Assembly: GCF_030376605.1 (NCBI RefSeq)
Contig: NZ_JARRAE010000003.1
Location: forward strand, 124,001 to 188,000
Direction: 5' to 3'
Source: Pseudochrobactrum sp. sp1633
GTDB taxonomy: Bacteria; Pseudomonadota; Alphaproteobacteria; Rhizobiales; Rhizobiaceae
DNA: 64,000 nt
The notes below the pieces were generated by a model. That model was not told the DNA's origin. It saw only the letters and a list, made by a program, of their open reading frames with translations, and ran no database searches. The stretch's first letter is position 1. The number at the start of each line of letters is the position of its first letter. The translations under genes and the position numbers were made by a program. This document shows positions 1-64,000 of the stretch, piece by piece.

Positions 1-1
1 A

Positions 2-361
2 ACAAAAAATACGGTCATTGTGATTGTCAGCGATCATTTGATGATGAAAAACGACTTTGAAGAGCAATTGAACCAAAAACAGAGGCTGAATTATTTCGCG
101 GTTCTGGCGGACAATATTCATCCGAAGTTGCTGGAGCGTCAGGCCGCAATGTTTGACGTTTTCCCGACGCTGCTGGATCTGTTGGGTTTTAATTTGTCAG
201 CCGGTCGCGCAGGGCTCGGCGTTTCATTGCTGTCGGAGCATGAAACTCTGACGGAGCGCTATGGTGCAGAACAAGTTGACGCACTGATTAAAAATGACCG
301 ATTACTGGCGCGTAAAATCTGGTCGGAACCTCAAAGCGAGTTCGCTGTGTCCGCCCGTTAA
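2..361 (+). CDS. sulfatase / phosphoglycerol transferase-like protein, C-terminal part
   Basis: The reading frame is open to the left edge of the window, so the gene is cut at its 5' end and 119 C-terminal residues are present. The visible segment has the IVSDHL motif of the sulfatase/alkaline-phosphatase fold, where Asp and His bind the metal, followed by an FPTLLDLLGF stretch and a GRAGLGVSLLS stretch. This combination is typical of OpgB/MdoB-like phosphoglycerol transferases that decorate periplasmic glucans, and of related LTA-synthase-family enzymes. The N-terminal membrane segments expected for that family are outside the window, so the exact substrate cannot be named. A strong terminator follows at 403. 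Confidence 0.7.
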   Translation, partial: TKNTVIVIVSDHLMMKNDFEEQLNQKQRLNYFAVLADNIHPKLLERQAAMFDVFPTLLDLLGFNLSAGRAGLGVSLLSEHETLTERYGAEQVDALIKNDRLLARKIWSEPQSEFAVSAR

Positions 362-402
362 TGTGCTGACTGACAGAAGATATATGTCTGCATTTCATGA
401 CG

Positions 403-432
403 TGCCGCTTGTGTATTGCAAGCGGCATTTTT
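403..432 (+). terminator. rho-independent terminator after the sulfatase-like gene
   Basis: A 9-bp perfect stem (TGCCGCTTG / CAAGCGGCA) with a 7-nt loop is followed by five T. It lies 42 bases past the stop codon. Confidence 0.85.
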
Positions 433-587
433 GTATTTCGATAACGTGCTGAAAAAATTTGCAAAACATTGCGCTGAGCTGTGAAAGCGCGTTTCGCCAA
501 TAATACATGCGGAACGGATTGGGAATGCGCAGTTCATATTTCACTAACTATAGATGTTTTTATGAGAACAAACAGGGGTTGACTGCG

Positions 588-602
588 GAACTATAATAGA
601 AC
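588..602 (+). promoter_or_regulatory. LexA (SOS) box, alphaproteobacterial direct-repeat type
   Basis: GAAC-N7-GAAC is an exact match on the opposite strand to the GTTC-N7-GTTC direct repeat bound by alphaproteobacterial LexA. The N7 spacer contains TATAAT, so LexA bound here would cover a -10 element. A second, inverted pair GAAC-N7-GTTC lies at 620-634, also a known LexA arrangement, between this site and the ribosome binding site of the small gene at 640. A TTGACT stands at 579 but is only 7 bases from TATAAT, so the exact -35/-10 pairing is uncertain. Confidence 0.7.
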
Positions 603-639
603 AAACTACAAACATACAGGAACATATGGAGTTCATATC

Positions 640-726
640 ATGTCTGATCTGGTTCGCGATGTTATGTCATTTATTTCCATCGGTTTGTTTGTAGCGACAT
701 TTGCTATGTGGGTTGCCGCATTCTGA
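640..726 (+). CDS. 28-residue single-span membrane peptide, probable SOS-induced (SidA-like candidate)
   Basis: ATG at 640 is preceded by a GGAG ribosome binding site at 628-631. The 28-codon product starts with a short charged head (MSDLVRDV) and continues as one hydrophobic helix of about 20 residues ending in AAF. Its only upstream signals are the two LexA-type sites at 588-602 and 620-634, so it should be induced by DNA damage. Caulobacter SidA, a 29-residue inner-membrane inhibitor of cell division under LexA control, has the same size, topology and regulation; I infer analogy, not proven homology. A stem-loop at 766-788 (CACAGGC/GCCTGTG) lies downstream without a clear T tract. The gene is too short for usual gene callers and stands alone between two terminators. 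Confidence 0.6.
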   Translation: MSDLVRDVMSFISIGLFVATFAMWVAAF

Positions 727-1020
727 TAGGGTTTGAATACCTTGTCAGAATGACAATAAGATAATCACAGGCGGAGCAACTGCCTGTGCATGGTTTGCAG
801 AATGCATAATCGCATCTGGACATCATGACGACATTGCGGGAAAAAGACTTTTGATATTCAGCTGGAGTCTGAAAGACATTCGGTTCATTATCGCCTTAAA
901 TTTCCCGCGTTACAGCGCGTATGTTTTAAAAATATAATCGTTGTAATACTTTGAAATATGAGAATTGCGTTTTGCCTTTTTAGGGGTGAGCGGTCTTTTC
1001 GTATCTACGGAGTTGTGTCT

Positions 1021-4000
1021 TTGCCTTCTGATGTATCTGCCAATTCCGTTGCTCCGGCATTTATTCATCTGCGGGTGCATTCTGCTTATTCTCTGCTCGA
1101 AGGGGCTTTGCAGATTGGTAAAATCATTGCCCATGCGAAAGATGATAATGCGCCGGCCATTGCTGTAACGGATACAAACAATCTGTTTGGTGCATTGGAG
1201 TTCGCGCAAAAAGCATCAAAAGACGGCATACAGCCGATCATTGGCTGTATTGTGGATTTGGCATTCGGTGATCATCAACCGGAAGGACGTACGGTTAACC
1301 GGCGTGACGCGCTTGATCTGGCACCGGTTGTCTTGCTGGCTTCCAGCGAGGAAGGCTATGCCAATATGGTGCGGTTGGTCAGCCGTTCCTATCTGGAAAC
1401 AGAATCCGGTGATCCCGTGCATGTCCGTGCGGACTGGCTGCCGGATTTGTCGGAAGATGTCATTATGCTGACGGGCGGTGCTGATGGGCCGATCGGGAAG
1501 TCTCTGAGCAGTGAACGTGGTGAGCGTGCGCGCAACAGGCTTGAGTTTCTGAAGAGCGTTTTTGCTGACCGTCTTTACATCGAGTTGCATCGCCAGCGCG
1601 GCTATGACCGCTCGCTTGAGGCGAAACTTGTTGATCTTGCCTATGAATATGAGTTGCCGCTGGTGGCGACCAATGAGGCATTCTTTAAGCAGAGCGATGA
1701 TTATGAAGCGCATGATGCGCTGCTGGCAATCGCTGCTGGTCAGGTGATCGCCTCTGATGATCGTCGCCGTCTGACGCCGGATCATTACTTGAAGTCACAA
1801 AGCGAGATGGCGGCCTTATTTGCTGATCTGCCTGAGGCTCTGGAAAATACGGTCGAGATTGCACGCCGCTGTCATTGGTATACACAGACCCGTGCACCAA
1901 TTCTGCCACGCTTTACCGGAGAGTCCGATGATCCTGAGGCCGCGTTGCAGGAAGAAGCTGACGAGATGGCGCGTCAGGCGCGTGAAGGTCTTGAAGAGCG
2001 GCTCAAGATTTTCGGTCTCGCTGAGGGCCATACGCATGAGGATTATATTAAGCGGCTGGATTATGAAGTCGGCATTATCGTCCGTATGAAATTTCCGGGT
2101 TACTTCCTGATCGTTTCTGACTTTATCAAGTGGGCAAAGCAGCAGGATATTCCGGTAGGGCCGGGGCGTGGTTCCGGTGCGGGGTCACTGGTTGCTTATG
2201 CGCTGACAATTACGGATGTTGATCCGCTGCGTTTCTCGCTGCTGTTTGAGCGCTTTCTTAATCCGGATCGTGTGTCGATGCCGGACTTTGATATCGACTT
2301 TTGTCAGGATCGCCGCGAAGAGGTGATCCGCTATGTGCAAGCGAAATACGGTCGTGATCAGGTTGCGCAGATTATCACTTTCGGTACGTTGCAGGCGCGC
2401 GCGGTACTGCGCGACGTTGGGCGTGTGTTGCAGATGCCCTATGGTCAGGTTGACAGGCTTTGTAAACTTGTGCCGTCAAATCCTGCCAATCCGGTATCAC
2501 TCGGTCAGGCTATTAATGAAGAGCCGCGTATTAATGAAGAGCGCGAGAAGGAGCCGGTAGTCGGCCGCCTTCTGGACATGTCGCTGAAGCTTGAGGGGTT
2601 GTTCCGCCACGCGTCCACTCACGCGGCGGGTATTGTTATCGGTGACCGGCCTTTGTCGGAGCTGGTGCCGATGTATCGCGATCCGCGTTCCGATATGCCG
2701 GTCACACAGTTCAATATGAAATGGGTTGAGCAGGCGGGTCTGGTTAAGTTCGACTTTCTCGGACTGAAAACCCTGACGGTGCTGAATACGGCGGTGAAGC
2801 TGATTGCCCGTAAAGGCGTGAATATTGATCTGCAAACGCTGCCGTTTGACGACCAATTGACCTATGAAATGTTGTCGCGCGGTGAAACGGTCGGTGTGTT
2901 TCAGGTGGAATCGGTTGGTATGCGTAAAGCGCTCATCGGTATGAAGCCTGACCGTATCGAGGATATTATCGCGCTCGTGGCTCTCTATCGTCCGGGCCCG
3001 ATGGAGAACATTCCAACCTATAATGCGCGCAAACATGGTGAGGAGGAAGTTGCCTCCATTCACCCGAAAATCGACCATCTGGTGAAGGAAACGCAGGGCG
3101 TTATCGTTTATCAGGAGCAGGTGATGCAGATTGCGCAGGAGCTTTCCGGCTATTCGCTGGGTGAAGCGGATTTGCTGCGCCGTGCGATGGGTAAGAAAAT
3201 CCGTGAGGAAATGGACAAGCAGCGCGTCCGTTTCGTGGATGGTGCAATTGAAGGCGGTGTTGGCAAGGCGCAGGCCAATACGATTTTCGACCTGCTAGCC
3301 AAATTTGCTGACTATGGTTTCAATAAATCCCACGCTGCGGCCTATGCGATTGTTTCCTATCACACGGCCTATCTGAAGGCACATTATCCGGCAGAGTTTC
3401 TCGCCGCATCCATGACCTATGATATGAACAATACGGAAAAGCTGAATGATTTCCGCCGTGATGCACTGCGTCTTGGAATTGAGGTTGTGCTGCCTTCGGT
3501 GATGACATCTTTCCGTCCGTTTGAAGTGGGCGAGAACAAGATTTTCTATTCATTGGCCGCGATTAAAGGTGTCGGTGAAGCAGCTGTTGAGCACATTGTT
3601 GATAAGCGGAAAGAAAAGCCGTTTGAAAGCCTTGAGGATTTCTGTGAGCGGGTTGATCCGCGTATGGTCAACCGCCGTGTCTTTGAAAGCCTGATCAATG
3701 CTGGGGCGCTGGATTGTTTTGGCGTTGACCGTTCGGCATTGAGTTCGGGTATGGATAGCCTGATGGCCTATACTCAGCGCACGCAGGAAAATGCCAATAG
3801 CGGGCAGTCTGATATTTTCGGCACGGGTCTGGTTCCGAAAGAAAAGCTTCAGTTGCCGGTGGTAACACCTTGGACATCCTCAGAAAAACTACATCGAGAG
3901 TTGCAGGCGGCAGGGTTTTATCTCTCTGCTCATCCGCTGGATGATTATAATGATGCACTGCAAAAAATGCGCGTGCAGAGCTGGGCAGATTTTTCCAATG

Positions 4001-4500
4001 CGGTGAAAAAAGGCGCTACCAATGGCCGTCTTGCCGGAACGGTTATCAGCAAGCAGGAGCGCAAGACCAAGACCGGCAATAAAATGGGCATCATCGCTTT
4101 TTCCGATGCTACAGGGCAGTTTGAAACTGTGTTGTTCTCGGAGGCGTTGCAGCAGTTCCGTGATCTCTTGGAGCCAGGGCGTTCTGTTGTGATTACCGTT
4201 TCTGCTGAAAACCGGCCGGAAGGCGTGAGCTTGCGTATTGCAACAGTTGTATCGCTGGAAGATGAAGCCAGTCGCCTGCAAAAAGCGCTGCGTTTGTTTT
4301 TGCGTAACAGCGATGCGCTGGATCAGATTGTGCCTTACTTCAAAACCCGTGGTGATGGTGAGGTCAGCTTCATCGTTATCAAGGATAACGGTCAGCGTGA
4401 GGTTGAAGTGGCCTTGCCCGATCGCTACCGCATCAGCCCGCAGATCGCCAGCGCGATGAAGGCCATCAGCGGTGTGGTTGATGTCGAACTGGTCAGCTGA
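1021..4500 (+). CDS. dnaE: DNA polymerase III subunit alpha
   Basis: Replicative C-family DNA polymerase (DnaE1 type), the catalytic subunit of the chromosomal replicase. The N-terminal PHP domain begins at FIHLRVHSAYSLLEG, the palm carries PDFDIDF (Asp422, 424, 426), and helix-hairpin-helix and OB-fold regions follow near the C-terminus. I chose TTG at 1021 because GGAG lies 8 bases upstream and the resulting protein (1159 residues, starting MPSDVSA) begins just ahead of the conserved PHP start. An in-frame ATG at 958 would add 21 residues but has no ribosome binding site. The length and PHP domain fit DnaE1, not the shorter error-prone DnaE2. It is transcribed alone and ends at a strong terminator. 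Confidence 0.95.
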   Translation: MPSDVSANSVAPAFIHLRVHSAYSLLEGALQIGKIIAHAKDDNAPAIAVTDTNNLFGALEFAQKASKDGIQPIIGCIVDLAFGDHQPEGRTVNRRDALDLAPVVLLASSEEGYANMVRLVSRSYLETESGDPVHVRADWLPDLSEDVIMLTGGADGPIGKSLSSERGERARNRLEFLKSVFADRLYIELHRQRGYDRSLEAKLVDLAYEYELPLVATNEAFFKQSDDYEAHDALLAIAAGQVIASDDRRRLTPDHYLKSQSEMAALFADLPEALENTVEIARRCHWYTQTRAPILPRFTGESDDPEAALQEEADEMARQAREGLEERLKIFGLAEGHTHEDYIKRLDYEVGIIVRMKFPGYFLIVSDFIKWAKQQDIPVGPGRGSGAGSLVAYALTITDVDPLRFSLLFERFLNPDRVSMPDFDIDFCQDRREEVIRYVQAKYGRDQVAQIITFGTLQARAVLRDVGRVLQMPYGQVDRLCKLVPSNPANPVSLGQAINEEPRINEEREKEPVVGRLLDMSLKLEGLFRHASTHAAGIVIGDRPLSELVPMYRDPRSDMPVTQFNMKWVEQAGLVKFDFLGLKTLTVLNTAVKLIARKGVNIDLQTLPFDDQLTYEMLSRGETVGVFQVESVGMRKALIGMKPDRIEDIIALVALYRPGPMENIPTYNARKHGEEEVASIHPKIDHLVKETQGVIVYQEQVMQIAQELSGYSLGEADLLRRAMGKKIREEMDKQRVRFVDGAIEGGVGKAQANTIFDLLAKFADYGFNKSHAAAYAIVSYHTAYLKAHYPAEFLAASMTYDMNNTEKLNDFRRDALRLGIEVVLPSVMTSFRPFEVGENKIFYSLAAIKGVGEAAVEHIVDKRKEKPFESLEDFCERVDPRMVNRRVFESLINAGALDCFGVDRSALSSGMDSLMAYTQRTQENANSGQSDIFGTGLVPKEKLQLPVVTPWTSSEKLHRELQAAGFYLSAHPLDDYNDALQKMRVQSWADFSNAVKKGATNGRLAGTVISKQERKTKTGNKMGIIAFSDATGQFETVLFSEALQQFRDLLEPGRSVVITVSAENRPEGVSLRIATVVSLEDEASRLQKALRLFLRNSDALDQIVPYFKTRGDGEVSFIVIKDNGQREVEVALPDRYRISPQIASAMKAISGVVDVELVS

Positions 4501-4510
4501 TTGATTGTAA

Positions 4511-4541
4511 AAAAAAGCCTGCGGGAACCGCAGGCTTTTTT
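4511..4541 (+). terminator. rho-independent terminator of dnaE
   Basis: The stem AAGCCTGCGG / CCGCAGGCTT with a GAA loop is flanked by A and T tracts. It begins 10 bases after the dnaE stop. Confidence 0.9.
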
Positions 4542-4545
4542 GTCT

Positions 4546-4587
4546 TAGAGCGCCGGGCGCCCCATTGGGCGCACAAAGGTCGCTCTA
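4546..4587. repeat. intergenic repeat family 1, copy A
   Basis: A 42-base element running from TAGAGCG to CGCTCTA with an inner GCGCCC/GGGCGC pair. It closely matches 8974-9015, differing at a handful of positions. Both copies start 3 to 4 bases after a terminator T tract. Confidence 0.6.
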
Positions 4588-4600
4588 ACACTTTAAAAGT

Positions 4601-4649
4601 AGAGCATAATTAAAACTTAAACTGATTCAAGTTTAAGAAATTATGCTCT
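4601..4649. repeat. palindromic AGAGCATAATT element
   Basis: The arms AGAGCATAATT and AATTATGCTCT enclose a second inverted pair CTTAAAC / GTTTAAG, so the whole 49 bases can fold into one hairpin. It ends 5 bases before the stop codon of the convergent gene at 4655. A related AGAGCATTTCC hairpin is at 60739. Confidence 0.6.
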
Positions 4650-4654
4650 GGCTA

Positions 4655-5296
4655 TTAGTAAGCTGCGGTGAAGCGCTGACGGATATGCTTGCCCTGTTCG
4701 GCTTCATCAAGAATGGCAACTGCCAGATCACCAACGGTAATTTTGCTTTCTCCTTTGTCATCAAAGACCGGAGAATCTTTGCCAAGACGGAACGTGCCGG
4801 TGGCTTCGCCCGGAACCAGCAGAATGGCTGGTGAAATAAATGACCAGTCCAGCTCATTCTCAGCTTTCAGATCATTGAGTGCCTGACGAGCGCCGAGCGC
4901 TCCTTCTTTATACTCTGCCGGAAATTCCGGAGAATCCACCAGCTGCGCACCGTTGATTTCGAGGCTGCCGGCGCCACCAACGGCGATCAGGCGTTTGATG
5001 CCTGCTTTCTTCACAGCCTCAGTAATGGAACGGCTGCCTTTGATGTGAATGTTGCGGATATCGGCTTCCTGCCAGCCCGGATTATAGGCGGAGATCACCA
5101 GATCATGACCTGCAAGCAGCTTCGCCAGAGCGTCCGTATCCAACACATCGGCCTTTACGGCGCTGATATTGGCGTTCGCAGAGATTTTTTCAGGGTGGCG
5201 AACAAGCGCGCTTACCTGATGGCCGCGTTTGGCTGCTTCATTGAGCAGGGCAGAACCGACATAGCCGCTGGCGCCGATGATTGCGATTTTTGACAT
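4655..5296 (-). CDS. NAD(P)-binding oxidoreductase (NmrA/atypical SDR type)
   Basis: A 213-residue protein with an N-terminal Rossmann motif GASGYVG (residues 8-14) and the general order of the NAD(P)H-binding atypical short-chain reductases (YwnB/YtfG-like). It has no C-terminal extension and no obvious Tyr-x3-Lys catalytic pair, as is usual in this group, which includes quinone reductases and redox sensors. The divergent neighbour at 5480 encodes an HxlR regulator, a pairing very common for this family and suggestive of control by electrophile or oxidative stress. The substrate is not predictable from sequence. Confidence 0.85.
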   Translation of the reverse strand: MSKIAIIGASGYVGSALLNEAAKRGHQVSALVRHPEKISANANISAVKADVLDTDALAKLLAGHDLVISAYNPGWQEADIRNIHIKGSRSITEAVKKAGIKRLIAVGGAGSLEINGAQLVDSPEFPAEYKEGALGARQALNDLKAENELDWSFISPAILLVPGEATGTFRLGKDSPVFDDKGESKITVGDLAVAILDEAEQGKHIRQRFTAAY

Positions 5297-5407
5297 AGTG
5301 CTTACCTCATATTATAAGTTGTAAAGAATTATTTTTAATCAGGTTACGATGAGTAACTATGTAATGCGATTTTAAATGGCTGTGAAGAATGCACTTTAAA
5401 GTTAGCA

Positions 5408-5425
5408 GGTCACATCAAAGTAACC
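5408..5425. promoter_or_regulatory. candidate HxlR operator
   Basis: GGTCAC-N6-GTAACC is an inverted repeat with one mismatch in the 183-base divergent region between the reductase and HxlR genes. A TATAAA at 5449-5454 could be the -10 of the regulator. The assignment to HxlR rests on position only. Confidence 0.35.
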
Positions 5426-5479
5426 GCCTGACTGTGATGGCCGAGCAGTATAAAAATAGAGGCGACAAGGGAGAAGGCA

Positions 5480-5935
5480 ATGTCCTCTCATATGAATGCG
5501 GCGCTGAAGAAAAAAGCAGCTGCGAATATGCAAGAGAATGAACAGAGTACACTGCCGCTGCTGGCTGAGATGGCAGGCTTTACACCGGATGAAGATGGTA
5601 CTTGCCCTATCCGTGAGGTGCTCGACCGTGTGGGAGATACATGGAGCCTGCTGGTTATCCTCAATCTTCAGCAAGGCACAACGCGGTTCAATGCTCTGCG
5701 CCGTCTGGTGGAAGGTATATCGCAGCGTATGCTCACAGTGACTTTGCGCTCATTGGAGCGTGACGGGTTGGTGCTGCGCATTGTGCGCCCGACATCGCCG
5801 CCCGAGGTGGAGTATTCTTTGACGGCATTGGGTATGTCATTGGCAAAGCCGATTGACGGACTGGGGCAGTGGGCTGTTGAAAACCGCCGCCTTATGCGCA
5901 ATGAGCAGGCGCGTTTTGATGCTGCACAGGATTAA
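5480..5935 (+). CDS. HxlR family winged-helix transcriptional regulator
   Basis: A 151-residue protein with the HxlR-family signature CPIREVLDRVGDTWSLLVI around residues 38-56 (Cys followed by the first helix) and the winged-helix SQRMLTVTLRSLERDGLV segment after it. A GGAGAAGG ribosome binding site precedes ATG at 5480. HxlR proteins are dimeric repressors or activators that often sense electrophiles through the N-terminal Cys. It is divergent from the NAD(P)-binding reductase, its likely target. The N-terminus carries about 30 extra polar residues ahead of the core domain; an internal Met could be the true start. Confidence 0.9.
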   Translation: MSSHMNAALKKKAAANMQENEQSTLPLLAEMAGFTPDEDGTCPIREVLDRVGDTWSLLVILNLQQGTTRFNALRRLVEGISQRMLTVTLRSLERDGLVLRIVRPTSPPEVEYSLTALGMSLAKPIDGLGQWAVENRRLMRNEQARFDAAQD

Positions 5936-6049
5936 GTCCTGAAGCATGTCGCCAGCTGCGGGTAGCGAGTTGGGAGTAAAAGCATGCGTTAAACAAAAAG
6001 ACAGAGCTAGACCCGCGAGGCAGATTAATCGCACACGCTCTGATTAAAA

Positions 6050-6070
6050 CGCACCGGAGTTACCGGTGCG
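6050..6070. terminator. stem-loop between convergent genes
   Basis: An 8-bp perfect stem CGCACCGG / CCGGTGCG with loop AGTTA lies between convergent genes. On the minus strand it is followed by TTTT, so it most likely ends the gene at 6100. Confidence 0.5.
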
Positions 6071-6099
6071 CTTTCAATAGCCATATACCGGTTGCAGCG

Positions 6100-6501
6100 T
6101 TACTTTTTAACGGTAACGGAAATCGACTGAACTTTATTTTTGCTGACAACGCATTTCACGGTGATTGGCTCCCATGCAGTGCCACCTGATCGCAGGCGGG
6201 CTTCGCCAGTGAGTTGCACGCTTGTTGCGCCGTTGCCGGTTGTCTTGTTTAACGTAACCGCGTCGTAATCCGCTTGTGTGAAGCCGAAACGGTCATATTT
6301 ATATTTTTTATCTTTTGTCAGGTCATGAACTGTTGCCGAGCATAGAGCCGTTGCAGGTTTTGCCTTGCTGTCATTAATTGCTAAATTGTAATTGGCCTTA
6401 AAATCAGGGCTTTGCTTTGGCAGTTTTTCTGCATGTGCAAAGGATGAAAGGCTGATGAGCGAAGCAATGATGGCTGAGGCTTTAAATGTTGTTTTTAACA
6501 T
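6100..6501 (-). CDS. hypothetical exported protein, 133 residues
   Basis: A clear Sec signal peptide (Lys near the N-terminus, hydrophobic core, cleavage after AHA at about residue 24) is followed by a small soluble domain of about 110 residues with two Cys, one in ALCS and one in VKCVV, that could form a disulfide. The chain ends in a basic SVTVKK. I do not recognise a named family; the size and layout resemble small secreted proteins of Brucellaceae. It stands alone with a terminator-like stem-loop downstream and a 250-base AT-rich upstream region in which I see no other gene. Confidence 0.65.
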   Translation of the reverse strand: MLKTTFKASAIIASLISLSSFAHAEKLPKQSPDFKANYNLAINDSKAKPATALCSATVHDLTKDKKYKYDRFGFTQADYDAVTLNKTTGNGATSVQLTGEARLRSGGTAWEPITVKCVVSKNKVQSISVTVKK

Positions 6502-6759
6502 GAGATATCCTGCTGGTTATCGAATGAATATAATATAGATATTGATCGTGATTATCTGATTAATATTTGACGCTGAAAATATCGTCGCAAATTATGAGCG
6601 AATTAAGCGCTGATGATGGTAAATATAGTCTTTTGACATCGTTTTGTAGTAAAGCTTAAAGAGTAGTCTCTTTTGTCTATATCAAGAAAAATTCATATTG
6701 AACTTGAATGAAATGATTATACAGCACTTAAGAATGCAGAATATGAACTGCTCTGCAGG

Positions 6760-7068
6760 CTATTCAGAATAAAAAATCAAAAGGAATGAAAAAAGCATCA
6801 CCGGAAGAACACATAAGGCAGTCCCGTTCAAAATGGCGAAAACTGGTCGGTGAAATGCACAGTTCTTTTTGTAAAATTCCAATGTTCTCAGGGATTTTAC
6901 GGTTTGGTATATTAACAGGTAGATGCCCATTGCTATCAGTCCGATTGTCCAGCCAGACAATACAGCCTGTGTCGGTTGTCCCGGAACCCCGAGTATCCAA
7001 GGGAGAATGAGAATGCCGCAAATAACGGCAATCATGTCCGGATATATGCGTATTATAAATTTTATCAT
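6760..7068 (-). CDS. hypothetical small membrane protein, 102 residues
   Basis: The product has three hydrophobic segments of transmembrane length (about residues 8-25, 35-55 and 78-99). I start it at the Met of MIKFIIRIYPD, where the hydrophobic protein begins; an upstream in-frame start would add 25 polar residues that look unlike coding sequence. The ribosome binding site is weak (GAGA about 10 bases upstream). No family is recognised. The surrounding DNA is AT-rich and the gene could be a horizontally acquired or decaying orphan. Confidence 0.4.
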   Translation of the reverse strand: MIKFIIRIYPDMIAVICGILILPWILGVPGQPTQAVLSGWTIGLIAMGIYLLIYQTVKSLRTLEFYKKNCAFHRPVFAILNGTALCVLPVMLFSFLLIFYSE

Positions 7069-7228
7069 ATGCGGGCTATCTCGGTTATTAGGGCATTTGA
7101 CATTTAAACTGAAACAACATTCATCGAATGGCAATGCGACCACCCGACGAATCCAGTGCGCATTCCAAAAAATGTAAAGCTGTATACGGGTTAGAATGCC
7201 TGATTTTCAGGTGTCTGAGCTACAGGGC

Positions 7229-7257
7229 TTGACAACACCGGTACTCAATCCTTAAAA
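7229..7257 (+). promoter_or_regulatory. promoter of rpsD
   Basis: TTGACA at 7229-7234, a 17-base spacer and TTAAAA at 7252-7257 form a near-consensus housekeeping promoter. It implies an untranslated leader of about 175 bases before the rpsD start at 7441, long enough for a regulatory structure. Confidence 0.6.
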
Positions 7258-7440
7258 GCCGCCCATGATCTCAGGGCATCTTAGCAGATTCCCTGTATCT
7301 TGACGTGTCCCGTGAATCATTACCGCATTCGCTGCCGTAATATTCTGTCAGTCTTCCGATGTGAAGACAGAGGAGGGCGCGTTTCCTTCGAGCGAGGCAG
7401 ACAAGCTGCCGCGCCGGTATCATTATTAAAGGGAAATGCG

Positions 7441-8058
7441 ATGAGTAAGCGCGAATCTTCCAAGTACAAAATTGATCGTCGTCTTGGCGAAAACATCTGG
7501 GGTCGTCCTAAGTCCCCAGTAAACCGTCGTGAATATGGCCCGGGCCAGCACGGTCAGCGCCGTAAGGGCAAGCTGTCCGACTTCGGTATTCAGCTGCGCG
7601 CAAAGCAGAAGCTGAAAGGCTTCTACGGCGATATCTCTGAAAAGCAGTTCCGTAAGACTTACGAAGAAGCTGCTCGCCGTAAGGGCGACACCGGTGAAAA
7701 CCTGATCGGTCTGCTGGAAAGCCGTCTGGATGCAGTTGTTTACCGCGCTAAATTCGTACCGACCATTTTTGCTGCCCGTCAGTTCATCAACCACGGTCAC
7801 GTTAATGTAAACGGTCGTCGCGTAAACATTCAGTCCTACCGCCTGAAGGCTGGTGACGTGATTGAAGTTCGTGAAAAGTCCAAGCAGCTGGTTATCGTTC
7901 TGGAAGCTGTTCAGCTCGCAGAACGTGATGTGCCTGACTACATCGTAGCAGACCACAACAAACTGACTGCAACATACAGCCGCGTTCCTGGCCTGTCTGA
8001 CGTGCCATATGCCGTTCAGATGGAACCAAATCTGGTTGTTGAATATTACTCACGTTAA
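7441..8058 (+). CDS. rpsD: 30S ribosomal protein S4
   Basis: A 205-residue S4 protein starting [14 protein letters not shown]. It has the basic N-terminal domain that nucleates 16S rRNA assembly and the S4 RNA-binding domain from about residue 95 ([24 protein letters not shown]). The start at 7441 gives the family length; upstream in-frame codons extend into the leader and encode an unrelated sequence. As in other alphaproteobacteria the gene stands alone and is not in the alpha operon with rpsK/rpoA. A strong terminator follows. Confidence 0.97.
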
Positions 8059-8093
8059 TCGTGACGTTGGCGGAGCCTTCCGCTACGAAATCG

Positions 8094-8125
8094 AAGCCGC
8101 CGCGGTTAACCGCGGCGGCTTTTTT
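8094..8125 (+). terminator. rho-independent terminator of rpsD
   Basis: A GC-rich, nearly perfect stem AAGCCGCCGCGG / CCGCGGCGGCTT is followed by six T, 35 bases after the rpsD stop. Confidence 0.9.
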
Positions 8126-8237
8126 GTTATGGAAAAGCTGCAGACTGTCTTTTTCATCGACGGCAGCCTCTTTCAACAGCGGGCTGCCTTATGTATTGTG
8201 GCGCCAACATTAAGAAAAAATCTTGGAGTGCAGGTCT

Positions 8238-8783
8238 ATGGCAGGCTCAGTTAATAAAGTTATTCTCGTTGGTAATCTCGGAGCGGATCCTGAAATCCGT
8301 CGTCTGAATTCCGGTGAGCCGGTTGCAAACCTGCGTATTGCAACATCGGAAAGCTGGCGCGACCGCCAGTCCGGTGAGCGCAAAGATAAAACCGAATGGC
8401 ACAGCGTTGTGATTTTCAATGAAAATCTGGCCAAGGTTGCTGAGCAGTATTTGAAAAAAGGCGCCAAGGTTTACATTGAAGGTCAGTTGCAGACCCGTAA
8501 ATGGACAGACCAGAACGGCAACGACAAATACACAACTGAAATCGTGTTGCAGAAATTCCGTGGTGAATTGCAGATGCTCGACAGCCGTGGTGAAGGCGGC
8601 AGTGGTGGTGGAGGTCGCTTTGAAGGTGGCGGCAGCGGCGGCGATCGTTTTGCCAGCGGCGGCGGTTCATCGCGTGGCGGTGACTATGGCAGCAGCGGTG
8701 GCGGTAATGATTTCGGCCGTTCAAGCCCGCAGCAGCAGTCCGGCGGCTTCAGTCATGACTTGGATGATGATATCCCATTCTGA
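8238..8783 (+). CDS. ssb: single-stranded DNA-binding protein
   Basis: A 181-residue SSB. The OB fold occupies residues 1-112 (start [19 protein letters not shown]). A Gly/Ser-rich linker follows, and the chain ends in DDDIPF, the acidic tip that recruits replication and repair partners. I start at the Met of MAGSVNKV because it matches the family and has GGAG 9 to 10 bases upstream. No GTTC/GAAC LexA repeat is visible in the 110 bases upstream. The linker is coded by repetitive GGCGGC/GGTGGC triplets and is a likely place for length variation. Confidence 0.97.
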
Positions 8784-8785
8784 GT

Positions 8786-8922
8786 ATCTGATCCAAAAGT
8801 CGCCCGACTTGGCTGCAAATGGCAATGTTCTGCGCTTCGGTACTCACGTACAATAAGTACGCTCCGTTCCGATGCTCGCAAATCACCATTTTCGCTGGCG
8901 TCTGTCGCTTTTTGATTCAGAC
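8786..8922. repeat. long imperfect palindrome (intergenic repeat)
   Basis: About 65 bases read as an imperfect inverted repeat around a centre at 8854 (CGTAC-AATAA-GTACG). The left arm starts TCTGATCCAAAAGTCG and the right arm ends CGCTTTTTGATTCAGAC. It fills the space between the ssb stop and the next terminator. The arms match well enough to form one long hairpin in RNA or extruded DNA. It looks like a mobile palindromic intergenic element rather than a gene. Confidence 0.65.
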
Positions 8923-8941
8923 ACTTAAGTGTTCACAAAAG

Positions 8942-8970
8942 AAAAGCCCGCGTCTGACGCGGGCTTTTTT
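8942..8970 (+). terminator. rho-independent terminator downstream of ssb
   Basis: The stem AAAAGCCCGCG / CGCGGGCTTTT is followed by a T tract. It is separated from the ssb stop by the palindromic element. Confidence 0.85.
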
Positions 8971-8973
8971 GTT

Positions 8974-9015
8974 TAGAGCGCCGAGCGCCCCATTGGACGA
9001 ACAAAGGATGCTCAG
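8974..9015. repeat. intergenic repeat family 1, copy B
   Basis: This matches 4546-4587 over about 40 bases (TAGAGCGCCG-GCGCCCCATTGG core). Its right end overlaps the last four bases of the convergent marC gene, so the element supplies or abuts that stop codon. Confidence 0.6.
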
Positions 9016-9644
9016 CTTCCTACGATCAGTGAGCGGATACCATCCGCCACAAATTGCACTGCCAGAGCGGCAAGGATGACGCCGAGCAGGCGGGTGAGGA
9101 TCGAGCGGCCTGTTTCCCCTAAGAAGCGGTCAACGCGCTCTGCCAGCAGGAATACGATGTAAGAAAGTACAATACAGGCAAGCAAAATGCCAAGCAGGGC
9201 AAGTCTGGAGCCGATGGTCGGAAATGTACCACCCAGAAGCACCGTAGCGGAAATTGCGCCGGGGCCGGCAATCAGCGGAATGGCCAGCGGGAAGGCGGCA
9301 ACATTGCGGATATGGTCTTTGGTAATTGCGACGGTCGCGCTTTTCTCATGGCGCTCCTGACGGCGCTCAAAGATCATTTCAAATGAGATCCAGAACAGCA
9401 GCAAGCCACCGGCAACGCGGAAAGCGCCGAGCGTAATGCCGAACAACATCAGGATTTGCGCACCTGCAATGGCAAAAAGCGCAAGGATGATGAAGGCAAT
9501 GATACTGGCTCGTTTGGCGACCTGAGCTCTCTCGCGGCGATCCATGCCGGTCGTAACAGCCAGAAACAGCGGTGCAAGACCGGGCGGGTCGATGGTCACG
9601 AGCAATGTGACAAACGCGCTGAAAAGACTGTCAAAAAAGCTCAT
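9012..9644 (-). CDS. MarC family integral membrane protein
   Basis: A 210-residue inner-membrane protein with six hydrophobic spans. MarC/UPF0056 family signatures include TIDPPGLAPLFLAVT near residue 17 and PLAIPLIAGPGAIS near residue 120. The function of the family is unsettled: it was once linked to multiple antibiotic resistance, later withdrawn, and some members resemble small-solute transporters. The gene is monocistronic, convergent with ssb and divergent from gyrA. Confidence 0.93.
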   Translation of the reverse strand: MSFFDSLFSAFVTLLVTIDPPGLAPLFLAVTTGMDRRERAQVAKRASIIAFIILALFAIAGAQILMLFGITLGAFRVAGGLLLFWISFEMIFERRQERHEKSATVAITKDHIRNVAAFPLAIPLIAGPGAISATVLLGGTFPTIGSRLALLGILLACIVLSYIVFLLAERVDRFLGETGRSILTRLLGVILAALAVQFVADGIRSLIVGS

Positions 9645-10008
9645 TCATGTTCCGATCTTGTGTATGTAGGTTTCTGTTGATGATTATGCCTGTTATTGCG
9701 GTCTTTGTGCAAGATGTCCCGATCAGATGTAAAGTGAGAATGACCGTAAACCAGTGTTAAAAATTAAAGCAGTTTTGGCTGTTTTCCGGACGATTTTGTT
9801 TTCGCACCGGATAAAAATTCGCAGCCGCGATAATATTCTCTGATTTGTGGCTGGTATCGTGACAAATATGCCTTTGAAGTGGTAAATCAGGCATATTTGA
9901 TGTGTATGAAAGCTGCCGCAAGGCCGTCGAAATTTCGTGATTTTGATGTTATGGGATAGACTGCAATCTATCAAAACTAATCGATTCTTTATGAAAGATA
10001 TTTGAATA
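9645..10008. other. 364-base divergent intergenic region marC / gyrA
   Basis: This AT-rich region carries the promoters of marC (minus) and gyrA (plus). I see no convincing coding sequence; a short minus-strand frame at 9723-9974 has no ribosome binding site or family signature. No clear operator was found. Confidence 0.5.
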
Positions 10009-12810
<2,802 letters not shown>

Positions 12811-12820
12811 GCTCTGAAGC

Positions 12821-12857
12821 AAAAAAAAAGCCCCGTCAGTCACTGACGGGGCTTTTT
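12821..12857 (+). terminator. rho-independent terminator of gyrA
   Basis: A 13-bp stem AGCCCCGTCAGT / ACTGACGGGGCT lies between an A9 tract and a T6 tract, 10 bases past the gyrA stop. Confidence 0.92.
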
Positions 12858-12871
12858 TCTTGGGATATAGG

Positions 12872-12905
12872 CAAAGAAAAAGGCGGTGTCTTCTCACACC
12901 GCCTT
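12872..12905 (-). terminator. terminator for the minus-strand small gene at 13015
   Basis: The stem AAGGCGGTGT / ACACCGCCTT is followed on the minus strand by TTTTCTTT. On the plus strand it is followed by AAATA, so it serves the leftward transcript. Confidence 0.7.
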
Positions 12906-13014
12906 AAATAAAAGCCTGGACTGGAGGTTCCGGCTGCAACTACCCTCTGATTAAAGAGGCATTTTGTATCTATTTAGACCTGATTTAGGCAAAACCAAGA
13001 TATTATCACTTCAC

Positions 13015-13194
13015 TTATGCGTGTGTAATGCGTTTTGATCTGGTGCCACGTGCGATGCGGCGCACGGAACGCAGATCGAATACAGATTTCTGATCATTCA
13101 GGCGCTTGGAGGCGCTTTCTTCGATCATCAGGATAATGGCTGCAAACATCATCGCGACGATCATTGATATTGCGAGAATAAATAGCATCATCAT
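13015..13194 (-). CDS. 59-residue single-span membrane protein
   Basis: Three consecutive ATG codons start at 13194 behind a good AAAGGA ribosome binding site. The product has one long hydrophobic helix (residues 3-24, MLFILAISMIVAMM and on) followed by a basic cytoplasmic tail of about 35 residues with RRIARG and TRSKR. No family is recognised. The ribosome binding site, the dedicated terminator at 12872 and the amphipathic design support a real gene. The tail has nine Arg/Lys in about 20 residues, which would suit binding to nucleic acid or acidic lipid; that is inference. Confidence 0.55.
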   Translation of the reverse strand: MMMLFILAISMIVAMMFAAIILMIEESASKRLNDQKSVFDLRSVRRIARGTRSKRITHA

Positions 13195-13485
13195 TTTATC
13201 CTTTCGCTTATATTACGCACAAGCGAGACAAAGGTTGCATAAAATCTTTGGTTGAGTGGTGTGTGTGATCTGTGCAACGACTGTGTTGCCTGTAATATAG
13301 GCGTTTTCCCGTGAATTATTCCTGACCGGTCTATTCATGCTAGGTTCAGTTTGAGAGCGCGTAAACCTATGCTTTTGATTTAAGACTGAGGCTTAGAGAG
13401 GTTCTTGCTCCGCTCTTTGCTGAACCCTTTATGTACTTCGCTTTTGAGATTGAAATTGGTCAGTATAATGATTAATTCATTGGGT

Positions 13486-13980
13486 ATGAAAACAGCTCTC
13501 TATGCAGGATCATTTGATCCGGTCACCAATGGTCATCTTGATGTTCTGCGCGGGGCTCTCGGGCTGGCCGACAAGGTGATTGTCGCTATCGGTGTCCATC
13601 CGGGCAAAATCCCGATGTTCAGTTTTGAAGAGCGTGTGGCACTGCTGCGTGAGGCCGGAGAGCAGGCGTTCGGCAAAGAGAGCAGCCGCATTGATTATAC
13701 CAGTTTCAGTGGTCTGGTCGTTGAAACGGCTAAAACCTTCAAGGCGACACTGATGGTGCGCGGTTTACGCGATGCCACAGATTTCGACTATGAAATGCAG
13801 ATGGCCGGTATGAATGCAGGGATGGAACCGGAAATTCAGACGGTATTTTTGCCTGCCTCCCCAAATGTGCGTTTTATTACTGCCACACTGGTACGCCAGA
13901 TTGCGGCAATGGGCGGCGATGTGAGCACATTCGTGCCGCCTGCCATTGAGAAAGCCCTTCGGTTAAAGCTTAAGAAATAA
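13486..13980 (+). CDS. coaD: pantetheine-phosphate adenylyltransferase
   Basis: A 164-residue cytoplasmic enzyme that transfers AMP from ATP to 4'-phosphopantetheine, the penultimate step of coenzyme A synthesis. The nucleotidyltransferase motif [10 protein letters not shown] lies at residues 8-17 (TxGH form of HxGH), MVRGLRD is in the middle, and ITATLVRQ corresponds to the family's second nucleotide-binding motif. I start at the Met of [11 protein letters not shown], which gives the exact family length; upstream in-frame codons are non-homologous. The ribosome binding site is poor. Two cyclophilin genes follow, the order seen in Brucella. Confidence 0.95.
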
Positions 13981-14006
13981 GAATTCAGCTTCACACAGGA
14001 AAAATC

Positions 14007-14606
14007 ATGTCCTTTTTGCGTAAATTACTGGCCGTCACGGCCTTTCTCGCATTTTCTGCCACTGCCGCTTTGCAGCCGGTCAATGCGCAGGCCGCAGACC
14101 CGGAAAATACCGTGGTTCTGACCCTGAAAGACGGCGATGTTGTCATCGAACTGCGTCCTGATCTGGCGCCGAAACATGCGGAGCAGATTAAGAAGCTGGT
14201 GCGCGACGGTGCCTATAACGGCGTTGTGTTTCACCGCGTGATTGACGGCTTTATGGCGCAAACCGGTGACGTAGAGTTCGGTAACGCGGATAAAGACTAC
14301 AATCCGGGTCGCGCAGGCACCGGCGGTTCTTCCTATGGCAATATTCCGGCAGAGTTTTCCAAGCAGCCGTTTATTCGCGGAACAGTCGGCATGGCGCGCA
14401 GTTCATCGCCGGATTCTGCCAATTCGCAGTTTTTCATTATGTTTGACGAAGGTTCATTCCTGAACGGCCAGTACACTGTTGTTGGTGAAGTGGTCAGCGG
14501 TATGGAAGTCGTCGATAAAATCAAAAAAGGCAGCAAATCTGCTAATGGCGCGGTTGATAATCCTGACCGTATCGTTAAAGCCATTGTTCTGGCCGACCGC
14601 AAATAA
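14007..14606 (+). CDS. peptidyl-prolyl cis-trans isomerase, exported cyclophilin
   Basis: A 199-residue cyclophilin with a signal peptide (cleavage near NAQA, about residue 29), hence periplasmic. The cyclophilin core includes VVFHRVIDGFMAQTGD and SQFFIMF; the catalytic Arg is in FHRVIDGF. An AGGAAA ribosome binding site precedes ATG 14007. It is 26 bases after coaD and followed 56 bases later by a cytosolic paralogue, so one secreted and one cytosolic isomerase are made from one likely operon. Confidence 0.94.
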   Translation: MSFLRKLLAVTAFLAFSATAALQPVNAQAADPENTVVLTLKDGDVVIELRPDLAPKHAEQIKKLVRDGAYNGVVFHRVIDGFMAQTGDVEFGNADKDYNPGRAGTGGSSYGNIPAEFSKQPFIRGTVGMARSSSPDSANSQFFIMFDEGSFLNGQYTVVGEVVSGMEVVDKIKKGSKSANGAVDNPDRIVKAIVLADRK

Positions 14607-14662
14607 TTCATTTTAACGTGGCTGCCTGATGCGCAGCCTGAAAAATCTACAGGAGAAGCCCG

Positions 14663-15169
14663 ATGGCTTATAAAGATCCGGAAAATACACTGGTACTGGA
14701 AACCACTAAGGGTACCGTTGCGATCGAACTCTATCCTGATCTGGCACCAGGTCACGTTGCCCGTATTAAAGAGCTGGCACGCGAAGGCGCTTATGACGGC
14801 GTTGTTTTCCACCGCGTGATCGAAGGCTTCATGGCGCAGACCGGTGATGTGAAGTTCGGTAAGCAGGGTGGCTCAAGCTTCAATGCAAGCCGCGCCGGTA
14901 TGGGCGGTTCCGACAAGCCTGATCTGAAAGCTGAGTTCTCGAATGTTAAGCACGTTCGCGGCACTTGCTCGATGGCACGCAGCCAGAACCCGAACTCGGC
15001 AAACTCCCAGTTCTACATCTGCTTTACTGATGCTCCTTGGCTGGATCGCCAGTATTCCGTATGGGGTCAGGTTATCGAAGGCATGGATAATGTTGACAAA
15101 ATCAAGCGCGGTGAGCCGGTAACTGATCCGGATTCAATTACTTCTGCGAAAATCGCTGCTGACATTTAA
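14663..15169 (+). CDS. ppiB: peptidyl-prolyl cis-trans isomerase, cytosolic cyclophilin
   Basis: A 168-residue cyclophilin without a signal peptide. The active-site segments are VVFHRVIEGFMAQTGD and SQFYICF, with the Trp of the cyclosporin-binding loop in APWLDRQYSVWGQV. An AGGAGA ribosome binding site lies 7 bases upstream. It is a close paralogue of the exported isomerase just upstream, so the pair probably arose by tandem duplication with loss or gain of the signal peptide. A strong terminator follows, ending the coaD operon. Confidence 0.94.
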   Translation: MAYKDPENTLVLETTKGTVAIELYPDLAPGHVARIKELAREGAYDGVVFHRVIEGFMAQTGDVKFGKQGGSSFNASRAGMGGSDKPDLKAEFSNVKHVRGTCSMARSQNPNSANSQFYICFTDAPWLDRQYSVWGQVIEGMDNVDKIKRGEPVTDPDSITSAKIAADI

Positions 15170-15191
15170 TCTGTCGGCCTGCTGATTTGAG

Positions 15192-15233
15192 GGGCGTGTT
15201 ATGGTTCAGACCGTAACACGCCCTTTATTTTTT
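15192..15233 (+). terminator. rho-independent terminator after ppiB
   Basis: A 10-bp stem GGGCGTGTTA / TAACACGCCC is followed by TTTATTTTTT. Confidence 0.88.
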
Positions 15234-15304
15234 GCCCGCTGTTCTGTATTGCAGGGCAATGCGAAGTCTTAAAATTTTTGAACTCCCCGAAATTGAGGCC
15301 AGTG

Positions 15305-16378
15305 ATGCGCGTCGATCTGTTTGATTTTGACCTGCCGGAAGAGCGTATTGCGCTGCGTCCGGTAACCCCGCGCGATCATGCAAAACTGTTGCGCATTATT
15401 CCTGATCAGCCTTTGCAGGATCTGCATGTCGGTGATTTGCCGGATTTGCTGCGTGAAGGCGATGCGCTGGTCTTCAATGATACGAAGGTTATTCCGGCAC
15501 AGCTGGAAGGCACGCGCGAGCGTGACGGCACAGTCGCAACCGTGAGCGCTACCTTGCATATGCGCACCGGCGCTGATCGCTGGAAAGCCTTCTTACGCCC
15601 TGCAAAACGCGTTAAGCAAGGCGAGCGTATCCGCTTCGGTCATTCCGGTTCGAGCTGTTTTCTAGGTACGCTGGATGCAACGGTTGCAGAAAAGCACGAT
15701 AGCGGCGAGGTACTGCTGGTGTTTGATGTGTCCGGTGCCATGCTGGATGAGGCTATTGCTTCCGTCGGTCATATTCCGCTACCGCCTTATATCGCATCCA
15801 AACGTGCGGAAGATGCACAGGACAAACAGGATTATCAGACTGTCTATGCCCGTGAAGAAGGCGCTGTCGCAGCACCAACCGCCGGTCTGCATTTCACGCC
15901 GGAACTGCTGGAGCGCATCCGCGCCAAAGGTGTGGAAGAGCATTTTGTGACGCTCCATGTGGGCGCGGGCACATTCCTGCCGGTAAAAGCGGATGACACC
16001 GCAGAGCATAAAATGCATGCGGAAATCGGCTATGTCTCTGAGGAAACCGCAGCGGCGCTCAATCGTGTGCATGAACGGGGCCGACGGATTATCTCTGTCG
16101 GCACCACATCGCTGCGCCTGATTGAAAGTGCAACCGGTGAGGATGGTATTATTCGTCCTTGGTCGGGCGCGACCGATATCTTCATCACACCCGGCTATAA
16201 GTTCCGCGCGATTGATATGCTGATGACCAATTTTCATCTGCCGCGCTCGACATTGTTCATGCTGGTCTCGGCTTTCAGTGGTTTTGAGACAATGCAGGCG
16301 GCCTATGCCCATGCCATTAGCAATGAATACCGGTTTTATTCCTATGGCGATGCCAGCCTTCTGACGCTTCGCACTTAA
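15305..16378 (+). CDS. queA: S-adenosylmethionine:tRNA ribosyltransferase-isomerase
   Basis: A 357-residue QueA, which moves the ribosyl part of S-adenosylmethionine onto preQ1 in tRNA to form epoxyqueuosine. Family segments include [10 protein letters not shown] at the N-terminus, [22 protein letters not shown] and [14 protein letters not shown] start at ATG 15305 ([14 protein letters not shown]), with GAGG 7 bases upstream; an earlier TTG adds nine residues. It is 11 bases ahead of tgt, so the two consecutive queuosine steps are co-transcribed. Confidence 0.96.
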
Positions 16379-16389
16379 CGGATTTTGAT

Positions 16390-17523
16390 ATGACTAGTGA
16401 AAATTTTGAATTCAAAGTGCTGGCGACAGACGGCAAAGCACGTCGCGGTGAAATTACCATGCCGCGCGGCACTATCCGCACTCCGGCCTTTATGCCGGTT
16501 GGCACCGCAGGCACCGTTAAAGCCATGTATATGGATCAGGTGAAGGATCTTGGCGCGGATATTATCCTCGGCAATACCTATCACCTGATGCTGCGTCCGG
16601 GTGCCGAGCGTGTGGCACGTCTTGGCGGCTTGCATGAATTTGGTGGCTGGCAGGGGCCGATCCTCACCGATTCCGGTGGCTTTCAGGTTATGTCGCTGGC
16701 GCAGCTGCGCAAGCTTACTGAGCAGGGCGTGACATTCCGTTCGCATATTGACGGTCGCGCCTATGAAATGTCGCCGGAGCGCTCCATTGAAATTCAGGGA
16801 CTGCTCGATAGCGATATCCAGATGCAGCTGGATGAATGTACGGCACTGCCTGCAACCTTCAATGTGATGCAAAAGGCAATGGAGCTTTCATTGCGCTGGG
16901 CTGAGCGTTGTAAGGTGGCCTTTGGCGATCAGCCGGGCAAAGCCATGTTCGGTATCGTGCAGGGCGGCGATAATGTGCAGTTGCGCGAGCAATCCGCACA
17001 AGTGCTGAAAGATATGGATCTCAAAGGCTATGCCGTTGGTGGTCTTGCTGTGGGCGAACCGCAGCAGGTGATGCTGGATATGCTGGATGTGACCTGTCCT
17101 ATCCTGCCGCATGAAAAGCCGCGCTATCTGATGGGTGTTGGTACACCGGACGATATGCTGAAATCGGTTGCGCGCGGCATTGATATGTTCGACTGCGTAA
17201 TGCCGACCCGTGCAGGCCGTCATGGTCTGGCCTTTACCCGCCGCGGTAAGGTGAACCTTCGCAATGCGCGCCATGCAGAAGATCACCGCCCATTGGATGA
17301 AATGTCAACCTGTCCGGCATCGAGTAAATATAGCCGCGCTTACTTGCATCATCTGGTGAAATCCAATGAAGCATTGGGCGGTATGCTGCTGACATGGAAC
17401 AATCTGCATTATTATCAGTATCTGATGCAGGGTATCCGCGATGCGATTGAAGCGGGCCGTTTCAATGACTTCTTCGAAGAGACAAGGGCAGAATGGGCCA
17501 AAGGCGATATTTCGCCTTTGTAA
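16390..17523 (+). CDS. tgt: tRNA-guanine transglycosylase
   Basis: A 377-residue Tgt, which exchanges guanine-34 for preQ1 in tRNAs with GUN anticodons. The catalytic segments are present: [13 protein letters not shown], and [13 protein letters not shown] with the nucleophilic Asp region. The C-terminal zinc site is degenerate: where Zymomonas Tgt has Cys-x-Cys-x2-Cys and a distant His, this protein has Ser306, Cys308, Ser311 and Asn337, so three of four ligands are replaced although the flanking YSRAYLHHL is intact. It follows queA in one operon. Its last 21 bases are duplicated downstream. Confidence 0.95.
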
Positions 17524-17556
17524 GCTAAAAAGAGCGGCGATATTTCGCCTCTGTAA
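17503..17556 (+). repeat. short direct repeat of the tgt 3' end
   Basis: The last 21 bases of tgt (17503-17523, GGCGATATTTCGCC followed by TTTGTAA) recur at 17536-17556 with one mismatch. Each copy contains the hairpin GGCGA-TATT-TCGCC and a TAA. The copies are 33 bases apart. Confidence 0.7.
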
Positions 17557-17565
17557 TGAGCAATA

Positions 17566-17590
17566 AAAAGCGGGAGAAATCCCGCTTTTC
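17566..17590. terminator. bidirectional terminator tgt / gph
   Basis: The stem AAAAGCGGGA / TCCCGCTTTT with a GAAA loop lies between convergent genes, with T or A tracts suited to both strands. Confidence 0.85.
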
Positions 17591-17591
17591 T

Positions 17592-18308
17592 TTATTCCGC
17601 AGCTTCTTTTGCCGCTTCCAGCAAAACACTGACCATATCCAGCGTTATCTCGTCAAAATGCGAGACGACACGGCTTGGCTCGAAATGCGAGACATGCAAA
17701 TCGGTATAGCCGAAATCAACAGCAATCACCGGAATGCCGGCAGCTTTGGCGGCGTCAATATCGGCGCGGCTGTCACCAACCATAATCGCCTGATAGCGGT
17801 CGCCTTTGGCCTGCGCAATCGTATCAGTCAGGTGGCGCGGATCAGGCTTGCGGTAAGGGAAGGTGTCTTGTCCGCAAATCGCGGCAAAGCGGTGTGCTTC
17901 GCTCATGCGCTCCAGCAGCGTTTTAGCACTGATCTCAAATTTATTGGTGCAGACAGCAAGGGTGTAACCGGCAGCGCTCAACCGGTCGAGACTGGCCAGC
18001 ACACCGGGATAGAAGGCTGAATTGCCCGGCATTTTGCTGTTGTAATGCTCCATAAACAGGGCAAACAGTTTTTGCATATCGCTGTCGGTCAATTGACGGT
18101 TCTGTGCCTGATAAGCGCGTTCAATCATCACTTTAGCGCCGGAGCCGACAAATTTGCGCAGAGATACGGGATCGGCAGGTGTCAGACCGCCTGCAATCAG
18201 ACAATGGTTGAGGCTGTCCAGCAAGTCCGGTGCGGTATCAACCAATGTGCCGTCGAGGTCAAAAACAATGATCGGCTGACCTGTGGTGACTGAGGAGGAA
18301 TGAGACAT
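17592..18308 (-). CDS. gph: HAD family phosphoglycolate phosphatase
   Basis: A 238-residue HAD hydrolase with motif I FDLDGTLVDT (both catalytic Asp), motif II in the VCTNK segment, and motifs III/IV RKPDP and MVGDSRADI. It removes phosphate from 2-phosphoglycolate formed during repair of oxidised DNA ends or by oxygenase activity. I start at the Met of MSHSSSVT because AAGGG lies 5 bases upstream; a longer frame adds 22 residues. Related HAD specificities (pyrophosphatase PpaX type) cannot be excluded by sequence alone. Confidence 0.9.
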   Translation of the reverse strand: MSHSSSVTTGQPIIVFDLDGTLVDTAPDLLDSLNHCLIAGGLTPADPVSLRKFVGSGAKVMIERAYQAQNRQLTDSDMQKLFALFMEHYNSKMPGNSAFYPGVLASLDRLSAAGYTLAVCTNKFEISAKTLLERMSEAHRFAAICGQDTFPYRKPDPRHLTDTIAQAKGDRYQAIMVGDSRADIDAAKAAGIPVIAVDFGYTDLHVSHFEPSRVVSHFDEITLDMVSVLLEAAKEAAE

Positions 18309-18585
18309 ATCTGCCCTTTGGCTTATCACTATTTCAGAGAGCACGGTGTCCAGAGGGCGCCGTAGCATTCGCAAAATTATCCGAAACTATGGTTATTGAT
18401 AGTCTTTTTCCGCAAATAGATGAAATGGGAACAATAATATATTTGCCGCGCGTGATGCTCGTGCTACATGCAATGCAGAATTAAACGGTATTAACAGTGT
18501 TTTGCGCATCATTGCAGCATAAGATTGTTAAGGCTTGCGCGATTTGCAGCGAAAGACTGCATAAGAAAATACGGGAAGCAGATTT

Positions 18586-19284
18586 ATGAGTTCAGTTGAT
18601 CCGCGTCAGTTGAAAATTGCCGCTGCCGCTGAGGCATTGACCTATGTGAAGAGCGGTATGAAACTCGGTATCGGTACCGGTTCTACAGCTGAAGAATTTG
18701 TGCGTTTGCTGGCTGTTAAAGTGGCTGAAGGCTTTGAGGTTATCGGCGTGCCGACCTCCGAGCGCACTACCGCTTTGTGTGCCGAGCTGGGCGTGCCGCT
18801 GACAACACTTGAAGAAACCCCGCATCTTGATCTCACCATTGATGGTGCGGATGAGGTGGATGGCCAGTTGTCGCTGATCAAAGGCGGCGGCGGCGCTTTA
18901 TTGCGCGAGAAAATTGTAGCAGCAGCATCTGATGCTATGATCGTTATTGCTGACGAATCAAAAGTGGTGGACACTCTGGGGCGTTTTCCGCTGCCGGTTG
19001 AAGTGAACCGTTTTGGTCTTGCTGCAACAAAGCTGGCCGTTGAAAAAGCAATTGCTGATCTCGGACTGGAAGCCCCGCTGAACCTTCGCATGAAAGACGG
19101 CGAAGTTTTTGTTACCGATGGCGGACATTATATTCTTGATGCATCTTTTGGCCGTATTCCGGATACAAAAGCATTGTCAGACGCACTCTTCGCCATTCCG
19201 GGCGTTGTAGAGCATGGTTTGTTTATCGGACTTGCCCGTGCTGCAATTATTGCAGGCACGTCAGGTATCCGTACATTGTCGTAA
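18586..19284 (+). CDS. rpiA: ribose-5-phosphate isomerase A
   Basis: A 232-residue RpiA that interconverts ribose-5-phosphate and ribulose-5-phosphate. The signature segments are [13 protein letters not shown] (phosphate loop), [11 protein letters not shown] and [13 protein letters not shown] with catalytic Asp, Glu and Lys. ATG 18586 follows a GGGAAGC ribosome binding site. The 280-base upstream region, shared with divergent gph, contains the promoters; no other feature is seen in it. Confidence 0.96.
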
Positions 19285-19378
19285 TTCTAAATACATATCT
19301 GTCCGGTATTGCCGGTAAGAACAGATTTCACACCGGATATAGCGGTGTAAAGTGAATAAAAAACGGAGTATTGACCAT

Positions 19379-19906
19379 ATGACCAAGGCAACTGGCTATC
19401 GCCGTCTTATTGCGCCGCTGGCGGCGCTTACAGTACTGGCTGGTGTCAATCTCGCGCAGGCTCAGGAGGCTTCGCAGTCTCATCTGGCTGCCGCGCGTGC
19501 TGCGATTGCTGCAATCGGCGCTACCGAACAGTTTGACGGCATTCTGCCACGTGCTGCACAGGCGCTGAAGGCTGAACTGATTCAGAAAGATCCGAATCTT
19601 GAAGCGATCATCACCAAAACCGTTGATGATAAAGCGATTGCACTGGCTGCCCGCCGTTCCGATCTGGAAACTGAAGCTGCGCGTGCCTATGCGGTTTCTT
19701 TCAGTGAAGACGAGCTGAAGGCAATCAGCGCTTTTTATACCTCTGAAGCCGGTAAAAAGCTGATTTCTGAAGGCCCGATTGTCACCCGTGAAGTGCTGAA
19801 AGCTGCTGAAGTCTGGCAGAATGGCGTTGCCCGTGATCTGGCTTCGCAGGTTGGTGAAGTTCTGTCCAAGGCTGCCGGCAGTGCAGCGCCTGCCGCCGCT
19901 GAGTAA
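19379..19906 (+). CDS. exported DUF2059 domain protein
   Basis: A 175-residue protein with a signal peptide (cleavage near AQA, about residue 28) and the helical DUF2059 domain. That domain is typically periplasmic and recognisable here by the SFSEDELKAISAFYTSEAGKK segment. The C-terminus is low-complexity Ala/Pro (GSAAPAAAE) and is coded by the first unit of a tandem repeat. I start at ATG 19379 with GGAG 11 bases upstream; an in-frame GTG at 19352 would add nine residues ahead of the signal peptide. The function of DUF2059 proteins is not known. Confidence 0.85.
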   Translation: MTKATGYRRLIAPLAALTVLAGVNLAQAQEASQSHLAAARAAIAAIGATEQFDGILPRAAQALKAELIQKDPNLEAIITKTVDDKAIALAARRSDLETEAARAYAVSFSEDELKAISAFYTSEAGKKLISEGPIVTREVLKAAEVWQNGVARDLASQVGEVLSKAAGSAAPAAAE

Positions 19907-19966
19907 GTAGTGCAGCGCCTGCCGCTGCTGAGTAAGCAGTGCAGCGCCTGCCGCCGCTGAATAAGC
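19880..19966 (+). repeat. three tandem 29-bp repeats at the 3' end of the DUF2059 gene
   Basis: Units start at 19880, 19909 and 19938 and differ at only a few positions. Each begins AGTGCAGCGCCTGCCGC and carries a TAA. The first unit encodes the C-terminal SAAPAAAE and the stop; the others lie in the 3' untranslated region. Twenty-nine is not a multiple of three, so loss or gain of units changes only sequence after the first stop. Confidence 0.9.
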
Positions 19967-20010
19967 AAGGCGGCTTTGGCATATCAGAAATAATCAGATT
20001 TGATTGATTG

Positions 20011-20039
20011 AAAAGCCCGGTTCAACGACCGGGCTTTTT
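20011..20039 (+). terminator. rho-independent terminator after the DUF2059 gene
   Basis: The stem AAAAGCCCGGT / ACCGGGCTTTT is followed by a T tract. Confidence 0.88.
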
Positions 20040-20148
20040 CTGTTTGGGCTGTGAGATAAGAGACTGTACTGGTTTTCGCGGAGCAGGCTTGTTAAGGCAT
20101 GGTGCAAGTTCCATATTTTGATGCAGTGACAGATGTTCGGAGATTCAA

Positions 20149-21543
20149 ATGACCAGTTATGACTATGACCTGTTTGTTATCGGCGGCGGTTCCGGCGGTG
20201 TACGGGCAGGGCGCCTTGCCGGAGCTATGGGAAAGAAGGTCGGGCTGGCAGAAGAATATCGCATGGGCGGCACTTGCGTGATCCGCGGTTGCGTACCGAA
20301 AAAACTCTATGTTTATGCATCCCAGTTTCCGGAGCATTTCAGCGATGCTGCGGGCTATGGCTGGACTGTTGGCGAGCGCAGCTTTGACTGGTCGAAGCTG
20401 GTTGCTAATAAAGAAGCCGAGATTACCCGCCTTGAAGGCCTTTATGCCAAAGGGCTGAATAATGCGAAGACTGAAATTTTTGCTTCGCGTGCAGTGCTGA
20501 AAGATGCGCATACGATTGAGCTGACAGGTCTGGGCAAGTCAGTGACCGCAGAAACCATTCTGATCGCGACCGGTGGTCATCCGTTTATGGATGATGCGAT
20601 GCCGGGACATGAGCTGTGCATCAATTCCGATCAGGTTTTTGATCTGGCTGAATTGCCAAAGTCGATAGTCATTCAGGGCGGCGGTTATATTGCAGTGGAA
20701 TTTGCCGGTATTTTCAATGGTCTGGGCGTTGAAACCACGCTGGTCTATCGCGGTAAGCAGATTTTGAAGAGCTTTGATAGCGATGCTTTCCGCCTCGTTA
20801 CAGATGCGATGATTGAAAAAGGCATCCGCATTGTAACTGAAGCCAAGATAGATGCCGTTGCTGAAGGCGAAGACGACCACCGTCTGAGCGTTACCCTGAG
20901 TACTGGTGAGGTTCTGGCTGCGGATCAGGTGTTGCAGGCTATCGGCCGCGTGCCAAACACCAAGGGTCTTGGTCTTGAAAATGCAGGTGTGAAACAGGCC
21001 GCTGACGGTTCGGTCATCGTTGACGAATATTCCCATACTAATATCGAGAATATCTGGGCTGTGGGTGATGTGACGAACCGTGTTCAGCTGACGCCGGTCG
21101 CCATTCACGAGGCTATGTGCTTCCTTGAAACGGCTTTCAAAGGCAATCCGGTTCGCCCTGATCATGAGCTGATCCCGACGGCCGTCTTCTCTCAGCCGGA
21201 AATAGGCACGGTCGGACTGTCGGAAGAAGATGCGGCGAAGCAATATGCCAATGTTGAGGTCTATCGTGCACTGTTCCGCCCGATGCGCAATACGCTGGCC
21301 GGTCGTTCTGACAAGATGCTGACCAAGCTGGTGGTGGACGGTGACAGCCGCAAAGTACTCGGCGCGCATGTGGTCGGGCCTGATGCTGGTGAAATGGCGC
21401 AGTTGCTTGGTATTGCGTTGAAAGCCAGTGCGACGAAAGATGATTTTGACCGTACAATGGCGCTGCACCCTTCAGCTGCGGAAGAGTTTGTGACCATGTA
21501 TACACCGAGCTACCGGCTGGTGAATGGCGTGCGTCAAGGCTGA
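20149..21543 (+). CDS. gor: glutathione-disulfide reductase
   Basis: A 464-residue pyridine-nucleotide disulfide oxidoreductase. FAD binds at GGGSGGVRAG (residues 12-21), the redox disulfide is Cys43/Cys48 in GGTCVIRGCVPKK, the NADPH domain has GGGYIAVEFAG, and the C-terminal acid-base pair is His440/Glu445 in HPSAAEE. It regenerates glutathione in the cytoplasm. It is of the shorter plant/alphaproteobacterial type. It lies 113 bases downstream of the DUF2059 terminator and has its own terminator at 21576. Confidence 0.95.
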   Translation: MTSYDYDLFVIGGGSGGVRAGRLAGAMGKKVGLAEEYRMGGTCVIRGCVPKKLYVYASQFPEHFSDAAGYGWTVGERSFDWSKLVANKEAEITRLEGLYAKGLNNAKTEIFASRAVLKDAHTIELTGLGKSVTAETILIATGGHPFMDDAMPGHELCINSDQVFDLAELPKSIVIQGGGYIAVEFAGIFNGLGVETTLVYRGKQILKSFDSDAFRLVTDAMIEKGIRIVTEAKIDAVAEGEDDHRLSVTLSTGEVLAADQVLQAIGRVPNTKGLGLENAGVKQAADGSVIVDEYSHTNIENIWAVGDVTNRVQLTPVAIHEAMCFLETAFKGNPVRPDHELIPTAVFSQPEIGTVGLSEEDAAKQYANVEVYRALFRPMRNTLAGRSDKMLTKLVVDGDSRKVLGAHVVGPDAGEMAQLLGIALKASATKDDFDRTMALHPSAAEEFVTMYTPSYRLVNGVRQG

Positions 21544-21575
21544 TCATTCGTATTGAAAATGAGACAGAGTGACAG

Positions 21576-21601
21576 ACCGGCGGTGTAAAGCGCCGGTTTT
21601 T
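21576..21601 (+). terminator. rho-independent terminator of gor
   Basis: The stem ACCGGCG / CGCCGGT is followed by TTTTT, 33 bases after the stop. Confidence 0.8.
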
Positions 21602-21802
21602 CAGCATTAATAGCCTGTCTTCGTCATAAAATTACAAGAAACGCTTTTAATATTGGCGAAAATGACAAGGCTGGAGACGATCTGCTCAATTGCGGCTGGT
21701 TTATTGTCTTCCGGTGGATTATATACGCAAGGCTGTTGTCGCAATGGTGCGATGCAGCAGGGGAAAACTTTGAATAAAGTTTGAAATAACACAGGTGCTA
21801 TA

Positions 21803-23182
21803 ATGACGAAGAACTGGACACCGCAATCCTGGAGAGGCATGCCGATTAAGCAAGTGCCTTCTTATCCGGACGCGCAGGCTTTGGCCGATGTCGAGGCTCG
21901 TCTGCGTACATATCCGCCTTTGGTATTTGCAGGGGAAGCGCGCAAGCTTACCAAGCAATTGGCCGAAGTTGCTGAAGGTCGCGCCTTCCTTTTACAGGGT
22001 GGCGATTGTGCAGAAAGCTTTGCGGAACATGGCGCGGACAATATCCGCGACTTTTTCCGCGTATTTTTGCAAATGGCTGTCGTGCTTACGTTTGGCGGAT
22101 CGCAGCCTGTGGTTAAAATTGGCCGTATTGCCGGTCAGTTTGCCAAGCCGCGCTCAAGCGACATGGAAACGATCAATGGCGTCGAACTGCCGTCTTACCG
22201 CGGTGATGTGATCAACGGCATCGAGTTCAATGAAGGCTCGCGCATTCCGGATCCGAACCGTCAGGAAATGGTTTACCGCCAGTCTGCGGCAACGCTCAAT
22301 CTGTTGCGCGCTTTTGCGCAGGGTGGCTATGCCAATCTGGAAAACGTGCATAAATGGACGCTCGGTTTTGTTTCCGACAGCCCGCAGAACGATCGTTATG
22401 TTGCTGTTGCCAACCGCATTTCCGAAACCATTGATTTCATGCGCTCTATCGGCATTACCGCAGACAGCAACCATGCGCTGCGTGAAACCGATTTCTACAC
22501 CAGCCATGAAGCTCTGTTGCTTGGTTATGAAGAAGCGCTGACCCGCGTGGATTCGACCTCGGGCGACTGGTATGGCACATCCGGCCACATGATGTGGATC
22601 GGTGACCGTACCCGTCAGCTTGACCATGCGCATATTGAATATTGCCGTGGTATCAAGAACCCGATCGGCATGAAATGCGGTCCGTCACTGGAAGCTGATG
22701 ATCTGCTGCGCCTCATTGACCGTTTGAATCCGGAAAATGAAGCTGGTCGTCTGACCCTGATCGCCCGTTTCGGTTATGACAAAGTGGAAGATCATCTGCC
22801 GCGTCTGATCCGTGCGGTTGAGAAGGAAGGCCGTAAGGTTGTCTGGTCTTGTGATCCGATGCACGGCAATACGATCACTGCTGCGGGCTATAAGACCCGT
22901 CCGTTCGATCGTATTCTGAAAGAAGTGCAGAGCTTCTTTGCAGTGCATAAGGCTGAGGGCACGCATGCCGGCGGTATTCATATCGAGATGACCGGTAAGA
23001 ATGTGACCGAATGCACCGGTGGTGCACGCGCCATTTCTGCGGAAGAACTGTCCGATCGTTACCACACCCATTGCGACCCGCGTCTGAACGCGGATCAGGC
23101 ACTGGAGCTGGCTTTCCTCGTGGCAGAACTCCTGAAGAAAGACCGTGATTCACATTCAGAGAAACTTGCGGTAAATGCTTGA
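21803..23182 (+). CDS. class II 3-deoxy-7-phosphoheptulonate (DAHP) synthase
   Basis: A 459-residue plant-like type II DAHP synthase, condensing phosphoenolpyruvate and erythrose-4-phosphate at the entry to the shikimate pathway. Type II landmarks are visible: QGGDCAESF (metal-binding Cys), [21 protein letters not shown], and [17 protein letters not shown] 21803 follows a modest AGGTG site. The preceding 200 bases contain no gene. A terminator begins 19 bases after the stop. Confidence 0.95.
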
Positions 23183-23200
23183 TTTTTAATGTGTAACACA

Positions 23201-23235
23201 ATACGGGCGGGACTTTGTTTCCCGCCCGTATTTTT
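23201..23235 (+). terminator. rho-independent terminator of the DAHP synthase gene
   Basis: A 12-bp stem ATACGGGCGGGA / TCCCGCCCGTAT is followed by TTTTT. Because it ends at 23235, the next coding start must be downstream of it. Confidence 0.88.
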
Positions 23236-23262
23236 ATGATTTCCGGTTTGTTGCGGGGCGAT

Positions 23263-23628
23263 ATGGAACGTATTTATAAAGCTTTTATCAATTCCATGCG
23301 GTCGCTGAACCATTTGGCACGCCATGAGAAGCCGGTGCAGCAGGAACTGGTTCTGCTGCTTGTTTCTCTGCCTGTGGCATGGTTTGTTGCGGCAGATATG
23401 GCAGCCTATCTTTTGCTGGTCGGAGCCGTACTGTTTTTGCTGCTGATCGAGGTTCTCAATACCTCTGTTGAGGCGGCGTGCAATGCTGTCAGCCGTGATT
23501 TCAAGAAAGACATTCAGATTGCCAAAGATGCAGGATCACTCGCGGTTCTGATTGCTTCAATCATGTGTGCGACAGTGTGGGCTTATCATCTCTGGCCGCT
23601 TGTCCGCCCGCTGATTTTTTCTGCTTAA
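23263..23628 (+). CDS. dgkA: diacylglycerol kinase
   Basis: A 121-residue integral-membrane kinase of the DgkA family that phosphorylates diacylglycerol released during lipid-head-group turnover. The conserved helix EVLNTSVEAACNAVS contains catalytic Glu and Asn residues, and there are three hydrophobic spans. I start at the Met of MERIYKAFINSM, which gives the standard length and has GGGG 5 bases upstream; earlier in-frame codons overlap the preceding terminator. It ends 71 bases before nadE. Confidence 0.92.
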   Translation: MERIYKAFINSMRSLNHLARHEKPVQQELVLLLVSLPVAWFVAADMAAYLLLVGAVLFLLLIEVLNTSVEAACNAVSRDFKKDIQIAKDAGSLAVLIASIMCATVWAYHLWPLVRPLIFSA

Positions 23629-23699
23629 ATATAGTTCTTATTGTTTGCTTTGCTGATCTCTCATTGCATGAAAATGGCAGTCGCGGTAATGCTTGTGCC

Positions 23700-25382
23700 A
23701 TGAGCACACAGACCATATCTCCCGATAAATTACGTATCGCAATCGCCCAGCTGAATCCGGTTATGGGCGATCTTCAGGGCAATCTTGAAAAGGCGCGCGC
23801 AGCCCGCAAAGCTGCGGCTGGCGCCCAAGCCGATCTGATCCTGTTTACGGAACTGTTCATCTGCGGCTATCCGCCGGAAGATCTGGTTTCCAAGCCTGCT
23901 TTTGTGAAGGCTTGTGAGAAAACCGTGCAGGCATTTGCACTGGAAACCGCTGACGGCGGGCCCGGAGTGATTATCGGCTCACCTTTGCAGCGTGAAACCG
24001 GCCTGCATAATGCGGTGATGGTACTGGATGGCGGCAAGGTCATTGCCGAGCGTTTCAAAGTTGATCTGCCGAATTACGGTGAGTTTGACGAGCAACGTAA
24101 TTTTCAGGCGGGCGCTATGCCGGGGCCGGTCAATTTCCGCGGTGTGCGTTTAGGTATTCCGGTTTGCGAAGATATCTGGGGTGAACTCGGCGTCTGTGAA
24201 ACGCTGGCCGAAAGCGGTGCTGAAATTCTGCTGGTGCCGAATGGCTCTCCTTATCACCGTTCCAAGATGGAAGTGCGCCATCAGGTTGCTGTGCGTCAGG
24301 TGGTCGAAACCGGCCTGCCACTGGTCTATGCCAACCAGACCGGCGGGCAGGATGAGCTGCTGTTCGATGGCGGTTCATTCGTTATCAATGCCAATCATCA
24401 TCTGGCCGTGCAACTGCCGCAGTTTGAAGAACTGGTCTCCATGACCGAATGGACACGTGGAGCGGACAGCTGGTCTTGTACTGACGGCGACCGCAACTGG
24501 CTGCCGGAAGGTGAAGAGACGGACTATCTCGCCTGTATGCATGGCCTGCGTGACTACGTGAACAAGAACGGCTTTAAAAGCGTGGTGCTTGGCCTGTCCG
24601 GTGGGTTGGACTCGGCGATCTGTGCAGCGCTGGCCGTGGATGCGCTGGGCAAAGACCGCGTGCATACGGTGATGCTGCCTTATCGCTATACGTCCGAAAT
24701 CTCGCTCAAAGACGCAAAAGATTGTGCTGAGGCACTTGGCTGCCGCTATGATATCGTACCGATTGCAGAGCCAGTTGAGGGTTTTCTCAATGTGCTTGCG
24801 CCGATGTTTGCGGGCACTGAGAGCGGAGTGACAGAAGAAAATCTCCAAAGCCGCGCCCGTGGCGTTATTCTGATGGCAATTTCCAACAAGTTCGGCTCGA
24901 TGGTTGTTACCACCGGCAATAAGTCGGAAATGGCTGTTGGTTATGCCACGCTTTACGGCGATATGAACGGCGGTTTCAATCCGATTAAAGACCTCTACAA
25001 GATGCAGGTTTATGCGCTGGCTGACTGGCGTAATCACCATCTGCCGGAAGGTGGTATGGGGCCGGACGGCGTGGTTGTACCGCAAAATATCATCGACAAA
25101 GCGCCAAGCGCTGAATTGCGCGATAATCAGACTGATCAGGATTCTCTGCCGCCATATCCGGTACTGGATGCTGTGCTGGAGGCGCTGGTCGAGCATGAGC
25201 GCAGTGTGGATGAGATTGTCGCTGAGGGCTATGATCGCGCTGTTGTCGAGCGTGTGGAGCATCTGCTTTACATCGCTGAATATAAGCGCCGACAATCGGC
25301 GCCGGGCGTGAAGATCACCACCAAGAATTTTGGCCGCGACCGTCGTTATCCGATAACCAACCGCTTCCGCGACCGGCACTAA
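23700..25382 (+). CDS. nadE: glutamine-dependent NAD+ synthetase
   Basis: A 560-residue two-domain enzyme that amidates nicotinic acid adenine dinucleotide using glutamine. The N-terminal nitrilase-type glutaminase has the Glu51/Lys120/Cys156 triad ([29 protein letters not shown]). The C-terminal synthetase has the pyrophosphate loop SGGLDS at residues 300-305. I start at ATG 23700 ([12 protein letters not shown]), just before the nitrilase fold. Upstream frame extension is non-homologous. gltX follows after 23 bases, so the two may be co-transcribed. Confidence 0.95.
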
Positions 25383-25405
25383 TACAAGATCAAAAGAAGA
25401 AAATT

Positions 25406-26779
25406 ATGACTGTAATCGTTCGTTTTGCACCGTCGCCGACCGGCTATATCCATATCGGCAATGCCCGTCCGGCGCTTTATAACTGGCTGTTTGCACTGAA
25501 AAATAAGGGGCAATTCATCCTGCGTTACGATGATACGGATGTGGAGCGCTCCAAAACAGAATATGCGGAGGCGATTGCCCGCGATATTGACTGGCTGGGC
25601 ATCAAGCCATCCCGTGTGGAATATCAGTCCAAGCGTTTTTCCGTTTATGATGCTGCTGTTGAAAAGCTGAAAGCAGCCGGTTTGCTCTATGCCTGTTATG
25701 AAACAGCGGAAGAGCTGGATTCGCGCCGTAAGCTGCGTCTGACACGCAAATTGCCACCGGTTTATGCCCGTGATGCGCTGAAGCTGACGGACGAGCAGAA
25801 GGCGGCTTATGAAGCAGAAGGCCGCAAACCGCATTGGCGTTTTCTGTTGCCGAATTTTAAAAACTCACCATTTGAAACCGAGCGCACGGAAGTGCATTGG
25901 GATGATCTGGTGCGTGGGCCCCAGACCGTTGATCTGGCTTCAATGTCTGATCCGGTGCTGGTGCGTGAAGACGGCACCTATCTCTATACGCTGCCGTCCG
26001 TCGTGGATGATATTGATATGGGTATTACCCATATTATCCGTGGCGACGACCATGTGACCAATACCGGTGCGCAGATTGCAATTTTCCGTGCGCTAAGCGA
26101 CGTAGTGCCGGTCTTCGGCCATCATAATCTGCTGACAACCACTAGCGGTGAGGGCTTGTCCAAGCGCTCCGGCGCTTTGTCGGTTGGTAGTTTGCGCGAA
26201 GCCGGTGTGGAGCCAATGGCCGTTGCGTCACTGGCCGTGCTCACCGGTACATCGGACAATGTTGAGCCGGTAGCTAACATGGAAGAACTGGCGGCACGTT
26301 ATGAGCCGTCCCATGCGTCGAAATCCAATGCCAAATTTGATCCGGCTGATCTGACCGGTCTCAACCGCGCTCTGATTCATCATCTGGACTTTGCTGCTGT
26401 TGAGCCGCGTCTGGCAGCCCTTGGTATCACCGGCAATAAAGCAGAGGCCTTTTGGGCTGCTGTGCGCGGAAATATCGACCATGTACAGGACGCTGCGCAG
26501 TGGTGGGAAATTGTCAACCGTACGGAACCTTTCAGCGATGCTGTGGGCGATGAAGACAAAGACTTTATTGCGCAGGCTTTTGATTTGTTGCCACAAGAAC
26601 CTTGGGGCAGTGATGTCTGGAAACTCTGGACTGAGGCTGTGAAAGCCGCCACAGGCCGCAAAGGCAAAACTCTGTTCATGCCTTTGCGTCTGGCACTGAC
26701 CGGTGTTGGCTCCGGCCCTGAACTGGCTGATCTCTTGCCGCTTATTGGGCGGGCAAATACGCTGGCCCGACGCGCCTGA
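25406..26779 (+). CDS. gltX: glutamyl-tRNA synthetase (first of two)
   Basis: A 457-residue class I aminoacyl-tRNA synthetase. The HIGH motif is YIHIGN, read within [19 protein letters not shown], and the KMSKS equivalent is LSKRSG. A second GltX with a different sequence is truncated at the right edge (63716), so this genome carries both paralogues typical of alphaproteobacteria. In some such species one paralogue charges tRNA-Gln for the amidotransferase route; which one does so here is not visible. An AGAAGA site precedes ATG. Its 3' end overlaps the convergent gene at 26742 by 38 bases. Confidence 0.94.
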
Positions 26780-27521
26780 CGCCCGGGTCAGGCACATAGT
26801 CAACAGCTTTTGATACAGGCGGCGGAGCACTCTCCGCCGCTTTTGTATGTTGTATTGCGGGAACTGCCGGAATGGAGAAGACGGATTTACCGACACGGGC
26901 ATTAGCGCTAACTTTGACCGGTACTACAGGCGTTTGCATAGTCTCCGCCACGTCCTGCTGAATGAGAATGGCTTGCGGTAATGCAGCCTGCCTGACAGGT
27001 TTGGGCTTTTTATAGGCCTGTTGAATGCGCTTGCGGCCTGCAACCACAGCACGATTTTCTTTCATCAACCGGTCAAGGCTCTGCGGGGTGCGGCAATTAT
27101 AGCGGCGCATATCCGTATAGATTATCTGTCGCACACGTCTTTGCTGCGGCGTGGCCGCTTGTGTGCTCAAAATTCTCATGGCGGTGTCAATCCGCACCAG
27201 AGAGCTGTTGATATAGCGGCATTGCACGGAGTTCGAGCCGCTGCTGAAAGCCCCTGCAAGGCAGGAATAGCGCTTTGCGTCACTTTTTGCCTGCTGCTGC
27301 ATGTGCGCTAATTGCTGATAGCGAGCAGTCTGACGCGGACTGAGCCTTGTGTGATCGTCCACTGCCTGCAAGTCTTCTTCATAGGCGCGGCACAGACGGT
27401 TATCGCTGATATTTTGCGCAATCGCAGGTGTGCTCAGCGCAACAAGACAGGCCGTGAGAACCGTAGTTTTACGACGCAAGACATAAGAATAAAGTGCTTT
27501 GAAATAAAAATATAAGACCAT
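26742..27521 (-). CDS. hypothetical exported protein, 259 residues
   Basis: After a basic N-terminus there is a signal-type hydrophobic segment ([15 protein letters not shown], cleavage near residue 35). A helical domain of about 130 residues follows with four Cys (in [23 protein letters not shown] and YNCRTPQ) that could pair as two disulfides. A Pro/Val-rich, probably unstructured C-terminal third completes the chain. I do not recognise the family. The chain overlaps the 3' end of gltX on the other strand by 38 bases. The first 16 residues may not be translated, because an internal start is possible. Confidence 0.6.
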
Positions 27522-27670
27522 GAAATGCTCCGCTCAAAAGACATGAAATATGTGATGGGAGGAGTATGAATATTGATGGTAAATGACTTGTAAATTATTG
27601 ATTTTCAATAATATTTTGAAATTACAATTATGTTTTGGTGCTTGCGGTTCAGATTTTATTGCGGACAAAA

Positions 27671-27702
27671 AACGCCGCATAGTTTTGAAACTATGCGGCG
27701 TT
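27671..27702 (-). terminator. rho-independent terminator of maeB
   Basis: A 15-bp perfect stem AACGCCGCATAGTTT / AAACTATGCGGCGTT is followed on the minus strand by TTTTTTG. Confidence 0.9.
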
Positions 27703-27728
27703 CAAATATTTTTATAGCGCTGTTAAAA

Positions 27729-30092
27729 TTACAGTGCTGTGCGCTGTGAAGCTTCAACAACGGCCAGTGCTGTCATATTGACAATACCGCGCGATGTAAC
27801 CGACGGTGTGAGAATATGCGCAGGGCGTGCCGCACCGAGCAGGATCGGGCCGACATGCAGAGAGTCTGTCACGGTTTTCAGCACGTTCATGGTAATATTC
27901 GCGGCATCCAGATTAGGGAAGACCAACAGATTGGCTTCACCCTTCAGGCGGGAATTAGGGAATACGCGGTCACGCTGGAACTGCGACAGAGCCGCGTCAC
28001 CATGCATTTCGCCATCCACTTCCAGATCAGGCGCGCGTTCCTGCAGAATGGCGCAGGCCTGACGCATTTTGGCAGCGCTTTTTGAATCGCGCGAACCGAA
28101 ATTCGAGTGAGACAACAGGGCAGCCTTTGGCTCGATCCCGAAGCGGCGGATTTCTTTCGCAGCCAGAATGGTCATTTCCGCGATTTCTTCAGCGCTCGGA
28201 TCAATATTCACATAGGTGTCTGTGAAGAACAGAGTACCGCGTGAAGAGATCAGCAGGCTGAGCGTGGAAAGGTCATGCAGGCCGGTCTGAATGCCGAGGA
28301 TCTGTTTGACCAGTGTCAGGTGGCGTTCAAAACGACCTTCCAGACCGCAGATCATCGCATCAGCTTCGTTACGCATAATGGCCAGCGCGGCAATCACAGT
28401 CGGATTGGTGCGCACGATGGAACGGGCTGCTTCCGGTGTCATCCCCTGACGGCCGGTCAGCTTGTGCATCAACTCGACATAATCACGGTAACGCGGATCA
28501 TCTTCCGGATTGATGATTTCAAAATCAACACCAGCTTTAATGCGCAGACCGTAGCGCTTGAGACGGGTCTCAATCACATTCGGACGACCGATCAGGATCG
28601 GCAGTGCAATGCCTTCTTCCAGAACAACCTGCGCGGCACGCAATACACGCTCATCTTCACCATTGGCATAGATAACGCGTTTTTTGTCAGTAGAGCGGCG
28701 TGCAGCTGCAAAAACCGGCTTCATGATCAGGCCGGAGCGGAACACGAAGCGGTTGAGACGGTCGATATAGGCTTCCATATCGGTGATCGGGCGGGTCGCC
28801 ACACCGGTTTCCATAGCAGCCTGTGCTACAGCCGGAGCAATGCGCAGGATCAGACGCGGATCAAACGGTGACGGGATCAGGTAATTGGCACCAAAAACCG
28901 GTGTATCACCGGAATAGGCACGCGCTGCCACATCGGAAACTTCTTCACGGGCGAGAGCAGCAATTGCTTTCACCGCAGCCATTTTCATGTCTTCGTTGAT
29001 GGCAGTTGCGCCAACATCCAGAGCGCCGCGGAAAATATACGGGAAGCAGAGAACATTGTTCACCTGGTTCGGATAGTCCGAGCGGCCGGTGCAGATGATT
29101 GCATCTTCACGCACGGCGCGGGCTTCTTCCGGCATGATTTCCGGCTTCGGATTGGCCAGTGCCATGATTAGCGGGGTCGGCGCCATTTTGGCAACCATTT
29201 CCGGTTTCAGAACGCCTGCAGCAGATACGCCGAGGAATACGTCCGCATCAGCAATAATATCATTCAGCGTGCGGGCATCAGTATCCTGAGCATAGACCTC
29301 TTTCCAGCGGTCCATCAGCTCGTTACGGCCTTTATAGACTACACCTTCCAGATCGCTGACCCAGATGTTTTTATGTTGCGCGCCAAGGCTCACCAGCAGG
29401 TTAAGACAGGCAAGAGCGGCCGCACCGGCACCGGAAACAGCGATTTTGGCTTTGGTAATATCTTTGCCGGCCAGTTCCAGACCATTCATAACAGCTGCGG
29501 CTACGATAATCGCTGTGCCGTGCTGATCGTCATGGAAAACAGGAATGTTCATCTTGGCGCGAAGCTGTTCTTCAACTTCGAAACATTCCGGCGCTTTGAT
29601 ATCTTCCAGATTGATGCCGCCGAAAGTTGGTTCCAGCGCGGAGATGACATCAACCATGCCTTCGACTTTAAGCGAGTCGATTTCAATGTCGAAAACGTCA
29701 ATATCAGCAAATTTCTTGAACAGAACGGCTTTGCCTTCCATCACCGGCTTGGAAGCCAGCGGGCCGATATTGCCAAGACCGAGAACGGCTGTACCGTTGG
29801 AAATAACCGCAACCAGATTGGCGCGTGCGGTATATTCTGCGGCAAGGGCGGGATCATCCTGAATAGCAAGACATGGCGCTGCAACACCCGGCGAATAGGC
29901 AAGAGCCAGATCGCGCTGGTTGCCGAGCGTTTTTGTTGGCTGGATTTCCAGCTTCCCCGGTTTTGGCGAGCGGTGATAAAACAGTGCCGCTTCATCAAAA
30001 TCGGAGAATTTTCTGTCTGCGCCGGTTACCTGTGCGGTGCCGGTTTTGCTCATGTCGTTGGATGATTTTTTAGTCATATAATAATTGTCCAT
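27729..30092 (-). CDS. maeB: NADP-dependent malic enzyme with C-terminal phosphotransacetylase-like domain
   Basis: A 787-residue MaeB that decarboxylates malate to pyruvate and reduces NADP+. The malic-enzyme domain fills roughly residues 25-440 ([12 protein letters not shown] with the catalytic Tyr, [27 protein letters not shown]). A phosphate-acetyltransferase-like domain follows from about 460 to 780 and in this family acts as an acetyl-CoA-sensing regulatory module, not an active enzyme. Three Met codons lie within the first 14 residues, so the exact start is uncertain. It is monocistronic with its own terminator. Confidence 0.94.
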
Positions 30093-30288
30093 TCAGACGA
30101 TTGGGGTGGCCATCCCCGTGACAGCTAAGCAGTGTAGTCTTGAAAGGAGGCGCTTCAGACTATGCGTGCCATTTAATAAGAATAAAGTCGTATATGGGAT
30201 ATTTTTATAACTTACAAATCACAGACTGCTGTTTGGCCGGTGAAAAATTCTGAATAACCCAGATTTGGCGGCATAGCGCAGGGGAGCA

Positions 30289-30321
30289 GCGCGATTATGT
30301 CTCACCATGACAAAATCGCGC
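30289..30321 (-). terminator. stem-loop downstream of the epimerase gene
   Basis: GCGCGATT-A-TGTC pairs with GACA-A-AATCGCGC around a 7-nt loop, 16 bases after the stop of the minus-strand epimerase. It lacks a T tract, so it may be an RNA-stabilising or factor-dependent end. Confidence 0.45.
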
Positions 30322-30336
30322 TTAACTTAAATCCGG

Positions 30337-31329
30337 TTAACCCCACAATTCAGGCAGTGGCGGGGAGACAGTTGTGCCGTCATAACTCAATGCCGGTTCA
30401 CGGTCACGCGCCAGCAAAAGCGGGCCGTCGAGATCCACAAAATCCGCATCCTGCGCAACCATCAGGGCAGGCGCCATAGCCAGAGACGAACCGACCATGC
30501 AGCCAACCATCACTTGCAGGCCGAGGGCGCGTGCCTTGTCGCGCATCATCAGCGCTTCTGTGAGGCCACCGGTTTTGTCGAGCTTGATATTCACCGCATC
30601 ATAGCGGTCTTTCAGCTTTTCCAGACCTTCAGATGTATGGGCGCTTTCATCGGCGCAGATTGGTACAAGGCGTTTGGCCTGCAACAGATAGCTGTCGCCG
30701 GAGGAAGGCAGAGGCTGCTCGATCAGCGCAATCTTGCACTCTGCGGCCACATTGATGTTTTCTTCGAAATTATCGGCATTCCAGCCTTCATTGGTATCCA
30801 GAATGATTTGCGCATTCGGGGCTGCACCACGCACAGCACGGATGCGCTCAGCATCGTTCTCGCCACCGATTTTGACCTTAATCAGCGGGTGATGCGCCAG
30901 CTTGGCAGTGGCTTCAGCCATCGCTTCCGGCGTATCAATGGAAACAGTAATGGCGGTAATCAGCGGGCGCGCTGTCAGGTTGAGGGTCGCTGCAACCGTT
31001 GTGCCGGACTGTTTGGCCTGTAAGTCCCACAAGGCACAGTCAACAGCATTGCGAGCGGCACCGGCAGGCATGGCCGTTTGCAGTTTGAGGCGCAGGCTTT
31101 CAGCCGAACCACCTTGTTTCAGCAATGGCTCAATCGCACGGATTTGCTCGCTGACTGATTCGATGCTTTCACCGTAACGGGCATAGGGCACACATTCGCC
31201 GTGACCGCTGTGAATACCGTCACTCAATTCACACACTACGATAACAGCTTCGGTTTTGGAGCCGCGTGAGATTGTAAATTTGCCTGCAATCGGGTAGCGC
31301 TCAACAAGCAGATTGAGATTATATTGCAT
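30337..31329 (-). CDS. L-Ala-D/L-Glu (dipeptide) epimerase, enolase superfamily
   Basis: A 330-residue member of the muconate-lactonizing/mandelate-racemase-like group. Catalytic and metal residues are in place: Lys151/Lys153 in KVKIGG, metal ligands Asp178 (DTNEGW), Glu204 (EQPLP) and Asp227 (ADES), and Lys249 in NIKLDKTGG on the opposite face. The pattern fits epimerases that convert L-Ala-D-Glu from murein turnover to L-Ala-L-Glu for reuse. Specificity within this subgroup varies, so the exact dipeptide is inferred. It is divergent from the lipid transporter operon. Confidence 0.85.
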   Translation of the reverse strand: MQYNLNLLVERYPIAGKFTISRGSKTEAVIVVCELSDGIHSGHGECVPYARYGESIESVSEQIRAIEPLLKQGGSAESLRLKLQTAMPAGAARNAVDCALWDLQAKQSGTTVAATLNLTARPLITAITVSIDTPEAMAEATAKLAHHPLIKVKIGGENDAERIRAVRGAAPNAQIILDTNEGWNADNFEENINVAAECKIALIEQPLPSSGDSYLLQAKRLVPICADESAHTSEGLEKLKDRYDAVNIKLDKTGGLTEALMMRDKARALGLQVMVGCMVGSSLAMAPALMVAQDADFVDLDGPLLLARDREPALSYDGTTVSPPLPELWG

Positions 31330-31507
31330 TGGTACTGTCCGTAATTATAGAATTTTACGCCTGTAATGATACAGATAAGCCATATGATACAGACGTTTGA
31401 GTTTATCAGAGAACTGATAGATGCGAACATGTTGCTTAAAAGATGGAAGTATTCCGGCGTAAATCTGAACCGGATATTACCATACAGACTCAAGTTTTGG
31501 ATGACGC

Positions 31508-32695
31508 ATGTTGACCGATAAAACGGGTAAAACAAGTAGTGACCCAGCATCCGCACCGGAAATAAATGTGGTGCCGGACGATGCCGGTACTATTGTCACT
31601 TTATCCGGTCGCTGGACATCGCTGACGGTCGCCCGCGTTGATAATCAGATGCGTAAACTTGAAAGCGGGCTGGCTTCACGCTTGCCGTCGCCGGTTGTTA
31701 AACTGGATATGGGGGATATCTCCGGTCTGGATACAGCAGGCGCATGGCTGATCGAGCGTTTGCGTGTGGCGCTGAGCAAACAGCAGATCAGTGTGCATAT
31801 TGATAATATCCGGCCGAGCTGGACACCCCTTTTGGAAGAGGTCGGCGCCGCCGTTGAACGCTATCAATTGCCGGAAAAACAACGCCGTCCGTTTTTTGCG
31901 ATTGCTCTGCTCGATCAGCTTGGCCGCTTCATGTATGCGGCGCGCGATGATTTTATGATGTCGATGCATATTCTGGGCGCGACAATCCGCGGTTCGCAGA
32001 TGAAATCCGGTCGCGGTAACGGCATCAGCTATGCCGCGATTGTCAATCAAATCGACCGGATGGGCGTGGGCGCTATTCCGGTTGTGTTACTGATGTCCAC
32101 GATCATCGGTGCGATTATTGCCCAGCAGGGCGCGTTTCAGCTGCGATATTTCGGTGCGGAAATTTTCGTCGTCGATCTGGTCGGGATTCTCGTGCTGCGT
32201 GAGATCGGGGTGCTGCTGACGGCGATTATGATTGCAGGGCGTTCCGGCAGTGCGATTACTGCAGAGATAGGCTCCATGAAAATGCGTGAGGAAACTGATG
32301 CGCTGACAGTGATCGGGCTAAACCCCGTTGGCGTACTGGTGTTTCCGCGATTGGTGGCGCTGGTTATTATTTTGCCGATGCTGACGATTGTCGCCGATCT
32401 GGCGGCGCTTGCCGGTGCGGGCTTCGTTGCATGGAGCTATTCCGGTATTCCGCCGGAAGCATTCATGAGCCGTCTGCGTGACGCGATCGTGACTTCCACC
32501 TATCTGGCAGGGCTGATTAAAGCGCCGTTTATGGCTATGATTATCGGTATTATGGCCTCGGTTGAAGGAATGAAAGTTAAAGGCAGTGCAGAATCACTCG
32601 GGCGACGCGTGACTGCATCGGTGGTGAAGTCGATTTTTGTGGTGATTGTCGTGGATGGTATTTTTGCGATTTTCTACGCGGCCATTAATTTTTAA
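31508..32695 (+). CDS. mlaE: Mla-type lipid ABC transporter permease with N-terminal STAS domain
   Basis: A 395-residue fusion. Residues about 20-110 form a STAS domain (VVKLDMGDISGLDTAGAWLIERL), the job done by the separate MlaB protein in E. coli. Residues about 150-395 are the MlaE/YrbE permease with five spans and the family segments EIGVLLTAIMIAGRSGSA and GSMKMREETDAL. With the ATPase, MCE protein and lipoprotein that follow, it forms an inner-membrane complex moving phospholipids or other lipids across the periplasm to maintain outer-membrane asymmetry. Confidence 0.92.
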   Translation: MLTDKTGKTSSDPASAPEINVVPDDAGTIVTLSGRWTSLTVARVDNQMRKLESGLASRLPSPVVKLDMGDISGLDTAGAWLIERLRVALSKQQISVHIDNIRPSWTPLLEEVGAAVERYQLPEKQRRPFFAIALLDQLGRFMYAARDDFMMSMHILGATIRGSQMKSGRGNGISYAAIVNQIDRMGVGAIPVVLLMSTIIGAIIAQQGAFQLRYFGAEIFVVDLVGILVLREIGVLLTAIMIAGRSGSAITAEIGSMKMREETDALTVIGLNPVGVLVFPRLVALVIILPMLTIVADLAALAGAGFVAWSYSGIPPEAFMSRLRDAIVTSTYLAGLIKAPFMAMIIGIMASVEGMKVKGSAESLGRRVTASVVKSIFVVIVVDGIFAIFYAAINF

Positions 32696-32742
32696 CGCCT
32701 GATAACGGCAGAAAAAATGACAAGCTCATTTAAATTATACGG

Positions 32743-33669
32743 ATGAATATGAAATCTCAGGATAACCGGCAGACAGCGCAGACATTGAATGCAGAACCGG
32801 CACAGGATGCCGTGATTTCTGTGCGCGATGTTACGGTTTCATTCGGTCGTAACGTGATTTTGGACAAGCTGGATCTGGATATCCGGCGCGGCGAGGTGCT
32901 GGGTTTCATTGGCCCGTCAGGCTCAGGAAAATCGGTGCTGATGCGCACGATTCTGGGGCTTAACCAGAAGAAGTCCGGTCTGATTGATATTTTTGGTCAG
33001 GACGTCGATAAGGTCAATGAACGCCAGAAAATGGCGATTGATATGCGTATGGGCGTGCTTTTTCAGCAAGGTGCGCTGTTTTCCTCGCTGACGGTATTGG
33101 AGAATATTCAGGTGCCGATGCGGGAATATCTCGATCTGTCGCCGAAACTGATGAATGAGTTGGCACGGCTCAAGATTGATCTGGTGGGGCTGAAACCCGA
33201 TACGGCGGAGAAATATCCGTCTGAGCTCTCCGGCGGTATGATTAAGCGCGCAGCTTTGGCGCGTGCACTGGCGCTTGATCCGGAAGTTGTGTTTCTTGAT
33301 GAGCCGACCTCAGGGCTTGATCCGATCGGTGCGGCAGATTTTGATGATCTGATTGCAAATTTGCGCGATACGATGGGGCTGACCGTCTATATGGTGACCC
33401 ATGACCTTGATAGTCTTTTTGCAATTTGCGACCGAATTGCTGTATTAGGGCAAAAGAAGGTGCTGGTAGATGGCACAGTTGAAGAGCTGCTGAAATTTGA
33501 CGATCCTTGGGTGCAGTCCTATTTCAATGGTAAGAGAGCACGCCAGATTGATATGAATGCGGCAAACCGCCGGCGTAAAACGTCAGCATTGCCGGTTGAA
33601 AATACAGGTGCGGATTTGAACGGAAATAAAGGCCTGGATACGGACCGAAATACGGAAACAAATCAGTAA
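32743..33669 (+). CDS. mlaF: Mla-type lipid ABC transporter ATP-binding protein
   Basis: A 308-residue ABC ATPase with Walker A GPSGSGKS (57-64), Q-loop LFQQGALF, signature LSGGM and Walker B VVFLDEPTSGLDP, followed by the switch His in TVYMVTHDLDS. The C-terminal 45 residues are polar and low-complexity. It lies 47 bases after mlaE and its TAA overlaps the ATG of the next gene (TAATG), showing translational coupling. Confidence 0.93.
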   Translation: MNMKSQDNRQTAQTLNAEPAQDAVISVRDVTVSFGRNVILDKLDLDIRRGEVLGFIGPSGSGKSVLMRTILGLNQKKSGLIDIFGQDVDKVNERQKMAIDMRMGVLFQQGALFSSLTVLENIQVPMREYLDLSPKLMNELARLKIDLVGLKPDTAEKYPSELSGGMIKRAALARALALDPEVVFLDEPTSGLDPIGAADFDDLIANLRDTMGLTVYMVTHDLDSLFAICDRIAVLGQKKVLVDGTVEELLKFDDPWVQSYFNGKRARQIDMNAANRRRKTSALPVENTGADLNGNKGLDTDRNTETNQ

Positions 33670-34664
33670 TGGAAACAAAAGCTAATTATGTTCTGGTCGG
33701 TATTTTCACGCTGGCAGTGACGATTGCAGCCTTTGGTTTCGTCTACTGGGCTGCCCGTTTTGGCGACAACAGCGATACACTGCCGCTTGAGATCCGCATT
33801 CCGGGTTCGGTTACCGGTCTGTCAAAAGGCAGTCAGGTGCTGTTCAATGGTATTAAGGTTGGTGACGTGCGCCAGATGTTCCTTGATCCGCTCAATCCGA
33901 ATATGGTGATTGTGCAGACTGATGTGAACCGCACCACGCCGATTACCCGTTCCACGAAAGCCGAACTTTCTTCGCAAGGCCTGACGGGTATTGCTTTTGT
34001 TGAGCTCAAGGGCGGCAGCCTGATGGAGCCGAACCTGATGGAAGAGGCGGATAAGGGCGGCTATGTCGCGCGTATCAATGCTGATCCGTCGATCTTTACT
34101 GATCTGATGGCGACGGCAAAAGATATTTTCGGCCGTACCGAGCGTGTTCTCGGAGGGCTGGAAGGCTTTGTGAATGATGCCCGCGGTCCGCTGACAGATA
34201 CCGTCAATAATGCCAAGACCTTTACGGATGCTCTTGCCAAGAATGCTGATGTGATCAGTGCGATCGGTGATAATGCCGAGGATGTGCAGAAAACAATTCA
34301 TGAAGCCCGCGAGATGATGGAGCGCCTCAACGAGGCATCCAAGCGTGTTGACGGTATTATGGCCAAAGTTGACAAGATGCTGTCGCCGGAAGACCGCGAC
34401 GGTATCGTTGCGCAGGCAAAATCCACGCTCGCTTCCATTCAGAAAACCTCTGATAATCTGAATACAAGGCTTGGGCCGATTGCGGATAATCTGACCCGAT
34501 TCTCGGGTAAAGGTTTGAGCGATGTGCAGTCGGTTGTTGTCGATAGCCGTCGCTCGTTGCAGCGTATCGAGCAGGCGATTACTGATCTTGAACGTGATCC
34601 GCAGCGTATTATTTTCGGCGGTTCAGGCACCGTACCGCAATATGACGGAAGGAAACGCCACTGA
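33669..34664 (+). CDS. mlaD: MCE-domain lipid-binding protein of Mla-type transporter
   Basis: A 331-residue protein anchored by one N-terminal span (residues 8-27). A single MCE domain follows at about 40-115 (LEIRIPGSVTGLSKGSQVLFNGIKVG region), then a long helical C-terminal part (about 150-315) rich in heptad-like Ala/Asp/Val, probably coiled coil. MCE proteins form hexameric rings that carry lipids through the periplasm. It is longer than E. coli MlaD (183 residues) because of the helical extension, which may form a needle-like tunnel as in PqiB/LetB relatives. Confidence 0.92.
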   Translation: METKANYVLVGIFTLAVTIAAFGFVYWAARFGDNSDTLPLEIRIPGSVTGLSKGSQVLFNGIKVGDVRQMFLDPLNPNMVIVQTDVNRTTPITRSTKAELSSQGLTGIAFVELKGGSLMEPNLMEEADKGGYVARINADPSIFTDLMATAKDIFGRTERVLGGLEGFVNDARGPLTDTVNNAKTFTDALAKNADVISAIGDNAEDVQKTIHEAREMMERLNEASKRVDGIMAKVDKMLSPEDRDGIVAQAKSTLASIQKTSDNLNTRLGPIADNLTRFSGKGLSDVQSVVVDSRRSLQRIEQAITDLERDPQRIIFGGSGTVPQYDGRKRH

Positions 34665-35260
34665 TGCTGAAGCATATTGTGAAATACAAACTGGCGGCTC
34701 TCGGAACTGTGCTGTTGCTTAGCGGTTGTGCGTCGACCACGCCGCTGGATACATTCAGCCTTGGCTCTGCGCCGCAGGTGCAGGTGGCACAAAAGCGCAA
34801 GAATGTGCAGATTTTGGTACCGACACCGGCTGCGCTTAAAGCGCTCGACAGTGAAAATATCGTCATTCACGATGCGCCGGGCTCCATCACCTATCTGAAA
34901 GGCGCACAATGGGGTGACCGTCTGACCAATCTGGTACAGGCGCGGCTGGTGCAAGCCTTTGAAAATAGCAAGGCGGTTGGCGGTGTAGGTCGTCCGGGGG
35001 ATGGACTGGCGATTAATTATCAGGTGCAGGCAGACTTACGCGATTTCGGTATCAATGCTGCATCATCGCCGCAAACTGCCAAGATCGAACTGGCTGTACG
35101 TGTGCTGAACGATAAGACCGGTGAAGTGCGTGCCACACGGGTGTTCACATCTTCGGCACCGGTGAGCGGTGCGGGCAACAAGGCCTATATCCGCGCATTG
35201 GATGCCGGTTTCAGCGATGTGACGGGACAGATCGTAGCATGGGTTGTTTCAGTCATCTGA
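34664..35260 (+). CDS. ABC-type transport auxiliary lipoprotein
   Basis: A 198-residue lipoprotein with lipobox LLLSGCAS (acylated Cys22). It belongs to the ABC transport auxiliary component family related to PqiC/YmbA. Its ATG overlaps the stop of the MCE gene by one base. In MCE systems this lipoprotein sits on the outer-membrane side and docks the periplasmic tunnel, so the operon (permease-STAS, ATPase, MCE, lipoprotein) is complete without MlaA or MlaC. A terminator follows 67 bases after the stop. Confidence 0.88.
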   Translation: MLKHIVKYKLAALGTVLLLSGCASTTPLDTFSLGSAPQVQVAQKRKNVQILVPTPAALKALDSENIVIHDAPGSITYLKGAQWGDRLTNLVQARLVQAFENSKAVGGVGRPGDGLAINYQVQADLRDFGINAASSPQTAKIELAVRVLNDKTGEVRATRVFTSSAPVSGAGNKAYIRALDAGFSDVTGQIVAWVVSVI

Positions 35261-35327
35261 TTTGGTTTAGAAACTGATTTAAGATTTCTCTGTTAGATTA
35301 TGAAAAACCTGAGATATTTATTATTTT

Positions 35328-35356
35328 AAAAAGGCGGCAGAAATGCCGCCTTTTTT
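35328..35356 (+). terminator. rho-independent terminator of the lipid transporter operon
   Basis: The stem AAGGCGGCA / TGCCGCCTT with a GAAA loop is flanked by A and T6 tracts. Confidence 0.9.
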
Positions 35357-35474
35357 CTCTCCCCAAATCAATAAAAGAAAAATATTCTATCGTCTGTATA
35401 AAAGCCGTAACGGATACATGCGATTCTTTTATTCGCTTCATGCGGATGAGGGATTTACAGGGAGAGACTGCCGT

Positions 35475-37247
35475 ATGACGATGCATCAGATACTGGCGCT
35501 AGCGGTTATCGCTTTGATGATGGCGGCCTTTATCTGGGGACGGTTTCGCTATGATGTTGTAGCGCTGTGTTTTCTTCTACTTGCAGTCGCGCTGGGTCTG
35601 GTTCCCTATGATAAAGCCTTCACCGGCTTTGCTGATGATATTGTGATTATTGTTGGCAGTGCGCTGGTCGTGAGTGCCGGTGTGGCGCGTTCCGGCCTGA
35701 TGGAAGCGGCAGTACAACGCTTTGTGCCCCACCTTAATGCTGTGCGGTTGCAAATGATTTTGCTGGTCGGCGTGGTAACGGTGCTCTCTGCTTTTGTGAA
35801 AAATGTCGGCGCTCTGGCAATTATGATTCCGGTCGCACTGCAATTTGCCCGCCGCTCCAATGTGTCGCCTTCCGTCTTCCTGATGCCGATGGCTTTTGGT
35901 GCGTTGCTGGGCGGATTGATGACGCAGGTCGGCACATCGCCCAATATTGTGGTGTCGCGTGTGCGTGCGGAAATGGTGGGCGAAAGCTTCACCATGTTTG
36001 ACTTTACACCGGTTGGTGCAACGCTGGCAGTGGTGGGAATTATCTATCTGGCTCTGTTCTATTGGCTGGTACCGCAGCGTAAGCGCGAGAATATCAGCGT
36101 GAATGAGGCCATTGAAATCCGCAATTATGTGTCGGAAGCACGGGTGCCTAAAGGCGCAACCGTGATCGGCAAAAAAGTAACCGATCTGGTGAAGCCTGCC
36201 GAAGGCAATGCGATGGTCACGTCCATCTTGCGGGATACAAAACGTGTTGCACCACTGCCGGATACAGTGATTGCTGAAGGCGATATTATTCTGCTGGAAG
36301 GTGACCCGAAAGCGCTGGATGCGATTGTCAGTAATGGCAAGCTCAAGATTTCGGAAGACAGGGTGCCGTCTGATAATGCCGGTTCTGCCGAGATTGAAGC
36401 TGTTGAAGCCGTGATCGGTAAGGATTCTGCGCTGATCGGCACTTCGGCACGCGGGCTGAACCTCTATGAGAATTATGATGTTAATCTGCTGGCCGTGAGC
36501 CGGCAGGGCGAGCGCATCGGCCAGCGCTTACGCGAAGTTGTGCTGCATCAGGGCGATGTGGTGGTGTTGCAGGGGCGCCAAGGTATTTTACCGCCATTGT
36601 TGCGCGAGCTGGGCTGCCTGCCGCTGGCACGGCGCACAATTTTGCTGGGTAGTGTGCGGCGCGGGCTTATTCCGCTGTCGATCTTGCTGGTCGCCATTGC
36701 GGCAACTGCTTTGGGGGTAGTGCCTGTATCCATCGCATTCTTTGCGGCGGCAGTGGCTATGGTTGTGTTTCGCGCTATTCCGGTCAGCGAGGTCTATTCA
36801 TCGGTCGACGGGCCGATCCTCGTTATGCTGGCAGCTCTTATTCCCGTGAGTGATGCTTTGCGCACAACGGGAGCGACCGATGTTATTGCTCATTGGCTGA
36901 CAATTTTTGCACAACAAATGCCCCCAGCCGGTGCGCTGGCACTGATGCTGATTACCGCAATGGCGGTAACACCATTTCTCAATAATGCAGCGACGGTGCT
37001 GGTTATGGCACCGATTGCGACCAGTTTTGCTTCTGGTCTCGGCTTTAAACCGGAGGCATTTCTGATGGCTGTGGCGATTGGTGCCGGTTGTGATTTTCTC
37101 TCACCGATCGGGCATCAGTGTAATACGCTGGTGATGGGGCCGGGCGGATATCGTTTCAGTGATTATCCGCGTCTTGGTCTGCCATTGTCATTCATCATTA
37201 TTTTGGTAGCCGTGCCGGTACTGATGTTCTGGTGGCCGTTGCAGTAA
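35475..37247 (+). CDS. SLC13 family permease with two TrkA-C domains
   Basis: A 590-residue transporter of the SLC13/CitT (DASS) superfamily. Hydrophobic spans lie in the first 200 and last 190 residues, with the repeated SPN-type motif in MTQVGTSPNIVVSRV and its counterpart in FLNNAATVLVMAP. Two cytoplasmic TrkA-C/RCK-C modules lie between (EGDIILLEGDP and HQGDVVVLQGRQG). The substrate may be a dicarboxylate, sulfate or another anion. I start at ATG 35475, 9 bases after GGAGAG; an upstream extension would run into the preceding terminator. Confidence 0.88.
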   Translation: MTMHQILALAVIALMMAAFIWGRFRYDVVALCFLLLAVALGLVPYDKAFTGFADDIVIIVGSALVVSAGVARSGLMEAAVQRFVPHLNAVRLQMILLVGVVTVLSAFVKNVGALAIMIPVALQFARRSNVSPSVFLMPMAFGALLGGLMTQVGTSPNIVVSRVRAEMVGESFTMFDFTPVGATLAVVGIIYLALFYWLVPQRKRENISVNEAIEIRNYVSEARVPKGATVIGKKVTDLVKPAEGNAMVTSILRDTKRVAPLPDTVIAEGDIILLEGDPKALDAIVSNGKLKISEDRVPSDNAGSAEIEAVEAVIGKDSALIGTSARGLNLYENYDVNLLAVSRQGERIGQRLREVVLHQGDVVVLQGRQGILPPLLRELGCLPLARRTILLGSVRRGLIPLSILLVAIAATALGVVPVSIAFFAAAVAMVVFRAIPVSEVYSSVDGPILVMLAALIPVSDALRTTGATDVIAHWLTIFAQQMPPAGALALMLITAMAVTPFLNNAATVLVMAPIATSFASGLGFKPEAFLMAVAIGAGCDFLSPIGHQCNTLVMGPGGYRFSDYPRLGLPLSFIIILVAVPVLMFWWPLQ

Positions 37248-37250
37248 ATA

Positions 37251-38336
37251 TCAACCGGCCATGAAGCCGGTTGAGTCTTTTTGCCAATAACCGGCAACCA
37301 GCGTCTGATCACGGGATTTGCCAAGCTGTTTGCGCCAATGCTCACGCATGATCTTGGCAAAATCAGCTTCACCGGCAAACCAGCCGAAACTGTCATCACC
37401 TTCCGGCCACGGCAGTGCACAGAGCTTATTCGTAAGCTCAGTTACCGCTGTATTCTGATCAGCATTCACAATCCATTCAATGCTAACACCTGCCGGATGT
37501 GTGAGTGGCTGGATATCGGCTTGTGTATCGACCGCAATCAGCACATGGCCGGTTACATCTGCTGCAAAGTCTTCCAGCATCCGCCCGACGGCTGGCAAAC
37601 CGGTCATATCCGTACCGATCAGATATTGTTTGGCCTGCCGAAGAGGACGACCGACAGGCCCCATCAGGCCGACCTTATCGCCTGCACCTGCATTTTTTGC
37701 CCATTGGCAGGCCAGACCTTCTGTCTCATGAATATAGAAGTCAATTTCCATCCAGCCTTCTTCAATATTGAGATTGCGGATAGTGTAAGCGCGCGCTGCC
37801 GGTCGTTTTGCTTCATCCGGCCAGAAGGGCAGGCCGTTGGGACCCATAATCGGCCAGACAGGGTGCGGCACATCTTCAGTCGGGAGTAACAGCCGCACAT
37901 GCATGGCGCCAAACAGGGAGAAGCGCTTAAGGTCTTCACCGCCAAAACGGATTCGCAGCATATGCGGAGTAAAATGATGGGCGGTGAGCACTGTCATCTG
38001 CCGGAACTGCGGCAGGGGCTGTTCTCCTGCCTGATCACCTTCCCAGAGAATGTCCGGTGCTTCATCTTTGGTGTAGAGCTTGATTGCAACGGCAGCCAGA
38101 TCTTTCAGGCGGCTCAATCCGATATCTTCAGACGCGCGTAGCGATACGCGATAACCGTCAGGGCGCGCTTTGAGTTCGATCTGCCCGAACGGATAGTCAA
38201 AAGCGTGGTGCTCTTCGCCCGCATCATAGCGCGCTTCATAGGAGTTCAGGCGGTCAATGATCGGCGGCAGGTAGTTCGCACCATTGACGAGGCGGATATT
38301 GGCATAGCTGTACAAGGTGGTTGAATGCTGGGACAC
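37251..38336 (-). CDS. siderophore-interacting protein (ferric reductase) with N-terminal DUF2218
   Basis: A 361-residue cytosolic flavoprotein. The N-terminal ~95 residues form a DUF2218 domain. The FAD-binding domain follows (ARAYTIRNLNIEEGWMEIDF, holding the Arg-x-Tyr-Thr FAD motif, and GLMGPVGR), then a C-terminal NAD(P)H-binding SIP domain ending in GYWQKDS. Such enzymes reduce ferric siderophores to release iron. It lies 86 bases downstream of the haem receptor gene on the same strand, separated by a terminator, consistent with a common iron-starvation role. Confidence 0.92.
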   Translation of the reverse strand: MSQHSTTLYSYANIRLVNGANYLPPIIDRLNSYEARYDAGEEHHAFDYPFGQIELKARPDGYRVSLRASEDIGLSRLKDLAAVAIKLYTKDEAPDILWEGDQAGEQPLPQFRQMTVLTAHHFTPHMLRIRFGGEDLKRFSLFGAMHVRLLLPTEDVPHPVWPIMGPNGLPFWPDEAKRPAARAYTIRNLNIEEGWMEIDFYIHETEGLACQWAKNAGAGDKVGLMGPVGRPLRQAKQYLIGTDMTGLPAVGRMLEDFAADVTGHVLIAVDTQADIQPLTHPAGVSIEWIVNADQNTAVTELTNKLCALPWPEGDDSFGWFAGEADFAKIMREHWRKQLGKSRDQTLVAGYWQKDSTGFMAG

Positions 38337-38366
38337 GGTGTTCTCGATCTTAGAAATATGATTGAA

Positions 38367-38401
38367 GAAAAAAGGACAGGCAGCATGAAATGCCGCCTGC
38401 C
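38367..38401 (-). terminator. rho-independent terminator of the haem receptor gene
   Basis: An imperfect stem GGCAGGC-GCAT / ATGC-GCCTG-CC is followed on the minus strand by TTTTTTC, between bhuA and the SIP gene. Confidence 0.75.
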
Positions 38402-38422
38402 AGACCGGAGAAGATTCGTATT

Positions 38423-40540
38423 TTAGCCGCCGAAACGTCCGGTAATGGCGACTTTGAAAGTGCGGCCTTTGCCTTGCTCAATATCTGTATTGGTTGCCCA
38501 GCCGGTTTGGGCATCGGTATAGGCTTTGTTGAAGACATTATCGACGCCGAAGTCGAGTTTCACATTTTCAGTGACCTGCCAGTTGGCAAAGACATTCACC
38601 AGATCAGTGCGCGGATAGACGGTTACACCTGTGCTCGTCGCACGGGTGGTTCTGCCAACACTCTGATATTCGACACCGTAAACCAGCCTGTCATCAAGCG
38701 CTTTCAGGCCAAGAGCTGCACTGAAATTATGCAATGGTGTGCTGCTGAGGGATTCACCTTTGTAGATGCCGTCTTTCATTTCGGCATCGGTATAGGAGGC
38801 GGCAAGGTTCACATAGCCCCACCATGTGTCATAGGTGCCTTCCAGCTCCACACCGCGCAGACGGGCAGTGCCGACATTTTCCGATGTCGTGACATTGCCG
38901 GTTTTAACGGTGTTGATGTAGTCTTTCACATCGGTGTGGAAGATATTCAGTTTGGTGCGCAGCTGATCTCCGGCTTCGATCAGATTGTCCTGCCGCAGAT
39001 TGATGCCCGCTTCATAAGTCGTGGCGACTTCCGGTTTCAGGAACAGGTTCGGCTCATAGCCGGAACCGTGAGAGCCATTCTGGCGGAACACATCCTGCAT
39101 ATGCGGTACGCGGTAGCCCTGCGCATAAAGACCGTAGAACTGGATGCCCTCAACCGGTGTGATGCCAATGCTCAGGCGCGGTGAGACGCGATTGCCGTCA
39201 AGGCTCACATCCTGCGATGGGGCGGTGAGTGTGGTTTTGCTGGTGCCGTCGAGCTTATAGCCGTCATAGCGCACAGCGCCGATCAGCTCGAGCCATTTCT
39301 GATATTCGCCCTGCCACTGCACAAAACCGCCATAGGCCTGCTGCTCACCATTGCCGAAGTTGTCGGTATCAGAGCGTCCGCGCAGTTTGTAATAATCCAT
39401 GCCGTAGGTAACGGTGTGCTTCAGGCTCTCCGTCTCAAAGCGCGAACTGTTATGGGCCCGGAAACCGGATGTCGAAACATCATAATAACGCGTTTTGCCA
39501 TAGTCTTTGAGCTGCCAGACCTGAAACTGGTCATTATCCGTGGCGCTGTGATAGGCATTGACGGAGAGATCCCAGAACGGATTGTCATCCGGCCTGTAGG
39601 TATAGCTGCCTGTATAGGTGCTCACCACTGTATCAGCATTATAGCGCGACAGGGTTTTAGAAGCAGATCCGCTGCTGGCGGTCATGATATCTTCGTATTT
39701 CTGACGGGAAATGCCAAATTTCAGCTCATGGCCTTCAGCAGGGCGCATGGTAACTTTACCCATGCCGCTGATAGCTTTTTCGCCTGTCCAGCGCACAGTA
39801 TCACCGTCACCGTTTTTATATTCATCGCTGTCACGGTAATTGAGATTGCCGATTACATCGAAATTATCATTAAAGCGGTAAGCGCCGGTTGTACTGGTGA
39901 GAAAGCCTTTGCCATTGCTTTCATAGCGCAGTTTTTCGCTCAAAGCCCATGTTTCACTGTCATTGAGAAAATCGCGGGCATCTTTGGTTTCAAAGGCAAC
40001 CACACCGCCAATGGCGCCCGAGCCATAAATATTGGAAACGGGGCCGCGAATGACTGTCACCTGCTTGAGCAGTTCCGGTTCAATATAGAAAGAGCCAGAG
40101 CCGTGACCAACGCGCCAGTAATCCTGCCTTGCACCGTCCATCGTTACAGCCACACGACCTGATTGCTGAAGGCCGCGAATATTGATTGAAGTTGCAGGAT
40201 CATCACCGTTGAGTGAGGCATGAACACCCGGTGTGAAGCGGAAAATGTCGGCAGCGGTTGTCGGCTGAATACGATCAATCTGTTGGCGCGAGATCAGGCT
40301 GGTGGAGGCAATCGCGTCAATCACCGCCTGATCATTGCTGAGTGGGGAGATGGTAATGGTATCGAGCTCCAGCACCTGAGACTTGGCTTTGTCTGCGGTC
40401 TTCTGCTCATCTGTTTGTTGCGCAGTTTTAACCGGCACTGTCTGTGCCAGTAGCGGTACGGTGCTGAATGCGAGCAGGCCAAATGTGCTGAGCACAGTTG
40501 TGCTCATTAAACGAAACGCGGAATTCTGAGAGATTTTCAT
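38423..40540 (-). CDS. bhuA: TonB-dependent haem/haemoglobin receptor (BhuA-like)
   Basis: A 705-residue outer-membrane receptor with a signal peptide (cleavage after LLAQ, about residue 33), a plug domain (SLISRQQIDRIQPTTAADIF, NIRGLQQSGRVAVTMDGARQ) and a 22-strand barrel ending in a Phe-rich C-terminus. The EPNLFLKPE segment matches the NPNL-type motif of haem/haemoglobin receptors. The divergent gene encodes a haem-binding protein, and the shared promoter has an iron-responsive site, so haem acquisition is the likely role. Confidence 0.9.
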   Translation of the reverse strand: MKISQNSAFRLMSTTVLSTFGLLAFSTVPLLAQTVPVKTAQQTDEQKTADKAKSQVLELDTITISPLSNDQAVIDAIASTSLISRQQIDRIQPTTAADIFRFTPGVHASLNGDDPATSINIRGLQQSGRVAVTMDGARQDYWRVGHGSGSFYIEPELLKQVTVIRGPVSNIYGSGAIGGVVAFETKDARDFLNDSETWALSEKLRYESNGKGFLTSTTGAYRFNDNFDVIGNLNYRDSDEYKNGDGDTVRWTGEKAISGMGKVTMRPAEGHELKFGISRQKYEDIMTASSGSASKTLSRYNADTVVSTYTGSYTYRPDDNPFWDLSVNAYHSATDNDQFQVWQLKDYGKTRYYDVSTSGFRAHNSSRFETESLKHTVTYGMDYYKLRGRSDTDNFGNGEQQAYGGFVQWQGEYQKWLELIGAVRYDGYKLDGTSKTTLTAPSQDVSLDGNRVSPRLSIGITPVEGIQFYGLYAQGYRVPHMQDVFRQNGSHGSGYEPNLFLKPEVATTYEAGINLRQDNLIEAGDQLRTKLNIFHTDVKDYINTVKTGNVTTSENVGTARLRGVELEGTYDTWWGYVNLAASYTDAEMKDGIYKGESLSSTPLHNFSAALGLKALDDRLVYGVEYQSVGRTTRATSTGVTVYPRTDLVNVFANWQVTENVKLDFGVDNVFNKAYTDAQTGWATNTDIEQGKGRTFKVAITGRFGG

Positions 40541-40602
40541 ATTGCCCCCGATGCTGCTGCCGGCTCACAGCGGGAGGGATTTCCGGCTATTGGCATGCAT
40601 TA

Positions 40603-40663
40603 AGTTGACTCATTAACTCGTATTAATTAGAGGCTATATAAATCATGATAAATAGAGTCAACT
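40603..40663. promoter_or_regulatory. divergent iron-responsive promoter with RirA-type (IRO) site
   Basis: The 9-bp arms AGTTGACTC (40603-40611) and GAGTCAACT (40655-40663) are perfect inverted repeats, 43 bases apart. Within the right side, TGA-N9-TCA (40646-40660) is an exact iron-responsive operator core as bound by rhizobial RirA. The left arm gives TGA-N9-TCG, one base off. On the minus strand TTGACT (40661-40656) and TATAGC (40638-40633) are spaced by 17 bases and form a plausible haem-receptor promoter. Confidence 0.55.
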
Positions 40664-40669
40664 TTAATT

Positions 40670-41587
40670 ATGCAAATCAGACAATTGTTCACTAAGGCGA
40701 AAAATCATCCCGATTATTACGCGATGAAGGCAATATTTTTGCTCATTGTTACGCTGGCATTAGTGGTGTGCTGGCTGAATGTGAGCGCTGCAAGTGCCGC
40801 GCAGCAGGAAGGTGAAGCACAACGCATCATCACTTTAGGGCCGGACGTGACCGAGATTGTTTATGCGCTGGGGGCAGGAGACAAGATCGTTGCGCTTGAT
40901 CGCAGCAGTAAATATCCGGCGGATACAGCCAGTAAGACCAATGTCGGTTATCGCCGCAGCCTTTCAGCCGAAGGCGTGCTGGCGCTGCATCCCGATCTCA
41001 TTATCGCGTCGGAAGATATCGGCCCGCCGGAAGTGGTGGATGTGATCAACCAGTCCGGTGTGCCGGTGCTTTATATTCCTGCTGAAAATAGCCGTGAGGG
41101 GCTGATAAAGAAAATCAGCCTGATTGCCGCGCGCTTGCAGCTTGAGCCACAGGGGGAGGAGCTGACAAAGAGCGTTACCGCAGATTTTGATGCGGCTATG
41201 GCCTATGTACGACAAGTCTCCGAAGGGCGTGGCAAAAAGGTGGTGTTCTTCCACGGGCTGACAAAACTGAGCGGTGCAGGCAGTGATACGGCGGCAGATG
41301 CCTTCATCCGTCATGCGGGCGGGGTTAATCCGCTTTCGGTCTATAAAGGCTATAAAGCCGTGTCGGAAGAATGGTTGCTGGAAGCAGAGCCGGATGTGGT
41401 GCTGATGCTGGCAGATGGTGCCGGTGGCCCCAAGGCTGAGGACGTGTTTTCTGTCAAAGCACTGCAAACCACACCTGCTGCAAAGAACAAGGCGCTGATC
41501 GTGCTTGACGGGCCATATATGCTGGGCTTCGGGCCACGCACGGCGGAGGCTGTGCGCATATTGGCCAATGCGCTCTACGGGCAGTAA
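40670..41587 (+). CDS. hmuT: haem ABC transporter substrate-binding protein
   Basis: A 305-residue periplasmic binding protein of the cobalamin/haem class III fold. The signal-type segment lies at residues 20-44 and the mature chain begins with RIITLGPDVTEIVYALGAGDKIVALDRSSKYP, typical of HmuT/BhuT; the Tyr near the N-terminal lobe entrance is the usual haem ligand. ATG 40670 is shared with the iron box region; an internal Met at 40724 directly before the hydrophobic core may be the true start. No permease (HmuU) or ATPase (HmuV) follows: the next gene is an unrelated TetR repressor. Confidence 0.88.
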   Translation: MQIRQLFTKAKNHPDYYAMKAIFLLIVTLALVVCWLNVSAASAAQQEGEAQRIITLGPDVTEIVYALGAGDKIVALDRSSKYPADTASKTNVGYRRSLSAEGVLALHPDLIIASEDIGPPEVVDVINQSGVPVLYIPAENSREGLIKKISLIAARLQLEPQGEELTKSVTADFDAAMAYVRQVSEGRGKKVVFFHGLTKLSGAGSDTAADAFIRHAGGVNPLSVYKGYKAVSEEWLLEAEPDVVLMLADGAGGPKAEDVFSVKALQTTPAAKNKALIVLDGPYMLGFGPRTAEAVRILANALYGQ

Positions 41588-41593
41588 TCCTGC

Positions 41594-42169
41594 TTATTCA
41601 TGGGTCTCTTCGGGCAGCAGCTTTTCAATATCGTGATAAATCTGCTGCCATTCCTCTTCGTTCAGGTCAAACAACTGGAAGCTGCGTAGCAAAAACGCAC
41701 CTTCATTGGCGATGAAGGCAAGGCGGCTATCGCGCCCTTGCTGTGTGGAGACATCCAGCCCGTGCAGCTGCTGACGATACCATTCCCGTGTTTTATCCAA
41801 ATGATCTGAGCTCGGATCAAGGCTTGCAAGCATCGCTGCAAATCGTGAATCTCTGAGCGGGTCGCTGTCGCGGGTCACACGGATATAGGCAGCAATGTGG
41901 GAGTGGGCATCCGTTCTGCCTTTTCGCTGCGCGGAGACTTCTTTGTCGAAGATCATGCCCCACCGTTCCAGCATCGCATTGAGCAGGCCTTCTTTATTGC
42001 CGAAGCAATATTGCACGCCGCCCTTGGTGATGTTGGCGGCTTTAGCCAGCGCATCAATGGTCAAGGACGGTGCGCCATGCTCCACGACGATCTTTTCCGC
42101 CAGATCCAGCAAATGATTGCGGTCAATGGTGCGGGGACGGCCAATTTTTGTTTGTTTTTTACTTTCCAT
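41594..42169 (-). CDS. TetR family transcriptional repressor
   Basis: A 191-residue regulator with an N-terminal TetR helix-turn-helix (residues 20-60, IDALAKAANITKGGVQYCFG) and a ligand-binding C-terminal domain. It is divergent from a DHA2-family efflux pump 124 bases away, the standard arrangement for a repressor of a multidrug pump (SmvR/SmvA-like). A 14-bp palindrome overlaps its own start codon, indicating autorepression. Confidence 0.9.
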   Translation of the reverse strand: MESKKQTKIGRPRTIDRNHLLDLAEKIVVEHGAPSLTIDALAKAANITKGGVQYCFGNKEGLLNAMLERWGMIFDKEVSAQRKGRTDAHSHIAAYIRVTRDSDPLRDSRFAAMLASLDPSSDHLDKTREWYRQQLHGLDVSTQQGRDSRLAFIANEGAFLLRSFQLFDLNEEEWQQIYHDIEKLLPEETHE

Positions 42170-42178
42170 ACGTATGGA
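42165..42178. promoter_or_regulatory. candidate TetR operator overlapping the tetR start codon
   Basis: TCCATACGTATGGA is a perfect 14-bp palindrome. Its left half includes the reversed ATG of the TetR gene, so a bound dimer would block that gene's translation start region and the divergent promoter. Confidence 0.6.
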
Positions 42179-42293
42179 TTTAAATTAGCAAGGTTCAGGT
42201 TTCAAGCTTTTTACCGCTAACGGGGCATTTAGCCTCATGCGGAAATCAGTATACGGCGCTGAAATTTCAGCGCAGCAGAAGTGGATAAATTCT

Positions 42294-43769
42294 ATGACAT
42301 TGCATAATCGCTGGCTGGTACTGGCCATCGTTTCAAGTGCTTTATTCCTGATCGTGATTGATATGACCGTGCTTTACACGGCATTGCCGCGGCTTACCCA
42401 TGACCTTGCGGCCAGCGCATCAGAAAAATTATGGATTATTAATGCCTATCCTTTGGTTGTGGCTGGTCTGCTGCCGGGTGTCGGCAGTCTTGGCGACCGT
42501 CTGGGGCATAAACGCATGTTCACAGCAGGTCTTGTGGTATTCGGCATTGCCTCGCTGGCTGCGGCTTACGCGCCTTCCGCGGAAATGCTGATTGCTGCCC
42601 GCGTGCTGCTGGCTGTTGGTGCGGCGATGATGATGCCTGCAACACTCTCTATCATTCGTCTGACCTTTGAGGATGAACATGAGCGTTCTTTCGCAATCGG
42701 CATCTGGGCGGCGGTTGCCTCCGGTGGTGCTGCTTTCGGCCCTGTGGTTGGTGGTGTTTTGCTGGAGTATTTCTGGTGGGGTTCCGTCTTCCTGATCAAT
42801 GTGCCGGTTGTGCTGATTGCGCTGGTTCTGGCATTGACCGTTCTGGAAAATCGTCCCGGCAATAAAAACCGCCAATGGGATCTGGTTGGCTCTGTTCAGG
42901 TGATGATCGGTTTGGTTGGCGTGACATTTGCCCTGAAAGAGCTGGCCAAGCGTGACAGCTCCATGTTGCTCTTTGCCGTCTCTATGATTGTCGGTCTGAT
43001 TGCGCTGGTGGTGTTCTACCACAGGCAGAAAGCCAACAATGGCATGCTGATTGATTTTTCGCTGTTCCGTAACCGCAAATTCTCATCCGGTGTGCTTGCC
43101 GCTTCCGTTTCTTCAGCGGCGCTGATCGGTGTGGAGCTGGTTTTCAGTCAGCGTTTGCAATTGGTGAGCGGTTATTCTCCACTGCAAGCGGGTCTGCTTA
43201 TTCTGCCAATCCCGCTTGCTGCTTTTGTTGCAGGGCCGCTGGTCGGTCTTTACCTGCCGAGAATCGGGGCTGCGCGGGTGCTTTGGGGCGGAATGCTGCT
43301 CACCGGTATCGGCACGACGCTCTATCTTCTCAGCTTCAAGATGGAGCCGCATATCTGGCTGATCGGCCTGATGATTATGGGCTTTGGCGTTGGCGCAGCG
43401 ATGACCGCCGCCTCAACTTCAATCATGGGCAATGCACCGGAAGAAAAAGCCGGTATGGCCGCTTCAATTGAAGAAGTGTCTTATGAACTTGGCGGTGCAA
43501 CCGGTGTTACGATTTTCGGCAGCCTGATGACGGCTATCTACACGGCTTTCATGATTGTGCCGGAAGGATCTGGCCTGTCTGAGACTATCCGTGACAGTCT
43601 GGATGAGGCATTGATACTGGCAGAGGCCTTACCCGCAGAACAGGCGCAGCATTTGCGTGAGATCGGCTTTGTGGCCTTCGATCAGGCTTTTCTCTGGGTT
43701 CTCGGCACTGCGTCTTTGCTGATCTTTGCAACGGCACTGCTGATTTATCGGATGAACCGTAAAGCATAA
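42294..43769 (+). CDS. MFS multidrug efflux transporter, DHA2 family (SmvA-like)
   Basis: A 491-residue protein with about 14 hydrophobic spans. The motif D1-like segment LFLIVIDMTVLYTALPRL in span 1 and GSLGDRLGHKRMF (motif A) after span 2 place it in the drug:H+ antiporter-2 family with SmvA, QacA and EmrB. It probably exports cationic compounds such as quaternary ammonium disinfectants or methyl viologen. I start at ATG 42294, immediately before the first span; an upstream ATG at 42237 adds 19 residues. It is regulated by the adjacent TetR and ends at a shared terminator. Confidence 0.9.
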   Translation: MTLHNRWLVLAIVSSALFLIVIDMTVLYTALPRLTHDLAASASEKLWIINAYPLVVAGLLPGVGSLGDRLGHKRMFTAGLVVFGIASLAAAYAPSAEMLIAARVLLAVGAAMMMPATLSIIRLTFEDEHERSFAIGIWAAVASGGAAFGPVVGGVLLEYFWWGSVFLINVPVVLIALVLALTVLENRPGNKNRQWDLVGSVQVMIGLVGVTFALKELAKRDSSMLLFAVSMIVGLIALVVFYHRQKANNGMLIDFSLFRNRKFSSGVLAASVSSAALIGVELVFSQRLQLVSGYSPLQAGLLILPIPLAAFVAGPLVGLYLPRIGAARVLWGGMLLTGIGTTLYLLSFKMEPHIWLIGLMIMGFGVGAAMTAASTSIMGNAPEEKAGMAASIEEVSYELGGATGVTIFGSLMTAIYTAFMIVPEGSGLSETIRDSLDEALILAEALPAEQAQHLREIGFVAFDQAFLWVLGTASLLIFATALLIYRMNRKA

Positions 43770-43793
43770 ACAAAGCGATCTGCTGTAAAAAAT

Positions 43794-43829
43794 AAAACCG
43801 GCTTATTCCTGAGGAGTAAGCCGGTTTTT
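43794..43829. terminator. bidirectional terminator
   Basis: A 12-bp stem AAAACCGGCTTA / TAAGCCGGTTTT with an 11-nt loop lies between the convergent MFS and BASS genes. Confidence 0.85.
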
Positions 43830-43850
43830 CTTATCGGTGATAATGACTTA

Positions 43851-44780
43851 TCAGTCGTTTTTCATGCGGGCGAAATAGTTTGCCAGCAATGCACCGGAGA
43901 TATTGTGCCACACGCTGAAGATCGCGCTTGGCACTGCTGCCAGCGGCGAGAAGTGCGCATTGGCAAGCGCTGCTCCCAGACCGCTGTTCTGCATGCCGAC
44001 TTCAACCGCAATTGCTTTACGCTTGGCAACGGACATACCGGTAAGCTTTGCAGCGGTAAAGCCGAGCAGATAGCCGATACCATTGTGCAGAACCACGACA
44101 ACGAAGATCAGCAGGCCGGATGTGGCGATTGCGCCTTTGCTGCCTGCAACCACGGCGGCAACGATCAGTACAATGCCGGTCACGCTCACCAATGGCAGCA
44201 CCGGTACGGCGGACTTAACAACACCCGGAATGAGTTTCTGCGCCAGAACACCAAGCGCCAGCGGCACGAGGATCACTTTAACAATGCTCATGAACATTGC
44301 CATTGCATCGACAGGCAGGAACTGACTGGCGAAGAACCAGACGAGGAATGGTGTTACCAGCGGTGCGGCCAGCGTGGTCACGCTGGTGCAAGCAACGGAG
44401 AGTGCCACATCGCCTTTGCCGAGATAAGTCATCACATTGCTGGATGTACCACCCGGGCAGCAGCCGACGAGAATAACACCGGCAGCCACTTCCGGTGACA
44501 TCGGAATGATCTTGGTCAGCAGCACGGCAAGCAGCGGCATAATCAGAAACTGCGAGGCAACGCCGATACCCACATCAACCGGACGGCGTACCACTTCACG
44601 GAAATCGTCAAGGGAGAGGGTAAGCCCCATGCCGAACATGATGATGCCGAGCAGGGTAACAATATAAGGGCCGAATTGTTTGAAGGTCTCAGGGAATACA
44701 AAACCCAGTACAGCAAATAGCAGAACCCAGGCCGCAAAGGTCTTGCCTACGAATGCTGAAAAGGATGCAAGCGTTTTCAT
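43851..44780 (-). CDS. bile acid:sodium symporter (BASS) family transporter
   Basis: A 309-residue inner-membrane protein with about ten spans. BASS/SBF family segments are visible: MFGMGLTLSLDDF, GVILVGCCPGGTSSNVMTYLGKGDVALS (sodium-site crossing region) and EVGMQNSGLGAALA. Bacterial members carry organic anions with sodium; PanS-like relatives export ketopantoate. AGGA lies 9 bases before the ATG. It is followed upstream by a 200-base AT-rich gap and then the MHS-type transporter. Confidence 0.9.
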   Translation of the reverse strand: MKTLASFSAFVGKTFAAWVLLFAVLGFVFPETFKQFGPYIVTLLGIIMFGMGLTLSLDDFREVVRRPVDVGIGVASQFLIMPLLAVLLTKIIPMSPEVAAGVILVGCCPGGTSSNVMTYLGKGDVALSVACTSVTTLAAPLVTPFLVWFFASQFLPVDAMAMFMSIVKVILVPLALGVLAQKLIPGVVKSAVPVLPLVSVTGIVLIVAAVVAGSKGAIATSGLLIFVVVVLHNGIGYLLGFTAAKLTGMSVAKRKAIAVEVGMQNSGLGAALANAHFSPLAAVPSAIFSVWHNISGALLANYFARMKND

Positions 44781-44936
44781 TACAGATAGTCCTTATTGAA
44801 TAACTTAACCCGCTCTAATTATTGTAACGATGTATGGCAAGTTATTACTGAAATAAAATAAACCACCTGTGGGTAATAAAATGAGTCTGCGGCGGGGTGA
44901 TATAGGCCTAAAGTTTCAGAACCTGTGAAAATGAAA

Positions 44937-44966
44937 ACACCCGCCATGAAATTTCATGACGGGTGT
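44937..44966 (-). terminator. terminator of the MHS-type transporter gene
   Basis: The stem ACACCCGTCATGAAA / TTTCATGGCGGGTGT, read on the minus strand, is followed by TTTTCATTTT. Confidence 0.75.
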
Positions 44967-44991
44967 AGCTTTGTTTCTGACGATGATTCAA

Positions 44992-46308
44992 TCAGGCTGT
45001 TGCTTTGTTGTCGTCCATTTTGAAAATGGCGAACAGAGCGATAACAGCTGCGATACTGACATACCATGCAGGGGCACTGTAGCCGAGCGATGTTGTGCCG
45101 AGCCATGTGAGTGCTGCCGGAGCAAAGCCACCGAAGATCGTGGTGGAGATGTTATAGGCAAGCGACATACCGGTTGAGCGGATATGGGTCGGGAAGACTT
45201 CTGACAGCGCAGAAGGTGCAACGCCAACCACACCGGCAACCATAATGCAGAAGCAGCTCTGAACGGTAATCAGTGTTGCGAGTGTCGGCGAGTGATGTAG
45301 CCACCACAGCAGCGGATGAATAGCAATCAGCAGCACAGTTGCGGTGATTGCCAGTGTCAGGCGGCGGCCGATCTTATCGGAAACAGAGCCGGCAACGATA
45401 CAGGCGATAGCCATCAGAATGTTGCTGATAAGCGCCGAGATGAAGGCCTGCGAACCGGTGAAGCCGAATGCACGCTGCACGTAGATCGGCATATAGATAA
45501 CCATCACATAGACGCTGGCTGCCCAGAGCACGGAGAAGGCTGTGCCTTTGATCAATGCACCGCGATAGGTGGTGAAGATCTCTTTCAGCGGAGCATGTTC
45601 TGCTTTGGCTTCCGGCTTTTCATCGAATTTTGCTTTGAAAACCGGTGTCTCATCGAGCGAACGACGCATCCACAGGCCGACAGGTGCAATCAGCAGACCA
45701 ATAATGAACGGCACGCGCCAGCCCCAGTCACCGATCTGATCTTCGGTAAGAAGCGATGTTACCGCGAGAGCCACAAAGGCACCGATAATATTGGAAAATG
45801 CCATACTGGCCTGCAACCAGGCGGCATATTTGCCCTTCTGTCCTGCCGGCGCATGCTCAACGAGAAATGCTGCGGCACTGCCGACTTCACCACCTGCGGA
45901 GAAGCCCTGCAGCACACGGCCTGCAAGAATAATCATTGGTGCGCCGATACCGATAGCGGCATAGGTCGGTGCAATAGCTATCAGCAGCGTACCGGCTGCC
46001 ATGATCATGATTGTCAGAAACAGAGCGGCCTTACGACCGGCTTTATCGGCATAAACGCCCAGCACGACCGCGCCCAAGGGGCGGATCAGAAAGCCGAGAC
46101 CAAATGCCAGAAACGACTTGATCAGTTCAACAGTTTCATTTCCGCCAGGGAAAAAATTCTTGGCGATATAAACGGCAAACAAAGCGTAGATTGTAAAATC
46201 ATACCATTCCAGAGCATTACCGATTGAGGCGGCAGCAACAGCCTTTTTGGCGTTGGAATTTTGCTTTGTATCCGATTTGATAGTTTGATTATGTATAACG
46301 TCCGTCAT
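44992..46308 (-). CDS. MFS transporter, metabolite:H+ symporter (ProP/ShiA-like)
   Basis: A 438-residue transporter with 12 spans. MHS-family signatures include GNALEWYDFTIYALFAVYI at span 1, RPLGAVVLGVYADKAGRK (motif A) and GRVLQGFSAGGEVGSAAAFL. Relatives carry betaines (ProP), shikimate (ShiA), citrate or dicarboxylates. I start at the Met of MTDVIHNQT, 8 bases after GGGAG. It is divergent from the double LysR regulator that precedes the ergothioneine-type operon. As ergothioneine is a betaine and its lyase product is an imidazole acrylate, this is the best candidate importer for that pathway; that is inference. Confidence 0.88.
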   Translation of the reverse strand: MTDVIHNQTIKSDTKQNSNAKKAVAAASIGNALEWYDFTIYALFAVYIAKNFFPGGNETVELIKSFLAFGLGFLIRPLGAVVLGVYADKAGRKAALFLTIMIMAAGTLLIAIAPTYAAIGIGAPMIILAGRVLQGFSAGGEVGSAAAFLVEHAPAGQKGKYAAWLQASMAFSNIIGAFVALAVTSLLTEDQIGDWGWRVPFIIGLLIAPVGLWMRRSLDETPVFKAKFDEKPEAKAEHAPLKEIFTTYRGALIKGTAFSVLWAASVYVMVIYMPIYVQRAFGFTGSQAFISALISNILMAIACIVAGSVSDKIGRRLTLAITATVLLIAIHPLLWWLHHSPTLATLITVQSCFCIMVAGVVGVAPSALSEVFPTHIRSTGMSLAYNISTTIFGGFAPAALTWLGTTSLGYSAPAWYVSIAAVIALFAIFKMDDNKATA

Positions 46309-46443
46309 ATGACAGGCTCCCCCAAACATTCCCGGCTATGGTATCTCTTGTCCCATGCTCCCACCGGCAGTACGAGACAGTAACAATTTAAGTTTCTGCT
46401 GACAGATGACAAAAAATGAATGTCTCCATAGCGAAAAACGAAA

Positions 46444-46456
46444 TAGTGTTTCACTA
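46444..46456. promoter_or_regulatory. candidate LysR box (T-N11-A)
   Basis: TAGTG-TTT-CACTA is a perfect 13-base inverted repeat with the T-N11-A form typical of LysR-type regulators. It lies in the 222-base divergent region between the transporter (start 46308) and the LysR gene (start 46531). Confidence 0.5.
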
Positions 46457-46530
46457 GAGTAGTTTTTATATGTCTGTGGCATATTCAGTTGAAATTTATA
46501 ATGAAAATCAGCGTTTAAGGTTCAGTGTCT

Positions 46531-48342
46531 ATGATCGAGCTGCGTCAGCTTTCTTATTTTGTTGCGGCCTGCCATCAAACCAGCTTCAGCAAAGCGGCAG
46601 AAGTACTGGATATTGCGCTGTCGACATTGAGCGTGGCTTTGCAGAATCTGGAAGAGGAAGTCGGCGCGCAATTGTTCCGCCGTGTGTCCGCAGGCCTGAC
46701 CCCGACAGTGGCTGGTCGCTGGCTCTATCGTGCGGCGATTCCGCTGTTACAGGCCGAGGCCTTTACCCGTCAGGCAAGTATGCGGGAATGTACCGAGGAG
46801 AGTGAATTCAGCCATCTGGTGGTTGAAGTGCAGCTGATGTTCTCTCTGGGTAATATTTCCAAGGCGATCAGCTCTGCGCTGGTCGGTTTGCAGCGTGATT
46901 ATCCGGATGTTTTCATTGAGCCGCATTGGGGCAGTGCTGATGGAGAACCACCATTACCGTTGACGGAAAGTGCAAGAAGCAACCGGATTATTTTCAGCTA
47001 TGAGAATAAAGGCGTTGCCGTGCACGATGATCCGTGGGTGCTGGCACGTAGCTTTCCTTTGCAGACGGGTGAAACACCGGTTCTGACTGAAATGCTGGCA
47101 GGCCCCGTGATTGTGCCCGCATTGCCGGAGCCGCTGCTGCATGATCTCTCAAGCTATCTGGCAAAACACCCGATTAAAAATATCCGTTTTACGCAGGATC
47201 ATCCGGGAACACTGGCACGCCTGAGCGGGGAGAACCCTGATACGGCTTTTCTGGTGCCGCAAAGCACGCTGGCGAACCGCATGGGCTTGCATCGGCTTAA
47301 ACTCGTGCCGCTTGACCCGCCGCTCATCAGTCAGGTGCGAGTGCATATTGCCGAGCCGCATCCGGTGGCAGAGGAAACCGTGCGGCGTATCCGTGCGGCA
47401 CTGGCTTCCGGTGAACCGTCTGCGCTCTATCAGCCGCAACTCACCAGACGGCAATTCAGCTATTTCCGGCTGATCGATAATAACCGTAATCTTACCGCTG
47501 CTGCCCGCGTCGCCAAAGTCGCCCAACCGGCAATCACCGGACAATTGCGCAAGATGGAGCAGGTGATCGGCAAGCCGCTGTTTGAGCGCCGCCGCGACGG
47601 GCTTGTGCCGACAGATGCCGGACGCGTTTTCCGTATCGGCAGTGATCTGATCGATACGCGTTTGCAATCTATGGCCGTTCATAGTGCGGGATCATTAGGG
47701 CGTAATCGTTCACGTTTACGCATCGGCGTGCTGCCGTCCGTTAGTCAGGAAAGCACTCTGCTCGCAGGCATGACCGATGCGGTACTGCGCTGGCGAAAAA
47801 ACCATCCGCAGATTGATCTGCAAATTCTGGAAGCGCCGACCAGCGTCTTGCAGGATTGGGTGCAGGCGGGAGTGATCAGCCTTGCCGTGCTGGAAACGGA
47901 TATGCCGCATATGGCGCGTTTCAGCCTCAATGTTGAGGAACCGTTATCGCTGATCTGTCATCCTGATTTGGCCACGGAATTAACTCAGGATACAGCGATT
48001 GATCTGGAAACGTTGCGTCAGGTGCCGCTGGTTCTGCCGACCATGACATTCGGCATCCGGCAATTGCTGGAAGCGCAACTGAGCGAACATCATCTGACAT
48101 TGGAGCCGGTTATAGAGATCAATTCTCTGCCGATGATGATTGCGATGATCCGGCGCGAAAAGCTTGCGACCTTGCTGCCGGTCTCAGCAGTGCGCCGTGA
48201 TCTGGAGCAGGGCACATTGGTTAGCCTTGAGTTGAAGCCGCATATTCTGCGCAGGCTGTTTGTGATCTACTCCAATGCCCGCACATTGACGGTTGCCGAA
48301 AGAGAACTGGTGCGCGAATTACGGGAAGCGCTCACTCCATAA
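46531..48342 (+). CDS. tandem (double) LysR-type transcriptional regulator
   Basis: A 603-residue protein containing two complete LysR units in one uninterrupted frame. Unit 1 has a winged helix at residues 3-63 (LRQLSYFVAACHQTSFSKAA) and a periplasmic-binding-like effector domain to about residue 295. Unit 2 has its own winged helix at about 306-368 (RRQFSYFRLIDNNRNLTAAA) and a second effector domain to the end. Usual LysR proteins are about 300 residues. I start at ATG 46531; a GTG two codons earlier is also possible. It lies between a divergent transporter and the convergent catabolic operon ending at 48513, which it probably controls. Confidence 0.88.
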   Translation: MIELRQLSYFVAACHQTSFSKAAEVLDIALSTLSVALQNLEEEVGAQLFRRVSAGLTPTVAGRWLYRAAIPLLQAEAFTRQASMRECTEESEFSHLVVEVQLMFSLGNISKAISSALVGLQRDYPDVFIEPHWGSADGEPPLPLTESARSNRIIFSYENKGVAVHDDPWVLARSFPLQTGETPVLTEMLAGPVIVPALPEPLLHDLSSYLAKHPIKNIRFTQDHPGTLARLSGENPDTAFLVPQSTLANRMGLHRLKLVPLDPPLISQVRVHIAEPHPVAEETVRRIRAALASGEPSALYQPQLTRRQFSYFRLIDNNRNLTAAARVAKVAQPAITGQLRKMEQVIGKPLFERRRDGLVPTDAGRVFRIGSDLIDTRLQSMAVHSAGSLGRNRSRLRIGVLPSVSQESTLLAGMTDAVLRWRKNHPQIDLQILEAPTSVLQDWVQAGVISLAVLETDMPHMARFSLNVEEPLSLICHPDLATELTQDTAIDLETLRQVPLVLPTMTFGIRQLLEAQLSEHHLTLEPVIEINSLPMMIAMIRREKLATLLPVSAVRRDLEQGTLVSLELKPHILRRLFVIYSNARTLTVAERELVRELREALTP

Positions 48343-48437
48343 TCTGGCTATAAATGAAAACAGGCGAAACCGGAGTTCCGCCTGTCCTCTCTACGGGGGA
48401 GGATTAACTGACTTTTTTAATCGCATTATCCTACGCA

Positions 48438-48511
48438 TCGAAGCGGGAGAAGAAATCAGTCCGGTGAACTGATTTCCCCGCGAAGGCGCTACACACTTTT
48501 GCTGGAAATGC
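48438..48511. repeat. intergenic repeat family 2, copy A
   Basis: About 74 bases starting TCGAAGCGGGA, with an inner hairpin GAAATCAGT-N8-ACTGATTTC, and ending in CACACTTTTGCTGG. It aligns with 60811-60886 over its full length with scattered differences. It ends 2 bases before the stop of the convergent urocanase-like gene. Confidence 0.65.
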
Positions 48512-48512
48512 T

Positions 48513-50159
48513 TTACGCTAAATTGAAGTGGCGGATGTTTTTCTTTTCCGCTTCGTCCAGCGCTTCTTCATAACCGGCATCAGCATAACGCATCACGCCG
48601 AGCGATGTGTCATTGGTCAGCGACAGTTCAATGCGAGTATCTGCATCATCTGTACCATCGGCCACCACAGTCACACCCGCGCTGGTCATATAACCGGAAT
48701 AGCCGCCGCCACCGGAGTGGATCGCCACCAGATCAGCCTGCGACGAGCACATGGCCAGAGCGTTGATCAGCGGCCAGTCGGCAATCGCATCAGAACCGTC
48801 ACGCATATTCTCGGTCATGATATTCGGATGCGCCATCGCACCAGCATCAAGATGGTCACGGGTAAAGGCAACAGGGCCGGAGAGCGTACCGTCACGCACC
48901 ATGCGGTTAACCGCCAGCGCTAGTTCTGTGCGCTCGCCATGACCGAGCCATGCAATACGCGCAGGCAGGCCTTCAAACGGCACATGCTCACCGGCCAGAT
49001 TGATCCAGTTGGTGACAATGCGGTTATCGGCAAAGGCTTTGAGGATATAATTGTCGATAATGCGGATATCTTCGCGGTTATTCGACAAAGCAATCCAGCG
49101 GAACGGGCCAATAGCGCGGCAGAACAGCGGGCGCAGGAAGGCTTCGGTGAAGACCGGAATATTGAACGCATCAGCCACACCGCCGTCTTTGGCATGGGTG
49201 CGGATCAGGTTGCCATTGTCAAACACCACTGACCCGGCTTTCTGGAAGCCAAGCATTGCCGTGACGTGACGAACGATGGACGCGCGGCTTTCATTCATCA
49301 GTGTCTGCGGGTCGCTCTTGCGCATGGCGCGGGCTTCATCCAGCGAGCGGGTCGCCGGTACATAGCCGTAAACCAGATCATGTGCGGAGGTCTGATCGGT
49401 CACGATATCAGGAATGATATTGCGCGCCAGAATCTGCTCATAAAGATCAGCGGCATTGCCATGAACGCCGATGGAAACAGCACGTTTCTCGGCCATAGCA
49501 GCTTTAACCTGCGCCAGCGCATCGTCCAGATCTTTGGCAATCACATCGAGGAAGCCGATATCCTTGCGCTTCTGAATGCGCTCCTGATCGATTTCAACGC
49601 AGAGCGTAACCGCACCAGCCAGACGACCTGCCAGTGGCTGCGCGCCGCCCATGCCACCAAGACCGGCGGTGAGGATCAGACGACCGGCCAGATCATTGTT
49701 GAAGCTCTGCTCGGCAATGCGCATGAAGATTTCATAGGTGCCCTGAATAACACCCTGCGAGCCGATATACTGCCAGTCACCAGCAGTGAGACCGCCCCAG
49801 CAGATCAGGTTCTGCTTTTCCCATTCGTAGAAATTTTCAGCCTTCGCCCACTGACCAACCATATTACAGTTGGCCATAATCACGACTGGTGCCTGTTTAT
49901 GGGTTTTCAGAATGCCTATCGGCTTGCCGGATTGCACGACGAGCGTTTCGTCTTCTTCAATCTTGTGCAGGCTTTCAACGATCTTGTCATGGGACGGCCA
50001 GTCGCGTGCGGCTTTACCGAGCGCGGCATAGACCACCAGATTGTCAGGGTCTTCACCCACAGCCAGCACGTTTTCCATCAGGCGCAGCAGGCCTTCAGCG
50101 CGCCAGTTTTTGCAGCGCAGTTCGGTGCCGGTGGTGACGTTAAATTGTTTCTTGGACAT
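48513..50159 (-). CDS. urocanate hydratase family protein, probable thiourocanate hydratase
   Basis: A 548-residue NAD+-dependent urocanase homologue. Core motifs are present: QSGKPIGILKTH, GGLGGMGGAQPLAG (NAD+ binding), DQTSAHD, CRAIGPFRW and RDGSDAIADWPL. It is clearly divergent from HutU: the highly conserved RICWxGxGER stretch, which holds the reactive Cys (Cys410 in Pseudomonas putida), reads RIAWLGHGER here, so that Cys is Ala403. None of the other hut genes (hutI, hutG, hutF) is nearby; instead it ends an operon with a DUF917 protein, a carbamoylase, a hydantoinase and an MIO-less lyase. I therefore infer that it hydrates thiourocanate to 3-(5-oxo-2-thioxoimidazolidin-4-yl)propionate. 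Ordinary urocanase activity is the alternative. Confidence 0.85.
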   Translation of the reverse strand: MSKKQFNVTTGTELRCKNWRAEGLLRLMENVLAVGEDPDNLVVYAALGKAARDWPSHDKIVESLHKIEEDETLVVQSGKPIGILKTHKQAPVVIMANCNMVGQWAKAENFYEWEKQNLICWGGLTAGDWQYIGSQGVIQGTYEIFMRIAEQSFNNDLAGRLILTAGLGGMGGAQPLAGRLAGAVTLCVEIDQERIQKRKDIGFLDVIAKDLDDALAQVKAAMAEKRAVSIGVHGNAADLYEQILARNIIPDIVTDQTSAHDLVYGYVPATRSLDEARAMRKSDPQTLMNESRASIVRHVTAMLGFQKAGSVVFDNGNLIRTHAKDGGVADAFNIPVFTEAFLRPLFCRAIGPFRWIALSNNREDIRIIDNYILKAFADNRIVTNWINLAGEHVPFEGLPARIAWLGHGERTELALAVNRMVRDGTLSGPVAFTRDHLDAGAMAHPNIMTENMRDGSDAIADWPLINALAMCSSQADLVAIHSGGGGYSGYMTSAGVTVVADGTDDADTRIELSLTNDTSLGVMRYADAGYEEALDEAEKKNIRHFNLA

Positions 50160-50183
50160 TATAATTCTTTCTAAACCGCTAAA

Positions 50184-51272
50184 TCAGGCCAGTGCGTAAT
50201 CAGCAAGCAAAATACCGAGTGCCTTTTCGACGATCGGATAAACGCTCGGATCTTTGACTGATGCGCTGAGCGGGATTTCCGTTTTGGCGATGTGGAACAC
50301 CAAAATTTCCATGCCTTCATGGACATTGCCGACACTGACAGGGCTGCCATTGGTGTCGAGTGTGGTGATCACATCAGGGAAGGTGGCAAGACGCTGACCA
50401 TCACCGTCATCCACGGCCATATATTCGTTCATCACATGCAGGATCGCATCGCGGTTGCCGTCACGCACGGTGATGGTGCCGATGTCGAAAGCTTCCTGCG
50501 TGTAATGCACATTCTTGGCAGTGACTTTGCCCTGTGCGAGAATGCTGCCATTGGTGGTTTTACAGATCGCATCAATCACCGCAGTTGCACCTTTGCTCTG
50601 GGCTGCGCGAATGGCTTCACCAAGGGTCAGAGCGCGGGAGATGCCGCCGAGTGCTGCATTCTTGCGCACATAGGAAGCACGCAGCGGATTGCGGCAGCTG
50701 GCGATGAAACCGCCGGACATATCGGAGGCTTTGCGCAGGATCGGCGAGATTTTTGCTGTCGCGCCGCGTGTTACCAGCTCGATATAGGAGTTAGAATCGC
50801 GGTGACCACCAACGGCTGTCTGGATCATCTGCTCAGGGCTGTTGGCCATGCCGATGGAGCCCATATCACCGGTCGGATGTGCACGGATATCGCCCACAGC
50901 ATCAATCACCTTGGTGCCGAGAACAGCAGAAGGCAGCCATGCATTCATGGTGCTGGACATGCCGTTCTGGCCGATCATCAGGCCATAGACTTCGTCGCCT
51001 AGCTCATATTGCAGCAGTTCAACAGCTTTCACATAGTCGATGCCGAGCATTTCCCACTGGGTGGTGCTGGCCGGTGCGCCGATTGCTGCGGCTGTGGCGA
51101 TCCATGCGTCATCGGATACTTCTTCCATATCCACCAGTTCAGGCCGGCCAATGGTGACCGCAGTAGTGCCCAGCATACGGCCATGCTCGACCCAGCCGCC
51201 GCCGCCTGCTGCAAAGACCGAACCGCCTGCAATTGCGGATTCCACGTCATCCAATGTTAAAATACGCCCCAT
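50184..51272 (-). CDS. DUF917 family protein, probable thioxoimidazolidine-propionate desulfhydrase
   Basis: A 362-residue full-length DUF917 (S-methyl thiohydantoin desulfurase) family protein beginning MGRILTLDDVESAIAGGSVFAAGGGG, with the family's GGGG turn and DMGSIGMANSPEQM region. GAGGAGG lies 5 bases ahead of ATG. Family members are found next to hydantoinases. Between a urocanase homologue and a carbamoylase, the fitting reaction is replacement of sulfur by oxygen on the thiohydantoin ring, releasing sulfide and giving hydantoin-5-propionate. It is 24 bases upstream of the hydratase gene and 12 bases after the carbamoylase gene. Confidence 0.82.
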   Translation of the reverse strand: MGRILTLDDVESAIAGGSVFAAGGGGWVEHGRMLGTTAVTIGRPELVDMEEVSDDAWIATAAAIGAPASTTQWEMLGIDYVKAVELLQYELGDEVYGLMIGQNGMSSTMNAWLPSAVLGTKVIDAVGDIRAHPTGDMGSIGMANSPEQMIQTAVGGHRDSNSYIELVTRGATAKISPILRKASDMSGGFIASCRNPLRASYVRKNAALGGISRALTLGEAIRAAQSKGATAVIDAICKTTNGSILAQGKVTAKNVHYTQEAFDIGTITVRDGNRDAILHVMNEYMAVDDGDGQRLATFPDVITTLDTNGSPVSVGNVHEGMEILVFHIAKTEIPLSASVKDPSVYPIVEKALGILLADYALA

Positions 51273-51284
51273 AATGGCCTCCTC

Positions 51285-52574
51285 TTAAATGCTGTTATGC
51301 GTTTGATTGGTAATCGGAGTGCGCTCGTCAAACCGGCGCACTGCCGCAAACATTGCCGCAGCACCTGCTGCAATGTCGTGTTTCTCTGCCCATTCTTCCG
51401 GTGTGTGGCTGCGCCCGCCGAGGCATGGCACAAAGACCATAGCTGCCGGTGCCAGCTGGCCGATAAAGGCCGCATCATGCCCCGCACCGCTGGCGAGTTG
51501 CAGATGGCTATGGCCGAGTGCATCAGCGCTTTTTGCCAGATCATCCAGCAGACCTAAGTCACAATCCATCGGCATGGTGTCGGAAAGGGTCTTGAAGTGG
51601 CTGCGCTCCACACTGGCTTTTGCGGCAGCATCTTGTGTCGCCGCATCAATGCTTTCCAGAAAACGCAGGGTCTTTTCACGTTTGCCGGTGCGGATATCGA
51701 CAATCACCTTGGCCTGTTCCGGCACCACATTGGCACCGCCCGGTTCAAGGGTGAGAATGCCGACCGTGGCAACAAAATAGCCGTCCGGCTCGGATGCCAA
51801 GGCTTCGGCCTGTTCACGGATTGCTGTGACAGCTTGTGCAGCCGCATAAAGCGCATCACGGCGCATATGCATTGGCGTGGTGCCCGCATGGTCAGCGGCA
51901 CCCTGAAACGCGATTTCCAGACGGGTGATGCCGACAATGCCGGTCACCAGACCCAAATCCGTCTTGCTCTGTTCCAGCACAGGGCCTTGCTCAATATGCA
52001 GTTCCAGATAGGCGGCAATATCATCCTTGCGTATAGCCTCTACGAGCTTGGCCGGATTACCGCCGACACGGATCAGCGCATCGCCGAGACGCTCATCCTG
52101 CGGGCCGGTAAAGTCGAGCATAGCATTGGTCAGCTGACCGCTCATGCCACGGCTGCCGACACAGGAGAGGCCGTATTCACTCGGTTCTTCAGCGAGAAAA
52201 TCCACCACTTCCAGATTATGCTGCAACTCAATACCGGCATCGCGCAGGGCGCGAGCAACTTCGAGTGCCGCCACCACACCGGCAATACCGTCAAAGCGTC
52301 CGCCGGATGGCACAGTATCGCTATGCGAACCCATCATAATGGTTTTGGCGTGAGGCTTGGCACCGGCACGGCGGCCGATCAGATTGCCTGCGGTATCAAT
52401 GCGCACCTTAAGACCGGCGGCTTTGAACTGCTCAATCAGATAGGCGCGGCCAGCCAGAAAACGTGGTGTAAAGGAACGGCGGGTGTAAGGCTTGCCCGGC
52501 TCGGTAATATCAGCCAGCGCCATAATATCCTGCCAGAGCCGGTCACCATCGACGAGCGTGTTAGAAGCCGCCAT
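51285..52574 (-). CDS. M20 family hydrolase, probable N-carbamoyl-L-glutamate amidohydrolase
   Basis: A 429-residue enzyme of the hydantoinase/carbamoylase (Zn-dependent M20) family with metal ligands in GSHSDTVPSGGRFDG and FLAEEPSEYG, LELHIEQGPVLE (catalytic/dimer segment), and the insert domain AADHAGTTPMHMRRDAL. Homologues are L-carbamoylases, beta-ureidopropionases and allantoate amidohydrolases. Its ATG overlaps the TAA of the hydantoinase gene by one base, so the two are translated in step. In this operon the expected substrate is N-carbamoyl-L-glutamate, giving glutamate, ammonia and CO2. Confidence 0.88.
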   Translation of the reverse strand: MAASNTLVDGDRLWQDIMALADITEPGKPYTRRSFTPRFLAGRAYLIEQFKAAGLKVRIDTAGNLIGRRAGAKPHAKTIMMGSHSDTVPSGGRFDGIAGVVAALEVARALRDAGIELQHNLEVVDFLAEEPSEYGLSCVGSRGMSGQLTNAMLDFTGPQDERLGDALIRVGGNPAKLVEAIRKDDIAAYLELHIEQGPVLEQSKTDLGLVTGIVGITRLEIAFQGAADHAGTTPMHMRRDALYAAAQAVTAIREQAEALASEPDGYFVATVGILTLEPGGANVVPEQAKVIVDIRTGKREKTLRFLESIDAATQDAAAKASVERSHFKTLSDTMPMDCDLGLLDDLAKSADALGHSHLQLASGAGHDAAFIGQLAPAAMVFVPCLGGRSHTPEEWAEKHDIAAGAAAMFAAVRRFDERTPITNQTHNSI

Positions 52575-53935
52575 TATGCGGCTCCTTTGCGCGAAGCAGG
52601 GCGTACAAAGCGACCGGAACCCGGTTCAGCCGTAACCACACCTTCAGCCATGGCACATTCACCGCGCACAAATGTATGGGTGATACGGAATGGCAGTTTG
52701 ATGCCGTCATAAGGGCTCCAGCCGACAATATTATTGCCGCTTTCTGCCGCCTTATAGGTATAAGGATCGCGGCGTGCCAGCACGATATCCGCATCAAGAC
52801 CGGCACCGAGCGCACCCTTGGTCTGACCGAGACGGAACAGATTGGCCGGATTATGCGCCAGCAGACGGGCGGCATGGCTGAGCGACAGACCGCGTTCATC
52901 CAGACCTTTGAGCAGCAGCGCATAGAGCGCTTCCAGCCCCGGAACACCGGATGCGTTTTTCAGCATGTTTTCATCGTTTTTGCGATCAAGCGACCAGCTC
53001 ACATGATCGGTGGAAACAATGGTCACATTACCGGCGGCCAGTTGCTGCCAGATGGCTTCACGCTCGGCGCGGTTGCGCACCGGCGGGTTGATCTTAGCGC
53101 GGCCGATCAGGCGGCTTACATCATCTTCTTCACATAATGTCAGATAGTGGATGCAGGCTTCAACCGTTGCGGCATAGCCCTGTGCGCGATAACCGGCGGC
53201 CAGTTCATAGCCACGACCAACGGAACAATGCACCACATGGGTGGCACAACCGCTCATGGCGCCGATTTCATAGACTTCTGCCATAGCCAGCGTTTCAGTC
53301 ACCGGCGGGCGGCTCATGCTATGGGTCAGATAATCGGTACGGCCGCTTTTCTCAACCTGATCGATGTAATAGCGCACCATTTCATCATTTTCATTATGAA
53401 TACCGGCAATCAGACCATGACGGGCAATGGCCGAGAAACACTCAAAAAGCATCTGCGGGGTAATGCGCGGAAAGCGCTCAGGATGCGTACCGAAGGTGGA
53501 GAATTTGAAACCCGCCGCACCGGCTTCAACCAGACCGTCAATATGTTTGGTGCCGTCTGCCGGATGCGCCGTGGCATAAAGCGCGAAATCCACGCGCGCT
53601 TCCTTGCCAGCGGATTCCACTTTGCGGGTGAAGCGCTCCGGCGTGGCGATCAGGTCGCCGTCGTCATAAGGCATATCGACAATCGTTGTCACACCGCCTG
53701 CAGCGGCCGAACGGGTCGACCAGATAAACTCTTCCTGATTTTTCTGACTGCGACTGTGCACCTGACCGTCAATCGCACCCGGCAGCACCAGATAATCCGT
53801 ACCGCCGTGGCTTTCACCTTCAGGGGCTGCACCCTGACCGGTCTGGACAACGCGGCCGTCGCTGACCAGCACCCAGCCATTATCAATGACCTGATCGGGC
53901 AGAACCACTTTACCTTTGAAGACTTTATCCTGCAT
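52574..53935 (-). CDS. cyclic amidohydrolase (hydantoinase/allantoinase family), probable hydantoin-propionate hydrolase
   Basis: A 453-residue amidohydrolase. Residues of the binuclear metal site are Lys144 (carboxylated Lys, GFKFSTFG), His180 (GIHNENDE), His236 (HVVHCS) and Asp310 (STDH). The N-terminal metal motif is altered: family members have Asp-x-His-x-His but this protein has Asp56-Gly-Gln58-Val-His60, with the first His replaced by Gln. It should open a hydantoin ring, here hydantoin-5-propionate to N-carbamoyl-glutamate. The unusual metal site may reflect the acidic substrate or a single-metal variant. It is followed directly by the carbamoylase. Confidence 0.85.
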   Translation of the reverse strand: MQDKVFKGKVVLPDQVIDNGWVLVSDGRVVQTGQGAAPEGESHGGTDYLVLPGAIDGQVHSRSQKNQEEFIWSTRSAAAGGVTTIVDMPYDDGDLIATPERFTRKVESAGKEARVDFALYATAHPADGTKHIDGLVEAGAAGFKFSTFGTHPERFPRITPQMLFECFSAIARHGLIAGIHNENDEMVRYYIDQVEKSGRTDYLTHSMSRPPVTETLAMAEVYEIGAMSGCATHVVHCSVGRGYELAAGYRAQGYAATVEACIHYLTLCEEDDVSRLIGRAKINPPVRNRAEREAIWQQLAAGNVTIVSTDHVSWSLDRKNDENMLKNASGVPGLEALYALLLKGLDERGLSLSHAARLLAHNPANLFRLGQTKGALGAGLDADIVLARRDPYTYKAAESGNNIVGWSPYDGIKLPFRITHTFVRGECAMAEGVVTAEPGSGRFVRPASRKGAA

Positions 53936-54001
53936 TGCGGCATTCCCTCATTCTGACTGCCTGCATTGTTTTGGAATGCAGGCAGTTATGCGATTTAAAA
54001 A

Positions 54002-55684
54002 TTACTTGGTGGCTGGCTGCGTGAAAGCGTGCAGTACCTGCACACCGGCTGCAAAATCAGGCGTGTAAATGCGATCCTGATCGACGAATTTGACCTGTGC
54101 ACGATAGGTTTCCAGCAGCTTCGCGGATGTCTTGCCGAGCGCAACTTTGCCACGCAGATCAACCGCCTGCGCCGAATGCAGCAGCTGAATGGATGACAGG
54201 CTGTACATATTGCCGAGAATGCGCTGGAGATTGCTCACAGCCAGCGGGGCATTATTGCCGGTATCTTCAATATTGCCTGCCATGGCAAAAGTATCGAGCG
54301 AGACAGGCATGGCCAGCTGGCGATTTTCCGCATAGAGCGCAACGAGCGGCTTCTGCATGGCACCAAAGGCATGGCCTTCATTTTCAGGACCAGCAAGGAA
54401 GCGCGGCAGCTTGGTGAAATCCGGATTTTCCGTGCGGATGGTCTGCATCACAATATTCTGCGCCAAACGGGTGAGGGCGACATTCAGATTTTCCACACGG
54501 GTGGCAACCGGCAGCATATCGAAATTGGCTGTCGGATAAATCGCGCCATGTACATCGCCTGCCACCTGATATTTGTGCAGCTGGTTATGACTGTCAGCCG
54601 CTTTTTCCGCAGGCTTGTCGGAAGCCACTGCGGCCGGATTGTCATCGCTGGCATTGATATGGATATGCAAAGCTTCTTCGAGTGCGGCCTGTGCTTCCCA
54701 TGCATTACCAAGCGCATAGGCCATCGTGCGGTAAGAGAGTGGATCCTGCAAAGCGCGGCCGTCAGACTGCTGCCAGAGATAGGAGCCATCCAGTGCTGCA
54801 CGAATATCTGTTGCCGCCTTCACCATTCCTGGAAATGGGCGCAGTTCAGTTGTCTCGCTCAGGAAAGGCGCGACATTGCCGTTATAGCCTTCAAGCGACA
54901 GAGCAAAAACGGCTGTGGCGGCTTCCAGATAATGGCGGGTTTCTTCTGCCAGCAGAGCAGCCTGACCGGCAGTCAGCGCATTGGTGCTGAGAATGGAGAG
55001 AAAGTCTTTGCCGACTGGTTCAATCGGTTTCAAACCGGCCAGTTTCAGGGCTTCTGCCGCAGGCATACGCTTGCCCTGATAATCCACAAACCATTCGCCG
55101 ATCATGGCCAGACCGATATGGGAGGCCAGCGTAATATCGGCCTCACCGACAGAACCTTTTTCTGGCACAACGGGAATAATGTCGTGATTGAGGAAATCGC
55201 GATAGGCTTCCACCACACTTAGCTGTGTTCCTGTTTCACCGCCGAGCATTTCATTGAGGCGGATCAGCATACCGGCGCGCACTGCCTGCGCAGGCATAGC
55301 CTCGCCAATGCCGCCACCATGGGCATGAAGTGAACTGGTGTTGAAGCGGCGGGAAAGAGCCAGCAATTCTTCATCCAGCGTGCGGCGGCCTTTAACCTCT
55401 TTGAAAACCGGTTTGTCCTTGTTCCAGCCCACGCCGACATTCAGACCGTAAACCGCGGTTCCTTGCAGCGCAGCTTCCATCACCAGTTCAAAACTATGGC
55501 TGACTTTTTGTGCCGCTTCCGGAGCGATTTCGACTTTTTCATTTTTGTTCGCTGCGAACTCTGCCACCTGCGCAGTGGTGAGCTGCGTACCGTTAAGCTG
55601 CAAAGCTTGCGCATAGGCTGCGGAAGACGACAGAAAGGCAATAGTCAGAATGCTGATTTTGGAAAGGTGATTGAGCTGTTTCAT
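54002..55684 (-). CDS. exported HAL/PAL-fold lyase without MIO motif, probable ergothionase
   Basis: A 560-residue member of the aromatic amino acid lyase fold with a Sec signal peptide (cleavage near AYAQA, about residue 26), hence periplasmic. Family landmarks are kept: TAVYGLNVGVGW with the catalytic-loop Tyr79, LQDPLSYR, and INASDDNPAAV. The site that should form the MIO prosthetic group is absent: in place of GSVG-Ala-Ser-Gly-Asp-Leu it reads GSVG-Glu181-Ala-Asp183-Ile. Histidine ammonia-lyase activity is therefore very unlikely. Ergothionase, which eliminates trimethylamine from ergothioneine to give thiourocanate, is a homologue that needs no MIO. It is the first gene of the five-gene operon. 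Confidence 0.82.
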   Translation of the reverse strand: MKQLNHLSKISILTIAFLSSSAAYAQALQLNGTQLTTAQVAEFAANKNEKVEIAPEAAQKVSHSFELVMEAALQGTAVYGLNVGVGWNKDKPVFKEVKGRRTLDEELLALSRRFNTSSLHAHGGGIGEAMPAQAVRAGMLIRLNEMLGGETGTQLSVVEAYRDFLNHDIIPVVPEKGSVGEADITLASHIGLAMIGEWFVDYQGKRMPAAEALKLAGLKPIEPVGKDFLSILSTNALTAGQAALLAEETRHYLEAATAVFALSLEGYNGNVAPFLSETTELRPFPGMVKAATDIRAALDGSYLWQQSDGRALQDPLSYRTMAYALGNAWEAQAALEEALHIHINASDDNPAAVASDKPAEKAADSHNQLHKYQVAGDVHGAIYPTANFDMLPVATRVENLNVALTRLAQNIVMQTIRTENPDFTKLPRFLAGPENEGHAFGAMQKPLVALYAENRQLAMPVSLDTFAMAGNIEDTGNNAPLAVSNLQRILGNMYSLSSIQLLHSAQAVDLRGKVALGKTSAKLLETYRAQVKFVDQDRIYTPDFAAGVQVLHAFTQPATK

Positions 55685-56086
55685 ACTGGGTTCCCGTTTG
55701 CCTTTTCCCTCTGGATGAGGGTGCTTATGGATGCGGCAAATTATGGGTCAGTATAGGAATTGCTTGAAAGGCCGGAACGGCGAAATTTGCGAAACCGGCA
55801 ATAACAAAAAGCTAAATAGCTTTACGCTGAGAGAATGTTTTTCTTATCAGGGCGAAGGGTGCATCCGGTGCGCGCAGTATTTCGTTTTTATGCAGAGTGA
55901 AAAAGACTGAGTATATGTGAAAGGCGGAATTTCCTAAATGAAATTCGGCGTTTTGTTATTTTGAAAATAACAATAAATTCAGTAAAAACAAAAGGTTATA
56001 TTTTAGAAAATAAAGATTGTGTGCTGTATTTTTGTGTTTAATTGTCAGCAGGTAACTGCCATGCAAATTAAAGAGCGGAGCTATAC
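55685..56086. promoter_or_regulatory. 402-base divergent control region of the lyase operon and exported M20 gene
   Basis: There is no coding sequence. Three perfect inverted repeats stand out: AAAGCTA-AA-TAGCTTT (55808-55823), GAATTTC-N6-GAAATTC (55927-55946) and a 21-base palindrome with arms TTGTTATTTT / AAAATAACAA around one G (55953-55973). Any of them could be an operator for the double LysR protein or another regulator. The lyase start is at 55684 and the M20 start at 56087. Confidence 0.5.
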
Positions 56087-57679
56087 ATGCCTTGTAATCT
56101 CACGTCTAAAATTGCACTCAGCCTTATGATGTCGGCCTCATTGCTCAGTCAGGCCGCAGCACAAAAATCAGAACAGGATATCAAAACCTATAAGCAGCAG
56201 GTGACAGCAGATGTAGAAAGCCGTGCCAAGCTTGCACAGGAGATGACGGATTCAATTTTCAGCTTTGGTGAGCTGGCTTTTCAGGAAGTGGAAACTTCGA
56301 AATACATCACGGATATTCTGGAAAAGAACGGTTTTACCATAGAGCGCGGTGTTGCCGGTCTGCCAACCGGCTGGGTGGCGCGCTGGGGTTCCGGCAAGCC
56401 GGTGATTGCACTGGGTAGTGATATTGACGGTCTGCCGAAAACATCCCAGATGCCCGGTGTTGCCTATCGCAAACCGATGATTGAGGGCGCACCCGGTCAC
56501 GGGGAAGGGCATAATTCAGGGCAGGCTGTGAATGTGGTGGCGGCACTGGCGCTTAAAGAGCTGATGGAGAAGGAAAAGCTCTCCGGCACGCTGGTGCTCT
56601 GGCCGGGTGTGGCTGAGGAACTGTTGGGCGGCAAAGCCTATATGGTACGCGACGGCGTGTTCAAGGATGCGGATGTGGTGCTGTTCACCCATGTGGGTAA
56701 TAATCTGCAAACTTCATGGGGCGCTTCCAATGGCACGGGCATGGTCTCGGTCAAATATACTTTTGGTGGTGAGTCTGCCCACTCTGCCGGTGCGCCTTGG
56801 CGCGGACGCAGTGCGCTTGATGGTGTGGAGCTGATGAATATTGGCTGGAATATGAAGCGTGAGCATTTGCGGCCTGAACAGCGCTCGCATTATGTAATTC
56901 CTGACGGCGGTGATCAGCCCAATGTGGTGCCGTCTGTTGCCAGTGTTTGGTATTTTATCCGTGAGACGGATTTTGAGAACATCGCCAAAAATTTTGCTGT
57001 AGCGAATACGATGTCTGAAGCAGCGGCAAAAATGTCGGATACGACAGTCGAGCGCCAGATTATCGGCACAGCAGCACCGCGCCATTTCAACAAGCCTGTG
57101 GCAGAAGCTGCTTATGCCAATATTCTGGAAGTAGGCCTGCCGAAATGGACAGAGGATGAAAACAGCTTTGCTAAAGCAGTGCAGAAGGCTGTGAAAGGCA
57201 AAGAAGAGGGGCTGGCAACCGAGCTTAAAAAACTGGCGCCACCGCCTGCAAAACCGGAAAGCGGCGGCTCTGATGATATCGGCGATGTGTCATGGATCGT
57301 GCCGACAATCACGCTGAACTATCCGTCGAATATTCCGAACCTTCCGGGGCATCACTGGTCAAATGCCATGTCTATGGCTACGCCGATCGCTCATAAAGGT
57401 GTGGTGGCCGGATCAAAAGTCGTTGCGATGACGGGCGTTGATTTGCTGACGAAGCCGGAGCTGGTGACGGCGGCAAAGGACTATTTTACTAATGTGCAGC
57501 AGAAAGATCAGAAATACCTGCCGATGCTCGGTGCTGATGATAAGCCGCAAATTCAGTTGAATACCGAGATTATGCAGCAATTCCGCCCTGAAATGCAGAA
57601 GCTCTATTATGATGCGGAGAAATATCCGACCTATCTGGATCAGCTCGGCATTAAATTTCCGGAGCTGAGTGCGCAATAA
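56087..57679 (+). CDS. exported M20 family amidohydrolase (AbgB-like)
   Basis: A 530-residue metallohydrolase with a signal peptide (SLLSQAAAQ, cleavage near residue 25). The M20 zinc site is suggested by GSDIDGLPK, APGHGEGHNSGQ and AEELLGGKAYM, and a lid/dimer domain includes ESAHSAGAPWRGRSALDGVEL. It resembles aminobenzoyl-glutamate hydrolase subunit B and other amidohydrolases, but is longer and periplasmic. GGAG lies 6 bases before ATG. It is divergent from the ergothionase-type operon across a palindrome-rich region, so it may release substrate for that pathway from a conjugate; the actual substrate is unknown. Confidence 0.85.
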   Translation: MPCNLTSKIALSLMMSASLLSQAAAQKSEQDIKTYKQQVTADVESRAKLAQEMTDSIFSFGELAFQEVETSKYITDILEKNGFTIERGVAGLPTGWVARWGSGKPVIALGSDIDGLPKTSQMPGVAYRKPMIEGAPGHGEGHNSGQAVNVVAALALKELMEKEKLSGTLVLWPGVAEELLGGKAYMVRDGVFKDADVVLFTHVGNNLQTSWGASNGTGMVSVKYTFGGESAHSAGAPWRGRSALDGVELMNIGWNMKREHLRPEQRSHYVIPDGGDQPNVVPSVASVWYFIRETDFENIAKNFAVANTMSEAAAKMSDTTVERQIIGTAAPRHFNKPVAEAAYANILEVGLPKWTEDENSFAKAVQKAVKGKEEGLATELKKLAPPPAKPESGGSDDIGDVSWIVPTITLNYPSNIPNLPGHHWSNAMSMATPIAHKGVVAGSKVVAMTGVDLLTKPELVTAAKDYFTNVQQKDQKYLPMLGADDKPQIQLNTEIMQQFRPEMQKLYYDAEKYPTYLDQLGIKFPELSAQ

Positions 57680-57701
57680 GCTATAACCTGCAAAAACAAG
57701 A

Positions 57702-57733
57702 ATACAGGCAGCTGCAGCAACCGTTGCCTGTAT
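57702..57733. terminator. stem-loop between convergent genes
   Basis: The stem ATACAGGCA / TGCCTGTAT with a 14-nt loop lies between the M20 gene and the convergent regulator. T-rich sequence follows on the minus strand. Confidence 0.5.
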
Positions 57734-57738
57734 AATTC

Positions 57739-58416
57739 TTATGTGACCGGCGTGATACGATAGGCGCATCGCCGCGCACCGAGCAAAATATGCTCGCACC
57801 GTTCAATTTTGCAGCCATCACCGAGAATGGTCTGGAATATTGTGAGCTCCGAACGGCAAAAACCCTGACAAACAGCTGCCGCTGCACAAATAGGGCAATG
57901 ATTTTCAATCAGCAGCCATGTCCCGTCCGGCTCGGAGCGCCATTCCGACATATAGCCTTCTTCGCTGCGCAGTTGTGAAAGACAGGCAATGCGTTGCTCA
58001 ACGGCAGTCATATCCTGCATCGCCGCCCGATAGGTGTCTAATACCTCTTGTTCACGCAGGGCGATGATACGGTCAGTCAGACTTGCTTCAAGCTTGTTCA
58101 TATGCCGCAATAAGGTAGCGGTCAGTTCGGCATGTGTATCAGGAAAACGGCTGTTACCTTTATCGGTCAGCTGCCAGAATTGCACCGGTCTGCCAGCCTT
58201 TGGCTTTTTTTCAGTAAGATAGGGTTCAACCAGTCCTTCTGTCACAGATTTTTGCAATTGCTGGCGTATATTCTCTGTGCCGGTGCCTGCAAGATTCGCC
58301 AATGCGGATATTGTTTGCGGACCACGGGTTTTAAGAATAAACAGCAGGCGTCCGGCAGTGCTTTGTTGAGCAGTGTCGTTTTTTTCACCTGAGGTGGTAA
58401 TGTCACAACTTGACAT
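57739..58416 (-). CDS. SufR-like helix-turn-helix regulator with C-terminal Cys cluster
   Basis: A 225-residue regulator of the COG2345/SufR type. An N-terminal winged helix (residues 20-90, SALANLAGTGTENIRQQL) is followed by a helical linker and a C-terminal domain with Cys in CPICAAAAVCQGFCRSEL, GDGCKIERCEH and RRCAY, the arrangement that binds an Fe-S cluster or metal in SufR. I start at the Met of MSSCDITT because GGAG lies 6 bases upstream; a longer frame adds ten residues. It is divergent from an MFS pump whose start is 158 bases away, its likely target. Confidence 0.85.
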   Translation of the reverse strand: MSSCDITTSGEKNDTAQQSTAGRLLFILKTRGPQTISALANLAGTGTENIRQQLQKSVTEGLVEPYLTEKKPKAGRPVQFWQLTDKGNSRFPDTHAELTATLLRHMNKLEASLTDRIIALREQEVLDTYRAAMQDMTAVEQRIACLSQLRSEEGYMSEWRSEPDGTWLLIENHCPICAAAAVCQGFCRSELTIFQTILGDGCKIERCEHILLGARRCAYRITPVT

Positions 58417-58574
58417 TTGGTCTCCTGCTGAATATTCCAAGTACATACTTGCTTAATTAGCGGCTTTGTCAGGGCTTTGCAACCCGACCGGTATAATCCG
58501 GTTAAAATTGATGAGAAACACAGGCGCATTCCCGCCGGAACTCATGGTTTTTGAGAGCTGTTCCGGAGAATACT

Positions 58575-59999
58575 ATGTCTGATCCAGCATCGCTCGTCAG
58601 TCACCATAAGGTTGGCTGGGGAGATTTGTTGACTGGCAGAAATGCCGTTCGCTCACTGGCGCTTGCAGGTGGTGTCGGGCTGCATGCCATTAATGTTTAT
58701 ATTGCGACAACAATTCTGCCATCAGTCGTGACTGATATCGGCGGGCTTGATTATTACGCATGGAACACGACCCTGTTTATTGTAGCGTCGATCATCGGTT
58801 CCACGCTGGCGGTTAAACTGTTGCGCGCAGTCGGTCCGCGTAAAGCCTATGCAATCTCAGCAGGTGTTTTTGCTCTGGGTACGCTGATTTGTGCAATGTC
58901 ACCGAGCATGCCGATGCTGCTGGTCGGGCGGTTCGTGCAGGGTTTTGGTGGCGGTTTCATGCTGGCATTGTCTTATGCCATGATCCGCATTGCATTTCCT
59001 GAGGCGCTGTGGCCAAGGGCGATGGCGCTGGTTTCCGGCATGTGGGGCGTGGCTACGCTGATCGGACCGGCCGTTGGTGGTATATTTGCAGAGCTGGGGC
59101 AATGGCGCGCGGCTTTCTGGCTGGTTGTGCCCGCAGCCTTGCTGTTTGCAGTCATTGCACTGTTCGTGCTGCCGGATGAGCGCCATGAGGATGAAGACAC
59201 CAATCGTCTGCCATTCGCGCAACTCACCCTGCTGACACTGGCTGTTTTTGCAGTATCACTCGGCAGTGTCAGTCCGCAGGTTATATGGAACGTGGCTGGT
59301 ATCAGCAGCGCAATTATCCTGATTGCGTTCATGATCCGTCTGGAGACAACCAGCAGCAAGCGTTTATTGCCAAGCGGCTCGTTCAGTTTCAGTCAGCCGC
59401 TCGGCCCTGTCATTGTTACAATGTCTTTGCTGGCGCTGACTGTAACCTCGGTTGAAGTGTTCATACCGCTGTTTTTGCAGGTTTTACATCATCAGACACC
59501 GTTGGTTGCCGGTTATCTCGCCGCTCTGATGGGCGCAGGCTGGACACTCGGTTCAATCATGAGTTCCGGTATTGCATCGCGCCGTGTTCGGGATGTGATT
59601 ATTATCGGCCCGCTGACGTCTTTTGCCGGTATGGTTCTGCTGCTTTGGTTGCTGCCAATTGCCAGCGGCGGAACCTATCTGGAATTGCTGCCGCTCTGTG
59701 CCGGTTTTCTCGCCGTTGGTTGTGGTGTGGGCATGACATGGCCGCATCTTTTGACACGGGTGCTGAAGGTCGCTCCCGATGATGAAAAGGATCTGGCTTC
59801 TACCGCCATCACCACTGTTCAGCTGTTCTCGGCAGGTCTTGGTGCAGCGATGGCCGGTATGGTGACCAGCCTTGGCGGCCTGACAGTTCCGGGTGGCATG
59901 GCAGGAACGTCCAGCGCTGCATTCTGGCTGTTCCTGAGTTTTGGTTTAGGGCCTTTGCTGGCATTCTTCTGTGCTTCACGCATGGTCAAACGCTGGTAA
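58575..59999 (+). CDS. MFS efflux transporter
   Basis: A 474-residue transporter with about 14 hydrophobic spans. LHAINVYIATTILPSVVTDIGG in span 1 and VGRFVQGFGGGFMLALSYAMIR (motif B/C region) are typical of drug:H+ antiporters. I start at the Met of MSDPASLV with CCGGAG 6 bases upstream. The divergent SufR-like regulator suggests a role in redox, metal or drug export. It ends at a terminator shared with the convergent msrQ gene. Confidence 0.87.
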   Translation: MSDPASLVSHHKVGWGDLLTGRNAVRSLALAGGVGLHAINVYIATTILPSVVTDIGGLDYYAWNTTLFIVASIIGSTLAVKLLRAVGPRKAYAISAGVFALGTLICAMSPSMPMLLVGRFVQGFGGGFMLALSYAMIRIAFPEALWPRAMALVSGMWGVATLIGPAVGGIFAELGQWRAAFWLVVPAALLFAVIALFVLPDERHEDEDTNRLPFAQLTLLTLAVFAVSLGSVSPQVIWNVAGISSAIILIAFMIRLETTSSKRLLPSGSFSFSQPLGPVIVTMSLLALTVTSVEVFIPLFLQVLHHQTPLVAGYLAALMGAGWTLGSIMSSGIASRRVRDVIIIGPLTSFAGMVLLLWLLPIASGGTYLELLPLCAGFLAVGCGVGMTWPHLLTRVLKVAPDDEKDLASTAITTVQLFSAGLGAAMAGMVTSLGGLTVPGGMAGTSSAAFWLFLSFGLGPLLAFFCASRMVKRW

Positions 60000-60024
60000 A
60001 ATCAGTCACTTGCGTTAAAAAGAT

Positions 60025-60061
60025 AAAGCTGACCGGCACGTTGTGCTGGTCAGCTTTTTTT
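60025..60061. terminator. terminator shared by the MFS gene and msrQ
   Basis: The stem AAAGCTGACC-GCAC / GTGC-GGTCAGCTTT is followed by T7. The right arm contains the stop codon of the minus-strand msrQ gene. Confidence 0.82.
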
Positions 60062-60724
60062 ATGTGCCAGATAGGGCTGCCGGACGAAGCGCCATGCGAC
60101 GAGTACAATGATAATCAGGCCGTAAATCAGCGGCTCCGGTGGCCAGCTTTTAACCGACATCAGAAAATGCAGGCTGCCGGCAAGGGCGATGATATAAATC
60201 AGCCGGTGCAGGCTTTGCCAACCGCTCTTGAGCTTACGGATTGACCACTGGTTTGAAGTTATTGCCAGCGGGATCAGCAGTAAAAAACCGATAAACCCAA
60301 AGACGATAAACCAGCGTTGCGTTACATCCTTCACGATTTCCGGCCAGTTCAACCCGCGGTCGAGAATGATATAAGTCGCAAAATGCATGGCCACATAATA
60401 GAAGGCCAGCAGGCCGAGAGCACGACGATAGGGCAGAAAATTCAACCGGAATAAATCGCGCAGCGGCGTGACGAGCAAAGTCAGGATTAAAAAGCGTAAA
60501 GCCCACAATCCGAGCACATGCTCAAATTCTTTGACCGGATTTGCTCCCAGTTGATTGGTGGCAGCCAGCCAGAATGCCCATAGTGCCGGAGCCAGACCTA
60601 CAGCATAGATACCCCATCGCAACCAGGGATTATTGGGGATTTTGACCGGTGGCTTACGTGCAGCTGTTTGTTTGCCCGATGTGCGGGGCATAGCGATAGT
60701 TTGCGCAGCGATATCAGGTTTCAT
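60050..60724 (-). CDS. msrQ: haem-binding membrane subunit of protein-methionine-sulfoxide reductase
   Basis: A 224-residue membrane protein with six spans and the conserved His residues of the ferric-reductase-like YedZ/MsrQ family (YYVAMHFATYIILD, LHRLIYIIALAGSLHF). It passes electrons from quinones through haem to periplasmic MsrP, which repairs methionine sulfoxide in envelope proteins. A basic N-terminal extension of about 25 residues precedes the first span. msrP lies 160 bases upstream on the same strand, but a repeat element separates the two genes. Confidence 0.93.
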   Translation of the reverse strand: MKPDIAAQTIAMPRTSGKQTAARKPPVKIPNNPWLRWGIYAVGLAPALWAFWLAATNQLGANPVKEFEHVLGLWALRFLILTLLVTPLRDLFRLNFLPYRRALGLLAFYYVAMHFATYIILDRGLNWPEIVKDVTQRWFIVFGFIGFLLLIPLAITSNQWSIRKLKSGWQSLHRLIYIIALAGSLHFLMSVKSWPPEPLIYGLIIIVLVAWRFVRQPYLAHKKS

Positions 60725-60738
60725 GCCGGTTCCCGCTC

Positions 60739-60780
60739 TAGAGCATTTCCAGTTTATTTTGGATCATAGGAAATGCTCTA
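60739..60780. repeat. palindromic AGAGCATTTCC hairpin
   Basis: The perfect arms TAGAGCATTTCC and GGAAATGCTCTA are separated by 18 bases. It resembles the AGAGCATAATT hairpin at 4601 and directly precedes the family 2 repeat copy. Confidence 0.65.
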
Positions 60781-60810
60781 TCTTTTTGTTTATACGCGTA
60801 TCTTATCTGA

Positions 60811-60886
60811 TCGAAGCGGGATGAGAAATCAGTCTAGTGGACTGATTTCCCGGAGAAGGCGCTTCACACTTTTCGGGATACACTCT
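60811..60886. repeat. intergenic repeat family 2, copy B
   Basis: It matches 48438-48511: TCGAAGCGGGA, the inner hairpin GAAATCAGT-N8-ACTGATTTC, GAAGGCGCT and CACACTTTT are shared. The element fills the gap between msrP and msrQ and touches the msrP stop region. Confidence 0.65.
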
Positions 60887-61838
60887 AATAATTCTTGGTC
60901 AGATCCATGCCGCTGTAGAGTTGGGCAACATGCTCGCCATAACCATTAAACGGTAGTGTATCGCGCCTGTCCGGTGAGAAGAAGCTGCCGCTGCCGATGC
61001 GTGTTTCCGACTTCTGGCTCCAGCGTGGGTGATCCACTGCCGGATTAACATTGGCATAGAAACCATATTCCGAAGCGTTCTGCATTTTCCATGCAGTGAC
61101 GGGCTCTTTGTCGGTCAGTGTAATTTTGACAATGGATTTTATGCCCTTGAAGCCATATTTCCACGGCACAACGAGACGCACCGGCGCGCCGTTCTGATTG
61201 GCGAGGGTTTCGCCATAGAGGCCGGTTGCCAGTAATGTGAGCGGGTTCATCGCCTCATCAAGGCGCAGCCCTTCACGATAAGGCCAGTCGAGTACCGCAA
61301 AAGCACCGCCAACGCCCGGCATTTCTTTTGGCCGCAGAGCCGTTTCAAAGGCAACATATTTGGCAGAGCCGAGCGGTTCAGCCAGTTTCAGCAGTTCTGA
61401 CAACTGAAAGCCCTGCCAGGGAATAACCATCGACCAGGCTTCGACGCAGCGCATACGATAGACGCGCTCTTCAATGCTCATTTTCTTGATCAGGTCATCA
61501 ATATCGTATGTCGCAGGCTTTGCCACCATGCCGCCGACTTCGATTGTCCACGGGCGTGGCTTGAAATTGCCGGAGTAGCTGGACGGATCGGATTTGCCTG
61601 TGCCGAATTCGTAAAAATTATTATAGGTCAGCACAGAGTCTTTTGGCGTCAGCGTCTCATCAGTTTTGAAACCGTCTGCACTGTCTTTGGCTGAGGCAAT
61701 ATCCGGTAATAGACCGCCCAGAGATAAACCAATGCCGGCAGCAATACCTGTTTTGATAAATTCCCGTCGCCGCAAATAAAATGTCTGACTGGTGATTTCA
61801 GAGGATGCGATATCGGATTTAAAAAATGATTTAGACAT
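60885..61838 (-). CDS. msrP: protein-methionine-sulfoxide reductase catalytic subunit
   Basis: A 317-residue periplasmic molybdoenzyme. The Tat signal has twin arginines in LRRREFIKT (residues 22-30). The molybdopterin-binding Cys is Cys131 in YRMRCVEAW, followed by the PWQGFQL segment of the sulfite-oxidase fold. It reduces methionine sulfoxide residues in periplasmic proteins with electrons from MsrQ. It is exported folded with its cofactor. The upstream promoter region is AT-rich; gltA is the next gene upstream on the same strand, beyond a terminator. Confidence 0.94.
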
Positions 61839-61980
61839 AGCACTTGCTCCCTGCTGACTTGCGTCAGCGTAATTATAGGGGAATAGGGCGGAATTAATAT
61901 CGGCTAATATATTAGAGGAAATCTATGGTAGAATTTAGTTTATAAAACGGGATTTGTAAGATTTAAATATTGTGAAACAT

Positions 61981-62008
61981 AAAAAAGGCTCCCGAAGGAG
62001 CCTTTTTT
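61981..62008 (-). terminator. rho-independent terminator of gltA
   Basis: The stem AAGGCTCC / GGAGCCTT with a CGAA loop is flanked by A6 and T6 tracts, 55 bases past the gltA stop on the minus strand. Confidence 0.85.
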
Positions 62009-62063
62009 ATTTGTCGGAGCCGGATATTGATCCGAGATAGTGCTCTCAGATATCCGGCACAGA

Positions 62064-63356
62064 TTATTTGCGTTTAGCAAGCGGTACGAAATCGCGCTGT
62101 GCGTAGCCGGTATAAAGCTGACGCGGACGGCCAATTTTCTGCTGCGGATCTTCAACCATTTCCTTCCACTGGGCAACCCAGCCGATGGTACGGGCAACGG
62201 CGAACAGAACAGTAAACATTTCTGTCGGGAAGCCGAGAGCCTTGAGAGTGATGCCGGAATAGAAGTCGATATTCGGATACAGCTTCTTCTCGATGAAATA
62301 TTCATCGGTCAGAGCAATATTTTCCAGTTCCATTGCAACGTCGAGCAACGGATCATCTTTGATGCCGAGTTCGCCGAGAACTTCATGCGTGGTTTTCTGC
62401 ATGATGCGGGCGCGCGGATCGTAGTTCTTGTAAACGCGGTGACCGAAGCCCATCAGACGGAACGGATCATTCTTGTCTTTTGCCTTGGCAATAAATTCAG
62501 GAATACGATCAACCGAGCCGATTTCAGCCAGCATGTTCAATGCAGCTTCGTTGGCGCCGCCATGAGCAGGGCCCCAGAGGCAGGCAATACCGGCAGCGAT
62601 ACAAGCAAATGGATTGGCACCCGAAGAACCGGCAAGACGCACAGTTGAAGTCGAGGCATTTTGTTCGTGATCAGCATGAAGAATAAAGATGCGGTCCATA
62701 GCGCGTGCCAGAACCGGATTAACCTTATATTCTTCGCAAGGCACGGCAAAGCACATGCGCAGGAAGTTGGAAGCCAGATCAAGATCATTCTTCGGATAAA
62801 CGAAAGGCTGACCGACATGATATTTATAGGCCATTGCGGCCAGTGTCGGCATTTTCGCCAGAAGGCGGATCGAGGCAACCATACGCTGATGCGGATCAGT
62901 AATGTCGGTTGAGTCGTGGTAGAAGGCGGACATGGCGCCAACGCAGCCAACCATAATGGCCATCGGATGTGCATCACGGCGGAAGCCAGTGAAGAAGCGC
63001 GACATCTGCTCATGCACCATTGTGTGGCGGGTCACGCGGTAGTCAAAATCTGCTTTCTGGGTCTTGGTTGGCAATTCGCCGTAGAGAAGCAGGTAGCAGG
63101 TTTCAAGGAAATCGCCCTGTTCGGCGAGCTGTTCAATCGGATAGCCGCGATGCAGGAGAACGCCTTCATCACCATCAATATAAGTGATTTTGGATTCGCA
63201 GGAAGCGGTTGAAGTGAAACCAGGATCGTATGTGAAGGAATTTGTATTCTTGTAAAGCGGGCCGATTTCGACGACATCTGGTCCGATTGTACCTTTGCGG
63301 ACCGGCAATTCGGTCGAATTGCCATTTAGCGTGATTGTCGCTGTCGTATTAGACAT
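62064..63356 (-). CDS. gltA: citrate synthase
   Basis: A 430-residue type II (hexameric, Gram-negative) citrate synthase that condenses oxaloacetate and acetyl-CoA at entry to the TCA cycle. The catalytic triad is His265 (GPAHGGANE), His306 ([14 protein letters not shown]) and Asp364 (NIDFYSG). I start at the Met of [13 protein letters not shown], 6 bases after AGGA; a frame extension of 19 residues upstream is unlikely. The order gltX-gltA on the same strand is that of Brucella. Confidence 0.97.
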
Positions 63357-63715
63357 ACTGGTTCCTTTCATCATCGCGCTCACTGCTCGTGGATAGCAGT
63401 AAATTTGGAGCATACTGCCGAAAACGGGTGTTTCGGTTTAGTCTTATGCATAGAAACATACAGTTAGGGTATTTTCACTGGCGCTGCCAGTTTGAAAAAT
63501 ACCCTAAGCCGGATCTCACTCAAAATTTATGATATTTCTGAATGATTGCCTGCAAAAATTCACGGCTCAAACTATCGTAATTATATCGCGTTGCAACGTA
63601 CAAATTTGACTTTGAATGTACAACTTTCTGTCAAGTCACCATTCTTACGACAGTTCGCTGTATGAGAAAATCACAGTGCCGTGTTTCTGTTAGAAAACAC
63701 GGCACTGAAGAGGTC
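63357..63715. other. 359-base intergenic region gltX / gltA with an inverted repeat
   Basis: This contains the gltA promoter region and, at 63464-63511, an inverted repeat with arms TTAGGGTATTTT / AAAATACCCTAA around a small GC hairpin (CTGGCGCTGCCAG). At 63674-63707 a stem CAGTGCCGTGTTT / AAACACGGCACTG lies 9 bases past the gltX stop and probably terminates that gene. No coding sequence is seen. Confidence 0.55.
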
Positions 63716-64000
63716 TTAAATGGCCTGATCCTGAATGCGTCCGAGGGATTCTTCCCGCCCAAGCACAACAAGAACATCAAAGACACCCGGTGAGGTTGCA
63801 CGGCCGGTAAGGGCGGCGCGCAATGGCTGGGCAATCTTGCCAAGCTTCAGTCCGGTTGATTCTGCATGCGCACGCACAACAGCATCGAGCGCTTCCGCAG
63901 TCCATTCAGCAGCTGCAAGCTGCGGCAGGACGGCTTTGAGAATCGCGCGGCCTTCATCATTGAGCAGGCTTGCGGCCTTTTCATCCAGTGGCAGCGGGCG
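63716..64000 (-). CDS. gltX: glutamyl-tRNA synthetase (second), C-terminal part
   Basis: The frame is open to the right edge of the window and gives the last 94 residues of a GltX anticodon-binding domain ([30 protein letters not shown] near the end, stop at 63716). The [14 protein letters not shown] pattern is diagnostic of bacterial GltX. It is distinct in sequence from the complete GltX at 25406, so two paralogues exist. The catalytic half lies outside the window. Confidence 0.88.

Follow-up and report, generated by a model that had tools for sequence, protein, structure and literature searches.

Ergothioneine is a diet-derived antioxidant whose turnover in the environment is poorly mapped. 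A five-step catabolism of this compound in bacteria was reportedly described by Beliaeva, Leisinger and Seebeck in 2021 in ACS Chem Biol. Five co-directional open reading frames (55684-48513, minus strand) within a 64,000-nucleotide stretch of the genome of a Pseudochrobactrum, a soil bacterium, referred to here as the window, raise the question of whether such a pathway is encoded in this host and in which compartment its first step would take place. An earlier note had described them as a five-gene operon for the conversion of ergothioneine to glutamate; the frames were recovered at the positions it gave, the distances in transcription order (66, -1, 12 and 24 bases) are exact, and Pfam assigned all five proteins to the families it had named. 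Considering open reading frames, NCBIfam and Pfam together, all five enzyme families of the ergothioneine pathway are present in this one locus (Table 1).

Table 1. Features of the ergothioneine locus and its surroundings in the window.
Feature	Coordinates	Strand	Description
Lyase	54002..55684	-	560 aa; ergothionase-type protein of the HAL fold without MIO tripeptide; export predicted
Sec signal peptide of lyase (predicted)	55610..55684	-	MKQLNHLSKISILTIAFLSSSAAYA; 25 codons, with cleavage proposed ahead of Q26
Amidohydrolase ErtD (hydantoin-5-propionate amidohydrolase)	52574..53935	-	453 aa; NF058538 740 bits, cut-off 600
M20 carbamoylase ErtE (N-carbamoyl-L-glutamate amidohydrolase)	51285..52574	-	429 aa; NF058540 594 bits, cut-off 520
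Thiohydantoin desulfurase (DUF917 / S-Me-THD fold)	50184..51272	-	362 aa; NF058529 623 bits, cut-off 440
Thiourocanate hydratase (urocanase family)	48513..50159	-	548 aa; NF058530 1019 bits, cut-off 930
Double LysR, candidate regulator	46525..48342	+	Pfam finds HTH_1 in two stretches and LysR_substrate once
MFS protein of the metabolite:H+ symporter family, putative thiourocanate importer	44992..46329	-	TIGR00883 384 bits, under cut-off 443
Terminator-like hairpin after MFS gene	44937..44966	-	Pattern scan: 13 pairs, then T-rich
SBF-family carrier	43851-44780		Candidate other thiourocanate route

Four of the five operon proteins exceed the curated NCBIfam cut-offs for equivalogs of ergothioneine catabolism and the fifth, the lyase, is nearest to the ergothionase of Treponema denticola, which upholds the pathway that had been proposed from the letters alone; the catalytic activities are predicted for this host by family. 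Both its NCBIfam score and its tree identify the hydratase as thiourocanate-type rather than urocanate-type: scores beyond the cut-off range from 1002 to 1061, the next best being 720, and in a tree covering 14 of the 30 operon loci the window protein groups with 7ned, away from 19 HutU rows. This entry is also its best PDB match (789 bits) and, labelled urocanate hydratase in the PDB, is presumably the Paenibacillus thiourocanate hydratase from the Beliaeva 2021 study. An S-methyl-ergothioneine branch was considered and ruled out, as neither the hydratase (743 bits, cut-off 880) nor the desulfurase (284 bits, cut-off 450) reached the S-methyl models. Allantoin degradation, whose enzymes the earlier note had named among the groupings that would refute its proposal, was discarded on the scores of TIGR03178 (262, under 358) and TIGR03176 (218, under 598); PRK09290.1-5, a broad subfamily named allantoate amidohydrolase, was narrowly reached (400.7, cut-off 399). 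Of 30 further loci fetched around a hydratase, 27 combine it with ErtD, ErtE and the desulfurase, and because this four-gene set recurs so often the gene arrangement lies far beyond chance. The exceptions are L087, at a contig edge and with the hydratase only, L101, with no ErtD or ErtE match, and L107, with no ErtE match.

The lyase scored under every NCBIfam cut-off and no model named ergothionase was matched. Its best PDB match is the ergothionase 6s7j (299 bits, the next at 150), which is also its top match in Foldseek (E 2.6e-31; AlphaFold models were made for 9 sequences). At the MIO site it reads GSVGEADIT, against GSVGASGDL in 13 of 13 HutH rows, in agreement with the MIO-less HAL-fold enzyme recognised previously, and the motif YGLNxGVGWNKDK is common to it and the T. 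denticola ergothionase. In a tree built without L091, L106, L110, L141 and L142, a branch with support 96/95 joins the window lyase with the T. denticola enzyme, itself a long branch, and the 13 HutH rows stand apart; the comparison with true HutH and HutU, suggested at the outset as a check, places both lyase and hydratase outside those groups. By sequence, tree and fold, the protein is closest to an MIO-less ergothionase, and this activity is predicted for the host. The ergothioneine itself is probably of outside origin, given that a search for the EgtD domain (PF10017) found no match in the genome; synthesis by the host itself was ruled out on the same ground. Oxidation of trimethylamine by an FMO-type monooxygenase was also considered and rejected, the FMO-like match being partial and of 35 bits.

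It appears moderately probable that the locus specifies a compartmentalised five-step pathway, with an exported ergothionase, import of thiourocanate by the MFS symporter and a cytoplasmic core. The lyase would be exported by Sec and would eliminate trimethylamine from ergothioneine outside the cytoplasm, yielding thiourocanate, and it is this product and not ergothioneine that the symporter would import. The cytoplasmic hydratase would then convert thiourocanate to thiohydantoin-propionate, the DUF917 enzyme would remove sulfide, ErtD would open the hydantoin and ErtE would remove the carbamoyl group to give glutamate. At the level of sequence, the model draws on the presence of the five genes, on the families and clades they fall into, and on a lyase that has a signal-peptide-like N-terminus and no cysteine and that co-occurs with the MFS gene.

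The MFS gene forms a separate unit in the window, past the oppositely oriented regulator, and the hairpin that follows it is suggestive only, the scan having found 9 such sites in the region and 12.3 in shuffles. Its counterparts lie between the hydratase and the exported lyase in Paracoccus denitrificans and Burkholderia arboris, and together with Pseudochrobactrum these make up all three lineages having MFS, thio-type core and exported lyase in combination, a small number for an association of MFS and lyase. No MFS match over 50 bits was found in the 30 other core loci, nor was the MFS found in the five loci (L123-L126, L128) with an exported-type lyase and no thio-type core. Among 247 genomes of the family, with the six best candidates scored in each, the MFS was detected at E<=1e-120 in the 4 Pseudochrobactrum only, and 3 of 72,556 plasmid records carried it at E<=1e-100. 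The window lyase and MFS are more identical to their counterparts in P. denitrificans than to those in B. arboris, the order is reversed for hydratase and desulfurase, and the P. denitrificans hydratase falls in a different sub-clade of the hydratase tree; judged by these identity orders and this sub-clade, it is as if lyase and MFS moved as a module.

The substrate of the symporter is where another reading holds best, although we regard it as unlikely: the lyase would be exported, but the MFS would carry ergothioneine or an unrelated substrate, and thiourocanate would enter by another route such as the SBF carrier. MHS-type symporters include ProP, a betaine carrier; the MFS protein also scores against the ProP model (269 bits, cut-off 544), and an SBF carrier follows the MFS gene in L003-L007. 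Against this, import of ergothioneine would be pointless with the lyase outside, the MFS tracks exported lyase plus core, and in Ensifer canadensis the same MFS lies with ErtD/ErtE, beside a relative of the double LysR (residues 4-600, 31%, 237 bits), in a 19 kb stretch where neither lyase nor hydratase was found.

Members of the exported-lyase clade also occur away from the core: they stand alone in S. meliloti (pSymA) and Polaromonas, one adjoins a hut operon in P. saliphilus and another, its reading split between frames, has an S-methyl thiourocanate hydratase about 5 kb away in P. seriniphilus. Such locations would suit an enzyme whose main substrate is a related betaine (for instance S-methyl-ergothioneine, ergothioneine sulfonate or hercynine) and for which the place in the operon is secondary. 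This seems distinctly unlikely in view of the window hydratase and desulfurase, which are thio and not S-methyl equivalogs, and of the joint presence of lyase, MFS and thio-type hydratase in three lineages.

Export of the lyase is well supported by its N-terminus, which has a positive n-region, a hydrophobic core and an AxA-type cleavage site according to a rule of our own (not SignalP). The alignment with the T. denticola enzyme pairs residue 27 of the query with residue 2 of the chain at its start, and pLDDT is under 50 at residues 1-24. The window lyase passed the rule, as did 11 of the 12 loci in its clade and none of the 43 other lyase rows, although it also picked out one of the window's membrane proteins, SBF; the 11 loci, of which five are near-identical Pseudochrobactrum, represent seven lineages. 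Start codons are uncertain in some relatives (L008, L122), and an in-frame TTG at codon 28 of the window lyase could in principle serve as an alternative start. L126, a member of the exported group, fails the rule; so does L109, which belongs to no group and has no cysteine and, by eye, a signal peptide; L124, with its split frame, was unscored and L095 lies under the 380-residue frame limit. The window lyase contains no cysteine in its 560 residues, and the mature regions of all 12 clade loci are likewise free of it; the other operon clade has 4-8 across its 24 rows (23 genes, L106 and L140 being one) and the 13 HutH rows have 4-11. Neither the signal peptide nor the linked transporter figured in the earlier note, and both change where the first step would happen.

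To our knowledge, ergothionases have been described as cell-extract enzymes, which would favour a wholly cytosolic pathway in which intact ergothioneine is imported and the N-terminal stretch does not work as a signal. Consistent with this, the Sec rule was passed by none of the 21 scorable lyases from the 22 other loci bearing one (the start of L106 is outside its stretch, the same gene being scored as L140). We nevertheless hold this reading to be very unlikely, as Sec-like N-termini recur in seven lineages with otherwise unlike N-terminal sequences and the clade is entirely without cysteine; from these features we infer actual export. The reading as a histidine (hut) operon that has decayed or been assembled wrongly, suggested by the HutH-fold and urocanase-fold members, by a hutU model score of 696 bits (cut-off 375) and by records that name relatives hutH and hutU, has next to no probability and is ruled out by the trees that separate both proteins from HutH and HutU, the missing MIO tripeptide and the intact frames, an MIO-bearing HutH and a HutU-like gene being located on a different contig (G000:C3:53697 and 56072). 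NCBIfam and Pfam detected no hut gene, including hutI, hutG and hutF, among the five neighbour genes scanned, as had been anticipated. The expectation that automatic annotation would report a broken hut operon is outdated, since current NCBIfam names four of the five enzymes correctly; it still describes deposited relatives, which are called urocanate hydratase, hypothetical or DUF917 protein, and hutH. Relatives of the exported lyase appear in databases as hutH or aromatic amino acid ammonia-lyase, and a signature of signal peptide, no cysteine, YGL[NT]xGVG[WL]NKD and no ASG separates them from HutH.

If the first step takes place outside the cytoplasm, no ergothioneine importer would be needed, trimethylamine would be released outside and thiourocanate may be shared with neighbours. 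A candidate function, import of thiourocanate, is thereby offered for the MFS clade and possibly for a TRAP system. In 22 of the 30 related operons a cysteine-containing lyase of another clade lies beside the core, and in four genomes where the downstream genes occur along with TRAP genes HutH is the sole lyase of the HAL fold; these four may scavenge thiourocanate. A betaine ABC importer was rejected as a rule for operons with a cytosolic lyase, the L101-type system being present in 2 of 30 loci only (L101, L106), with weaker ABC ATPase matches in other operon loci. It can tentatively be proposed, as a possibility we do not favour, that interchangeable front ends serve a conserved core: an exported ergothionase with the MFS, a cytosolic lyase of the other clade, or no ergothionase, several of the latter with TRAP and living on the thiourocanate of others. 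Soil bacteria would in that case share thiourocanate as an extracellular nutrient, with a parallel in the gut cross-feeding to which PMC13405746 refers.

A search pairing Pseudochrobactrum with ergothioneine returned no paper, and no exported ergothionase appears in titles or abstract openings among the matches listed from the ergothionase and thiourocanate literature, where thin coverage of subscription papers makes this weak evidence of absence. Compared with the five-step pathway already known, the window has the same five reactions by family, with four proteins above the NCBIfam Ert cut-offs, and differs by a cysteine-free lyase with a predicted signal peptide and by the linked MFS. The histidine utilisation system has fold families in common with the opening and closing genes of the operon, whereas the window lyase lacks MIO, no hutI, hutG or hutF was found among the neighbours scanned, and the lyase and hydratase belong to other clades. 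The S-methyl-ergothioneine branch (NF058531/NF058532) has a homologous hydratase, which we take to be that of 8q9u/8q9v, and a homologous desulfurase, and the window proteins lie well below its cut-offs. The lyases of the other operons occupy the same place upstream of ErtD and share the HAL fold and the absence of MIO, but carry GS[IM]GC[AG]DIGLMGQ in 24 of 24 rows, are 27-31% identical to the window lyase (38% in one shorter piece), form a separate clade (100/100) and, unlike it, fail the Sec rule and contain cysteines. The closest characterised relative, the T. denticola ergothionase (6s7j/6s7q; Maurer 2019), has the HAL fold without MIO and the motifs YGLNxGVGWNKDK and GE[AG]DIT in common with the window lyase and is 38% identical to it over 479 aligned residues; unlike the window enzyme, it has no N-terminal extension and contains 8 cysteines in the 479 residues seen.

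The five open reading frames of the proposed operon were recovered on the minus strand with the claimed coordinates and gaps (66, -1, 12 and 24 bases), and the first four products belong to the Pfam families Lyase_aromatic, Amidohydro_1, Peptidase_M20 and S-Me-THD (DUF917 fold), while the fifth carries the three urocanase domains. Based on the ergothioneine pathway models held in NCBIfam release 20, four of these proteins exceeded the cut-offs, namely ErtD (740 bits, cut-off 600), ErtE (594, cut-off 520), the thiohydantoin desulfurase (623, cut-off 440) and the thiourocanate hydratase (1019, cut-off 930), and both S-methyl models stayed below theirs (hydratase 743, cut-off 880; desulfurase 284, cut-off 450). 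The hydratase also passed the hutU model (696 bits), the cut-off of which is permissive (375), so this model by itself would mislead. Against the PDB the hydratase matched 7ned best (789 bits; next 604), and in a tree of 43 rows it grouped with 20 other operon hydratases and 7ned (support 100/96), apart from 19 HutU rows (100/100). Hydratase scores were sharply bimodal across genomes (lowest over the cut-off 1002, best of the rest 720); 33 of 247 family genomes, including four Pseudochrobactrum, exceeded the cut-off, as did 6 of 398 genomes of a draw from the phylum, five of which are also in the family count. Altogether, the four cut-offs and the hydratase and lyase trees uphold the assignment of an ergothioneine catabolic operon made in the earlier note.

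The lyase gene was found in 7/7 Pseudochrobactrum genomes (fragmented in one), with relatives 97-98% identical over the full length in P. asaccharolyticum, P. kiredjianiae and P. saccharolyticum, and its product passed no NCBIfam cut-off (HutH model 253, below 539). Its best PDB relative was the Treponema denticola ergothionase 6s7j (299 bits; next 150). In the alignment GSVGEADIT occupies the site of GSVGASGDL, which is present in 13/13 HutH rows, meaning that the MIO-forming residues are absent, as in the T. denticola enzyme (SSIGEGDIT). Both proteins share the motif YGLNxGVGWNKDK, and YGL[NT]xGVG[WL]NKD occurs in the lyases of all 12 related (clade) loci. In a 52-row tree the window lyase, 12 relatives and two long branches, T. 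denticola and locus L109, lay on the same side of a branch (96/95); 13 HutH (100/100) fell elsewhere, as did the 22 lyases with the type found in other operons (100/100). An AlphaFold model (pLDDT 74, pTM 0.78, nine sequences) retrieved 6s7j first in a structure search (E 2.6e-31, 35% identity) and HutH next (8e-25), consistent with an ergothionase-like fold. L109 is one of four HAL-fold genes in the class-level genome G855 that share 32-33% identity with the window lyase; it shows GSIGEGDL, no Cys and a signal-like start by eye.

Up to 20 kb were fetched round each of the other 30 over-cut-off hydratases; ErtD, ErtE and the desulfurase occurred together with the hydratase in 27 loci, and a lyase was present in 22 of the fetched stretches and missing from eight, two of them at contig edges. 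These lyases are 27-31% identical to that of the window (one piece 38%), and GS[IM]GC[AG]DIGLMGQ is found in 24/24 alignable rows of this type, three of them added from the PF00221 search of nine genomes. Judged from this distinct motif and the low identity, the first Pseudochrobactrum gene is not an orthologue of the lyase in the operons of its relatives and seems to have been exchanged. Locus L006, labelled Bacillus subtilis SK6B4, has identical gene order and a 97% identical lyase, and looks like a misnamed Pseudochrobactrum genome.

The N-terminus of the window lyase, MKQLNHLSKISILTIAFLSSSAAYAQ, is a typical Sec signal, and the alignment with T. denticola begins at residue 27 of the window protein. 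A simple rule of our own, requiring a positively charged n-region, a hydrophobic stretch of eight uncharged residues and small residues at positions -3 and -1, was applied to 55 lyase rows; it was satisfied by the window lyase and by 11/12 clade loci (five Pseudochrobactrum, an Acetomicrobium MAG, Paracoccus denitrificans, P. saliphilus, S. meliloti, B. arboris and Paraburkholderia; the Polaromonas lyase fails) vs 0/43 other rows. Among nine window proteins scored it selected three: the lyase, an M20 hydrolase that looks secreted, and an SBF membrane carrier, the latter a false positive. The mature lyase lacks Cys in the window protein and in 12/12 clade loci; the other operon clade (24 rows representing 23 genes) has 4-8 Cys, 13 HutH rows have 4-11, the T. 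denticola enzyme has 8 within the 479 residues covered, and six further lyase rows have 0-5 (0 in L109). This absence is a second, independent sign of export, and export of the first enzyme of the operon is predicted with high confidence. Lyases without Cys and with signal-like starts by eye were present in two more family genomes (L145, L146).

The window MFS symporter is a candidate importer. In P. denitrificans HAMBI_2443 (69%) and Burkholderia arboris (64%) its counterpart sits with the hydratase gene on one side and the exported-lyase gene on the other; matches above 50 bits were absent from the 30 other hydratase loci, and no MFS match was found in five loci whose lyase is of the exported type but which lack a thio-type core (L123-L126, L128). 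Transporters of different kinds (e.g., ABC genes) are present at other loci. When the six best candidates were scored in each of 247 family genomes, MFS matches reached E<=1e-120 in four Pseudochrobactrum only; lyase matches at E<=1e-60 occurred in seven genomes (these four and three others). Three of 72,556 plasmid records had an MFS match at E<=1e-100, P. denitrificans, B. arboris and Ensifer canadensis, the latter being the only one of seven further plasmid loci with this gene. There it adjoins ErtD (772, cut-off 600), ErtE (570, cut-off 520), UbiD/UbiX and a relative of the window's double LysR, and both lyase and hydratase are missing from the 19 kb examined. Identity to the window in P. 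denitrificans and B. arboris, respectively, was 60.8 and 41.7% for the lyase, 70.8 and 63.6% for the MFS, 69.4 and 75.6% for the hydratase and 65.5 and 67.7% for the desulfurase. This reversed order, and the fact that the hydratase of P. denitrificans branches within the other sub-clade, suggest from sequence comparison that lyase and MFS co-travel, separately from the core. The simplest reason would be that the lyase product, thiourocanate, is the MFS cargo, and thiourocanate uptake by this carrier has moderate support.

Four of the 30 loci (L102-L105), with the hydratases nearest that of the window, have no lyase adjoining the core; a TRAP binding protein and large permease were found in L102, L104 and L105, and the binding protein in L103 (shorter stretch taken). 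Nine genomes were searched for PF00221 proteins. In the genomes of L102-L105 and in G527 (no ErtE match, and no TRAP match in its stretch) the sole one was HutH with the MIO tripeptide; G237 and G175 carry the other-operon-type lyase elsewhere in the genome, G088 this type and no HutH, and G236 HutH plus one protein of a further type. In Thalassospira marina, of the other hydratase sub-clade, both TRAP genes are present (63% and 77%), and 21.6 kb of sequence gave no lyase match. It is plausible that lyase-less operons serve the uptake of thiourocanate produced by others. The further HAL-fold type (L141 and L142, in G175 and G236; PF00221 458-474 bits) has GSAGYL where the MIO tripeptide would lie, together with YGVNTGVGAL, and is distinct from HutH and from both operon lyase types.

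Features of the window and of comparison loci
Location	Strand	Feature	Observation
Window 55684-48513	minus	Operon	lyase, ErtD, ErtE, desulfurase, hydratase
Window 44992-46329		MFS symporter	candidate importer
Window 46525-48342	plus	Double LysR	605 aa, two LysR-type HTH domains in a single chain
Window 56087-57679	plus	M20-type hydrolase	signal-peptide-like start, divergent from operon
L153:2113-3900 (E. canadensis)		Double LysR relative	31%, matched nearly end to end, beside ErtD/ErtE
L153:4607-8638 (E. canadensis)		UbiD-family decarboxylase and UbiX	adjoin ErtD/ErtE, no hydratase in stretch
L130:11641-13059 (Thalassospira)		UbiD-family decarboxylase	3' of hydratase
L125:7920-9560 (Sinorhizobium meliloti pSymA)		Solitary ergothionase-like lyase of the exported type, without Cys	annotated hutH; no annotated hut or ert genes across 17.5 kb
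L124:7911-9366 (Paracoccus seriniphilus)		Exported-type lyase, reading divided between frames	S-methyl thiourocanate hydratase (946 bits, cut-off 880) ~5 kb away
L008:9992-11656 (MAG labelled Acetomicrobium, Synergistota)		Lyase, ~60% identical	signal-like start, no Cys; no other match to operon-locus genes within 10 kb
L156:5599-12649 (Deinococcus sp. plasmid)		Five-gene set, other order	ErtD-like in two CDS, ErtE-like, HAL-fold lyase, hydratase (767, below 930), DUF917 (395, below 440)

Six Pseudochrobactrum-type loci (L003-L007, L009) conserve the M20-type hydrolase at 95-96%, and none of the 30 other operon loci gave a match to it above 80 bits. A 566-aa LysR is annotated near the Paracoccus aminophilus operon (L129; annotation only). 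UbiD at ert loci possibly represents a further branch with an unsaturated or heterocyclic acid as substrate, the Deinococcus set is perhaps a sister pathway, and the Acetomicrobium lyase reflects either gene transfer or a binning error.

No EgtD match was detected in the host genome, so ergothioneine probably originates outside the cell; fungi and actinobacteria are sources of this compound. A search of the same genome gave no clear match to an FMO-type trimethylamine monooxygenase, and trimethylamine may therefore be lost. Beliaeva, Leisinger and Seebeck reportedly reconstituted the five-step pathway in vitro in 2021. PMC13405746 lists ergothionase, an enzyme without MIO, in a few organisms; among the work it cites are thiourocanate cross-feeding in the gut (Zhou 2025), a thiourocanate desulfhydrase from the gut (Feng 2025) and a pathway for ergothioneine sulfonate (Yan 2022), and the word "periplasm" is absent from this paper. 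Judging by the B. arboris protein, the enzyme of Burkholderia sp. HME13 might carry a signal peptide as well. As a pathway the operon is ordinary, a new member of a known ergothioneine catabolic route; what is new is the predicted exported first enzyme with its co-travelling candidate importer.
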